Virus record (IMG/VR): IMGVR_UViG_3300045141_000187
Coordinates: 1 to 40,057 of that record
Length of the DNA stretch: 40,057 bases
Strand: one strand, 5' to 3'
From: a virus
Numbering within the stretch: the first letter of the stretch is position 1; every line of letters starts with the position of its first letter. Below are positions 1 to 40,057 of this stretch, piece after piece. Below the pieces are notes generated by a model. The model worked only from the letters and a program-made list of their open reading frames with translations, searched no databases and was not told the origin of the DNA. The position numbers and the translations under genes were made by a program.

Positions 1-2485
1 GAATGACCTTGGTGCCTGGGGGTGCCGTCAATCCGGTTGTCACTGCGTTTGGCTGCATCGAATAGGGGCCGCTCTTAGTCTGCACGACCGCCGATGGCTT
101 GGCGCGTTGCACGATCTGCAGCGCCCTGGCGTACTCGTCGTCGCTCAACCCCTTGGTCCACTGCGAAGCCGGCTGCCCGCCGATCGCCCCCATTGCTGCT
201 GCAAAGACTTGCGGGTTGCGCTGCGCGTTCCATGCCGTGTCGAACTGCGCCAGCGATTTATATTGATGCGTCGGGCCGCCAAAGTTTCTCTCGTTCTCCG
301 CGAAGTGCGCCTGCGCGCCTTGTGAATAGTCCTGATTGGCCTGGTTGCTGATGAGTTGCATATCGAGGATGGATTTGTTCGTTGCGTCCTGCAGATCGAC
401 GTTCGGATTGGCGGCCTGGAACATCTTGACCGCCTGGAAGCCGCCGCGGTTGCCGAGCACCGAGCGTTCCGCCGACCCAGCACCCGCCAGCGCCAGCTTT
501 GAGAATGCCTGCGCTGCCTCCGCTCCTGACAGATTGGCGCTTTGCTTCTCCCAGCCGGTGACAGCCGCCGGCAACCACCGTTGCAAGAACGAGACCGCCG
601 CGGTCCTCGCGTTAGTCCCCGGCCCCGATGAGAAACGCTGCAGCACGTCCTGCATTTCATTGATGCGGATCTGATCTGCCTGGGCCGAGCGGCCAGCATC
701 AGCAATACCGGCGATCTCCTTCGAGTCACGGTCGTATTGCGACTCAGAGACCTTGTATGCCGCCGGGTCACGCTCGACCTGCTGCTGCGCCGGCGACAGT
801 CCTGGCATGACGACATTGGCGCCACCAGCCGTTCCTGCCCCGCGCGTCGCTCCACCACCCCCAAGGCTTGGCGGTTCGGGGAACCCGGCCGGTAATTCGC
901 GGGTGTTGACGCGCACCGTCTCCTTGCTCACCGGGTTCTCGCGCAGCACCGGCTGTCGGTAGGTCTCGACGGCGGTGGCGTAGCGCGCCTGTTCTGCCTG
1001 CGTCGCGGTGCCGTTCGCAACCTTGGGGCCAAGCTCCATCACATCGCGCTGCGCAACGGCACTGTCTCGCTGGGCGGGCTCGAACTCCGGCTTGTTAGTC
1101 CCGGTCGTGTCGATGTAGGCATGCTGGGCGGCATCATAGACGTAATGCGGCAGCGGCTTCGCTGCGTCGACCTGCTGACCGGAGAGCGCTTTCACCTGGA
1201 TGCCGTTCGGCAGCGTGATGACGCTATCGGCCTGCATATACAGAGCGGCCTCAGCGCGTAACTCGGCGGCCTTCGCCTTGGCGGCGGGCGAGTTGGGGAA
1301 CTGCGTCTCAAGCAGCGCGGCCTGCTGGGTCTTCCAGAGAGCCGTCTGGAACTGCTGCGAGTTCACCCCGGTTCCTGGCAGCGGCGTGGCACCGGGTTGC
1401 GCGGTCGCAGCAGGCGCTGGAGCGGGCTGTGGCTGGCCTGGCTGTGCTGGGGCTGCGGTGGGCGCTGCTGGCTGTGCCGGGCCTCCAGGCGCCGCTGCTG
1501 GCGCCGTGGAGACCATGGGCGGCCCTGCTACCTGCGTCGGCACTGGCTGCCCTGGCTGGGCTGTGGTGGGCGCTGCGGAGGCGGTCGTGGTGCCCCCCCC
1601 GATCTGCTGTTGCAGTTGCAGCGCGGTAGCAGAGCGTCGCTGCATCTCCCCCTGGGTGTCCTTGGGCCGCAGATAATACTGCGAGACTGCGGCTGCCTTG
1701 GCCGCTGGCCCCTGTGCCTCGGCAATCTTCGCCGCTGCTGGCGCCTCGCTGCCCTTCAGCTCGCGCACCACGTTGTCAAGTTGCTCGTCGAGGGGAGAGC
1801 CGTCCGGCGAATGGCCGTATGTGTCCGTGTAGGCTTGCAGGCGCGGCCCGGCCCACTGGAACAGCCCAGCGGAGTTGCCGTTGTCGCCGCGGCCTGTGGC
1901 CGGGTTGGCGACGCTCTCGTGCAGCGCGTTGGCTGCCAAGGCTGTGGCTGTGTCCGGGTCAATGCCGCGCTTGATGAGGCCGCCGCGGACGGCGGTGGCG
2001 TTGTTGAAGGCGGCCGGCTCGATCGTCGCAGATGGCGTCGTCGCAACACCGCCTGGCGCTGCTGCTCCACCATACCCAGGCGGTGGCGCACTGGCCCTGG
2101 CGAGCGCATCGGTCAGTCCCGGCGGGCTGATGATGCCCATCTTGTATTGGTCCTGAACCGGCACGGTCTGGCTGACCAGCATCTGCAGCGACTGTTCGTC
2201 CGGCAGCGTCGGGGGCGCGTACTTCGCCAAGCCCTGCGACTGCAGCACCCCGACCCCCTGCGCATACGCCTGCGCGCGCGCCGCCGGGTCTTTGATGTTC
2301 AGCAGCCCAGCCGCAAGCCGCCCGACCTGTTCGTGGTCCGCCGCAGTCAGATCGAGCTGCTGGGCTTGCAGCCCGAGTTGGTTGTGCTGGATCGTCTGTG
2401 CCGTCTGCTGCGCCTTGGCCGGATCGAACAGCATGTTCGCATCAGGGAACGGCGAGGTGACGTTGGCATTGAAGAACCCGGACAT
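1..2485 (-). CDS. Very large tail-lysozyme-domain virion protein (3' end outside window)
   Basis: Open without a stop from ATG at 2485 to base 1 (828 codons), so the C-terminus is missing. Residues about 160-285 resemble the phage tail lysozyme family (Phage_lysozyme2): a helical stretch with NALHES, candidate catalytic Glu190, followed by GRGDNGNSAGLFQW and an R-rich segment. A Pro/Ala/Gln-rich linker covers about 300-372, and the rest is long, helical and unassigned. It starts 4 nt after the ejection-type gene in the tail module. Size and position fit an internal virion or tail protein that opens peptidoglycan during DNA entry. The lysozyme assignment is from motifs; the role in entry is inferred. 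Confidence 0.8.
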   Translation of the reverse strand, partial: MSGFFNANVTSPFPDANMLFDPAKAQQTAQTIQHNQLGLQAQQLDLTAADHEQVGRLAAGLLNIKDPAARAQAYAQGVGVLQSQGLAKYAPPTLPDEQSLQMLVSQTVPVQDQYKMGIISPPGLTDALARASAPPPGYGGAAAPGGVATTPSATIEPAAFNNATAVRGGLIKRGIDPDTATALAANALHESVANPATGRGDNGNSAGLFQWAGPRLQAYTDTYGHSPDGSPLDEQLDNVVRELKGSEAPAAAKIAEAQGPAAKAAAVSQYYLRPKDTQGEMQRRSATALQLQQQIGGGTTTASAAPTTAQPGQPVPTQVAGPPMVSTAPAAAPGGPAQPAAPTAAPAQPGQPQPAPAPAATAQPGATPLPGTGVNSQQFQTALWKTQQAALLETQFPNSPAAKAKAAELRAEAALYMQADSVITLPNGIQVKALSGQQVDAAKPLPHYVYDAAQHAYIDTTGTNKPEFEPAQRDSAVAQRDVMELGPKVANGTATQAEQARYATAVETYRQPVLRENPVSKETVRVNTRELPAGFPEPPSLGGGGATRGAGTAGGANVVMPGLSPAQQQVERDPAAYKVSESQYDRDSKEIAGIADAGRSAQADQIRINEMQDVLQRFSSGPGTNARTAAVSFLQRWLPAAVTGWEKQSANLSGAEAAQAFSKLALAGAGSAERSVLGNRGGFQAVKMFQAANPNVDLQDATNKSILDMQLISNQANQDYSQGAQAHFAENERNFGGPTHQYKSLAQFDTAWNAQRNPQVFAAAMGAIGGQPASQWTKGLSDDEYARALQIVQRAKPSAVVQTKSGPYSMQPNAVTTGLTAPPGTKVI

Positions 2486-2489
2486 TGGA

Positions 2490-3212
2490 TCAGTAGCCCT
2501 GTGTTGGGGCCATAGGCGCGACAAAGCCACCAACGCCAACTTGGCCTGGCTGATAGGCGGGAGCGAAGCCTGTCATTTGCGGCACTCCGCTGCTGCCTGT
2601 GCCACCGAGGTAGTTCTGCACCGCGGTGGTTTGTAGCAGTTGGTTGGCCGAGGTGCCGATGCTCTTCGCCATGTTCCCGTATATACTGGCGTCCATACTC
2701 GCCTGACCGGTGTCCACGTTCGCGGTGTTGGTCGCGGTCCCCGTAGCCACACCAGCAATGCCCTTCGCCGCGTCCAACCCGCTCCCGCTGAGTTGCTGCA
2801 GCCGGTTCCAGTAGTTGCCGAAATCCTGGTTCGCGAGATTGCTGCCCAGCGTCTCCTCGGCCTTGATCGTGGCACCGCTGCGCAGAATGCCCTGTGACGC
2901 CGCCCCAGCATCCACCCCGCGAAGCCCTTGCTGGACTTGGTACTGGTACCCGGGGCTGCTCTGGAACGTGGACATCGCCGCGTCTGCCGCTGGCTGCCCG
3001 TTCAGCCCCAGCAGATTGCTCTCCTGCGACAGCGCCGGCTGTCCCGCCGTAGCCCACGGCGAGAGCTGATTGGTGGCAATCTCCTGCCCTTTGTCGAGCG
3101 CCTCGGTGGCCTGCTTCGCGCCCTTGTCGACGGCGTTCTTCTGCATGATGCCGCCGGCAATACCTGCAGCAGCACTCACACCGGCTCCGATCGCGGCCAC
3201 CGTGAACGGCAT
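2490..3212 (-). CDS. Probable DNA ejection / internal virion protein
   Basis: 240 aa. The N-terminus has a Gly/Ala-rich hydrophobic helix (about 5-24). The middle contains SPGYQYQVQQGLRGVDAGAA and ILRSGATIKAEETLGSNLAN, a pattern I associate with podovirus DNA ejection/transfer proteins near the tail genes. It lies between the tail-lysozyme gene and the cupin gene. Its start is fixed by a perfect AGGAGG 7 nt upstream, inside the last codons of the cupin gene. The probable role is a protein released with the DNA that helps it cross the envelope. The family call is from recall of the motif, so moderate confidence. Confidence 0.6.
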   Translation of the reverse strand: MPFTVAAIGAGVSAAAGIAGGIMQKNAVDKGAKQATEALDKGQEIATNQLSPWATAGQPALSQESNLLGLNGQPAADAAMSTFQSSPGYQYQVQQGLRGVDAGAASQGILRSGATIKAEETLGSNLANQDFGNYWNRLQQLSGSGLDAAKGIAGVATGTATNTANVDTGQASMDASIYGNMAKSIGTSANQLLQTTAVQNYLGGTGSSGVPQMTGFAPAYQPGQVGVGGFVAPMAPTQGY

Positions 3213-3213
3213 C

Positions 3214-3567
3214 TCAGTCCTCCTCGAAGCTCAGATGGTGTTCAGCCGCCACCGCGGGCTCGTCGGCCTCGAGGTGGTCCGCGTTGTGGATGCACAGGAT
3301 CGTCACGTTGTCGGTTAGCGTCAGGAACTCATGCAACTGCCGTGCTCTGATCTTGATTGCGCAAGGCCCCGTGAAATCACCCATCCGCTCGTCACCGCAC
3401 CAGACGCGGACCGTGCCGGAGACGATGTATGATATGTGGGGAAATGAGTGGCTATGCTGCGGGAGTAGCGTGTTGCTGTCCTGCACCATCCACGTCTTGG
3501 CGAACACCCCGGCATGCAGGCAGAGGCTGCTTGTCGGCTGATTAGGCGCGCGCTTCATGTCTCGCAC
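3214..3567 (-). CDS. Cupin-fold protein
   Basis: 117 aa. The segment from HSHSFPHISYIVSGTVRVW to ARQLHEFLTL follows the cupin pattern: a His-rich first motif, a Gly turn and a later His in the second motif, which together usually bind a metal in a small beta-barrel. It overlaps the upstream oxygenase gene by 13 nt and ends 1 nt before the next start, so the genes are likely co-translated. The substrate is unknown. Pairing with a 2-oxoglutarate oxygenase suggests modification of a virion component or small molecule, but nothing in the sequence proves it. Confidence 0.65.
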   Translation of the reverse strand: MRDMKRAPNQPTSSLCLHAGVFAKTWMVQDSNTLLPQHSHSFPHISYIVSGTVRVWCGDERMGDFTGPCAIKIRARQLHEFLTLTDNVTILCIHNADHLEADEPAVAAEHHLSFEED

Positions 3568-4109
3568 CGAAAGCTGAAGATCGCCGCGACGCGCTCAGTC
3601 TCACCACCGTTCTCGACCGAGTGCGGCACGGTGTTCACGAACGACCACAACTCGCCAGCCCGGAAGCTCACTGCCTCATCCTCGCACCGATTGATGCACC
3701 ACGGATTGCTGCGCAACACGCCGTAGATCTTCCGGTTGAAGTGCCACGCATGCCAACTGTCATCCTGGTGCGGCAGGATGCGGCCGCCGGGTGGCAACCG
3801 CGTCAGCAAGCAGCCGCCGAGTTCAGTGGCCTTCAGCGTGCTCATGAGCGCCCAGACGACGTTATGCAGCGACGGGAGGGAGTGCCACGCCGGCCAGAAC
3901 TCGCACTTTCCAACCGCGTTGAAATCCGCGTCGGTCGCCAGCGAAGTTCGGGGGAACCAGCGCAACCAGATGTCGCTACTGTCCGCGTGCGGCGATCCAG
4001 CGCGTTCAGTGCGGTCGGTGTCGGCGTCCCATAGTTCGGGCGCCGCATCCAGTTCCGCCAGGATCGGCGCCACGTCGAGGCCAGCATGGATGAGTTGGAA
4101 ATTGCGCAT
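3555..4109 (-). CDS. Aspartyl/asparaginyl beta-hydroxylase-like 2-oxoglutarate/Fe(II) oxygenase
   Basis: 184 aa. The C-terminal half shows the Fe(II) facial triad HxD...H: His114 and Asp116 (in PHQDDSWHAWHFN) and His163 (in VPHSVENGG), followed by Arg173 suited to bind 2-oxoglutarate. GELWSFVNTVPHSVENGG is typical of the Asp/Asn beta-hydroxylase family. Start: ATG at 4109 shares one base with the upstream stop (TGATG). A GTG at 4112 would add one residue and is the alternative. It would hydroxylate a protein side chain or a small substrate. Sitting in the tail module next to a cupin is unusual; the target is unknown. Confidence 0.75.
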   Translation of the reverse strand: MRNFQLIHAGLDVAPILAELDAAPELWDADTDRTERAGSPHADSSDIWLRWFPRTSLATDADFNAVGKCEFWPAWHSLPSLHNVVWALMSTLKATELGGCLLTRLPPGGRILPHQDDSWHAWHFNRKIYGVLRSNPWCINRCEDEAVSFRAGELWSFVNTVPHSVENGGETERVAAIFSFRCET

Positions 4110-4522
4110 CACACGCCCGTGGCGAACCAGGTGAAGTCGGTATTCGGCACCGCGACAATGGTGCCGCCGCCAGTGTCATGCGCCAACAGCCCGCTGATGA
4201 AATCCAGCGGCAGCGCACTGACGCCACCCTGCTCGTAGAAAGCGTCAGGCTGGGTAGGAGCGGCATTCACCTGGAACGACAGCGTGCGCACGTTGAACGG
4301 CACCGGCAGCGCCACCCCGATCGCCCCCGCGCCGTCGCTCCTGCTCGTGCCCGTCTGCATGATGACGCCACCACCGCCGCCCGCGGCGAACCCGAACAGC
4401 GCCAGCGAAATGCCGGTGAACCAGTCGCGCCAGAGTTGCGTGACCAGACCGGCCGCATCGAGCATCGGCTCCTTGTAGGGCGGGTCGAGCCGTGCCGGCG
4501 GCGTGATCGAGGTGTCGACCAC
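4109..4522 (-). CDS. Unassigned tail-module protein
   Basis: 137 aa, not recognised. It starts with GTG at 4522, sharing one base with the stop of the gp10-like gene (TAGTG), and ends with a TGATG junction into the oxygenase gene. It has a helix near residues 22-47, a Gly-rich stretch (AAGGGGGV), then a beta-rich half ending FTWFATGV. A small structural or tail-assembly protein is likely from position only. Confidence 0.7.
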   Translation of the reverse strand: MVDTSITPPARLDPPYKEPMLDAAGLVTQLWRDWFTGISLALFGFAAGGGGGVIMQTGTSRSDGAGAIGVALPVPFNVRTLSFQVNAAPTQPDAFYEQGGVSALPLDFISGLLAHDTGGGTIVAVPNTDFTWFATGV

Positions 4523-6009
4523 TAGCTATTGCCCACCACGATGTCGCAGTCGATCGCGTAGACGGACATCGCGTGCTGTGCGGTCAGCCTGAACACCCGG
4601 TTGCGGAACGATCCCAGCCGCGTCGTATATACGCGCTTGCGGGTCTGCGTCGTGGTCCCGGCGTTCATCGTCCGGCTTCCGGTGTAGGTAATGCCGCCAT
4701 CGTCGGACCACTCGAGCATGACGTCGCCGGGGCTGTTCGTCCCGCCCACCTCCATCTCGACCTCGAGGCGCGCGCAGAAGCCGCGCCTGGTGCCGGCATA
4801 GAGCGGCGGCAGCACCACCTGGCGCCGCACCGCAACACCCGCATCGGTGCTCACCGTGCGATCGGCCATCAGCAGCCGCCCCGGCGTCCCGCTGTCGCCC
4901 AGGAATGGCACCCCCACGGTCTGCGCGGCGCACGACGGCCGCCACGGCCCGGTGCCGTCAGCGCCGCTGCTGCGGTTGTGCCATACTTTCGTAACGACAT
5001 CATACGACAGCGTCGTGTCCGGCAGGTTGAGGCAGTAGAAGATGTGCCCGAGCTGGTCGTAGCAATACGACTGAGCGATAGTGACCTCGTAGGCGTCCGC
5101 GATAACCCGCTCGATGGCGTGCGTGCTGATCCGCTGCTCCTGGTATCCGACCGTGGCATAAACGCGATTGTCGAGCGACCACCAGAATAGCTGCTCGTTG
5201 CCTTGTGCAATGGATTTCATACGCCCGATCGGCCGCTTGATGATGCCATTCGGCCGCCGCCGGAACGGGAAGTCCTTGTTCCCTGCGTCGTACCAGACTT
5301 CCCACCCGGCGGTGCCGGCGAACCACAGATCAGCGCCCAGCGCCTCAACCTTGAGCGTGTTGTCGGGGAAGGCGTCGAGCGAGGCGAAATCCAGCGCATC
5401 GAACATCGTCGGGTCTTGGATTTCGCTGATGAAGAACTCGGTCGGATCGAGCTGGTTGGTGAACACGTAGTAGCCGTCGAGGTAGGCGACGGACGAGGCT
5501 CCGCCCGCAGGCCAGGTGGTGGTGATCTGCTGCACCGGGGTGTTGAACTGGCTGATGAACGCATTGGGTGGCGAACACACCACGACAGCCGTGGCACCAA
5601 CGGCGATCGTATAGAACGTGTTTTCGTCACCGAACATAGGAACCGGCGTCCCGACATCACCCAGGTCAGTCGAGACCCATGGACCGACGGAGCCGAAGTT
5701 CAGCAGATACAGATGTGTGCCTGACACGCAGTAGATGATGCCAGGGCGCGCATCGTTCATCACATGCACAGGCCCTGCACCGAGCCCGTCGCCCAGCACG
5801 GGCGTCGGCACCAGTCCTGGTGTCGGCAGCAGCAGAGCATCGACCCGCGCCATTCCCTGCCCCGGCGGCGGCGCCTGCTCGGCCATCATGTTCAGCAGCA
5901 GCCTGGACGACAGCGGCACGCTCTGATGCTGGTAGCTGTCCAGCGTCAGCGGAATGCGCTGCATGCCGCCCTGCACGGCTGGCGCGGCCTGGATAGCGGT
6001 GCCCGACAT
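4522..6009 (-). CDS. P22 gp10-like packaged-DNA stabilisation / tail hub protein
   Basis: 495 aa, close to the usual length for P22 gp10 relatives (about 470-500). Family-like stretches include RIPLTLDSYQHQSVPLSSRL near the start, the central blocks YLDGYYVFTNQLDPTEFFIS and DALDFASLDAFPDNTLK, then WEVWYDAGNKDFPFRRRPNG. Repeated blade-like Trp/Tyr strands fit the beta-propeller hub that plugs the portal channel after packaging. It is coupled on both sides by one-base overlaps. The P22-type portal in the same block supports the call. Confidence 0.85.
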   Translation of the reverse strand: MSGTAIQAAPAVQGGMQRIPLTLDSYQHQSVPLSSRLLLNMMAEQAPPPGQGMARVDALLLPTPGLVPTPVLGDGLGAGPVHVMNDARPGIIYCVSGTHLYLLNFGSVGPWVSTDLGDVGTPVPMFGDENTFYTIAVGATAVVVCSPPNAFISQFNTPVQQITTTWPAGGASSVAYLDGYYVFTNQLDPTEFFISEIQDPTMFDALDFASLDAFPDNTLKVEALGADLWFAGTAGWEVWYDAGNKDFPFRRRPNGIIKRPIGRMKSIAQGNEQLFWWSLDNRVYATVGYQEQRISTHAIERVIADAYEVTIAQSYCYDQLGHIFYCLNLPDTTLSYDVVTKVWHNRSSGADGTGPWRPSCAAQTVGVPFLGDSGTPGRLLMADRTVSTDAGVAVRRQVVLPPLYAGTRRGFCARLEVEMEVGGTNSPGDVMLEWSDDGGITYTGSRTMNAGTTTQTRKRVYTTRLGSFRNRVFRLTAQHAMSVYAIDCDIVVGNS

Positions 6010-6698
6010 CAGGCGGTCAGTTCCAGGGCGGCCACGCGCGCCGCGAGCGCCGTAACCGTATCCCGTAGCTCCTGCACCGCATCCAGCACGGGCATGCCGC
6101 TGGCTGTGAGTGTGCCCCGCAGGATCATGTTGCCGGAGCCGTCGATCGACATCAGAGACTGCGCTGTGCCGCCATTGATCCAGCGCAGGGTGCCGTTGCT
6201 ACGCACGTACTCCCAACGCCAAGTGGCTGTGTCCATGGCGAACTCGACGGTGGTCGGGTTGGCTGTGATGTATCCCCCAGACACGGGCAGAGCGAAGGAG
6301 CTGCTGGCCGCTATGGTCGCGCCCGTGATGACGGTGCTTTGGATGGCATTCGCAGCCAGGTGATCGGTGGTGACAGTGCCGCCGTTGTTTATGCTAGTCG
6401 TTACCACCGCATTCGTATCTACAGTGCCTGCGGTCAGGGTCGTGCCGACAGTGATAGAATCAGCCGTCATACCGTGGTTGGCATTGATCGAGTTCGCGCC
6501 GATCACGTCCGCGCTGATGGTCCCGTTGACCGTCAGAGCCGTTCCGCCTGTGATCGGCAGGAAATAGCCTGCCAGGCCGCTGGCGCTGAACCGCCCCGAG
6601 CCGGCGCGCTCGCCCACCAGAGAACTGGCGCTGTTGAACGCTCCGAGATCCGGCATGTCGACAATGCGGACGCCGCCAACCGTGGTGCTGGATGACAT
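6009..6698 (-). CDS. Tail fibre-like protein with C-terminal coiled coil
   Basis: 229 aa. The body is made of short Gly/Thr/Ala-rich beta repeats (GTISADVIGANSINANHG, TVGTTLTAGTVDTNAVVTTS) typical of trimeric phage fibre shafts. It ends in a heptad-like helix, QELRDTVTALAARVAALEL, a likely trimerisation coiled coil. It shares its stop with the next start (TGATG). Role: receptor-binding or connector fibre. Confidence 0.65.
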   Translation of the reverse strand: MSSSTTVGGVRIVDMPDLGAFNSASSLVGERAGSGRFSASGLAGYFLPITGGTALTVNGTISADVIGANSINANHGMTADSITVGTTLTAGTVDTNAVVTTSINNGGTVTTDHLAANAIQSTVITGATIAASSSFALPVSGGYITANPTTVEFAMDTATWRWEYVRSNGTLRWINGGTAQSLMSIDGSGNMILRGTLTASGMPVLDAVQELRDTVTALAARVAALELTA

Positions 6699-6738
6699 GG
6701 TTCAGATCCTCTGCCAGCGCGCTGTTCCGACTGCCATG

Positions 6739-8634
6739 TCAGGGTCCAGTGACGCTATGAGTTATGTTGCCGGTTCCGGCATCTTGCACCGGGGTCAAAC
6801 CCGCTGCAGGCGCGACAAAGTTGTCGGTCGTCTGCAGGTTCTTGGTGGTGCCGCTGTCGAACACATAGCCGATGATGGTCGGCGCTTTCGCTGCATTGGA
6901 GATGATGTTGTTGCTGGCGATGCCAAACGATGATGTGCCCTTGATGTGGAAGCATGTCACCGATGGCGTCACGATTGTCGACGTGCCACATATGTTGCCC
7001 CGGATCAGCCACTGGTTGACGCTGTCGAGCGTCACGAAATCCGCCTGTGCGGGCGGCGAGGTCACCCGCGTCACGCCTGAGTTAAAGCTGCTGTTTACGA
7101 TGGTGACGTTGATGCCGCTCTTTATCTCGATCTGCTGTATCGTCTGCCCTGCATAGAGATCATCGATCTCGATCTTGCCGTAGCCGCGTGGGCTGGTGTT
7201 ATCGAGCCGGATGCAATGTGCGCCTAGGCCACAGATGACGTGATGAAACTGTATACTCTGGAAACCAACTGTATCGGCGGCGTTCATAGTGAACTGGAAA
7301 CCGCCGCCCATATAGTAAGCAACCGAGACCTTATCAAAGTTATAGTCGTAATGCCCCAGCAGGTTATTCTGCGACCGCATGATGAACAGCGCGTTGCTCG
7401 GGTTGCTGTTGAGGTAGGTCAGGTTGTTCCTGGCATCGATGCGGCTGAATGACGCAACCGAGGCCGAGGATAGGTCGAACCCGCCGTTGAAATACCCTGT
7501 GCCGCTGTTGACGGCAGTGATGATCAGGTCCTCGAACAGCGTGGTGTGAGCGATCAGGTTGAACTGCGCCTTGACGATCGAGGCTCCTGGTGCGTCCGCG
7601 ATCAGTTGCAGCTTCTGTAGGGTCAACGCGCCGCCTGAGTTGGTGAACCGGCTGACATTGAACGCGGCACCTGTGCAAGAGCCGCTGCCTGTCGTGTTGA
7701 CTGGATTAGGTGGTGGTGTGCCGTAGCTGCCGGGGTTGCTGATCGTGAAGCCGCCGGCCTGGATGACACCCGCCACGGCATTGGTCACAGTGAGTTGGAA
7801 CTGCGTCGGCGTGCCGCCGGGTGTGCTGCCGCCAGTACCAGTCAGCACCTCGCCGTTGACGCAGCCGGTGCCGGTCGTCGTCAGCAGGCCGGTGGTGAAC
7901 AGCGCGCCCGCACTAAAGCCGCCATTGAACGTCGCGCCGTAGCCGATACCCGAGGTGGTATATTGCAGCGGCGTGGAAGGGGTCACCGAGCAGTTGCCGC
8001 CGTGACTAACCTGCGATGTCTGGATGTCGCCTGCCGTGCCGGTCGTCAGCACGGTGATCTGCGGCAGGTCGCTGCATGTTCCGCCTGCTCCGGTCAGGGT
8101 CAGCAGTTCGCCGGGGACGAAGGCCGCGCCGGTTGAACCCACGTTGGCAACGCCGATGCCCATGCCGTTGGACAGGCCAAAGTTCAGCATGGGCGTAGCA
8201 CCGATCAGGATGGCGCTCGACCACTGATCCTCGCCAACGATCGCCAGGCCGATGTTGTTCGCGGTCAACGGCGTGGTGCCGAGCTTCAGGGTAGTTCCTG
8301 CTGGTATCCTGATCGTGCCGCCAGGGGTGCCGACAACATTCGGAACGGCTGACCGCGTGGCGATCCAGTTGATTGCGGCCTGCATGGCGCACCAGTCGGC
8401 CTCCTGCGTCGCCGGTGTTGCGTCTGGACATGCCACCGGATGCGACTGCCCATCACCGATCGCGCCGAAGTCTTTCGGATTGATAGCGTCGGCCGCCCTA
8501 TCCGCCAGCTTACGCGGTGTCGTGCTGCCGGTCGCCTTGGTCGTTGTGTTGCTCATATCGCCGCCGACCGGAGCTGGCACCTGGGCCAGCGCAAGCGATG
8601 GCAGCAGCAGCGCCAGCATCACGGCGTGACGCAT
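6739..8634 (-). CDS. Tailspike with right-handed beta-helix (pectate-lyase superfamily) and a signal peptide
   Basis: 631 aa. Residues 1-18 look like a Sec signal peptide (MRHAVMLALLLPSLALAQ), which is odd for a tail protein. Next comes the widespread phage sequence RKLADRAADAINPKDFGAIG, which opens tailspike pectate-lyase-3 domains, then several hundred residues of beta-helix-like repeats rich in Asn, Thr and Gly. These proteins bind and often cleave capsular or O-antigen polysaccharide at the virion tip. The gene overlaps the preceding one by 16 nt. The enzyme activity cannot be read from the sequence. Confidence 0.8.
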   Translation of the reverse strand: MRHAVMLALLLPSLALAQVPAPVGGDMSNTTTKATGSTTPRKLADRAADAINPKDFGAIGDGQSHPVACPDATPATQEADWCAMQAAINWIATRSAVPNVVGTPGGTIRIPAGTTLKLGTTPLTANNIGLAIVGEDQWSSAILIGATPMLNFGLSNGMGIGVANVGSTGAAFVPGELLTLTGAGGTCSDLPQITVLTTGTAGDIQTSQVSHGGNCSVTPSTPLQYTTSGIGYGATFNGGFSAGALFTTGLLTTTGTGCVNGEVLTGTGGSTPGGTPTQFQLTVTNAVAGVIQAGGFTISNPGSYGTPPPNPVNTTGSGSCTGAAFNVSRFTNSGGALTLQKLQLIADAPGASIVKAQFNLIAHTTLFEDLIITAVNSGTGYFNGGFDLSSASVASFSRIDARNNLTYLNSNPSNALFIMRSQNNLLGHYDYNFDKVSVAYYMGGGFQFTMNAADTVGFQSIQFHHVICGLGAHCIRLDNTSPRGYGKIEIDDLYAGQTIQQIEIKSGINVTIVNSSFNSGVTRVTSPPAQADFVTLDSVNQWLIRGNICGTSTIVTPSVTCFHIKGTSSFGIASNNIISNAAKAPTIIGYVFDSGTTKNLQTTDNFVAPAAGLTPVQDAGTGNITHSVTGP

Positions 8635-9320
8635 ACGAAGCCCCCGTTGTTGTAGAAGCTGCCGCTGACCGCCCCAACGGGAGGAGAACCATCAGGCTGC
8701 GCCGGTGGCAATGTGGCGCCAGTCACCGATCCTGGGGGGCCTTGTGGCCCCGGCGGCCCAGCGGGACAAGGCGGGCATGATAGCGTGTTCCCAGCCAGCA
8801 GGATGACGTTGCCGGCATCGTCGGTGAGCACCGGCTGTGACGGATCGGTCAGCATGATGACCGGGCAGACCGCGCGCGGCACCGAGTGGCTCAGATGCAG
8901 CCGCCCCTCGGCCAGCAGATCAGTCCCGCCACCGCCGTCGTAGTCGAGCTGCAGCGCGTAGGCGCAGCGCCGCGGCCAGCCGGCCATCGTCGCCGTGGGG
9001 AAGCTGATGTCGAACGCGCCGAGCGCATCGGAGACGACGCCCGTGCCCGACCACAGCACCGTCTGCGGGCACTGCGGCCAGTGCCAGTAAGCGCCGTAGT
9101 CCCACGAGGAGCGGCCGTGCTGATCCGGCCAGACGAGCATCTGCAGCGCGGGGCCGCCGATGCCGCCGGACAGATCGAGGGCCTCCGCGCAGACGCTGTC
9201 GCTGTCGACCACGGTAACGCGCAGGAACAGGGAGTCGGCGCGGCCGAGCACCAGGTCGCGGCGGGGGATATGTAGGGGCGAGGTGCGCATGTAGGGCACC
9301 GTCATGGCGAACGAGGACAT
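8619..9320 (-). CDS. Tail-associated protein with short collagen-like segment
   Basis: 233 aa, not assigned to a family. The N-terminal two-thirds is beta-rich with many Trp (RSSWDYGAYWHWPQCPQTV), then a CPPCPAGPPGPQGPPGS collagen-like Gly-X-Y run near residue 190, then a short tail ending GSFYNNGGFVCVTP. Gly-X-Y segments in phage fibres form trimeric stalks. The last codons overlap the tailspike start. Probable adaptor or fibre subunit. Confidence 0.65.
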   Translation of the reverse strand: MSSFAMTVPYMRTSPLHIPRRDLVLGRADSLFLRVTVVDSDSVCAEALDLSGGIGGPALQMLVWPDQHGRSSWDYGAYWHWPQCPQTVLWSGTGVVSDALGAFDISFPTATMAGWPRRCAYALQLDYDGGGGTDLLAEGRLHLSHSVPRAVCPVIMLTDPSQPVLTDDAGNVILLAGNTLSCPPCPAGPPGPQGPPGSVTGATLPPAQPDGSPPVGAVSGSFYNNGGFVCVTP

Positions 9321-9324
9321 GCTG

Positions 9325-9528
9325 CTATCCGATCATCGTGACGATAGGGCCGCCGGCACGGATGGCGACGCTGGCCCAGTGTTCTAAAGAAACCAACGTA
9401 ACTATGGCCTGCTCGGGGCCGCCCACGACACTTGCCCAGTGCTCGATACTGATCTGCGTTGCCTGCGCGTTAGGATTAGTACGTAGCCAATGCTCCAGCG
9501 CGGCCTGGGTGAGGCGAGTGTCTGTCAT
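9325..9528 (-). CDS. Small protein with three EHW repeats
   Basis: 67 aa made of three spaced copies of a short motif: AALEHWLRT, ISIEHWASV and VSLEHWASV, each preceded by a beta-like TQI/VTL strand. Short repeat proteins of this build occur among phage tail genes, but no function is known to me. It overlaps the upstream gene by 4 nt (ATGA) and ends 4 nt before the next start, so it is firmly part of the fibre operon. Confidence 0.65.
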   Translation of the reverse strand: MTDTRLTQAALEHWLRTNPNAQATQISIEHWASVVGGPEQAIVTLVSLEHWASVAIRAGGPIVTMIG

Positions 9529-10574
9529 GCGACGGTCGTCGGCCCGATAGTCACATTGTTAACCGCAGCAGCGGTCCAGGCGGCTGACGTAGCCGGGTCG
9601 GTCAGGTCCATCCGCCACGCCCACAGGAAACCTGATGTGGTCAGCACCAGCGTAGGTGAGGCAACCGTGGTGCCGCCGCTCTTGATCTGCACCGCAGCGG
9701 TGCGTGTGCCTGCGTCTGACTTCTGCATGTAGCCGCGCGTGACGACAGCGAACGTGGTGACCGGTGTCGAGGCGATGCTGCCGATGTTGTAAAAGTCAGC
9801 ATCGCCAGGGTTGCTATCGAATACGTACGTGGTGAGACCATCCTGATGCGCCTCGCTGACCTGGCTGGTGTTGGTGGCGCCGCCGAGGCGAGAGAACTGC
9901 ACGCTGGCATCGCTCGCTGGCATGCGGGTGTAGCAGCGGATGTCGCCGAGCCAAGCAACGGATGATGCGTCCGAGCGCCAGAAGAGGTCGTCGAGCTGAT
10001 GAGCGCTCGCTCCAACATTTAGCGAGCCGATATACAGCCTGTTTGCATAGTTGTTCGTGCTACCGGCGCGTGTGTTGAGGTTGGTAGCGGAGGTGAAATC
10101 GTTTACGGTGTTGCCGTTCTTCCTGACATTCATATAGCCAGCAGTGCTTGAGATAAATACCTCTAACTCAAATGCATACCACGTGTTGGCGGCCGTCACT
10201 GCGCTAGTATAAGTCGCTATCGTGGAGCCAGCGGTCCCGCCCGAGGTCAGGAGGACTGCGCCATCGGAGCGAAATATGATGCTGCATTGTATGTTTGCGC
10301 CATCTGATAACTGAAAATACGTATAGTTCGTTGATCCAGCTAAACCGGAGGTCTGCCGAAACGCTACGACGATGTGATGAACCGCGTCGTTGGCGCTGCT
10401 GTTTTTGCCGTGAAAATAAGAGGCGGCAGCGGGGTATTGCAATGCCTGACTGCCGGCAAACCGACCAGCGACGAACGTCGGCAGCGTGCCGCTCACAATG
10501 TCCCAGTAGCCATTAGCCATATCGGCTGGCGCCGCGTACAGATCGAACGAGTCTGCGAAGTTCCAGGCGCACAT
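9525..10574 (-). CDS. Concanavalin A/LamG-like tail protein
   Basis: 349 aa. The first about 210 residues have the beta-sandwich pattern of phage LamG-like proteins: WNFADSFDLYAAPADMANGY at the start, TWYAFELEVFISSTAGYMNV in the middle and QLDDLFWRSDASSVAWLGDI toward the end of the domain. A second beta-rich part follows. Such domains bind sugars or act as fibre modules. It is coupled to the EHW-repeat gene by ATGA. Confidence 0.65.
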   Translation of the reverse strand: MCAWNFADSFDLYAAPADMANGYWDIVSGTLPTFVAGRFAGSQALQYPAAASYFHGKNSSANDAVHHIVVAFRQTSGLAGSTNYTYFQLSDGANIQCSIIFRSDGAVLLTSGGTAGSTIATYTSAVTAANTWYAFELEVFISSTAGYMNVRKNGNTVNDFTSATNLNTRAGSTNNYANRLYIGSLNVGASAHQLDDLFWRSDASSVAWLGDIRCYTRMPASDASVQFSRLGGATNTSQVSEAHQDGLTTYVFDSNPGDADFYNIGSIASTPVTTFAVVTRGYMQKSDAGTRTAAVQIKSGGTTVASPTLVLTTSGFLWAWRMDLTDPATSAAWTAAAVNNVTIGPTTVA

Positions 10575-10577
10575 CGC

Positions 10578-11162
10578 TCAGCTCCAGGTCACGGCGAGCG
10601 ACAGCACCGCATCGGTCGGGCTGCCGGTCGCTGCTGTGATCACCGCCGTGATACGCTGGCCTGCCGTGAAGGTGTTCGCCGCGGTGGCTGTCGCAGTCGC
10701 TGGCGTCGCGCTGCTCACGGATATGGCTGACAGCCCGGTCACGTTCGTGCCGTTGATCTGGATCGCGACGCTGAAGCTGCCATTGCCGGTGAAGTAGGTC
10801 AGTGCGTTGATGGTGCCAGCATATGGCGCGTCATAGGCCAGCCAGACGGTGTCGTTGGCAACGATGGCGCCGGTCACCCATTGGGCTTGCAGGCGCGCGG
10901 TGTTGCGCGATGTGGCTGGTGTGCCGGGAACGCCCTGCGGACCTTGTGGGCCAGTGGCGCCAGCCGTGCCGGTTGCCCCTGTGGGACCAGTGGGACCAGT
11001 AGGCCCTGGAGGCCCTGGAGGCCCGCGCCATCCGTCGCCCGTGGGATCGCATGGCACGTCTGGCGGCTGCGGGTTGCCGATGAACGAGGGGCCGCCGGGC
11101 ACGCTCGACGACGGCGTTCCTGCGAACGAAGGCCCGCCTGGTATGGTCACGCCATCAGGCAT
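10578..11162 (-). CDS. Collagen-like fibre protein with C-terminal beta domain
   Basis: 194 aa. Two near copies of PGGPSF-type text open the protein, then a Gly-X-Y collagen-like stalk at about residues 46-80 (GPPGPPGPTGPTGPTG and GPQGPQGVPG), then a Thr/Ala-rich beta domain ending AVLSLAVTWS. The design is a trimeric stalk with a globular tip, common in phage fibres. It is 3 nt upstream of the LamG-like gene. Confidence 0.7.
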   Translation of the reverse strand: MPDGVTIPGGPSFAGTPSSSVPGGPSFIGNPQPPDVPCDPTGDGWRGPPGPPGPTGPTGPTGATGTAGATGPQGPQGVPGTPATSRNTARLQAQWVTGAIVANDTVWLAYDAPYAGTINALTYFTGNGSFSVAIQINGTNVTGLSAISVSSATPATATATAANTFTAGQRITAVITAATGSPTDAVLSLAVTWS

Positions 11163-11214
11163 TGCCTGTGTTCCTCGCGTTCAATCGGAAGAAGAATGAA
11201 GCTCACAGGGTCGG

Positions 11215-12336
11215 TCAGACACCTGCAACGGCAGCCCACGTTCCACCACCGCGACTGACATAGAGCGTGGCTCCGACTGCGCCGCCGACCCGTGAGTAGA
11301 GCGACCCGACCGGCGCGGTCGCTGCGGGTGCGGCGCTGCCGGTAGTCCAAGTGGGGCCAGTACCGCCACCGATCTGTAGCTGTCCAGTAGCTGAGCTGTT
11401 ACCGAAGCTGTCTACCGTGAACAGATTGGCTTCTGTTGTCGATGCGACAACGCTGAACGTTGGTCCTGCTTTGAACACTACGCCCAACCCAGGCCCGGTC
11501 GTGTCCGCGCGGATAAACCCTGACTGCACATTGCTGCCGTCATAGGTCCACTGGATTTCACCGAGGCGCGGCAGTTGTATCGCCCGCATATGCCCGTTGC
11601 CATCAGCAACCAGCGCGTTGTAGCCGAACACGATCCCTTTGGACCATGTTGAGCCATTCGACACGATACCAAACGCCGCACTCGCCGGATTAACTGTCAG
11701 TCCTGCCGCATGCGCCTCCGATCCCGATGACAGCCACAGCCCCGTAGTAAAACCAGCCGCGCCAGTCTGATACGGATTGCACTCGACAGTCGTGCCAAGA
11801 TTGCCCATCGAGAACTCGGCACCAATGGTCTGCTGTGTGGTTCCAGCCATACGCCGATTAGAAGCATAGAAGCCCCAGGTCGCTCCTGCGGTTGCCGATG
11901 TGCTGTCCGATACCGCATAGGCGGCGAACGCGATATTTGCCGTGTTCGCAATCGCCAGATGATCCGACGAACGGACAGCCGCGACCACGCCAAGAGAGTT
12001 CTGCCCGGCCGGCGGATAGAACGCCGACAACGAGATCGTGTCGTAGTATGACATATAGCCAAGGTCAGACAGCCCGACCCAGGTGCGGGCTGCGCCACTT
12101 GCGCGCATCCCCGGATAAGCGATGCCAGCGAACAATCCAGTATCCGCGTCGAACGTCTGCGTCACATGCACGTCGCCCGACACAGCGCCGCCTGCAAGCG
12201 GCAGGAACGGGCCACCCTCAGCAATTGGCCCTGGTATGCCCTGCGGCCCAGGTGGGCCTGGCGGCCCAACCCATTCCGACGGATCGGGCGGGCCGGATGA
12301 CGTTGCATAATCGGAATAGTGGAGCTTGTATGCCAT
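11215..12336 (-). CDS. Tail fibre protein with collagen-like neck
   Basis: 373 aa. The N-terminus (MAYKLHYSDYATSSG) is followed by a short collagen-like piece, GPPGPPGPQGIPGP, then a long fibre of beta-rich repeats typical of phage fibre heads (SFGNSSATGQLQIGGGTGP). The C-terminal LYSRVGGAVGATLYVSRGG resembles the end of other phage fibres. The stop and start are joined by TGATG to the gene before it. Probable receptor-binding fibre. Confidence 0.7.
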   Translation of the reverse strand: MAYKLHYSDYATSSGPPDPSEWVGPPGPPGPQGIPGPIAEGGPFLPLAGGAVSGDVHVTQTFDADTGLFAGIAYPGMRASGAARTWVGLSDLGYMSYYDTISLSAFYPPAGQNSLGVVAAVRSSDHLAIANTANIAFAAYAVSDSTSATAGATWGFYASNRRMAGTTQQTIGAEFSMGNLGTTVECNPYQTGAAGFTTGLWLSSGSEAHAAGLTVNPASAAFGIVSNGSTWSKGIVFGYNALVADGNGHMRAIQLPRLGEIQWTYDGSNVQSGFIRADTTGPGLGVVFKAGPTFSVVASTTEANLFTVDSFGNSSATGQLQIGGGTGPTWTTGSAAPAATAPVGSLYSRVGGAVGATLYVSRGGGTWAAVAGV

Positions 12337-13652
12337 CAGGTAGTCACCTGCTGCAACTCGGCGTTGGACAGGGCGCGCGGCCAGTAGCGGACACGGCGCA
12401 CCCAGCCGTTGAGGTATGCCGTCGCGCCGCTGTAATCATTACCGATCGCCAGCGTCGTCAGTCCCGCCGGCATCCCGACTGCGTAGGATACCGTGGCGGC
12501 ACCGTTCAGCGAGCCAGTGCCTGTCGTGCCATTCCACGCCGCGGCGATCTTGGCGACAGCATTCGCGGTGGTGGCCCCAAGCGATGCCGAGGCTGTCGTG
12601 GTTGCCGCAATGGACGTTCCAAATACCGCCGTGGCCGCGCTGACGACCTGCGCGCGTAGCATCAGCCGGTTACTGGCCGTGCCGTCCGACAGCGCGCACG
12701 CATCGCGCACCAATGCCGCAGACGGGTTGGGGCTTTGCGCCACCATGAAGTCGGCGGACAGCGTGCTGGTGCTTGCATTGAACCATGCAGCGGTTGGCAT
12801 TGTGGCTGTATCAGCCGCTCGCGTCACACTTGCTGCTGTCGTCGGGACGTAGCTCGTCGGGATGGCCCCGGCCTCGAACTGGGCGCCCCAAACATAGATT
12901 GTCTGTGCTGATGTGCTGGCCTGCCCACCGTCACGCAGATCGGTGCCGATCTGGACATAGCCGCTCCCTGCCGGGAGTGCTGATGCCGACGTGACCACGA
13001 ACCGCTGCCATGCAGTTGTTAGAGTCACGCGCAACCTGGACGCAGTAGTCGGTATATAGAGGTAGGTCTGCTCTCCACCTGCAGCACCTCTCAGCCACAC
13101 GCTGAATGTATATACGACAGCCGTCACTGTCATGATGTTGTAGACGACGCTGTAATTGCTTGCGACTGACACGGCAGGAAACACGATACGAGCTGCGGTC
13201 AGCGTCCCATCCGGCGCCGTGATCTGGTTCGCGGTGACGACTGGAGCAGCGACAACGCTGGCCTCCTTGGTCCACGTTGCGTTGCTCATGTCTCCGCTAT
13301 TAAGCGCGATATTGGTACGCGCCTCCTCGATCAGCAGCCCGCGCAGCGCATGCGTCACCGGGTCATAGTCCCAGCGTGGCGCGTTCGTGGCCGCGGTCTG
13401 CAGCGTGCCGGTGCTGTCGAAATACGTCGCTGTGCTGGCGCGGGTGAAGGTGACGCCTGCCGGCATCGATCCTGGCACCATGAACGACAGATCGAGCGTG
13501 ACGCCAGGCGGCGCGGTAATCCGCACGCCGCCCCAGCACGCATCCACCGATGGCGTATCGGTGACACATTGGCTTTTTGCTCTTCGCGGCAGCAAAAGCG
13601 TTGATGCAACGGCAGCAAGCGTGTATCCGACGAGACGCCGCCGGTCCTGCAA
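12336..13652 (-). CDS. LamG-domain tail fibre, probably displaced from its original start by a homing endonuclease gene
   Basis: The N-terminal module reads FTRASTATYFDSTGTLQTAA then RWDYDPVTHALRGLLIEEAR, widespread in phage fibres. The C-terminus NGWVRRVRYWPRALSNAELQ is a LamG-type ending. A hydrophobic start (VGYTLAAVASTLLLPRRAKS) looks like a signal peptide. No ATG lies at the right place; TTG at 13652 is my guess and has no good Shine-Dalgarno. The upstream gene ends TGA overlapping an ATG at 14242, followed by CGC and then TAA, which marks the likely original start, now separated from this body by the HNH gene. The gene may be weakly expressed or broken. Confidence 0.65.
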   Translation of the reverse strand: MQDRRRLVGYTLAAVASTLLLPRRAKSQCVTDTPSVDACWGGVRITAPPGVTLDLSFMVPGSMPAGVTFTRASTATYFDSTGTLQTAATNAPRWDYDPVTHALRGLLIEEARTNIALNSGDMSNATWTKEASVVAAPVVTANQITAPDGTLTAARIVFPAVSVASNYSVVYNIMTVTAVVYTFSVWLRGAAGGEQTYLYIPTTASRLRVTLTTAWQRFVVTSASALPAGSGYVQIGTDLRDGGQASTSAQTIYVWGAQFEAGAIPTSYVPTTAASVTRAADTATMPTAAWFNASTSTLSADFMVAQSPNPSAALVRDACALSDGTASNRLMLRAQVVSAATAVFGTSIAATTTASASLGATTANAVAKIAAAWNGTTGTGSLNGAATVSYAVGMPAGLTTLAIGNDYSGATAYLNGWVRRVRYWPRALSNAELQQVTT

Positions 13653-13697
13653 GACCGGTCGGCGCCGCTGGCCATCGATCCTGTAAGGAGGACGCAA

Positions 13698-14237
13698 ATG
13701 GTTAAACGCACCCTGCCAGATCAAACCTACCTCCGCGAGTGCTTTGACTATGACCCAATCACGGGAACGCTTTATTGGCGCGAACGACCGCGTTCGCACT
13801 TTCGCAGAGAGCAGGAATGGAAGGGGTGGAACAAAAGAAACACCGGAAAGATCGCTGGATTTCCGCGTCCTGACGGTTACAGGTGCATCACCATTGGCAA
13901 CAAACAGTACATTGTCCACCTCATAATCTGGGTGCTTGTTTTGGGTTGCCCTCCAAAACACTATATTGACCATAAGAACCGAGAGAGAACCGATAATTCG
14001 TGGAGCAACCTCAGAGAGGCGACCCCATCTCAAAATCAAAGGAACAACAGGTGCGTAGGTCCATCTGGCCTTAAGGGTGCCAGCTTCCACAAGAACAATA
14101 CATTCCGAGCGATGATAAGGATCGGCCCCAAGATGAGGCATCTTGGCATATTTGCGACCGCTGAAGAGGCGCATGCGGCGTATTGCGCTGCCGCAAGGAC
14201 CCTCTGCGGAGAGTTCTGGTATGACGGTCATAGTTAG
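13698..14237 (+). CDS. HNH homing endonuclease with AP2 DNA-binding domain
   Basis: 179 aa on the strand opposite to the surrounding tail genes. The HNH_3-type core is around residues 65-115: GYRCITIGNKQYIVH, then IDHKNRERTDNSWSNLREAT with the usual His and Asn residues. An AP2 domain follows (GLKGASFHKNNTFRAMIRI through LGIFATAEEAHAAY). The start has an AAGGAGG 7 nt upstream. Codons are visibly richer in A and T than in neighbours, as expected of a recently arrived selfish gene. It sits exactly where a tail gene should begin. Function: cuts a DNA target in unoccupied alleles to spread itself. Confidence 0.9.
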   Translation: MVKRTLPDQTYLRECFDYDPITGTLYWRERPRSHFRREQEWKGWNKRNTGKIAGFPRPDGYRCITIGNKQYIVHLIIWVLVLGCPPKHYIDHKNRERTDNSWSNLREATPSQNQRNNRCVGPSGLKGASFHKNNTFRAMIRIGPKMRHLGIFATAEEAHAAYCAAARTLCGEFWYDGHS

Positions 14238-14241
14238 CGCA

Positions 14242-14574
14242 TCACCACTCGCGCGCCGCAAACGCCTGCGCTGTGGTGGCGCCGATGATCGAATACGCCT
14301 GTCCCGAGGCTGGGCTCATGCAGAGGAACTGCGACCCGGCCGGGATCAGGATCGACGGTGGCCCAGCAATCGCCGTTGCTGTCTCCGACACCCACAGGCT
14401 GCCGGTCGACTGGTTCTGGATCACACAGCCGTGGCGGCCGCTCCACGCCGGTAGGGCCACCTGGGCCGTGCCCCCCGTGGTGATGGTGCCGCTGCGGTCG
14501 GCGTAGCTCAGGGCCTGCGGGAGCGCCGCGGCTGGCCACAGCAGCAGCACGGATAGGATCGAGACGCGGATCAT
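14242..14574 (-). CDS. Small secreted-type tail-module protein
   Basis: 110 aa, family unknown. Residues 1-20 form a clear signal peptide (MIRVSILSVLLLWPAAALPQ), followed by a compact beta-rich domain with GRHGCVIQNQSTGSLWVSE. An AGGAG 8 nt upstream sets the start. The stop (TGA at 14244-14242) overlaps an ATG that has lost its gene, the likely insertion point of the endonuclease. Its place among fibre genes suggests a virion-associated or periplasmic accessory role. Confidence 0.7.
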   Translation of the reverse strand: MIRVSILSVLLLWPAAALPQALSYADRSGTITTGGTAQVALPAWSGRHGCVIQNQSTGSLWVSETATAIAGPPSILIPAGSQFLCMSPASGQAYSIIGATTAQAFAAREW

Positions 14575-14596
14575 GGTGCCGCTCCTGGTTGAGATG

Positions 14597-15544
14597 TCAG
14601 AAATACGCGGTCGACACGGTCTCGCCGCTGCTGGGCAATGCCACATAGCGGTAGATCGCCACCATTGCGTCGCGCGTGTCGTTCGGGTCGGTATCCGTCC
14701 CGAACAATGGGGCCAAAGCGTCCGCTGCGAGTGTAGCATAGCTGTCGGCCAGAGGCGCTGGGATGTCCAGTGATGTCCATCGAGCGATGCCGCGCATCAC
14801 CAGGTCGTCGTGGACCGCCTGCACTGCCTGCTGCGCGTTGGTGTCGGCCGACAGCACCATGGCACCCTTGCGCACGCGCGCCTCGAGCGCCGGGATGATC
14901 GCCGGATCGATCTGCTTGCCGAGGCTGACCCCTGCGTTGGCCACCGTCAGCTTGGTGTATTCCATGACGAACGCGCGCGGCACGGCATCGCCGCTCCACC
15001 ACACGACGCCCTGCGCATCAAGCGCGGCGTGAACGCTCGATACCTTGTCCAGCATGAACGGCATGTCGGCATTCAGCACCGTGACGCCGGCACGGATACG
15101 CCCCTCCAGCAGCGCCACAATCGCCGGATCGATCGCCTTGCCGAAGGACGACCCCGCCATCGCCGCGGTGAGCTTCACGTACTCCTCGGTGAACGCGCGC
15201 GGGATGGTGCTGAGCGTCCACGTTGCGATGCCCTGCGCGACCAGCGAGCCATGCACGCTCGACGCCTTGTCGAACGTGAGCGCCTGATCGGAGGGGATCG
15301 GCGTTTCGTCCGAGGCGATGACACCCAACTCGACCAGCGCCGCCGTGGCGATCGTCGCCTGCGGCACTGTCTCGGTGGCTGGCGTGCCGTCCGAGTTCAG
15401 CACGCCCAGCTCGACAAGGGCCGCAGTGGCAATCGTAGCTACGGGCACCATCTCGGTGAGCGTCGGGCTGTCATCAACCGGGACGACCCGCACGCCAAGG
15501 CGCCGGAGAGCCTTCTGCGCAATCGTCCCGATCGATGTCGTCAT
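14597..15544 (-). CDS. gp4-like head-tail connector candidate with three repeated modules
   Basis: 315 aa. It starts with ALRRLGVRVV, then two copies of ATIATAALVELGV (about residues 36-48 and 63-75). Three modules of about 70 residues follow (roughly 91-160, 164-234, 238-303), each with a VH..L..(Q/R)G(I/V) helix, an (I/V)P.A(F/L)...Y helix and a DPAI..L-like segment. The last module resembles the helical core of tail accessory (P22 gp4-like) or neck proteins. Its place between capsid and fibre genes fits. The gp4 comparison is tentative. Confidence 0.6.
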   Translation of the reverse strand: MTTSIGTIAQKALRRLGVRVVPVDDSPTLTEMVPVATIATAALVELGVLNSDGTPATETVPQATIATAALVELGVIASDETPIPSDQALTFDKASSVHGSLVAQGIATWTLSTIPRAFTEEYVKLTAAMAGSSFGKAIDPAIVALLEGRIRAGVTVLNADMPFMLDKVSSVHAALDAQGVVWWSGDAVPRAFVMEYTKLTVANAGVSLGKQIDPAIIPALEARVRKGAMVLSADTNAQQAVQAVHDDLVMRGIARWTSLDIPAPLADSYATLAADALAPLFGTDTDPNDTRDAMVAIYRYVALPSSGETVSTAYF

Positions 15545-15547
15545 GTC

Positions 15548-16087
15548 CTACGCCACCACCACGGCATTGCTCGGCGGCGCTGTGGTAGAGCCGTGCGCGT
15601 TCTCGGCGGTGACGACGCAGGTTGCACTGTGGCCGGTGTCGGCTGAGGTGACAGGCAGCGTGGCGCCATCGCCGGGGATGTCTGTGCCGTCCATCTTCCA
15701 CTGATAGGCATAGGCAGTCGGCTCGCCCGTCCAATTCCCCATGGTGCAACGCAATTCGCTGCCAGCCTGGTCGACGAACGGCACATCGACGTTCACCGGA
15801 GGCCCTGACGCCGTGCCGCCATTTCCGTTGGCGGGGGGCGGCACGTCGACCTCGGCACCCGGGTCAGCCGGATCAACGCCAAGCTCCACGTATCCCGCAT
15901 CGCGCAGCATCGTGTTGTGCTCAATGTTGTCGTAGACGCCGCGCGCCCCGGCCGATGCGGCGCTGTCGGGCGGCAGCACCACCGTGGCGCCCTGGATGCC
16001 GGCGATCTGTTCCTCGGTCGGCGGCTCGATACCGGCTTCAGCCGCAGCCGCAGTGATGGACGCCGACACGGTCGGTTTGTTAGGCAT
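15548..16087 (-). CDS. Ig-like-domain capsid decoration protein candidate
   Basis: 179 aa. The C-terminal about 75 residues form a bacterial Ig-like fold: MGNWTGEPTAYAYQWKMDG, then DTGHSATCVVTAENAHGS, the pattern of Ig-like modules on phage head decoration proteins. The N-terminal part is Ala- and Pro-rich with EEQIAGIQGATVVLPPDSAA. It lies just after the major capsid gene in transcription order, a usual position for decoration or head-fibre proteins. An AGGAG is 7 nt before the start. Confidence 0.65.
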   Translation of the reverse strand: MPNKPTVSASITAAAAEAGIEPPTEEQIAGIQGATVVLPPDSAASAGARGVYDNIEHNTMLRDAGYVELGVDPADPGAEVDVPPPANGNGGTASGPPVNVDVPFVDQAGSELRCTMGNWTGEPTAYAYQWKMDGTDIPGDGATLPVTSADTGHSATCVVTAENAHGSTTAPPSNAVVVA

Positions 16088-16109
16088 GGAATGTCTCCTG
16101 TGAGAACAG

Positions 16110-16134
16110 CAGGAGGCACGTTGAGCGCCTCCTG
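16110..16134 (-). other. Strong hairpin between capsid and decoration genes
   Basis: Perfect 8-bp inverted repeat CAGGAGGC / GCCTCCTG with a 9-nt loop, in the 63-nt gap after the major capsid gene. No T-run follows on the transcribed strand, so it is not a textbook terminator. It could protect or process the capsid mRNA. Confidence 0.6.
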
Positions 16135-16150
16135 TCGTAGCTACAAACGG

Positions 16151-17266
16151 CTATGCGTCAGCGACCGCAGCACTCCACACGGTCATGACGCCATTATCGA
16201 CTGGCTTCGTCGTGTCCACCGTTGGATCAGTGCCGAAACGCAGCTTGGCCACGCCACGGATTTCCTCAACGCCAACACCGTTCATAAAACCATAATCGCG
16301 GGTGTTGGTTATCACCTTGGTTCTTTGCGCCCACGCGATGCCGAGAGCCTGTGCGCCGCAGAGGTAGGACGCGCCGCAGTCGATCGTTGAACCGCCTGGA
16401 TCACCAGTATGGAGTACTGGTAGTTCGGGTATTTCTCTCACAATAACCCCATCGTAAATAAGATCACCAGCCGTGAACAACGGATTGTCGCTGCCCCGGT
16501 TCCAGGCGTATTGCAGCGCGTTGATGATCACCGGATCGAGCATCAGGTCACGAAACACGAGGGACGGCACGAACATCACGTACCATTCCTCGTCATTACT
16601 TATCCGGATGGGTCGGATTTTCGGTACCGCAGTCCTGGCGAGCCGCTTTGCGAGGGTGATCTGCGCGGCGGTCATCTTGTCCGCGGTATTGTCGACAGTC
16701 GCCAATGCAGTTGCATATACACCGCTGACCGCGTTGGCCTTGGAGATCCCGAACAGCACCCGGTCGGCGTTGTTCACCATCCAGGTGTTGCGCTGGGCTG
16801 CGGATGCTGCCGCGTAGGTGAGTTGCACGTTGCCGTCTGCTGTGATCGCGCCAAGGCTGCTGATGATGTCCGTCCGGAGCTTATTCGCCGCCCAGTTCTT
16901 CAGGACGCTCCTGCCGGCTTGCAGCAGGTCGATCACCGACTTCTGTTCGTCCCAGTCTGACACCGCGACGGCATGGCGAATGACGCTGACCACGACGTTC
17001 AGGCTGCGAGCGTTGAGGATTTCCTCATTGCCCTCCAGGACCGTATTTCCAGAGACCCCGGCTCCGACCAGATTTCTGACCGTTGGGAAGACGACAGTAT
17101 CGCCGGGTTTGCGCGTAAGATCCGTTTGTAATTGGATCATCGCATCCATTGTGGTGCCGAAATACGGTGTGAACTGGTTTTCTCGGAGGAACTCTACCCA
17201 GAAGTCACTTTGCCATTGTATTGGGGTTAAGCCCGGTCTTGCCGGGGTTAGGATCATGTCAGCCAT
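16151..17266 (-). CDS. N4-gp56-type major capsid protein
   Basis: 371 aa, usual length for this family. Diagnostic stretches: KPGDTVVFPTVRNLVGAGVS followed by GNTVLEGNEEILN, then VIRHAVAVSDWDEQKSV and DLLQAGRSVLKNWAANKLRT. These are the conserved N-terminal blocks of the N4-gp56/DUF4043 capsid family. The protein forms the icosahedral shell. It follows the scaffold gene across a hairpin-rich 189-nt gap. The start ATG has only a weak ribosome site, so a structured leader may matter. Confidence 0.88.
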   Translation of the reverse strand: MADMILTPARPGLTPIQWQSDFWVEFLRENQFTPYFGTTMDAMIQLQTDLTRKPGDTVVFPTVRNLVGAGVSGNTVLEGNEEILNARSLNVVVSVIRHAVAVSDWDEQKSVIDLLQAGRSVLKNWAANKLRTDIISSLGAITADGNVQLTYAAASAAQRNTWMVNNADRVLFGISKANAVSGVYATALATVDNTADKMTAAQITLAKRLARTAVPKIRPIRISNDEEWYVMFVPSLVFRDLMLDPVIINALQYAWNRGSDNPLFTAGDLIYDGVIVREIPELPVLHTGDPGGSTIDCGASYLCGAQALGIAWAQRTKVITNTRDYGFMNGVGVEEIRGVAKLRFGTDPTVDTTKPVDNGVMTVWSAAVADA

Positions 17267-17296
17267 TGTTTGGGGTTCCGCATTGGGATTGCGGCC

Positions 17297-17447
17297 CGCT
17301 TCGACGACCCGGACTCGATAGGTCGAACCGCCCGCTTGTTACGACCCGGCTACGGTCGGACACCCGTTCAGTTCACCCGGCGACGGTTAGCCCCACTTCG
17401 ACGACCTGGGACTGGTCGAAACGCCCGATTGACCCCGGCTACGGGTT
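17297..17447 (-). repeat. Tandem imperfect hairpins between scaffold and capsid genes
   Basis: The 189-nt gap (17267-17455) holds a twice-repeated pattern. TTCGAC...GTCGAA arms occur at 17300-17327 and 17397-17420. Between and after them are stems closing on the same loop CGGCTAC: CGACC/GGTCG at 17342-17358 and ACCC/GGGT at 17432-17446. The text CGCCCG follows both large hairpins. No coding sequence is seen. It lies in the leader of the most highly expressed phage gene and may stabilise or process the mRNA. Confidence 0.6.
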
Positions 17448-17455
17448 AGGCACGG

Positions 17456-18346
17456 CTAGTAACGCACTGAGCCGCCGGCGCCGTTGGGCCGCTTGCGGTT
17501 TTGTATTGGCGCCAGCACGTCATCGAGGCTGGGCTCGCCGGTCCATGCTCCAGCGGTGCGTCCTGCGACGCTGCGTGCGGTACCGAGGCTTGGCTGCATC
17601 CCGGCGGCGGGTGAGGGGACGGGCGCCGGCTTGGCTTCCTGCTCCCAGCGTGCGCGGCCCTCGGCCAGTATCTTCTCGCGGTATGCGGCCGGGTCGTCCC
17701 CGACATCGCGCACCAGGCGCAGCCGGTCGACCTCACGGGTCAGCCACGCATACGGGTGAGGCTGGGAATACAACTTGCCGAACAGCGTCGGATCGGCGTT
17801 GGCCAGGTTTCGGAACTCAGCCACATATTCCGATAACTTCTCAGCGCCGATTTTATCGCTCAACATCATTTCGCTGTTGTTCAACCGCTCGTTGAGCAGC
17901 GCCGCCTGCTGCTGCTGGACGACGTGCTGCGCCCAGCCCTGCGGGTTGGTGGCCGGGTCCGGCGGCGGCTGTGGTGGCGCCTGGGGCTGCGACGGCGGGG
18001 CGGTCGCGCGGCGTGTGGCGTCCTCCAGTTGGCGCTGCAACTCCTTGTGCTTGGTCTCGGCCTCGACCGCGCGGGCCTTCCAGTCCTGACGGCGCTGGCG
18101 CTCGCGTTCCAGCACTTGCTGCGGGATGTAGCTCTTGCCGTCTTGCTCGAGCCGATCAGACGGCTCCGCATCGGCCTCGTCCTCGGGCTCTGGCTTGGCT
18201 GTGGCGGCCTTGGCGGCTGGCTCGGCCTTTGCCTCGGGCGCCGCCTTCTCGGGCGCTGGCGCCTCTGCCGGAGCCGCTTTCGGCTCCTCCGTGACGGTCG
18301 CGGTTTCGCCCGCGAGAAAAGACTCGAGCTGTTCGTTGGCGGCCAT
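17456..18346 (-). CDS. Scaffolding protein
   Basis: 296 aa from ATG at 18346, with AGGA 8-9 nt upstream. It is highly charged and Ala/Glu/Pro-rich (residues 20-65), then helical with heptads (QRRQDWKARAVEAETKHKEL, about 90-110), a Pro/Gln-rich linker and a conserved-looking helical C-terminal half with MLSDKIGAEKLSEYVAEF at about 161-178. Such acidic coiled proteins just upstream of the capsid gene are scaffolds that direct shell assembly. Residues 161-171 match the in-frame translation of the nearby CRISPR spacer at 9 of 11 positions. Reading further upstream runs through the CRISPR repeats and is not coding. Confidence 0.78.
   Translation of the reverse strand: MAANEQLESFLAGETATVTEEPKAAPAEAPAPEKAAPEAKAEPAAKAATAKPEPEDEADAEPSDRLEQDGKSYIPQQVLERERQRRQDWKARAVEAETKHKELQRQLEDATRRATAPPSQPQAPPQPPPDPATNPQGWAQHVVQQQQAALLNERLNNSEMMLSDKIGAEKLSEYVAEFRNLANADPTLFGKLYSQPHPYAWLTREVDRLRLVRDVGDDPAAYREKILAEGRARWEQEAKPAPVPSPAAGMQPSLGTARSVAGRTAGAWTGEPSLDDVLAPIQNRKRPNGAGGSVRY
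17834..17869 (-). other. Diverged protospacer-like site in the scaffold gene, with ATG PAM position
   Basis: On the coding strand, 17866-17834 aligns without gaps to the 33-nt spacer at 18408-18440: 23 of 33 bases agree, and 9 of 11 codons give the same amino acid. The three bases immediately 5' of it (17869-17867) are ATG, one of the PAMs accepted by E. coli type I-E Cascade. Differences include positions 4, 7 and 8 from the PAM side, inside the seed, so this copy should escape. It marks where a related phage's true protospacer should lie. Confidence 0.8.
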
Positions 18347-18378
18347 AGCAATCGTCCTGGATGTGGTGGTAAGGGGGT

Positions 18379-18469
18379 GGCTTCCCTGCGTCAGCGGGGA
18401 TGACCCGATGCTGGCCGACAAGATCGGGCCAGAGAAATTGGTGTTCCCTGCGTCAGCGGGGATGTTCCG
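18379..18469 (+). CRISPR. Phage-borne mini-CRISPR array, type I-E-like, two repeats and one spacer
   Basis: Two 29-nt repeats (18379-18407, 18441-18469) share TTCCCTGCGTCAGCGGGGAT and end in CCG; they differ at four positions. The second agrees with the E. coli K-12 type I-E repeat at 24 of 29 positions. Each folds into a 7-bp stem with a GTCA loop and one G-T pair, like a Cas6e target. The spacer (18408-18440) is 33 nt, giving a 62-nt period. In the standard I-E orientation the guide is made from the plus strand, opposite to the late genes. No further repeat is found on either side and no cas genes are in the window. The array fills nearly the whole gap between two head genes. Confidence 0.88.
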
Positions 18470-18480
18470 AACCTGCCCCG

Positions 18481-18762
18481 CTACTGGTTGAGCTCGCTCG
18501 GTAGCGGTGGCAGCGTTCTGGCCCCGCGGGGCAGTGGCTGTGGTGGTCGCTGGCGCGGCTCCGGTGCGGGCGTCTCGCCGGGCTGCTGCCGCATCTTCGG
18601 CAGATGCAACGCCTGCGTCTGCTTGGTGACGCTGTATTTGGAGCGCCCCATGAGCCGCCCGATCAGCACGGGGCCGAGGCCGTTCTCCCAGAGCTGCCGC
18701 AACAGGGCGCGCTCCTCGTCGGTCCAGGGAACGCTGACGACGTGCTTCATGCTGGCTGGCAT
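18481..18762 (-). CDS. GcrA-like helix-turn-helix protein
   Basis: 93 aa. WTDEERALLRQLWENGLGP, then IGRLMGRSKYSVTKQTQALH, follows the pattern of the GcrA/Myb-like DNA-binding helix-turn-helix of Alphaproteobacteria, followed by a Pro-rich disordered tail. GGGGAG is about 8 nt upstream of ATG 18762; MKHVV at 18750 is an alternative start. It lies directly upstream of the CRISPR array and scaffold. Possible roles are regulation of late genes or mimicry of a host cell-cycle factor. Confidence 0.65.
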   Translation of the reverse strand: MPASMKHVVSVPWTDEERALLRQLWENGLGPVLIGRLMGRSKYSVTKQTQALHLPKMRQQPGETPAPEPRQRPPQPLPRGARTLPPLPSELNQ

Positions 18763-18931
18763 GGCGGCTCTCCCCTACGCTGCGATCTCCGGCGACGGCT
18801 GGACCCCGCGCCACGACCCGCCCCTGACGAGGGGCTGCAACCGGGCAAAACCCAGGGGGACCGGATGGCAGTAGACGGGGGCTGCCACCCCTCGCTAGGA
18901 TCCCTTCCGCGATAAGTCCGAGAACCTCAGC

Positions 18932-18967
18932 GCCCCGCTCTCCCGTGTGAGACGGGGCTTTTCTTTT
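18932..18967 (+). terminator. Plus-strand intrinsic terminator
   Basis: Stem GCCCCG (18932-18937) with CGGGGC (18953-18958), an inner TCTC/GAGA pairing, then TTTTCTTTT. The T-run exists only in the plus direction, although nearby genes on the left are all minus. No plus-strand protein gene ends here. The only upstream plus-oriented element is the CRISPR array. The rest of 18763-18989 shows nothing I can assign. Confidence 0.75.
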
Positions 18968-18989
18968 GGCCCGATCTTTTATGCACGAT

Positions 18990-19145
18990 CTATGCGAGCG
19001 TCTTCTCGTAATCGGCCGCCAACTGGACCAAAATGCACGCCAGGGCGGCTAGTTGGGCCTCATCCGGCTCGACGCCAAACAGCACCACGATAGCGTGCAT
19101 CGCGTCGAGGAACAGGGGATCAGATGCCTCGTCATCGTAGTCCAT
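18990..19145 (-). CDS. Small acidic helical protein
   Basis: 51 aa, unknown. MDYDDEASDPLFLDAMHAIV followed by DEAQLAALACILVQLAADYE: acidic N-terminus and two amphipathic helices. GGAGG 4 nt before the ATG supports the start. It is divergent from the plus gene at 19225 with 79 nt between starts, which may hold promoters. Confidence 0.6.
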   Translation of the reverse strand: MDYDDEASDPLFLDAMHAIVVLFGVEPDEAQLAALACILVQLAADYEKTLA

Positions 19146-19224
19146 AAGGCCTCCAATTGTGGCAACTGGCACCTGACTGGGGGTAGCTATCGGAAATGGG
19201 AGTTTTGAAGAGTGGGAGGTCCGA

Positions 19225-19419
19225 ATGAGCGAGGACTTTGAGCGGACAACCGATGGACATGAATGGGCCAAGACGGAGGCGGGATATGCGTTCGTCCATT
19301 CGATGATCCCGCGCGCCTACGACAAGGCCAATCTCATGTGGCACGGGTGGGCGCTGCGCGAGGCGTTCGTGGCCGGTGCCGAGTGGCAGGAGAAGCGCCA
19401 GGGGCAGGCTGATGAGTAG
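19225..19419 (+). CDS. Small hypothetical protein
   Basis: 64 aa, no family recognised. Good ribosome site (GGGAGG, 5 nt spacing). Aromatic-rich helical text such as EWAKTEAGYAFVHSMIPRAY and MWHGWALREAFVAGAEWQEK. One of the few plus genes inside the late block; the next plus gene begins 10 nt later. Confidence 0.6.
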   Translation: MSEDFERTTDGHEWAKTEAGYAFVHSMIPRAYDKANLMWHGWALREAFVAGAEWQEKRQGQADE

Positions 19420-19428
19420 GACGCGGGT

Positions 19429-19617
19429 ATGACGCACGAATGGCTGGCGATTACGGCCCCGAACGGGGATCAGGGATATCAGTGCCAGCGGTGCAGGCTC
19501 ACCGCGATCCACCTGCCGGTGCCAAAGTCGCTTCAGGACTGCCCATTCAGGCCGCTCACTTACACCCCGCCAGCCGCTGCTCAAGCAGCTCGCGCTGGTG
19601 GTCGAGCTCCCCCTTGA
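19429..19617 (+). CDS. Small protein with CxxC motif
   Basis: 62 aa. The first about 45 residues (MTHEWLAITAPNGDQGYQCQ, then CRLTAIHLPVP) look coding, with a CxxC that could be half of a zinc site. The last part overlaps the 3' end of the convergent gene at 19556-19735 and is Ala/Pro-rich. The start has only a weak ribosome site. Confidence 0.45.
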   Translation: MTHEWLAITAPNGDQGYQCQRCRLTAIHLPVPKSLQDCPFRPLTYTPPAAAQAARAGGRAPP

Positions 19618-19735
19618 TGTCGGCATACTCCCGCGTCAGCAGCGCCATGTCGCGCGCATTGCCCCAGGCAATGGTGACAAAGGCGCCAACCACGATCGGC
19701 ACCAGCGCCACCACCACCTTGAGCCACGTTCCCAC
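19556..19735 (-). CDS. Small membrane protein with coiled coil (holin/spanin-like build)
   Basis: 59 aa from GTG at 19735. An N-terminal transmembrane helix (VVVALVPIVVGAFVTIAW) is followed by a charged helical tail with heptads (YADIKGELDHQRELLEQRL). It starts 3 nt after the stop of the Pro-rich gene. One membrane span plus a coiled tail is the build of inner-membrane spanins and some holin partners, but no lysis gene is recognised beside it. Function open. Confidence 0.6.
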   Translation of the reverse strand: MGTWLKVVVALVPIVVGAFVTIAWGNARDMALLTREYADIKGELDHQRELLEQRLAGCK

Positions 19736-19738
19736 ACG

Positions 19739-20227
19739 CTACTTGTGCGGCGTCGGTGTCGGTTGTGGTCCAGGCAGCGCGTTGTCGATGTTCAGTGACG
19801 GGTCTACGACAACATACCGCCACCCCAACGACGGGCAGTAGCACAGCATCCAGAACGTCTGGCCGCCCTGGATCGGATGCGATGGCGCAGGTGGGCCACC
19901 AGGGGGCGGCGGCGTCGCGATTGGATGGCTGGGCGTCCCTGGGGAGCCGCCTACAGGCGGCAGGCCGTGCGATGGGAACGGAGGCGGCCAGATCGATCCT
20001 GGGGGCGGCGTAGAGCCTCCTGGCGGCACCGGCACGATCGGATGGCTCACGGTCGGTGGCGGCCACACAGACGGCGGTGGTGGCGGCAGCGAATTGTCGA
20101 TCCCTGGCTGCATGCCAGGAAGGCTGTTGTCGATACCTGGCTGGTCGCCCGGCAATGAATTATCCGGATATCCGCCGCTCATACCCTCCACGTTCAGATA
20201 CCCGCCCATAATGTGAACTCTGGCCAT
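19739..20227 (-). CDS. Proline-rich protein with DNSLPG repeats
   Basis: 162 aa. The N-terminal third repeats PDNSLPGDQPGI, DNSLPGMQPGI, DNSLPPPP; the middle repeats SHPI within Pro-rich text; the C-terminus is compact (GQTFWMLCYCPSLGWRYVVV) and closes with another DNALPG. Such repeat proteins recur between portal and capsid genes of podoviruses without a known role. GGAGG 6 nt upstream fixes the start. The upstream 86 nt carry an AATTACG/CGTAATT inverted repeat and T-rich text, possibly a promoter region. Confidence 0.7.
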   Translation of the reverse strand: MARVHIMGGYLNVEGMSGGYPDNSLPGDQPGIDNSLPGMQPGIDNSLPPPPPSVWPPPTVSHPIVPVPPGGSTPPPGSIWPPPFPSHGLPPVGGSPGTPSHPIATPPPPGGPPAPSHPIQGGQTFWMLCYCPSLGWRYVVVDPSLNIDNALPGPQPTPTPHK

Positions 20228-20313
20228 TGAATACCTCCATAATTACGTCGTTGCGTCGTTACATCACTACGCCATTGCGTAATTGCGGAGCGATGCCGCC
20301 TAATGCCTACGCG

Positions 20314-20502
20314 CTATCCAGCCGTGTCGTCACGCGACGGTTCAGTGGCAATCGCAATCCGCTTCCAGCCAGCCTCACACTGAGGGCAATGGATGGCGCG
20401 CATCGAGGCAATGACGACCATGGCAGGCGCGTCCATCACCAAGTCGTGCATCCACCTGTGGTGACAGGCCAAGCAGAGGAACGGGGTGTTCTGCAGGATC
20501 AT
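20314..20502 (-). CDS. Zinc-finger-like small protein
   Basis: 62 aa with two Cys pairs, CLACHHRWMHD and HCPQCEAGWKR, spaced like a zinc ribbon. MILQNTPFLC opens it right after the 23-aa membrane peptide gene. Function unknown. Confidence 0.65.
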   Translation of the reverse strand: MILQNTPFLCLACHHRWMHDLVMDAPAMVVIASMRAIHCPQCEAGWKRIAIATEPSRDDTAG

Positions 20503-20506
20503 CCCA

Positions 20507-20578
20507 TCACGTTACCGCCGTGATCAGCAGCACGACCAGCGCCAGGACCATGATGCCGAGTAGCGCACCGTGGCTCAC
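20507..20578 (-). CDS. 23-aa membrane peptide
   Basis: GTG start overlapping the stop of the next upstream gene (GTGA). The peptide is nearly one transmembrane helix: ALLGIMVLALVVLLITAV. Short, but the coupling and the neighbouring membrane genes support it. Confidence 0.5.
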   Translation of the reverse strand: MSHGALLGIMVLALVVLLITAVT

Positions 20579-20742
20579 CAGATGCGGCCCCCACCAAATA
20601 GCAGCACCAGGATGATGATCAGCAGCACCAGACCGAGGCCGCCGTAGTGGCTCGGTCCCCAGCCGTAGCGCGGGCCGTAGTAGCCGCCGCCACCAACGCC
20701 GAACAGCACGATGATGATGATGAGTAGAAGAAGCAGGTTCAC
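20575..20742 (-). CDS. Small two-helix membrane protein
   Basis: 55 aa from GTG at 20742. Hydrophobic helix (LLLLLIIIIVLFGVGGGG), then YYGPRYGWGPSHYGG, then a second helix (LGLVLLIIILVLLFGGG). This build resembles short DUF3309-like membrane proteins. It is coupled by GTGA to a 23-aa membrane peptide. A lysis-associated or envelope role is possible. Confidence 0.6.
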   Translation of the reverse strand: MNLLLLLIIIIVLFGVGGGGYYGPRYGWGPSHYGGLGLVLLIIILVLLFGGGRIW

Positions 20743-20852
20743 CGCACACCAGGCCCCTGGATCATGAAGCCGAACACCGTTACAATATCCAAGCAAGACG
20801 CGGCGCCCCGCCAAGGGCACCGACGCCTCTGACCCTTGGAATGGAGCAACCC

Positions 20853-21509
20853 ATGCCACGAGCTGCCCGCAGCATGCCTGTATCCGGTGTCTACGCAATC
20901 CAGAACGCCGTAAGCGGACGCGTATACGTTGGATCGGCCGCAAACATCGGTCTCAGATGGCATACGCACCGTCACATGCTCCGTTATGGCAAGCACCATT
21001 CACCAGCAATGCAGCGATCATGGACCAAACACGGCCAGGAGGCGTTTTCTTTTCGGGTCCTGGAGATCGTCGGTTCCACGGCTGACCTATACGTCCGCGA
21101 ACAACATTGGATAGACGCGCTTCACGCAGTATGCCCAAGGCGCGGGTTCAACGTCCTTCCGAACGCTGGAGGCCCTCGAGGCCACAAACGAACCGCTCAA
21201 TCCATCGCCAAGCAGGTCGCCGCCCGGAAAGGAAAGCCACTAACCCAGGAGCATGCCGCCAACGTGCGAGCCGCGTTGGTGCAGCGCAACCAGACCCAGG
21301 AAATGCGCGCCAAAGCCTCAGCCCGCGCTACCGAACGCAACCGCCCGGGGCCACAGCCACACTGTACACCCGAATTCAGATTGAGGATGAGATCACTGCA
21401 TCTAGGCAAAGTCTTTTCCGCCGAAACTAGAGCAAAGATGTCTGCCGCAGCCAAAATCCGTTCCCGCTCCTCCGCACGCAATGTCGATGGCAAGTTCATT
21501 GCAAAATGA
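20853..21509 (+). CDS. GIY-YIG homing endonuclease with NUMOD-type tail
   Basis: 218 aa. GVYAIQNAVSGRVYVGSA holds the GIY (GVY, residues 12-14) and YIG (YVG, 25-27) motifs, with Arg35 in GLRW and a Glu in YVREQHWI. The C-terminal part repeats NUMOD3-like text (GKPLTQEHAANVRAAL, GKVFSAETRAKMSAAAKIRS) that binds DNA. GGAG 7 nt before ATG 20853 favours that start over ATG 20841. It stands opposite to the late genes and its end overlaps the next minus gene by 14 nt. A mobile selfish gene. Confidence 0.88.
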   Translation: MPRAARSMPVSGVYAIQNAVSGRVYVGSAANIGLRWHTHRHMLRYGKHHSPAMQRSWTKHGQEAFSFRVLEIVGSTADLYVREQHWIDALHAVCPRRGFNVLPNAGGPRGHKRTAQSIAKQVAARKGKPLTQEHAANVRAALVQRNQTQEMRAKASARATERNRPGPQPHCTPEFRLRMRSLHLGKVFSAETRAKMSAAAKIRSRSSARNVDGKFIAK

Positions 21510-21663
21510 AGCCGAAAATTTTCCACCCACAGAGGAAGAATAAGACCCACAGCAGCAGGCCGTTGTAGCTCGGCCAATACGCCGCACCCCCTGGCGTGCG
21601 TCCCCATCCCCAGAAGACCAGCCAGATGACCATTAGCACCCAGAACAACAGCCCGATTTGCAT
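21496..21663 (-). CDS. Small two-span membrane protein
   Basis: 55 aa. Two hydrophobic helices (LLFWVLMVIWLVFWGW and LLLWVLFFLCGWKIFGFIL) joined by GRTPGGAAYWPSYNG. AGAGGA 8 nt upstream of the ATG. It lies just after the portal gene in transcription order. Holin-like in build, but the function is unproven. Confidence 0.65.
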   Translation of the reverse strand: MQIGLLFWVLMVIWLVFWGWGRTPGGAAYWPSYNGLLLWVLFFLCGWKIFGFILQ

Positions 21664-21682
21664 GCACTATGTCCTCTCGGTG

Positions 21683-23890
21683 CTATGGGCCTTGCGGCTG
21701 CGGCTGTGGAATGGGCGTGCGCATCAGTCGGTTCGTCGTGATGGCCGTCTGGTGCGTCTGGTGCGCGGTGTGCAGCGTCTGCTGTGCGGCTTGCGGTATC
21801 TTGGCGGCGGTCAGCAGTGTGGATGCGCGTGTATTGGCAATGTCGGCCTGCTTCTTGGCCAGGTCGGTCATGTGGTGAGCCATCGCCATCTCTGGCGTCA
21901 TCTGCTCGGGGTCTGCCGGCTGCTGCATCGGCTGTGACGCGCCAGGCGGGTTGTCCGGAGCCACATGCGGCTGCCCGTAGGGTGGTGCGCTGAACTCGCC
22001 ATGCACGCTATGCACATTGGCCGCCGCGTTCACCTTGCGCTCCTGCGCCAAGGCCATGTCTGCCTGCGCTTTCGCCTGTTTGCCCTGGATGTCGGCTTGC
22101 GCGTGCTGCGTTGCGAGTTGCCCCGCTTGCTGCTGTGCTTGTTGTTGTTGCTGTTGATGCTCTTTCATTCGTTCTAATATCATATCTTTATCTCTGAGAC
22201 CCGAAGCGGCGATCAGAACATCCCCAGGTATAAGCCCCGGTTGGACTGAAGCCAACTGGACTAAACTCTGAAATTCTTCTGCCTGTAGCGATGGGATATC
22301 AATCCCCTCTTCTATAGTTATATCTACGTCTAAATCAGAGATGTCATTTTCTATCCCAACGACCTGCTGTAGCCGCGGATCACCGGGTTGGAGCTGCATC
22401 TGCTGCATCACCATGGCGCGGTGCTGTTCCGGCATGTCGGCGAGCTTGTCCATCAGCCGCACCGGACGATTGATCCCGACCCACCTCGTCTCGTTCAGGT
22501 CGTCGGTGACGCGCACCCATTTGCCGGCCTTCCAGTACTCACGCGCCGCCATCCAGCAACTCTCGTACACCCGCCTGCTCCAGAACCTGAGCGCGTCAGC
22601 CAGCGGCTCGTTCTGCGCTGCGCCGCCAGCTTGCTGAGCGAGGATCGCCCTGCCGCTGAGCTCGCGCGGATCGGTGCCGCTCATGGCCGCGTTGGGGCCG
22701 CTTAGCTGCATCTCGGCGGTGGCGTGCTGCAGCAGTTGAAACTGGCCGGCGGCGAGGTCCGCGGTCTGCTCGATCTCGAACTTGAGGCCGGGCATCACCT
22801 CGATGTACCCATCCGGCTTGGCGACCTCGCGCCTGGCCTTGTCGACGTCCGGCACCGCGCCCTGCTCAGCGATGACCTGGCGCACGCTCAGCAGATGCAG
22901 CGCTTTGGAGCGCCGCTTGTTGATCTCGTCCTGTAGGCTGATGAGCCCACGAACCATTCCGTAACGCTGGTTCTCGCGATTGATGTAGCTGGATTGCAGC
23001 AGCAGCCCGCTGCACGACTTGCCCTTGCGGTCCTTGAACTTGGAGCGCTGCGGCGCGGCCAGCAGCCCAGACTTGGTGTAGGTCGCGCGCCACCACGTCC
23101 CACGCTCGGACCAGTCGCACTGGACGAGGCGGATGCGCGTGCGGTTGTTGTCGGTCCAGAACGCCGTTTCGGGTCGATCGTTGTACTGATAGTCCGTCGA
23201 TGAGAACGAGGACTCGATCACATCGTCCGCGTCGGGATACATCTCTTCGAGCGCATCGCGGTCGGTCCAGATGACGAGCCCTTTGTAGCGCGCATCGCCG
23301 AAGTCAAGGGAGCGCGAATGGGGGTCATACCACACTCGGTCCCATGGGATATGGGTAATGGTAATGTTGCAGCTACCTTGACCATCGTCTTCTAGGCCAA
23401 GGTCTACGCCCCCGGCACCTTCAACTAAGAGGTTCTCGAATACGCCGCTGCGAACCAGCGAGAACGAGTTGTCATCAGCGATATAGCGCAGTGCCTGGGT
23501 GGCGGCGTCGGCCCGATCCTCTTCTGCCGGCGTTCTCGCGAAGCATTTCGGGTCCGTTCTGGCTTTACGCTCCATCCCACAGAGCAACTCGGTCTTGTCT
23601 TTTATTTTGTTGATCGTAATGATTGGCTGACCGCGTTCCCTGAGGATCTTTAGCTCCTCGCGGGTCCACTGATCGTGATCCACGTAAGCACGGTCACGCT
23701 GGGCTAAATCTATTTCATCCATCCGAGCCATTTCTGACTCTTCAAACCACCTGATCAGCTTGCCATGGAGATCGTCCAAATCCTTGGGGTAGGCGTCAGG
23801 ATCGCTCCCGGTCAGGTCGCGGATCGCCGGCGGCGTGTCGGGGCCGCGGTCGCCGGTATGGACGTGGAGATGGATTGCGGTATCACTCAT
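21683..23890 (-). CDS. Portal protein (P22-like)
   Basis: 735 aa, near the 725 of P22 portal. Family-like text includes QPIITINKIKDKTELLCGME, HIPWDRVWYDPHSRSLDFGD, then ARYKGLVIWTDRDALEEMYP and QYNDRPETAFWTDNNR. The C-terminus is Gln-rich and helical (HQQQQQQAQQQAGQLATQHA), matching the barrel end of such portals. It forms the dodecameric DNA channel at one capsid vertex and docks the terminase. The start ATG is 19 nt from the divergent plus gene and lacks a clear ribosome site. Confidence 0.9.
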   Translation of the reverse strand: MSDTAIHLHVHTGDRGPDTPPAIRDLTGSDPDAYPKDLDDLHGKLIRWFEESEMARMDEIDLAQRDRAYVDHDQWTREELKILRERGQPIITINKIKDKTELLCGMERKARTDPKCFARTPAEEDRADAATQALRYIADDNSFSLVRSGVFENLLVEGAGGVDLGLEDDGQGSCNITITHIPWDRVWYDPHSRSLDFGDARYKGLVIWTDRDALEEMYPDADDVIESSFSSTDYQYNDRPETAFWTDNNRTRIRLVQCDWSERGTWWRATYTKSGLLAAPQRSKFKDRKGKSCSGLLLQSSYINRENQRYGMVRGLISLQDEINKRRSKALHLLSVRQVIAEQGAVPDVDKARREVAKPDGYIEVMPGLKFEIEQTADLAAGQFQLLQHATAEMQLSGPNAAMSGTDPRELSGRAILAQQAGGAAQNEPLADALRFWSRRVYESCWMAAREYWKAGKWVRVTDDLNETRWVGINRPVRLMDKLADMPEQHRAMVMQQMQLQPGDPRLQQVVGIENDISDLDVDITIEEGIDIPSLQAEEFQSLVQLASVQPGLIPGDVLIAASGLRDKDMILERMKEHQQQQQQAQQQAGQLATQHAQADIQGKQAKAQADMALAQERKVNAAANVHSVHGEFSAPPYGQPHVAPDNPPGASQPMQQPADPEQMTPEMAMAHHMTDLAKKQADIANTRASTLLTAAKIPQAAQQTLHTAHQTHQTAITTNRLMRTPIPQPQPQGP

Positions 23891-23909
23891 GGAGCGTGAG
23901 GAGGTTCCG

Positions 23910-24104
23910 ATGGAAATTGCTCAGATCGTGCCATGGGGCGTCCTACCGAACGATCACTGGCATCGCGGGACGAATGACGGGACGTGCTCGCGGTGTCGCC
24001 TTGCGGTGCCAGACGAGGATGTGCCGCTGATGCTGTGGAGCGAGAACGGCGAGGACATGCTGATCTACTGCGAGACGTGTCTGGGCGATCCGCTGGCCGA
24101 ATAG
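23910..24104 (+). CDS. Small four-cysteine zinc-ribbon-like protein
   Basis: 64 aa. CSRC near residue 29 and CETC near 56 give a two-CxxC zinc site. GAGGAGG 5 nt before ATG 23910 is nearly ideal. It is divergent from the portal gene, whose start is only 19 nt away. Unknown function. The 129 nt after it (24105-24233) show nothing I can assign. Confidence 0.65.
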   Translation: MEIAQIVPWGVLPNDHWHRGTNDGTCSRCRLAVPDEDVPLMLWSENGEDMLIYCETCLGDPLAE

Positions 24105-24233
24105 GTCACTGGCTCGGCTGCTGTTGCTGGGTTCCGGCGGCTGCGTCCGGTTGGGCTAAGCCGTTGTCTGGCATGGGGCTGTGATGCCGCTCCGAATGGA
24201 TATCGGCGATTAGGTTCGGGACTTTGGTAGGTT

Positions 24234-24449
24234 TCAGCGACGGTAGCGGGACACCATTTTATTACGTACGATAATCGGGATGTTTTCGGACGTAAGCGCT
24301 GCCAGTCTCGTTCGCACCCGAATGATTTCGTCCATCAACTCGCGGGTCATCGGCTCAGTCTTCCAGCGGTGCAGATCGGCCCTGCCGAGCCCTGTCGGAT
24401 ACAGCGTGACCTTCTGAGGTAGGTTGCCGTGCATCGCGTCAGTCGTCAT
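24234..24449 (-). CDS. Hypothetical basic protein
   Basis: 71 aa, unknown. Starts MTTDAMHGNLPQKV and contains the helix RELMDEIIRVRTRLAALTSE. It overlaps the upstream gene by 11 nt and so is likely translated from the same mRNA. Confidence 0.55.
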   Translation of the reverse strand: MTTDAMHGNLPQKVTLYPTGLGRADLHRWKTEPMTRELMDEIIRVRTRLAALTSENIPIIVRNKMVSRYRR

Positions 24450-24621
24450 GCTGTGGCACCTCGGTCTCGTAGACCCTCATGGCTTTGATTTCGGCATAGA
24501 CCTTGCGCATCTCGTCCTGCGTCGGGTGTCGAGGATCGCGGCAGAAGTTGGCCATGAGCGCGCCGATCACCAGCTCCATCGCCTGTGCGCGGCCTTCGTG
24601 GTCGGGTGCCTCAGTCGTCAT
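24439..24621 (-). CDS. Hypothetical helical protein
   Basis: 60 aa, unknown; MELVIGALMANFCRDPRHPT and DEMRKVYAEIKAMRVYE. It overlaps both neighbours by 11 nt. Its end (PQHDD) and the start of the next gene (MTTDA) closely mirror the junction upstream (PRHDD then MTTEA), as if that junction had been copied. Confidence 0.6.
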   Translation of the reverse strand: MTTEAPDHEGRAQAMELVIGALMANFCRDPRHPTQDEMRKVYAEIKAMRVYETEVPQHDD

Positions 24622-24841
24622 GCCGCGGCACCAGGCGGTCGGTGACGCGCCCCACCTCCTCGGCCACGCACGCGTCGGCGTAATCGCGCAGCCACCGCGC
24701 TAGATACGCCTGACACTCGTCGGACAGCATCTCGTGCAGATCGCGGTGGCATGCCCGCACGAACGCCTCGGCCCATTTCTCCGGATCTGTGCCGACGTGG
24801 CGCTGGAACTCGGCGCCGCTCATCGTGGTGGTGTCAGTCAT
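24611..24841 (-). CDS. Hypothetical helical protein
   Basis: 76 aa, unknown. GGAG 5 nt before ATG 24841. Helical and acidic: EKWAEAFVRACHRDLHEMLS, then CQAYLARWLRDYADACVAEE. The start overlaps the stop of the gene upstream (ATGA). Confidence 0.65.
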   Translation of the reverse strand: MTDTTTMSGAEFQRHVGTDPEKWAEAFVRACHRDLHEMLSDECQAYLARWLRDYADACVAEEVGRVTDRLVPRHDD

Positions 24842-25074
24842 GGTCGCTCCATCACGCTCATATTCCTGGTGATCCACCACCACGCTGTCGGATGGGATGA
24901 CTGGCAATCGGGGTGGGGCATGCGGTAAGGCGCGCATGTAGCGCAGCGACCGACACCGGCGGGTGCCTTGGGATAGAACCAGAGCCTCCCTATGTGGCTC
25001 ATGACGACGCTGGTGATTGTGTCGGGCGGCCGCTGGGCAGGCAGCGTGGTGGTGTCTGGCTTGTCGTCGCTCAT
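24838..25074 (-). CDS. Hypothetical protein after terminase
   Basis: 78 aa, unknown. It starts 9 nt after the terminase stop and ends with an ATGA overlap. The middle has CATCAPYRMPHPDCQ, a possible metal site. Coding is supported mainly by the overlaps. Confidence 0.5.
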   Translation of the reverse strand: MSDDKPDTTTLPAQRPPDTITSVVMSHIGRLWFYPKAPAGVGRCATCAPYRMPHPDCQSSHPTAWWWITRNMSVMERP

Positions 25075-25083
25075 GCCACGCGC

Positions 25084-26406
25084 CTAGGCCACGCGCCACG
25101 ACTCAACGGTGCTCTGCGATGCGCGGGAGAAGGCGCGATCCCACGAGTCCTCTGGCGGCTTCGGTGGCTTCTCGGGCTGCATCTGGCGCCAGGCGAGCCC
25201 GAGATACCGGAACGCATCTGCCCCGTGCGAGGCCCAGTCATGCCGCGGCCGATCGGTGAACGCCTTGCGCTTGTCGTCGTAGTCGGCGCGGTAGGCACGC
25301 AGCGCCTCGAGGCCGTCATGACACTTGTAAGCATCGAACCAGCAGGACGCGATGCTGATGCGCGCAGCGTTAATGCCGTCCATCAGGTTCTGCTGTGCGA
25401 GCACACGCGGGATGCGGTTGGTGAGGCTGTGCAACGTCTCCCACAACGATCTGCCAGTGCCGAGCTGTCGCGCCTGTGCGTCGTGCGGGAGGTAGTCGGT
25501 GCCGTAGGTATAGCCGCGCGAGGTGAGGACTGCGGCATAGTGTGGGAGGCCGTAGCCTGAGGCTTCGTAGTAGTCGATCACACGCACCTCGGCGCGGGAG
25601 ACCTGAAAGAACCAGATGGCGGTGCTGTCGCCAACGCCTAGATCCCAGGCGGTATGGACAGGCAGCAGCGGATCGTATGGCACGTCGGTGATGCGACCCG
25701 CGTTCTGCGCCTCGTCCAGTTCCTTGGCGAAGTAAGCACCGAGCACGGCTGCGTCGAATGAACAGAGCAACTCCTGAGCATACTGCTCTGGCGTGAGCAT
25801 CTGTCGCATGTCGTCAAGTTCGTGCTGCGGCAGGATGCGGGTTTCATCGGCACGCAGCACGAGCGAGAACCAAGCCAGATCGGTGCGCGCGTTCTCGTGG
25901 ATCTTATAGAAGTCGTTGCGCCCTTTCGGGGTGCCGATAAACACACACCAGCCCTGACGATCAGCAAGTGATGGACGCAGCACTTCGGGCCATGCGCGAG
26001 GATCGATGTCGGCGTATTCATCGATCACCATACCATCGGCGTAGGTGCCACGAAGCCGGTCGAAGTTATCAGCGCCGTATAGACGAACGCGGCTACCGTT
26101 GGGAAAGATCACCATCAGGTCGCTCTCGCGCTGCTCAACACCTGGGATGTCGTTGGTGAAGCGCTTTAGATACGACCAGGCAGTGTCCTTCGATTGTGTA
26201 TACGTAGGGCTGACGTATGAAAAGCGCCCGTCGGGTTTCTTGCAGCGCAGAGCTGCGTCGATAAGATCCATGACACATGCGACGGTCTTACCGGCACGAC
26301 GATGAGCGACGATGCAGGACCAGCGTTGCTTACGCGCATGGAACGCGGCGAACTGGGGTCGCGCAACGTAGCCGAGATTAATCTTTGATGCTGGCTTCGC
26401 TGGCAT
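25084..26406 (-). CDS. Terminase large subunit
   Basis: 440 aa. ATPase: Walker A HRRAGKT (35-41), Walker B VIDEYAD (127-133), coupling motif IGTPKG (157-162). Nuclease: Asp255 in TAWDLGVGDS and a late Asp in DWASHGADAFRY. The protein cuts concatemeric phage DNA and pumps it through the portal. It overlaps the probable small subunit gene by 29 nt and lies upstream of portal, capsid and tail genes, the usual late order. Confidence 0.93.
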   Translation of the reverse strand: MPAKPASKINLGYVARPQFAAFHARKQRWSCIVAHRRAGKTVACVMDLIDAALRCKKPDGRFSYVSPTYTQSKDTAWSYLKRFTNDIPGVEQRESDLMVIFPNGSRVRLYGADNFDRLRGTYADGMVIDEYADIDPRAWPEVLRPSLADRQGWCVFIGTPKGRNDFYKIHENARTDLAWFSLVLRADETRILPQHELDDMRQMLTPEQYAQELLCSFDAAVLGAYFAKELDEAQNAGRITDVPYDPLLPVHTAWDLGVGDSTAIWFFQVSRAEVRVIDYYEASGYGLPHYAAVLTSRGYTYGTDYLPHDAQARQLGTGRSLWETLHSLTNRIPRVLAQQNLMDGINAARISIASCWFDAYKCHDGLEALRAYRADYDDKRKAFTDRPRHDWASHGADAFRYLGLAWRQMQPEKPPKPPEDSWDRAFSRASQSTVESWRVA

Positions 26407-26701
26407 CGTTGCTTCCGAAACCGGTTTCGTTGCTGTTGGAACTATCGGCGCGTTCTACGCCGGTGATGACGAGGACTGGGCCGCCGTCTGGTCCGGTGTG
26501 AGCGGTGACGGCGAGGTCTGGGATGGTTTTCTTGAGCAGGCCGAGAGCGGCACGGACCTGAGTGTCGCTCATTACGAACTGTCGGCCGGTCGTTGGGTCT
26601 GGCTGCTCCAAGGCGAAGTTATTCAAGCGGTTACAGAGCTGGGTTGTCTGGATGGCAGAGCGCGCTCTTTCGTCGTTTCTAGGGTTGAGACGGGCGGCCA
26701 T
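26378..26701 (-). CDS. Probable terminase small subunit
   Basis: 107 aa. ARSAIQTTQLCNRLNNFALE, then FVMSDTQVRAALGLLKKTIP, is a helix pattern I associate with phage small terminase-type proteins; the C-terminus is Ser/Asn-rich. It immediately precedes the large subunit and overlaps it, and follows the NusG-like gene by 5 nt. The small subunit recognises the packaging site. The assignment rests on position and remembered motif. Confidence 0.65.
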   Translation of the reverse strand: MAARLNPRNDERARSAIQTTQLCNRLNNFALEQPDPTTGRQFVMSDTQVRAALGLLKKTIPDLAVTAHTGPDGGPVLVITGVERADSSNSNETGFGSNDASEASIKD

Positions 26702-26706
26702 TGGTT

Positions 26707-27294
26707 TTATTCCCGCGCCACGAGACTGTTCACATCGACCGAGACCTGTCGCAGTTCCCCGAACAGCAGCATGGCGATCATGGCGCGGTTTCCTGTGAGG
26801 AGGTTGGTGACGACGGCTGGGTGGCCGGCGAATGGCGTGCCAACGGCAGGGCTGCAAGGCATGCCTGGCGCCCACGAGGCTCCGGGCGGTGCGATGGAGC
26901 GGCGAAGCTCCTGAGAGGCTTCCAGCGCCTCGATGGAGGCCTTAGCGGCGATGTTGGGTTGTCCCCCGCTCATGAGCAGGCTGTGAACGCCTGGGGTGTA
27001 GCGGATGGGGACCCACGGGTCGTGCTGGCCGAGGAGGACGAAGGCGTAGCTGGTGAACAGTGGTAGCTCGACGAGCCTGGTCATGGTTCGGAGCACGGGA
27101 TCGCGTCGCTTGGCGGCGTAGAGCGGCAGGAAGGTTTTGTAACCGGCACGGTTGAGGCCGTCGCAGGCCCATCGTTCGGCTTGTGGGTGGGTGTGAACGA
27201 CGCACCAGCCTGGATAGCGTCCGCACCGGAGGCTGTCGTGGGCCACACGGCTGGCGGTATCTACGGCTGCCATCACGGATGCGTCAAGCGGCAT
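26707..27294 (-). CDS. NusG/RfaH-like transcription antitermination protein
   Basis: 195 aa from ATG 27294 (ATGs at 27303/27306 are also possible). The NGN domain begins GWCVVHTHPQAERWACDGLN and runs through LPLYAAKRR to ELPLFTSYAFVLLG. The C-terminal KOW part has GTPFAGHPAVVTNLLTGN and then AMLLFGELRQVSVDVNSL. NusG paralogs bind RNA polymerase and suppress pausing or termination on their own operon. Placed just before terminase and all structural genes, it probably licenses late transcription, as lambda Q does by other means. That role is inferred. Confidence 0.82.
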   Translation of the reverse strand: MPLDASVMAAVDTASRVAHDSLRCGRYPGWCVVHTHPQAERWACDGLNRAGYKTFLPLYAAKRRDPVLRTMTRLVELPLFTSYAFVLLGQHDPWVPIRYTPGVHSLLMSGGQPNIAAKASIEALEASQELRRSIAPPGASWAPGMPCSPAVGTPFAGHPAVVTNLLTGNRAMIAMLLFGELRQVSVDVNSLVARE

Positions 27295-27562
27295 GGTCGT
27301 CATCATCGCCGAGGAGTTGCTGGGTGATGAGGCGAGAGATGACGGCGAGGCCGGTGATCTGTCGCTCGAGTGGCTCGCTGCTGAGCCAGACGCCGAGCAC
27401 TTGGACGAGGGCGAGGAGGGCGTTGGCTTTGTTCTCACCCTGGAGGCTGGCGTGGATGTTGCGGGCGAGCAGCTCGGCGCGTCTGTGGTCGGCAACCTGT
27501 CGGAGCGCCGCGATGGAGCGGTCGCAGGAGAAGTCGAACTCGTCGGGATCGGTGTCGGGCAT
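27284..27562 (-). CDS. Hypothetical helical protein
   Basis: 92 aa, unknown. Acidic N-terminus MPDTDPDEFDFSCDRSIAAL; helical middle ARNIHASLQGENKANALLAL; acidic end LLGDDDDHAA. Its start shares a base with the preceding stop (TGATG). Confidence 0.65.
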   Translation of the reverse strand: MPDTDPDEFDFSCDRSIAALRQVADHRRAELLARNIHASLQGENKANALLALVQVLGVWLSSEPLERQITGLAVISRLITQQLLGDDDDHAA

Positions 27563-27774
27563 CAATCCAGGCTCTCGCGGACGGTGGCGAGGACGTGGTC
27601 GGTCCACTCGGCGGCGAGCGGGATGCGGTCCTCGGGGGACCAGCAGCGGAGCGCGTTGGTGGCGAGGAAGCCTGCCAGCGTCAGCACGTCGTGGGGGTGC
27701 TGGTCGTAGAGGCGGCGGCCGAGGGTGGCCATCATGTCCGCCAGTTCGTGCTGGGTGAGGGGTTGCGGGGTCAC
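27562..27774 (-). CDS. Hypothetical small protein
   Basis: 70 aa, unknown. LTQHELADMMATLGRRLYDQ, then DVLTLAGFLATNALRCWSPE. It is linked by ATGA to the initiator gene and by TGATG to the next gene, so part of one translational chain. Confidence 0.65.
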   Translation of the reverse strand: MTPQPLTQHELADMMATLGRRLYDQHPHDVLTLAGFLATNALRCWSPEDRIPLAAEWTDHVLATVRESLD

Positions 27775-28643
27775 GGCACGACGCCTCGAGCGGCTGCCCG
27801 TGCTGCCAGCTCGGCGCGTGCGGCGCGCAATTGGGCGTCGGGCAGGTAGCTCGGCTTTGGGCGTCGCGGCGCAATCTCCGCGATCTGCTCGTCAGCGGAC
27901 AGCGCTGCCGCTCGTGGCGGGTAGGCTCGCATCCGCAGCGACCGCTTCAGGTCGTCCAGCACGGCCAACGCCACCCCAGGATCGACCGGGGGATTGTCGT
28001 CCTCGGGCACCGGCTCACCACGTACCACCTCCTGCCCCACAACCAAAGGTTGAGCGCGTCTAGCCCGGAGCTGATCGAGGTAGCTGCCGAACGCCACGGG
28101 GCGGGTCGCGGTCTCTTCCTTTTCCGGGAAACTTAAAACCTGGCCTTCCCTCTTTTTTTCATTAAGGGGTTCAATAAGGGGTTCGTGTGCAAACGGTGCA
28201 CACTCAACCTGCTGTTTTTTGCACACTGACTTGGAAGATTTTGCACGCTCAGACGGCGACATGCGTGCAGTATTTTCACACTCGCTGTGGTTGTGTGCAG
28301 ATTTTGCACCCCCATTCACGGAGTGTGCAGATTTTGCACCTTCGTCTGGCCGTAAGATGCGGTAAACGTTGACTCTTGCCTTTTTGTTGGCGCCCGCCTT
28401 GGCAAGAATGGCCTCCCGTTCAATCCGGTCCGTTACAAGCTCGATAAGACGGCGTTCAGTGTGCAGATATTGCACAGCCGCTATCACCGATCGACGCGAT
28501 AGTTCGCAGTCATCCGCGAGCCGTTGCTCGGACGGAAAGCAGGTCCGTTCGCCGTTCGCCCGTTCCGCCAAGGCGATCAGAACCACCCGCTGCGCCGCTG
28601 TCAGATTTCTCTGGGCGAAAGCCCACGCAATATGCGGCGTCAT
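27771..28643 (-). CDS. Lambda O-like replication initiator (helix-turn-helix)
   Basis: 290 aa. Residues about 5-75 form a winged-helix/HTH of the helix_turn_helix_36 type: LTAAQRVVLIALAERANGER, then FPSEQRLADDCELSRRSVIA and AVQYLHTERRLIEL. The middle (about 100-155) is low-complexity with repeated AKSAH text because its DNA is an iteron array. The C-terminal part is basic and helical (YLDQLRARRAQPLVVGQ). ATG 28643 overlaps the HNH stop (ATGA) with GGGAG upstream. As with lambda O, the N-terminal domain would bind iterons inside its own gene. A helicase loader is not seen. Confidence 0.75.
   Translation of the reverse strand: MTPHIAWAFAQRNLTAAQRVVLIALAERANGERTCFPSEQRLADDCELSRRSVIAAVQYLHTERRLIELVTDRIEREAILAKAGANKKARVNVYRILRPDEGAKSAHSVNGGAKSAHNHSECENTARMSPSERAKSSKSVCKKQQVECAPFAHEPLIEPLNEKKREGQVLSFPEKEETATRPVAFGSYLDQLRARRAQPLVVGQEVVRGEPVPEDDNPPVDPGVALAVLDDLKRSLRMRAYPPRAAALSADEQIAEIAPRRPKPSYLPDAQLRAARAELAARAAARGVVP
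28142..28476. other. Predicted replication origin: iterons inside the initiator gene
   Basis: Copies and half copies of TGTGCAGATTTTGCACA occur at 28186-28202, about 28215-28224, 28237-28246, 28264-28281, 28294-28310, 28324-28340 and 28460-28476. The 17-mers at 28294 and 28324 are identical; those at 28186 and 28460 are perfect palindromes (TGTGCA N5 TGCACA). Most are spaced 22-33 nt. A T-rich stretch (28150-28177) adjoins the array, like the melting region beside lambda iterons. The layout is what is seen; origin function is inferred. Confidence 0.7.
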
Positions 28644-29068
28644 CCATTGCACTCCCGGCAGTCCGGAGAACACCCGGCGCAATAAGCCAGAGGCGGTGTC
28701 CACCCCCTCGCCAGCGCCTCGTCCATGGCCTCGCGCCAGCCAGTCGGCCGCCAGTCCTGCTCGATCGTACCCTTAGTCGAGTTGCAGTCGCGGCAAAGCG
28801 GCTGGAGGTTGCCGATACTGTCAGCCCCGTCCGCGACCAACGGCTGGACGTGATCCTTTGACAGCCTGCCCCACTCCCATGGGTCCACCCCCTCGACCGG
28901 CCGCAGATACTCGCCACCGGCATTGCGCACGCAAACGAATTGCGCATTACAGCGAACGCACCGCACGCCACAGTAATTGACGAGGAAATCCCATTCTCTG
29001 TCGGTATGGGAGCCGCTGGCGATTGCAGCTTGGTGGCGCACCCTGCGGCGTTTCCCGCTAGCGCTCAT
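28640..29068 (-). CDS. HNH endonuclease
   Basis: 142 aa. CVRCNAQFVCV gives a Cys pair; the HNH core is LSKDHVQPLVADGADSIGNL followed by LCRDCNSTKG; two further Cys pairs close the protein (YCAGCSPDCRECNG). Coupled by ATGA at both ends to early genes on the same strand, so it behaves as an integral operon member rather than an obvious recent insert. It may nick or cut DNA in replication or packaging, or be a settled homing enzyme. Confidence 0.82.
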   Translation of the reverse strand: MSASGKRRRVRHQAAIASGSHTDREWDFLVNYCGVRCVRCNAQFVCVRNAGGEYLRPVEGVDPWEWGRLSKDHVQPLVADGADSIGNLQPLCRDCNSTKGTIEQDWRPTGWREAMDEALARGWTPPLAYCAGCSPDCRECNG

Positions 29069-29325
29069 ACCTCAGCCCTCCCCACGGCCACGACGTAGGT
29101 CCGGCGATCGCGCCAGGCCCCCCGCGTCTCGGTTTGAATTCCCGCCTCGGCCAAGACCCTACGCATGTGCCGGGCTCCTTCTGCAGCGCTGATGTGGAGA
29201 AACCGGCCCATCCAGGCAGCGGATGGAATTCGGCACCCAGGCCGCAGCCGGGGTACGATCCACCGCCGGATCAGCGCCCGATGGCGCAGGCCCTCGGGTC
29301 GGTTGCGTGAATGTGGCTTGGTCAT
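29065..29325 (-). CDS. Small basic, probably DNA-binding protein
   Basis: 86 aa, rich in Arg. AWMGRFLHISAAEGARHMRR and VLAEAGIQTETRGAWRDRRT read as a winged-helix-like unit. GGGAG 8 nt before the ATG; ATGA overlap with the HNH gene. Role unknown, possibly regulatory. Confidence 0.6.
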   Translation of the reverse strand: MTKPHSRNRPEGLRHRALIRRWIVPRLRPGCRIPSAAWMGRFLHISAAEGARHMRRVLAEAGIQTETRGAWRDRRTYVVAVGRAEV

Positions 29326-29701
29326 AGTACGCGCTCCCTTGCTCAGTCCTGGGGAGTGCGATAAAAGGGGGATGCAACTCGCCCCTTTGTTCGCTCACCC
29401 GAGCGACAGTTAATCCGATACAGATGCCGCTCGGTTCCCGCCGGGCGGCATTTGTGTTATGCGGCATGTAACGAGTCTCGGCAACAAGTCGCTCCTGCTC
29501 GACGGCACTCTCTGGGCACTCGGCTCGCTCCGGGAGGCCGGAACTCTCCACATACACGGCTCGCTCCGTGACGACGGCGCTCTCAAAGGTCACGGCTCGC
29601 TCGATGACGGCGGTACTCTCGCTCCCAACGGCTCGCTCTGACCAATCGGTTCTCTCAGGGCGGCCGGCTCGCTCGCGAGACTTGGTACTCTCAAAGGTCA
29701 C
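29159..29701 (-). CDS. Hexapeptide-repeat reading frame (doubtful 3' part)
   Basis: GTG at 29701 overlaps the stop of the Transposase_20 gene (GTGA), the usual coupling in this phage. The first about 75 residues repeat ERAVxx/ESTVxx (for example ERAVTFESAVVTERAVYVES), encoded by the 18-nt repeat array. Downstream text is not repeat-like and the last 167 nt overlap the better supported gene at 29065-29325, so the true end is unclear. The opposite strand is also open over the array (GSL/GTL hexapeptides, 29459-29641). 29326-29458 otherwise holds a TGCCGC/GCGGCA hairpin (29425-29450). Confidence 0.4.
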   Translation of the reverse strand: MTFESTKSRERAGRPERTDWSERAVGSESTAVIERAVTFESAVVTERAVYVESSGLPERAECPESAVEQERLVAETRYMPHNTNAARREPSGICIGLTVARVSEQRGELHPPFIALPRTEQGSAYYDQATFTQPTRGPAPSGADPAVDRTPAAAWVPNSIRCLDGPVSPHQRCRRSPAHA

Positions 29702-29707
29702 GGCTTC
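29503..29707. repeat. 18-nt phased repeat array A
   Basis: Twelve units at an exact 18-nt step: a 10-nt core alternating CGGCTCGCTC and CGGNNCTCTC, each followed by 8 variable bases. Cores begin at 29503, 29521, 29539, 29557, 29575, 29593, 29611, 29629, 29647, 29665, 29683 and 29701. It abuts the 3' end of the Transposase_20 gene. A matching array lies beyond that gene's 5' end. Confidence 0.85.
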
Positions 29708-30564
29708 AACCCCGGAACCAAGTGCTGGTTCGGCACCTCGATGCGATGCACATGCCCCCCAACGTGATCCAAGACGTAGGGCTTCGGCGGCCGCTCACCG
29801 TACATGGTGAAGAACAGCACTTCGTGGAAATGGCTCAGGAAAATCTTAACGGCATAGCGTTGCGCCCGAAGATGAATGCGCGCAGGGGGAAGCTTGCCGG
29901 CCAAATAGTGTTTCTTCGCAGCCGTATCGTCCCCGAACCGCTTGGCCGTGAGTGACGCGGCAGCCTGCTCGGCGTAATCGCCAGCCTCGTTGCGCGCGAT
30001 CTCACGCTCCTTGCGCTGCTGATACAGCTTGCCGTACGTGTCGTCTGGGTGATTGCTGACCTTGGTGAACGACTCCCCGACGATCCAGCAAAGCCGTTTC
30101 AGGCTGGCGTTCCAAGGACGCTTGGTGCCCTTGTCCCATCTGACCGTGGGGTCGAGGCCGCAGAACCGCCAGATGTGCCCCACGGTGGGGGCTTTGGCGA
30201 TGTCGATGTGCGCGAGGAAGCCCGCGGTTATGACTGGGCCAATGCCCACGATGCTGCGCATCCACACGCCCGCAGGCTGGCCGGCGCCGTAGACATCGAG
30301 CGCGGCTTTGATCTGGTTTTCCAGTACCTGTTCCTGGGTGAACAGCCACGCGATCGTGTCGTGCGGTTCCGGGGCTTTGTCGTCCGTGGCTTGTGATAGC
30401 GTGCGGACCTGGTGTGCGGATCGGATGCGGTCTTCCTGGATCTTGTAAAAAGCATCTACGAGAAAGCGTGCCTCGGCTGGCCCGAGCGTGCGTGATGCCT
30501 CGCGCAGGTCTTTGGTTAGCTTCTGTATGGGCGTTAGTAGTGACGGGTCTACATAGTCACTCAT
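29698..30564 (-). CDS. Transposase_20-domain (IS110/IS116-like C-terminal) protein
   Basis: 288 aa. Residues about 110-175 match the Transposase_20 pattern with a helix-hairpin-helix: SIVGIGPVITAGFLAHIDIA, then WRFCGLDPTVRWDKGTKRPW and ASLKRLCWIVGESFTK. The C-terminus (LPPARIHLRAQRYAVKIFLS) is basic. The N-terminal part lacks the DEDD/RuvC-like catalytic domain of true IS110 transposases, so it is probably a domesticated DNA-binding protein. Repeat arrays with identical cores flank it on both sides. Coupled to its neighbours on the minus strand. Not an intact insertion sequence. Confidence 0.7.
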   Translation of the reverse strand: MSDYVDPSLLTPIQKLTKDLREASRTLGPAEARFLVDAFYKIQEDRIRSAHQVRTLSQATDDKAPEPHDTIAWLFTQEQVLENQIKAALDVYGAGQPAGVWMRSIVGIGPVITAGFLAHIDIAKAPTVGHIWRFCGLDPTVRWDKGTKRPWNASLKRLCWIVGESFTKVSNHPDDTYGKLYQQRKEREIARNEAGDYAEQAAASLTAKRFGDDTAAKKHYLAGKLPPARIHLRAQRYAVKIFLSHFHEVLFFTMYGERPPKPYVLDHVGGHVHRIEVPNQHLVPGLKP

Positions 30565-30567
30565 AGT

Positions 30568-30725
30568 CGCTTCTCTCTTTCGGTACTCTCTTTCAACCCG
30601 GCTCGCTCCGCATATCCGGCACTCTCACCTTGCCCGGCTCGCTCTCAGTCATCGGCACTCTCCGAAGACCCGGCTCGCTCACGCTCATCGGTACTCTCGC
30701 TCCTGGCGGCTTCATCGGATCGCTC
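30568..30725. repeat. 18-nt phased repeat array B
   Basis: Same cores as array A. CGCTTCTCTC at 30568 is followed by cores at 30581, 30599, 30617, 30635, 30653, 30671, 30689 and 30707, all 18 nt apart, then CGGATCGCTC at 30716. The array covers the 40-aa gene and the 28 nt before the Transposase_20 start. The shared core is read in another frame than in array A, which argues that the DNA or RNA sequence itself is conserved. Confidence 0.85.
30593..30715 (-). CDS. 40-aa repeat protein (SEPG/RVPM)
   Basis: ATG at 30715 overlaps the stop of the 34-aa gene (ATGA). The peptide is 12-residue repeats: RVPMSVSEPGLR, RVPMTESEPGKV, RVPDMRSEPG. Encoded by repeat array B. Coupling supports translation; function unknown. 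Confidence 0.55.
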   Translation of the reverse strand: MKPPGARVPMSVSEPGLRRVPMTESEPGKVRVPDMRSEPG

Positions 30726-30816
30726 CACGGCCGAGCGCTGCCACCAACTCTGCGGTGGCAAGCGCGCTCACCGCCCACGCACACGCCGTCAGGGCAAGGG
30801 CGCGGAGCACCGTCAC
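30712..30816 (-). CDS. 34-aa hydrophobic peptide
   Basis: GTG start overlapping the stop of the 64-aa gene (GTGA), ending in an ATGA overlap. One short hydrophobic helix: LRALALTACAWAVSALATAE. Supported by the coupled ends on both sides. Confidence 0.5.
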   Translation of the reverse strand: MTVLRALALTACAWAVSALATAELVAALGRGAIR

Positions 30817-31007
30817 CGCAACTCCTCCGCGAGCAGCGCAGCAACCGCCTCCAGCACCGCGATCTGCCGCTCAGCCCGATCCAGCTTGATCCGGCCAGCG
30901 GACACCCATGCCGGATACACACGTCGACGCAGCGTCAATTCCCGCTCCACCTCGCGCAGCATGTCCTCCCGCGAGATGCCGAACAGCGTTGCCTGCGCCG
31001 CGCTCAT
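30813..31007 (-). CDS. Small helical protein
   Basis: 64 aa. LFGISREDMLREVERELTLR, then DRAERQIAVLEAVAALLAEE: charged coiled-coil-like helices. Common layout of small early phage proteins; no function assigned. ATGA overlap with the nuclease gene. Confidence 0.68.
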   Translation of the reverse strand: MSAAQATLFGISREDMLREVERELTLRRRVYPAWVSAGRIKLDRAERQIAVLEAVAALLAEELR

Positions 31008-31480
31008 GCCGCCACCCGCACACGGTGATTGCGCGGGATGCCCCACTCATCGATGCACGCCAGCAGTTCGTTCTCATCGCGCACCACAGCCACCCGGCCA
31101 CCGGCGGCGAGCACTGCCGCGGCGACGCTCTTCTGCGGCTCCGACAGCACACCGTCGTCCGCCTTGATCTCAGGGTGATGAGCGCGCCCGCGGTAGAGGA
31201 TGAACAGATCCGCGATCCCGGCGATGATGCCGCGACCGACCCGGATGCCCGGCACCTCGCCGGCATAGTTGGCATGATCGATCGCCCACCACACGACGCC
31301 CGCACGCGAGATCTTGCCGGGGGGCGCGATCTCAAGCCGCAACGTGTCGCAGATCCGCTTCTGGATCGGGTGCTCGCGGACCACGGGAGCGGTGAGCCGG
31401 TAGCGTGCCGGGGTGCGGATCGCGACGCCCTGGACGCCGCCACCAACGCGCATGGGCCGGTCGTCATCGCCGGAGGTCAT
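31004..31480 (-). CDS. VRR-NUC domain nuclease
   Basis: 158 aa. EHPIQKRICDTLRLEIAPPG opens the domain; ADLFILYRGRAHHPEIKADD carries the Asp and Glu-x-Lys of the VRR-NUC active site; SEPQKSVAAAVLAAGGRVAV follows. Phage VRR-NUC proteins resolve branched DNA such as Holliday junctions before packaging. ATG 31480 has GGAGG upstream and ATGA overlap with the Cro-like gene, preferred over the in-frame ATG at 31504. Confidence 0.85.
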   Translation of the reverse strand: MTSGDDDRPMRVGGGVQGVAIRTPARYRLTAPVVREHPIQKRICDTLRLEIAPPGKISRAGVVWWAIDHANYAGEVPGIRVGRGIIAGIADLFILYRGRAHHPEIKADDGVLSEPQKSVAAAVLAAGGRVAVVRDENELLACIDEWGIPRNHRVRVAA

Positions 31481-31686
31481 TCGGCGGCCTCCGTTTCCCG
31501 GCATGGGTAGAAGTCGTCAGGCTTCACCGCGCCCTTGGTGGCCTGCTTGATCCGCATCATCACATCAGGTCGCGGCAACCGCTCGCCGCTGAGGTACCGA
31601 TGCACGGCCTGCACGCTCACGCCGAGGGTCTCGGCGAAGACGGTGACGGGGATATTGCGGGCATCGAGATACCGGCGCAGGTCCAT
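31477..31686 (-). CDS. Cro-like XRE-family repressor
   Basis: 69 aa. HTH: VFAETLGVSVQAVHRYLSGE. Single-domain size as for Cro. It is the first gene of the long minus operon and is divergent from the CI-like gene with 93 nt between starts. It probably represses the CI promoter and sustains lytic growth. No clear ribosome site before its ATG. Confidence 0.75.
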   Translation of the reverse strand: MDLRRYLDARNIPVTVFAETLGVSVQAVHRYLSGERLPRPDVMMRIKQATKGAVKPDDFYPCRETEAAE

Positions 31687-31779
31687 CCGCCCACGCTAAC
31701 CGGACTGGTGAACTTCTGTAAAGGGGCAATTCACCAACGTCGTGGTTGCATCGAATCACCGCTTTGGCGATTATCGGCC
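31687..31779. promoter_or_regulatory. Divergent CI/Cro control region with operators
   Basis: TGGTGAAC at 31706-31713 and its inverse ATTCACCA at 31729-31736 form a dyad; GAATCACC at 31753-31760 is a third site. For the CI-like gene: -35 TTGCAT (31746-31751), 17 nt, -10 GATTAT (31769-31774), putting transcription start near the A of its ATG, so the message may be leaderless. The minus promoter is less clear. Confidence 0.6.
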
Positions 31780-32151
31780 ATGGCCAACCGGATTAAAGAG
31801 CTACGCGAGGCGCGCGGCCTGACGCTTCAGCAGGTCGCAGACGCAGCCCGCACCAGTCTCCAGCAAATTCAGCGGATGGAGAACAGCCATCGGCGTCTGA
31901 CAGATGAGTGGATGCGCCGCATCGCTCCGGTGTTACGCGTGCATCCGGCTGAGCTTTTGCTGGAACTTCCGCCGGGACAGAACGACATCAAGCAACCCAT
32001 AGATGATGTCCTCCTTGTCGAGTGGTGGCACACGCTCAGCCGCGAGGAACAGGGCGACTGGATACTCCGATTTGGCCGGGAGAGTGGTCGAACTGGCTCC
32101 GTCACCCGGCGCCGCCGCGCCGCTCACAACCCGAAGCAGCGGCAGGCTTGA
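31780..32151 (+). CDS. CI-like XRE-family repressor
   Basis: 123 aa. HTH in residues 1-60: RIKELREARGLTLQQVADAA, then TSLQQIQRMENSHRRLTDEW. The C-terminal half (DVLLVEWWHTLSREEQGDWI) may dimerise. There is no S24 peptidase domain, so induction cannot go through the usual RecA-stimulated self-cleavage. No ribosome site before the ATG. Expected to bind the TGGTGAAC sites on both sides of itself and maintain lysogeny. Confidence 0.78.
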   Translation: MANRIKELREARGLTLQQVADAARTSLQQIQRMENSHRRLTDEWMRRIAPVLRVHPAELLLELPPGQNDIKQPIDDVLLVEWWHTLSREEQGDWILRFGRESGRTGSVTRRRRAAHNPKQRQA

Positions 32152-32210
32152 TTGAGCCTTTTGATAAGTTTCCGGCCTCATTAGGGACACCTCCTGCCGA
32201 TAAAGTAACC

Positions 32211-32260
32211 GTTTCGGTGAATTGTCGGTTGACAGTTAGCTAACCAATGTGGTGAACTTC
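32211..32260. promoter_or_regulatory. Second operator/promoter region right of the repressor
   Basis: GGTGAATT at 32216-32223 and TGGTGAACTTC at 32250-32260; the latter repeats 31706-31716 exactly. Between them lie a -35 TTGACA (32229-32234) in the plus direction and a perfect palindrome GTTAGCTAAC (32235-32244). The operator covers the expected -10. This looks like the counterpart of lambda PL/OL, driving the plus early genes. Confidence 0.6.
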
Positions 32261-32420
32261 CTCCGTCACTTGCTGACGCGAGGCGTTGATGAACCACACC
32301 GATACTGGACGGCACGGCGACAGCTTCCTCCCCCTATATCGTCGGTGTCCCTGCCAAGGGGGCCGAGCCGATAGATCTTTCGGAACGTCGCATGACTGCG
32401 TTGCTGGCGAGATAGGCGCG

Positions 32421-32518
32421 CCCGGTGCAAGTCTAGCCCCGTTACAACTGGGTGACGCAAGCGGTAATCGTCAGGATTACCGGGGGTTAGGGCGTGCCCC
32501 GAAACGGTGTGACTCCGT
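32421..32518 (+). other. Hairpin-rich untranslated early leader
   Basis: Within the gene-free stretch 32261-32598: CCCGGT/ACTGGG (32421-32426, 32447-32452), perfect GGTAATC/GATTACC with a 5-nt loop (32463-32481), GGGG/CCCC (32482-32485, 32497-32500) and ACGG/CCGT (32504-32507, 32515-32518). No convincing coding frame. The tandem stems could be a processive-antitermination or other regulatory RNA at the start of the early transcript. Confidence 0.45.
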
Positions 32519-32598
32519 CGTGAGCGGCAACACCATGACATCAGACAAATTGCTGCACCGCGAAGGCAGAGCGCTAAGGCGCGAGGAGAATTGCGCCC

Positions 32599-32790
32599 AT
32601 GGCAAAACGAGCACCCCGCAGATTTGGCATACCGCAGGCGAAACGGCGTCTGAAGTCGATCAAGCTGGAACTGGCGGCGATCGGCGGGGCCTACGACCAG
32701 AGCGCGGGGGAGCTGCGCCGGCGCATCCATGCCCTCCTCTCCACACTCCACGAGCTGATCGCCCGCTTCCCGCTCCCGCCGTCCGAATAG
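32599..32790 (+). CDS. Small basic helical protein
   Basis: 63 aa. MAKRAPRRFGIPQAKRRLKS, then a helix with ELRRRIHALLSTLHELIARF. GAGGAG about 10 nt before the ATG. First protein gene of the plus early operon. Unknown role. Confidence 0.6.
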   Translation: MAKRAPRRFGIPQAKRRLKSIKLELAAIGGAYDQSAGELRRRIHALLSTLHELIARFPLPPSE

Positions 32791-32798
32791 CCGGCACG

Positions 32799-32990
32799 CT
32801 GCGCCAACATGCCCTCGACGAGTTGCTGAACGACCTGCGCGAATATCGCGCCGCCAGCCACCCAGCCATGCGCGCGTTCTGGCGCCGCCTCGCGCTCCAC
32901 GACATCGCCCGGTTCCGCCGGGACTACCTCCAGCCTGAGCGGGACGCCTTTGAGGCAGCGGTAGCCAGCAGCCAGAGGATCGCAGCATGA
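32799..32990 (+). CDS. Helical early protein, start uncertain
   Basis: Coding-like text LRQHALDELLNDLREYRAAS, then AMRAFWRRLALHDIARFRRD, ends with an ATGA overlap into the next gene. No ATG precedes the conserved-looking helix: CTG at 32799 is used here, and ATG at 32868 would give only 40 aa. The long open frame further upstream does not look coding. Confidence 0.45.
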   Translation: MRQHALDELLNDLREYRAASHPAMRAFWRRLALHDIARFRRDYLQPERDAFEAAVASSQRIAA

Positions 32991-33157
32991 GAACCGAGGA
33001 CACCTCCGGGTTCCTGGCCGAGGACTACGCATACACGGCGAAGCTGCTGCGCCAGCACGCTGATATCCGCGGGCAGGAACTCTTCCGCGCCGTATGCAGC
33101 AACAACCTGAACATCATCCTGGCCGCGCTGGATGCCGCCGCAGAGCGCAAGCCATGA
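32987..33157 (+). CDS. Small early protein
   Basis: 56 aa, unknown. MRTEDTSGFLAEDYAYTAKL, then ELFRAVCSNNLNIILAALDA. Linked by ATGA overlaps at both ends, which fixes both start and stop. Confidence 0.6.
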   Translation: MRTEDTSGFLAEDYAYTAKLLRQHADIRGQELFRAVCSNNLNIILAALDAAAERKP

Positions 33158-33408
33158 CCGGCACCTGCCCCGATCTGCTAGCGGCGTTGCGCACCCGTGA
33201 GCGGGACCTGGAGCTGGACGCCATGGCCGTCCGCAGCCGCATCGAGGAGGTGCGCTCCATGATTGATCTGATCGAGCGCCCGCCGCGGCGGGGCCGCCCA
33301 CGCAAGCTGGAGGCGGTTGAGCCGCCGCTGCATGTCGCCGGCGCCAACCACCAGCCAGCCCCGCCGGACGACGAGCTGCCGCTGCAATCCGACGCCCCCG
33401 GCGCGTAA
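33154..33408 (+). CDS. Small early protein with AT-hook-like motif
   Basis: 84 aa. The N-terminal half is helical (LAALRTRERDLELDAMAVRS); then comes RPPRRGRPRKLEA, close to an AT-hook (PRGRP) that binds the minor groove; the C-terminal third is Pro/Ala-rich and probably disordered. ATGA overlap upstream. Possibly a DNA-binding accessory protein. Confidence 0.6.
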   Translation: MTGTCPDLLAALRTRERDLELDAMAVRSRIEEVRSMIDLIERPPRRGRPRKLEAVEPPLHVAGANHQPAPPDDELPLQSDAPGA

Positions 33409-33423
33409 CAGGGAGACCACACC

Positions 33424-33639
33424 ATGATTTCCGACGACTACCAGAACCTGGCAGACCGCATCGCCGGATACGCCAACCGCCTTGAGCCCATCATGCCGAG
33501 CGTCGCCAAGCACATCGCGGCGAACCTGCTCGATCTGGCCGACCGCGTGCGCCATCTCGAGCGCGTGCCGCTGCATCTGGACTTGCCCGAGGTCAGGCTG
33601 GGCTTCCACAAGCTGCGCGAGAACCACGATGCCGACTGA
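33424..33639 (+). CDS. Small early helical protein
   Basis: 71 aa, unknown. DDYQNLADRIAGYANRLEPI and HIAANLLDLADRVRHLERVP. GGGAG 8 nt before the ATG. It overlaps the next gene by 11 nt. Confidence 0.62.
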   Translation: MISDDYQNLADRIAGYANRLEPIMPSVAKHIAANLLDLADRVRHLERVPLHLDLPEVRLGFHKLRENHDAD

Positions 33640-33946
33640 CCAGCTACCGCCGGCAGATGAGCTGTTCGACGTTCGGGATAAGATCAAGCAACTCACATCC
33701 CGCGAACGCGAACTGCGCGCTCTGATGCTGACCGATCCATCGGCCCGCACCGGCAATAGCTACGCGGCGGAGATCAAAGAGGTGACGAGCACGCGCACGG
33801 ACATCAAGGAAATGCGCAAACTTTACCCCGACATTGTCGAGCAGTTCACGTTCCCCCTGGCCGAACAGCGCGTCGAGCTGCGCGGTGTCAACGAGGACGG
33901 CGAGCTGGTGTCGCTGCGTCGCAAACCCGAGAAGGCCACACAATGA
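33629..33946 (+). CDS. Coiled-coil early protein preceding the ERF gene
   Basis: 105 aa. Helical N-terminus (LPPADELFDVRDKIKQLTSR), conserved-looking EIKEVTSTRTDIKEMRKLYP, and an end EQRVELRGVNEDGELVSLRR. ATGA overlap with the annealing-protein gene suggests a partner role in recombination, by context only. Confidence 0.62.
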   Translation: MPTDQLPPADELFDVRDKIKQLTSRERELRALMLTDPSARTGNSYAAEIKEVTSTRTDIKEMRKLYPDIVEQFTFPLAEQRVELRGVNEDGELVSLRRKPEKATQ

Positions 33947-34803
33947 ACGAGATTGCCCCCGTCAACAGCACCGCCCTGATGAGCTTCATCGAGCGCGCCG
34001 CCATAAACCCAGACTTCGACGTGCAGAAGTTTGGCGAATTGCTGCGGATGCAGCGTGAGATGGAACACGACCAGGCACGCCGCGCGTTCAACCAAGCCAT
34101 GGCGATCACACAGGCTGACATGCCGCCGGTGGTGCGCAGCGCCACCAACAAGCACCTGGGGAACAAGTACGCCAAGCTGGAGGATGTCGATCGGGAGATG
34201 CGGCCGATCTACACGGCGCACGGCTTCAGCGTTCGCTTTGGTTCAGCCCCCGCACCCGAGGGATACATCCGCATCACCTGCACGGTGGCGCATGCGTCCG
34301 GCTACTTCGAGGAGAACTACCTGGACGCGCCGACCAGCGCTGTAGGCTCGCAAGGTGGCCGCACGGCCACAACTGGCGTGCAGGCGGTAGGATCAGCAGT
34401 GACCTACTTGAGGCGCTATTTGCTCGGCATGGTTTTCAACATCGTGCTGGCGGACGATGACGACGACGGCGAGAGTATGCGCTCTCAGCCCGCCTCCACC
34501 CCACGCTACCAGCGCAAATACGGAACAGCGGAGGAACCCAAGCAGGAGCGCACAAAGGAGCAGTGGATCCGCTACATCAACCAGGTGATCGAAGCTTGCG
34601 AGAAGCAGACCGACCGCGCTGGGATCGAGGAGGTGGCTGCGCGCCCGTCCGTGGAGAAGGCGCTTGCCGATGCTCCCCCATGGGCTAAGGACGAGATCGA
34701 GAACATCATTGGCGACTTCATGGCCAAGTTCGCCGCCGCGAAGCCCTCCGACGACCTGGACGAGGTGGTGATCGCTGGGGAGCATAACCTCGCGGCCGGC
34801 TGA
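33943..34803 (+). CDS. erf: ERF-family single-strand annealing protein
   Basis: 286 aa. Family hallmarks: KHLGNKYAKLEDVDREMRPI, YTAHGFSVRFG and GVQAVGSAVTYLRRYLLGMV followed by LADDDDDG. ERF proteins bind and pair complementary single strands, repairing and circularising phage DNA, as P22 Erf does. The C-terminal third is charged and helical (EQWIRYINQVIEACEKQTDR). It is the last gene of the plus early operon. No exonuclease partner is recognised. Confidence 0.87.
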   Translation: MNEIAPVNSTALMSFIERAAINPDFDVQKFGELLRMQREMEHDQARRAFNQAMAITQADMPPVVRSATNKHLGNKYAKLEDVDREMRPIYTAHGFSVRFGSAPAPEGYIRITCTVAHASGYFEENYLDAPTSAVGSQGGRTATTGVQAVGSAVTYLRRYLLGMVFNIVLADDDDDGESMRSQPASTPRYQRKYGTAEEPKQERTKEQWIRYINQVIEACEKQTDRAGIEEVAARPSVEKALADAPPWAKDEIENIIGDFMAKFAAAKPSDDLDEVVIAGEHNLAAG

Positions 34804-34817
34804 GAAATGACGGGGGT

Positions 34818-35042
34818 TCAGGTCACTGTCACAGTGGTCTTCGGATACAGCACGGCCCACAACTTCTCATGAAGCTCAGCACGGACGCGACGCTCGGCCA
34901 CATGATCGATCATACTCGCCACATTCGGTTCGACTGATAGCACGCCCTTGATTTGCTGGATCGCAGCGATGAGGGGGGCCGCGTCGTCGTCGCGCATATC
35001 GACAGCCAGCACGATGGTCAGGGCGTTGTATCTATCGGTCAT
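34818..35042 (-). CDS. Conserved-type phage hypothetical protein
   Basis: 74 aa. RYNALTIVLAVDMRDDDAAP, then LIAAIQQIKGVLSVEPNV and AELHEKLWAVLYP, a form I have seen in many phages without a known function. Convergent with the ERF gene; coupled by ATGA to the gene upstream. Confidence 0.7.
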   Translation of the reverse strand: MTDRYNALTIVLAVDMRDDDAAPLIAAIQQIKGVLSVEPNVASMIDHVAERRVRAELHEKLWAVLYPKTTVTVT

Positions 35043-35206
35043 TGTTTCCTCTGAACAAGAATGGCATTGATTTTGGCCAATAGGGCGTAGCCTCTATCAG
35101 TCTGTTCAAACCTCTCGTGCAGGTATCTGATGTGGATACTTGCGTCTCGTAAAATGCTCCGGAGCAGGTCGATTTCCTTCGCCACGATATCAGGCTGATC
35201 ATCCAT
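35039..35206 (-). CDS. Small helical protein
   Basis: 55 aa from ATG 35206, 5 nt after the preceding stop. IVAKEIDLLRSILRDASIHI, then RYLHERFEQTDRGYALLAKI. Unknown. Confidence 0.6.
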   Translation of the reverse strand: MDDQPDIVAKEIDLLRSILRDASIHIRYLHERFEQTDRGYALLAKINAILVQRKQ

Positions 35207-35211
35207 CTCAT

Positions 35212-35406
35212 CTATGGTCTGCTGTTTTCGATGGACATTTTGTCCCATTCGTCGCGCTCCAGGTCTGCCTCGTAGCCGCGCAGCCAAATTTCGACGGCAT
35301 CCTGAATGTGTTGCGCCAGCACCTGCTTTGGCCCCGTAGGAACGTCAGTGCCATACGCTGCTAGGAAATAATCGGCCAACTTCTCACACTCAGGATCGTA
35401 GCTCAT
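35212..35406 (-). CDS. Small acidic protein
   Basis: 64 aa. MSYDPECEKLADYFLAAYG, then LAQHIQDAVEIWLRGYEADL. Starts with a TAATG junction to the gene before it. Unknown. Confidence 0.6.
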   Translation of the reverse strand: MSYDPECEKLADYFLAAYGTDVPTGPKQVLAQHIQDAVEIWLRGYEADLERDEWDKMSIENSRP

Positions 35407-35591
35407 TACCGCGCCTTCTCTGCCGCTACCAGCGCGCGGGCGGCCGCGAGCTTTGCGAGGAACGGCGAGGGCGCCTTGGTCGCTGCGTTCAGTGCTGCCT
35501 GCGCATCGCCGAGGGTGGGGAAGAACCCGATGACCTCGCCGCCAGGAAGCTGCGCGCCGTAGGGGTTGGAAAGGGAAGCCTTGTTGGTCAT
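35406..35591 (-). CDS. Small protein with recognisable phage fold pattern
   Basis: 61 aa. GAQLPGGEVIGFFPTLGDAQ, then an Ala-rich helix (FLAKLAAARALVAAEKAR). GGAG 6 nt before ATG 35591. Unknown function. Confidence 0.6.
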   Translation of the reverse strand: MTNKASLSNPYGAQLPGGEVIGFFPTLGDAQAALNAATKAPSPFLAKLAAARALVAAEKAR

Positions 35592-35617
35592 GTCCGTCTC
35601 CGTCTTGATGACCAGAT

Positions 35618-35640
35618 CATGCGCGCGGTGTGCGCGCATG
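35618..35640. promoter_or_regulatory. Perfect inverted repeat beside an XRE gene
   Basis: CATGCGCGC, 5-nt loop GGTGT, GCGCGCATG. It abuts the stop codon of the XRE-family gene and lies 27 nt upstream of the next start. A 9-bp perfect dyad is either an operator for that regulator or a stable RNA hairpin separating the two genes. Confidence 0.55.
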
Positions 35641-35847
35641 TCAACGGGTTTTTTCTGGAGGAGGGAACTTTTTTTGCCAGCGACCAAGCGCATCGATCCA
35701 TGTGGCGAAAGCTGCCGGTATTGAACGTTGCCCTGCTTCCATCTGTCGGATGCTGGTCTCGGAAATATCCGCCCAGCGCGCGAGAGAACGCACCGGGAGA
35801 TGCATCCGTTCGCGTATCTCTCGCATGCGCTCAGGCGTCATTGTCAT
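35641..35847 (-). CDS. XRE-family helix-turn-helix regulator
   Basis: 68 aa. MREIRERMHLPVRSLARWAD, then ISETSIRQMEAGQRSIPAAF: a complete small HTH of the Cro/CI type. Probably controls the surrounding minus cluster of small genes; the palindrome immediately downstream is a candidate site. ATG 35841 is an alternative start. Confidence 0.72.
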   Translation of the reverse strand: MTMTPERMREIRERMHLPVRSLARWADISETSIRQMEAGQRSIPAAFATWIDALGRWQKKFPPPEKTR

Positions 35848-35860
35848 ACCGGGGTTTTGT

Positions 35861-36097
35861 TTAACGGTCGCGCAAGCGCGACAAATCGTGCTCTAGCGTG
35901 AATGCGTCAACAGCCTCGCACCACTCTTTCGCCGACACTCCACCATCGATCCAGGGGCGGGCGATCTTACGACCAAGCGCGCGCAGCCGAGCGATCTCGA
36001 CCGCTCCTGCCGTCAGCAAGGCGTTGGCCTCGGACGGATCGTGGTTGGCGTCAACCTTCTGCATCATGGTGACGATATCGGTCAGGTCTTGGCTCAT
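35861..36097 (-). CDS. Hypothetical protein
   Basis: 78 aa. DIVTMMQKVDANHDPSEANA, then AVEIARLRALGRKIARPWID. Coupled by ATGA to the upstream gene. No function recognised. Confidence 0.6.
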   Translation of the reverse strand: MSQDLTDIVTMMQKVDANHDPSEANALLTAGAVEIARLRALGRKIARPWIDGGVSAKEWCEAVDAFTLEHDLSRLRDR

Positions 36098-36327
36098 GCC
36101 TCATCTCCGGGATGCCAGTATGGTCCCATCGGTGGACGAGCCGCCCAGTATGCTGCGGCTAGAGCGCGCGCATCGTTGAGGACGCCCGCTTCGGTGCCAA
36201 TAGTGATGAGCGCGAGTGCGTCTGCTGCACTGATAGCGCCGCCGCTATAGCCGAAGACGATCGCGCCAGCACGCGCGACGATCGCAGGATCAGCGCTGTA
36301 TGAGCGGATGATTTCGTTGGTGGTCAT
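36094..36327 (-). CDS. Hypothetical protein
   Basis: 77 aa. IVFGYSGGAISAADALALIT, then ARALAAAYWAARPPMGPYWH. Strong GAGGAG 7 nt before ATG 36327. Unknown. Confidence 0.62.
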   Translation of the reverse strand: MTTNEIIRSYSADPAIVARAGAIVFGYSGGAISAADALALITIGTEAGVLNDARALAAAYWAARPPMGPYWHPGDEA

Positions 36328-36349
36328 AGCGCGTCTCCTCGTTCGTGGT

Positions 36350-36445
36350 TCAGTAGGGCAGTACGGCGATAACGGCGATGACAAGAAGAATGACAGGGGC
36401 GAGGAAGATCAAGCCAAGTCCGTAGTCTTCGAAAAAGTTCTTCAT
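36350..36445 (-). CDS. 31-aa single-span membrane peptide
   Basis: MKNFFEDYGLG followed by one hydrophobic helix (LIFLAPVILLVIAVIAVL). ATGA overlap with the upstream gene fixes its start. Short membrane peptides of temperate phages often act on the host envelope, but there is no direct clue here. Confidence 0.55.
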   Translation of the reverse strand: MKNFFEDYGLGLIFLAPVILLVIAVIAVLPY

Positions 36446-36639
36446 GTTCTGCTCCGGCTACGCTGCGCCAATAGCTCCGGCGCTTGATGCGCGGCGTAGG
36501 CGCCCAGAGCGGCGGCTGTCTTCGGGGTGAAGTGCGTCAACGCGGTTTCAAGACTGCACTCCATCGCAGCGCCATATTCCAGAGCACGCAGAAACGTGCG
36601 CTCCATCATATCTTCTGTCTCTTGCGGCGCGTCGGTCAT
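36442..36639 (-). CDS. Hypothetical protein
   Basis: 65 aa. ERTFLRALEYGAAMECSLET, then ALTHFTPKTAAALGAYAAHQ. Coupled by ATGA at both ends. Unknown. Confidence 0.6.
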   Translation of the reverse strand: MTDAPQETEDMMERTFLRALEYGAAMECSLETALTHFTPKTAAALGAYAAHQAPELLAQRSRSRT

Positions 36640-36803
36640 GAGAGTGTTCCTTGTATTGCGGAAGACCGCAGCTCGGCTTCGGTTCTGTCGGCTGCATAAA
36701 AATTGGTGAAAACTCCTGGTGCATACTCAAGCTCCCAGAGCGCCGACTTAGCAATGGTGACTGAAGCTATCTTCTTAAGCCGCATCGTGAAGTTTGAAGT
36801 CAT
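36636..36803 (-). CDS. Small hypothetical protein
   Basis: 55 aa. MTSNFTMRLKKIASVTIAKS, then LWELEYAPGVFTNFYAADRT. GGAG before ATG 36803; ATGA overlap at its end. Unknown. Confidence 0.6.
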   Translation of the reverse strand: MTSNFTMRLKKIASVTIAKSALWELEYAPGVFTNFYAADRTEAELRSSAIQGTLS

Positions 36804-36824
36804 GATCAACTCCGGGGTTGACGG

Positions 36825-36974
36825 TTACTTCGACTTCGCTGCGTCGTAGAGTGCCTTCGCGCGCTGCACATACTCAGGCTTCAAGCCTGCCGCCAATGTC
36901 TCAAACGCCATCTTGTTAGCCACGGCGCGCTCGACCATGTGTTTTAACATATCGCGAACTCTATCTGTTTTCAT
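36825..36974 (-). CDS. Small basic helical protein
   Basis: 49 aa. MKTDRVRDMLKHMVERAVAN, then FETLAAGLKPEYVQRAKALY. First gene of the minus cluster, directly under its own promoter (-35 TTGACG, -10 TATATG). Probably the lead gene of a small accessory operon. Confidence 0.62.
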   Translation of the reverse strand: MKTDRVRDMLKHMVERAVANKMAFETLAAGLKPEYVQRAKALYDAAKSK

Positions 36975-36999
36975 GGCAGTCGGCCTCTGTTTTCTCTGC

Positions 37000-37037
37000 T
37001 TGACTGACCATATAGCGCTAGCGTATAACCACGTCAA
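37000..37037. promoter_or_regulatory. Interlocked face-to-face promoters
   Basis: Plus: TTGACT (37000-37005), 18 nt, TATAAC (37024-37029), driving the recombinase. Minus: TTGACG (37037-37032), 17 nt, TATATG (37014-37009), driving 36974 leftward. Each -35 lies beyond the other's -10, so two polymerases cannot bind at once. AGCGCT sits at the centre (37014-37019). Confidence 0.65.
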
Positions 37038-37058
37038 GCGCAAAAGGTTGCACACCAA

Positions 37059-37706
37059 TTGAAAGCCGCGACGACAGACAGGAGTTTCCAGGCTACGGAG
37101 GCAGAGCCGCACCTGATCGGCTACGCACGAGTCAGTACTCGTGACCAAGACCCACGGATGCAGATCGACGCGCTGGAGAAGTTCGGCGTCCACCCCGACG
37201 ACATCTACTACGAGACTGCTTCAGGTGCGTCCAAGCGCCGGCCGCAGTTCGACGCGATGATGAAGGATGCCCGCGAGGGCGACGTGATCGTGTTCTGGAA
37301 GCTCGATCGGCTCGGCCGCAGCGTCCCCCAGGTGCTCGACACGATCGCCAAGCTGGATGCCAAGGGTGCGAAGATCAAATGCTTGACCCAGCCGATCGAC
37401 ACGACAACGCCTCTCGGCAGGCTGATCCTTGTCATCTTGGCGGCGGTTGCCGAAATGGAGCGGGAACTTGGCCTGGAGCGCACGCGGGCTGGGCTGGAGC
37501 GTGCGCGCGGCGAGGGCCGGATTGGCGGGATGGTGGCCAAGCACAAGCCCGAGACCGTGCTGGAGTTCGCCAAGCTAGGCACCCGGCCAGGGGCGAGGGC
37601 GGCCGGTATGTCGGTCCCTGGGTTCATCAAGGCCCTGGCTCGTGCCCGCAAGTGGTTCGCAGAGAAGGAGATCGCACGCCGTGCAAAGCGAAAACGCAAA
37701 GCCTGA
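37059..37706 (+). CDS. Serine recombinase (resolvase/invertase family)
   Basis: 215 aa. IGYARVSTRDQDPRMQIDAL contains the nucleophile Ser26; ETASGASKRRPQFDAMMKDA, DVIVFWKLDRLGRSV and AAVAEMERELGLERTRAGL complete the catalytic domain and E helix; MSVPGFIKALARARKW is the C-terminal HTH. Small resolvase size, not a large serine integrase. TTG at 37059 is the only suitable start. It may resolve dimers, invert a segment or act in integration; no recombination sites or integrase are visible. Confidence 0.85.
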   Translation: MKAATTDRSFQATEAEPHLIGYARVSTRDQDPRMQIDALEKFGVHPDDIYYETASGASKRRPQFDAMMKDAREGDVIVFWKLDRLGRSVPQVLDTIAKLDAKGAKIKCLTQPIDTTTPLGRLILVILAAVAEMERELGLERTRAGLERARGEGRIGGMVAKHKPETVLEFAKLGTRPGARAAGMSVPGFIKALARARKWFAEKEIARRAKRKRKA

Positions 37707-37845
37707 AATCACCGAGCCTCCCATGACCGAGGCAAAGTTGCGCTTCCTGTGCAAGCAGCTACGCGAGTGGGGCGGTCTACCGGAAGACGAGGTGCGTCGT
37801 ATCTACGAGGCGGAAATGAAGAGGCTTGTAACCAATGGCCAGTGA
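37681..37845 (+). CDS. Small helical protein
   Basis: 54 aa from GTG 37681 with AAGGAG upstream, overlapping the recombinase end by 26 nt; ATG 37723 would give 40 aa. MTEAKLRFLCKQLREWGGLP, then EDEVRRIYEAEMKRLV. Unknown. Confidence 0.55.
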   Translation: MQSENAKPEITEPPMTEAKLRFLCKQLREWGGLPEDEVRRIYEAEMKRLVTNGQ

Positions 37846-38059
37846 TCCCAATACCACCGAGGAATGCGCCCCGCCAGACGGGACGGACGACTTCACGATG
37901 CACTACCTGTCGCTAGAGGTGGGCGACGGATCACGGCGGCAAGAGTTCGAGGCGCTGTGGACCGGCGGCTTGTGGCAGACCAAGGGCATGCAACAGCTAT
38001 CGCCGCGCAAAGCAGCTTACGCAACATGGCAGTATGTAAGGCAGAACCCCGATGTCTGA
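37835..38059 (+). CDS. Hypothetical protein
   Basis: 74 aa. FTMHYLSLEVGDGSRRQEFE, then MQQLSPRKAAYATWQYVRQN. It overlaps both neighbours by 8-11 nt. Unknown. Confidence 0.6.
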   Translation: MASDPNTTEECAPPDGTDDFTMHYLSLEVGDGSRRQEFEALWTGGLWQTKGMQQLSPRKAAYATWQYVRQNPDV

Positions 38060-38231
38060 AACGACCGACCTGGATCGCATGGCTTTCGAGGAGCGGCTGT
38101 CGTTCAGCTTCGACAGGGACGGATTTCTGACTGTGGCCATCGCCAACGTGCAACACGTCCTGATGCCAGAGGAGGCCGCGCAGCTTCGTAACTGGCTATT
38201 GTCAGGAGAGGAGTTCACTCAGGATGAGTGA
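38052..38231 (+). CDS. Hypothetical protein
   Basis: 59 aa. MSETTDLDRMAFEERLSFSF, then LMPEEAAQLRNWLLSGEEF, a small beta-hairpin-helix pattern. Overlaps of 8 nt on each side. Unknown. Confidence 0.58.
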   Translation: MSETTDLDRMAFEERLSFSFDRDGFLTVAIANVQHVLMPEEAAQLRNWLLSGEEFTQDE

Positions 38232-38463
38232 TTCCCCAACGTCGTTCCCTCTGCTGATCAGCCTTCATGCCGAGGAGGATATCTTTCTGCACGCAGACGG
38301 CTCGTGGACAGGTGACGCCGAGGCTTTGCGTAAAGCGCTGCGGGAGTCGAAGGGCGGCGAAGGTCTGGCAAATGTTGTCCTTTGGCTGGTGTTGCGTGAG
38401 ATGGAGCGGGACAGCAGGAAGGAGGTTGTAAGCAATGGCCCCTCAAACGACCGACATCCTTGA
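38224..38463 (+). CDS. Hypothetical protein
   Basis: 79 aa. PLLISLHAEEDIFLHADGSW, then LANVVLWLVLREMERDSRKE. Unknown. Overlaps the next gene by 29 nt. Confidence 0.58.
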   Translation: MSDSPTSFPLLISLHAEEDIFLHADGSWTGDAEALRKALRESKGGEGLANVVLWLVLREMERDSRKEVVSNGPSNDRHP

Positions 38464-38674
38464 GCGGATCGCGGACCTGCATAAGCAGGCCACCACGGAG
38501 CATTCTCACTACTATGTCGCCAGCACGCTGGAAGCCAGCGCGCACGAGATCGTCCGGTTGCGCGCCAAGATCACGAACTTGCGGAATGCCATCCGTAACT
38601 TGATCGGCGTAGATGTGCGTGGCCAAGAAAGATGGCCGCCTGACTTCTCCAAAACGGAGCACGACGGAACATGA
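38435..38674 (+). CDS. Helical hypothetical protein
   Basis: 79 aa. DILERIADLHKQATTEHSHY, then EIVRLRAKITNLRNAIRNLI, coiled-coil-like. Unknown. Confidence 0.6.
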   Translation: MAPQTTDILERIADLHKQATTEHSHYYVASTLEASAHEIVRLRAKITNLRNAIRNLIGVDVRGQERWPPDFSKTEHDGT

Positions 38675-38801
38675 AAGACAGCAACCCAGTTTCCAATACG
38701 ACCGCTGGCACAACGCTGAGCCGCTGATACAATTCGGGCCGACGCAGCCCTCGGAAGCCGCGCCGGCCCTGGAACACGCCGCAAGGAGAGTTGCGACATG
38801 A
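38613..38801 (+). CDS. Doubtful small reading frame
   Basis: 62 aa from ATG 38613, or shorter from a GTG at 38619. RWHNAEPLIQFGPTQPSEAA reads like protein and the end overlaps the next ATG, but half of it overlaps the gene before. A rival 18-aa frame starts at 38671. Low confidence. Confidence 0.35.
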   Translation: MCVAKKDGRLTSPKRSTTEHERQQPSFQYDRWHNAEPLIQFGPTQPSEAAPALEHAARRVAT

Positions 38802-39010
38802 GTGACACAATTACCCTGGATTTCCTCGGGCGTCAGCTAGCGAAGCTGCTGGACGAGGTGGCAGAGTTCCGCGATCAGCTCACGGTGCTCACGGCGATCT
38901 GCATGCGCGTTGAAGCATCGGTGACCAGCCTGACGATCGAAGTGCGCGCGATGCATTCCCAGCATTCCCGCCTGGAGCGCCGCATTGAGAAGCTGGAGGG
39001 CGGGGCGTGA
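38798..39010 (+). CDS. Coiled-coil protein
   Basis: 70 aa. LGRQLAKLLDEVAEFRDQLT, then VRAMHSQHSRLERRIEKLEG: heptads over most of the length. AAGGAG 9 nt before the ATG. It is followed by two membrane-protein genes, so it could be a cytoplasmic partner of these. Confidence 0.65.
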   Translation: MSDTITLDFLGRQLAKLLDEVAEFRDQLTVLTAICMRVEASVTSLTIEVRAMHSQHSRLERRIEKLEGGA

Positions 39011-39234
39011 TGAGCGACCTGACCGAGAACGAACTCAAGCTGGCGCTGATGAAGGCCGATCTGCTGCTGAAAACCCGCCAGAGCAGATGGGAAGTGCCGC
39101 GCGCTCTGGCGATGATCCTGCTGGCCGCCGCCGCGATTTCAGCAGCCGGTGGCCTGTCCACCTGGCTGTGGCCCGCCAAGCCTCAGACGATCGTCGTGCA
39201 GTTCCAGCAGCCGCTTGCCGTTAAGGTGCAGTGA
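39010..39234 (+). CDS. Single-span membrane protein
   Basis: 74 aa from ATG 39010, joined to the previous stop as TGATG. Charged helix (LTENELKLALMKADLLLKTR), then a transmembrane segment (ALAMILLAAAAISAAGGLST) and a short exported tail. Topology resembles inner-membrane accessory or lysis proteins. Confidence 0.62.
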   Translation: MSDLTENELKLALMKADLLLKTRQSRWEVPRALAMILLAAAAISAAGGLSTWLWPAKPQTIVVQFQQPLAVKVQ

Positions 39235-39434
39235 TGCTGCATTTCCTGATTGGCACTGCCGTCTGCATCTGGATCGCGGAGCGCGTCGCGCACTATTGCA
39301 GCGAATGGCGGCATCGGAAGCTGGTCGCCAGGATGCTGAGCACAACATCATCGCCAGCGACCGAGCGGGGCCTTCTCCTGCCCGGCGTGGCGGTCCTGGC
39401 CGCGTTGGCGGTGGTTCTTCTCTTCGCCCATTGA
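39234..39434 (+). CDS. Two-span membrane protein
   Basis: 66 aa from ATG 39234, again TGATG. Hydrophobic start (MLHFLIGTAVCIWIAERVAH) and hydrophobic end (LLPGVAVLAALAVVLLFAH) around a basic loop. Unknown; holin-like only in build. Confidence 0.6.
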   Translation: MLHFLIGTAVCIWIAERVAHYCSEWRHRKLVARMLSTTSSPATERGLLLPGVAVLAALAVVLLFAH

Positions 39435-39437
39435 TCT

Positions 39438-40057
39438 ATGGTCATCTCTCTAACAGAGGCAAAGTCCGAAGGACTGGCTTGGTACTTCACCGGGGCTCCG
39501 TGCAAACGGGGCCACATCGTACGGCGACGCGTCTCCAACCGAAGGTGCGAAGAATGCGAAAAGATAGGCGTTTCTGCGTGGAAAGCGGCTAACCCAGAGA
39601 AGTTTAAGGCATCGGCAGACAAATACCGCGATCGATACCCCGAGAGAGTCAAAGAGCAGGGCCGACGGCGCGAAGCAAAGCGACGGCAGAAGTACCCCGA
39701 GCAGATCCGTTTAGCAAACAAAGTAGCTTTCGATAAAAACCGCGCCGAGTACTATGCGACCCAACGCCTCTATGCAAAGAGCAACCCAGATATAATTCGG
39801 GCGGCCAATGCCGCGTATAGAGCACGGAAACGCACAGCAGTTGGAACATTAACCGCTGCGGAGTTCTCCGCAATCCTAGAGCGGCAGAAGCACCGCTGCC
39901 ATTGGTGCGGTGACTCGATCAAGACTGGCTCGCAGATAGACCATGTGATTCCACTGGTGAGGGGTGGAGAGCATTCGGCCGCCAACGTGGTCGGCTCATG
40001 CGGGCCGTGCAATCGGCGGAAGCGATCTAAAGACCCAATAGCATGGGCAAACGAGTT
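39438..40057 (+). CDS. HNH endonuclease (3' end outside window)
   Basis: 206 complete codons seen. N-terminal zinc module: GLAWYFTGAPCKRGHIVRRR, then RRCEECEK. A long Arg/Lys-rich helix follows. HNH core: CHWCGDSIKTGSQIDHVIPL, then VRGGEHSAANVVGSCGPCNR. Codons are richer in A than in neighbours, fitting a mobile homing-type endonuclease. The last residues are beyond the window edge. Confidence 0.85.
   Translation, partial: MVISLTEAKSEGLAWYFTGAPCKRGHIVRRRVSNRRCEECEKIGVSAWKAANPEKFKASADKYRDRYPERVKEQGRRREAKRRQKYPEQIRLANKVAFDKNRAEYYATQRLYAKSNPDIIRAANAAYRARKRTAVGTLTAAEFSAILERQKHRCHWCGDSIKTGSQIDHVIPLVRGGEHSAANVVGSCGPCNRRKRSKDPIAWANE

Follow-up and report, generated by a model that had tools for sequence, protein, structure and literature searches.

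A minimal type I-E-like CRISPR array in a phage genome, probably directed against the scaffold gene of sister phages

Here, we describe a repeat-spacer-repeat unit of type I-E form in a 40,057-nt IMG/VR virus record (62.7% G+C), referred to below as the window, that is, the whole stretch of DNA analysed. Judging from its sequence and from those of related phages, all of them on metagenomic contigs, this element is very probably a minimal virus-borne CRISPR array that redirects the Cascade-Cas3 machinery of the host against competing sister phages. This supports the interpretation of the first-pass annotation, which had read the spacer as a guide against the scaffold gene of a sister phage that spares its carrier. 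The features discussed are the following:

16151-17266: major capsid gene (phrog_334), adjacent to the scaffold gene
17456-18346, minus strand: scaffold gene, 296 aa, gene family predicted to be targeted by the spacer
17834-17866, minus strand: own homologous site in the scaffold gene, MLSDKIGAEKL, codons 161-171, in frame, 23/33 identical to the spacer
17867-17869, minus strand: ATG triplet 5' of the own site
18379-18469: repeat-spacer-repeat unit of type I-E form (29 + 33 + 29 nt)
18379-18407, plus strand: upstream repeat GGCTTCCCTGCGTCAGCGGGGATGACCCG, type I-E-like
18400-18407: putative crRNA 5' handle ATGACCCG, last 8 nt of the upstream repeat, assigned from the motif WTGAMCCG in 12/13 upstream repeats
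18408-18440, plus strand: spacer ATGCTGGCCGACAAGATCGGGCCAGAGAAATTG, 33 nt, 31/33 identical to sister-phage scaffold genes
18441-18469, plus strand: downstream repeat GTGTTCCCTGCGTCAGCGGGGATGTTCCG, its first 21 nt (to 18461) being the putative crRNA 3' hairpin
18481-18762, minus strand: small GcrA-like gene on the far side of the array (weak Pfam GcrA match, below cut-off)

The two repeats share 25 of 29 positions and have the type I-E form with the TTCCCTGCGTCAGCGGGG hairpin; folded in isolation, the repeats form hairpins (z about -3), and the last 8 nt of the downstream copy have drifted. The unit thus combines the 29-nt hairpin repeat, the 32-33-nt spacer and the AAG/ATG PAM of type I-E crRNAs with the two or three repeats and one or two spacers of a mini-array. 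Neither Cas6e (PF08798) nor Cas1 (PF01867), the two families searched, was found in the 12 carrier contigs, some of which are fragments; as to these two families, the viruses are devoid of cas genes, as mini-array carriers are. A sigma-70-like promoter was not found near the array, Rfam gave no above-threshold match within the window, and no nucleotide match to the array locus was found in annotated phages. The slot between the scaffold and GcrA-like genes is variable, being mostly filled in sisters by 39 to 531 nt of other sequence and by several kb in two of them. Often, as in L143, L048, L003, L038, L008 and others, this gap holds a conserved block of 102-117 nt with an inverted repeat.

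The gene at 17456-18346 was assigned as a scaffold gene because it lies directly upstream of the major capsid gene and because its product resembles the scaffolding protein encoded by Pseudanabaena phage Pam5 (with 27% identity and E 5e-20 in that single comparison). It belongs to a head-gene block on the minus strand comprising terminase, portal, scaffold and major capsid genes, and among annotated phages the Pseudanabaena phages Pam5, Pan3 and Pam1 come closest, their capsid and portal proteins being about 40% identical. The same genome carries conventional homing nucleases, namely a GIY-YIG homing-endonuclease-like gene (20841-21509, plus strand) and an HNH gene (28640-29068, minus strand), as well as a gene similar to IS110-type transposases (29698-30564, minus strand) lying inside the phage genome. 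An integrase, which would point to a temperate phage, was not found among the window ORFs scanned.

The coding relationship pointed out in the first-pass annotation was recovered exactly: the spacer translates in frame to MLADKIGPEKL, codons 161-171 of the carrier's own scaffold gene encode MLSDKIGAEKL in the same frame, and the two DNA sequences agree at 23 of 33 positions, with an ATG 5' of the own site. Mismatches fall at positions 4, 7, 8, 12, 15, 21, 22, 24, 30 and 33, the first three of them in the seed, as had also been stated. ATG is a functional I-E PAM in E. coli; the I-E seed consists of positions 1-5, 7 and 8, and the PAM set considered is that of the E. coli system. By itself, the match at the own site is weak, as unrelated sites within the window reach up to 21/33 and shuffled spacers up to 24/33 in 1.78 Mb of related loci. 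It gains significance because sister phages match the spacer at 31/33 at exactly the same site.

Sister loci were collected by a degenerate scan, which returned ten contigs with the scaffold motif, and by a capsid-gene scan, which returned about 80 related loci. The homologous scaffold site is 31/33 identical to the spacer in L027, L028, L029, L037 and L038, with mismatches at positions 12 and 23, an ATG PAM and an intact seed, and 30/33 identical in L049, L053, L055 and L056; other sister contigs show 28-30/33 at the homologous codons, and a second IMG/VR scan added two further contigs (31/33 and 30/33). At least five sister contigs thus hold a scaffold gene closer to the spacer than that of the carrier. 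Position 12 is one of the bases flipped out in Cascade (PMC5965380), and one of the two mismatches of the best targets falls there. The first-pass annotation would have taken a perfect match inside a homologous scaffold gene with AAG or ATG upstream as confirmation; the gene, the ATG and the intact seed stand, at 31/33, but an exact 33/33 target was not found in the degenerate IMG/VR scans, which gave 27-31/33.

Repeat-pair scans and a relaxed local search of related contigs revealed units of the same kind, with other spacers, in 11 related contigs (G001, G003, G004, G005, G006, G007, G008, G009, G012, G014 and G015), G004/G007 and G005/G009 being near-identical pairs. Such repeats were not found in 18 related contigs, and a scan for further arrays returned, in relevant contigs, copies of the G006 array only. 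For 12 distinct spacers, the best matches in other contigs cover 26-32 positions, against at most 24 for shuffled spacers (30 shuffles each). They are flanked by ATG (seven), AAG (three), AAA (one) or ATC (one); 10 of the 12 spacers therefore have an ATG or AAG PAM, for a background AAG+ATG frequency of 2.3% per site (P of at least 10 of 12 = 3e-15). The ATC belongs to G014, whose match of 31/32 has this non-canonical PAM. The G005 spacer GAGTAGACC... matches G007/G004 at 32/32 with an ATG PAM and, reciprocally, the G007/G004 spacer TGTGCATGG... matches G005 at 32/32, also with an ATG PAM, so that the two lineages are predicted to target each other through perfect matches. As in mini-arrays, the spacers are thus aimed at related viruses while the carrier's own locus is mutated. 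Targets were not found for several G012 spacers or for those of G010, G011 and G013.

Homologs of the GcrA-like gene are the target of the G003, G005 and G014 mini-arrays. The copy in the window has protospacer-like sites for the G003 and G005 guides at 18716-18747 and 18713-18744 (plus-strand coordinates; 26-27/32, ATG/AAG PAM), which may make the window phage a target for its own sisters. On the 41.5-kb related phage contig G012 (L125-L127), five separate mini-array units lie at distinct locations, and for most of them no target is known. A lone repeat, GCGTTCCCTGCGTCAGCGGGGATGTGCTA, lies without partner at position 7264 of the reverse strand of L017, possibly as an array remnant or a single-repeat unit. 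In L126 (reverse strand, near 14057-14177) and L013 (11060, 11262), a near copy of the spacer (31/32, 29/32) that lacks a canonical PAM occurs in the phage itself at a distance of 88-200 nt, which perhaps reflects a local origin of spacers.

The repeats of the group have diverged in a manner consistent with production of a guide. Among 13 single-spacer units, the 5' handle motif WTGAMCCG is present in 12/13 upstream repeats versus 0/13 downstream repeats (p = 3e-6), and a 5' GTG in 8/13 downstream repeats versus 1/13 upstream ones. A mature I-E crRNA is made of an 8-nt handle, a 32-nt spacer and a 21-nt hairpin (PMC5965380), and the conserved repeat parts appear to be only those that would enter it. 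The arrays hence look as if they were maintained for making one guide and not for spacer acquisition. We propose that the window array would be transcribed during infection and that host Cas6e would cut both repeats, releasing a 62-nt crRNA (ATGACCCG + spacer + GTGTTCCCTGCGTCAGCGGGG) to be loaded into a type I-E Cascade of the host. Cascade and Cas3 would then destroy co-infecting sister phages with the matching scaffold allele, and the carrier would be spared because its own allele is mismatched at seed positions 4, 7 and 8. Carriers and targets would share an I-E host. Against this scheme we count the possibility that the 91-nt transcript folds by repeat-repeat pairing, the failure to find a promoter-like site near the array or an exact target in IMG/VR, the restriction of the exact repeat core to four GTDB genomes without link to the phage, the ATC PAM of G014 and the spacers that have no target.

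Self-sparing is probably a recurrent trait of the group. With two exceptions, every own allele that was aligned is altered in the PAM or in the seed. The exceptions are the first spacer of G005, where the own seed is intact and the allele differs by PAM-distal mismatches and an indel, and G014, where the PAM is ATC in both own and sister alleles. In its own copy of its target, G005 has four mismatches, all in the seed (4, 5, 7 and 8). When the 286 33-nt windows of the scaffold gene are ranked by their highest identity to any sister, the own site of the window phage comes 9th from the bottom; the seed of this allele, taken alone, is not significantly enriched in mismatches (p = 0.35). Synonymous recoding of own alleles was striking in the window (5/8 changes inside versus 38/140 in flanks) and in G001 (9/11 versus 16/29). 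It is not claimed here because the excess is not significant over all arrays (35/86 versus 280/850, p = 0.15).

The guides also lie close to the carrier's own version of what they target. The distance from the array to the own target homolog is 541 nt in the window, 33-298 nt for eight other distinct guides and 1,178 nt for the mini-array of G007, and it reaches 15-16 kb for the first spacer of each of the two multi-spacer arrays. It thus lies less than 600 nt away for 9/12 guides, with P = 4e-12 versus random placement, a rough value because the cut-off was picked after the distances were seen, three contigs are short and some slots are shared (G003a, G005 and G014 beside the GcrA-like gene; G006 and G007). 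When only near-complete contigs are considered, 6/9 guides are within 600 nt (P = 6e-8). That the guide targets the gene it sits next to, first noted for the window, is therefore a property of the set and not a one-off, and the accompanying remark on joint exchange of guide and target extends to the whole group, because the own target homolog is near the array for most guides.

Several other origins of these units were weighed. A spacer that is a stray in-frame scaffold fragment, left by chance or as a coding echo and devoid of guide function, would account for the own 23/33 match, which alone is within reach of chance. This is highly improbable in view of the 31/33 sister matches with the PAM on the correct side, the recurrence of such units in other phages, where the spacers and genes are unrelated, and the reciprocal exact targeting. 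The repeats are of the class found in bacterial I-E arrays, as would be expected of a piece of a host array picked up passively, for instance through transduction or through host contamination of the assembly; such an origin is barely conceivable, given that the arrays sit in phage gene blocks and recurrent slots, that their spacers aim at the same phage family and that upstream and downstream repeats differ by a crRNA-specific drift. The units could also be RNA anti-CRISPRs (Racrs), that is, repeat mimics titrating host Cas proteins whatever the spacer. Like Racrs, which are small phage-borne repeat mimics without cas genes and include single-repeat forms against I-E (PMC10651486), they are phage-encoded and have degenerate repeats, and G006 has an unpaired repeat elsewhere. 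Yet a Racr is a solitary repeat without a targeting spacer, while the present units have two repeats around a 32-33-nt spacer with PAM-flanked sister-phage matches, a handle conserved upstream only and diverged own alleles. We regard this function as improbable.

The closeness of guide and target brings up a further possibility, which builds on the host-Cascade reading and does not replace it. In an RNA-guided form of homing (poison-antidote), the sister allele would be cut beside the array slot, and repair from the carrier would copy the array together with the resistant allele. This agrees with the location beside the predicted cut site (33-541 nt from the own target homolog for 9/12 guides, 1.2 kb for a tenth) and with PAM or seed changes of the own alleles in nearly all aligned cases; T4 homing endonucleases likewise act at distances ranging from hundreds to thousands of bp and lead to marker exclusion (PMC2988022). 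Besides, a 627-nt tract that contains the array is 99.4% identical between G008 and G015, whose other aligned stretches are 70-91% identical, but this tract is only suggestive because part of it is conserved at 94-96% in other sisters too. Homing is, moreover, at odds with the processive degradation by Cas3, owing to which a type I break may kill and not convert, and with the non-significant excess of synonymous changes at own sites. The linkage could instead stem from recombination hotspots or from selection against separation of guide and resistant allele, and it relies on a post hoc 600-nt cut-off, with some arrays in a shared slot. We thus hold homing to be possible but doubtful, and put forward only tentatively that the units are natural RNA-guided homing elements, in which a guide, linked to its own cut-resistant allele, would direct host Cascade-Cas3 at the sensitive sister allele and thereby exclude or convert it. 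If true, they would be a natural analogue of a CRISPR drive, and homing would account for the proximity of mini-array and target gene. In G008, the shared array tract is immediately adjacent to an HNH-like gene.

Read as a mini-array acting through host Cascade, the unit is not new in kind, since virus-borne mini-CRISPR arrays have been described in the archaeal portogloboviruses SPV1/SPV2 (Medvedeva 2019, PMC6858448) and phage mini-arrays aimed at related viruses have been reviewed (PMC11656645). With SPV1/SPV2 the group shares one or two spacers, no cas genes, spacers against close relatives, reciprocal targeting, mutated own orthologous loci and targets near the arrays (PMC6858448). It differs from these archaeal, leader-bearing arrays with host-like repeats by its bacterial type I-E form, its non-identical degenerate repeats without recognisable leader and its mostly single-spacer, dispersed units (five in G012). 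The phage mini-arrays surveyed by Faure 2019, as presented in papers citing it (PMC6858448, PMC7099407, PMC11656645), are also phage-borne, without host-like leaders and with some spacers at adjacent genes of related phages; compared through these citing papers, the present set adds a whole group, reciprocal exact targets and a measured linkage. The free-standing homing endonucleases of T-even phages offer another parallel, with a gene near its cleavage site, a resistant own allele and exclusion of sister markers in co-infection (PMC2988022), but they are protein nucleases, whereas our group would combine an RNA guide with a host nuclease. What is new is the density of such units within one bacterial phage group, their degenerate, dispersed, single-guide and crRNA-only nature, the crRNA-only conservation and the quantified linkage of guide and own allele, which suggests RNA-guided homing. 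Conflict through mini-arrays has reportedly been put to an experimental test in a single archaeal virus pair only (PMC11656645); the closeness of array and target was described in a paper that called its origin and consequence unclear (PMC6858448). Since the present bacterial phage group offers about a dozen independent guides, along with exact reciprocal targets, mutated own alleles and a measurable linkage, this question can be approached statistically and, by means of E. coli I-E Cas, at the bench.

As for the host, the exact repeat core occurs in four GTDB genomes only, none of them linked to the window phage. Two routes to a host were discarded: capsid homologs in sampled Alpha- and Gammaproteobacteria, taken as possible prophages, are at most 45% identical, and 50 spacers of candidate arrays gave no convincing match. 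Sabulicella rubraurantiaca (L019, reverse strand of 1-1700) carries, near a cas6e gene, a chromosomal array whose repeats almost all differ in sequence but retain the hairpin and the spacing; it may serve as a model of a host Cas6e that accepts degenerate phage repeats.
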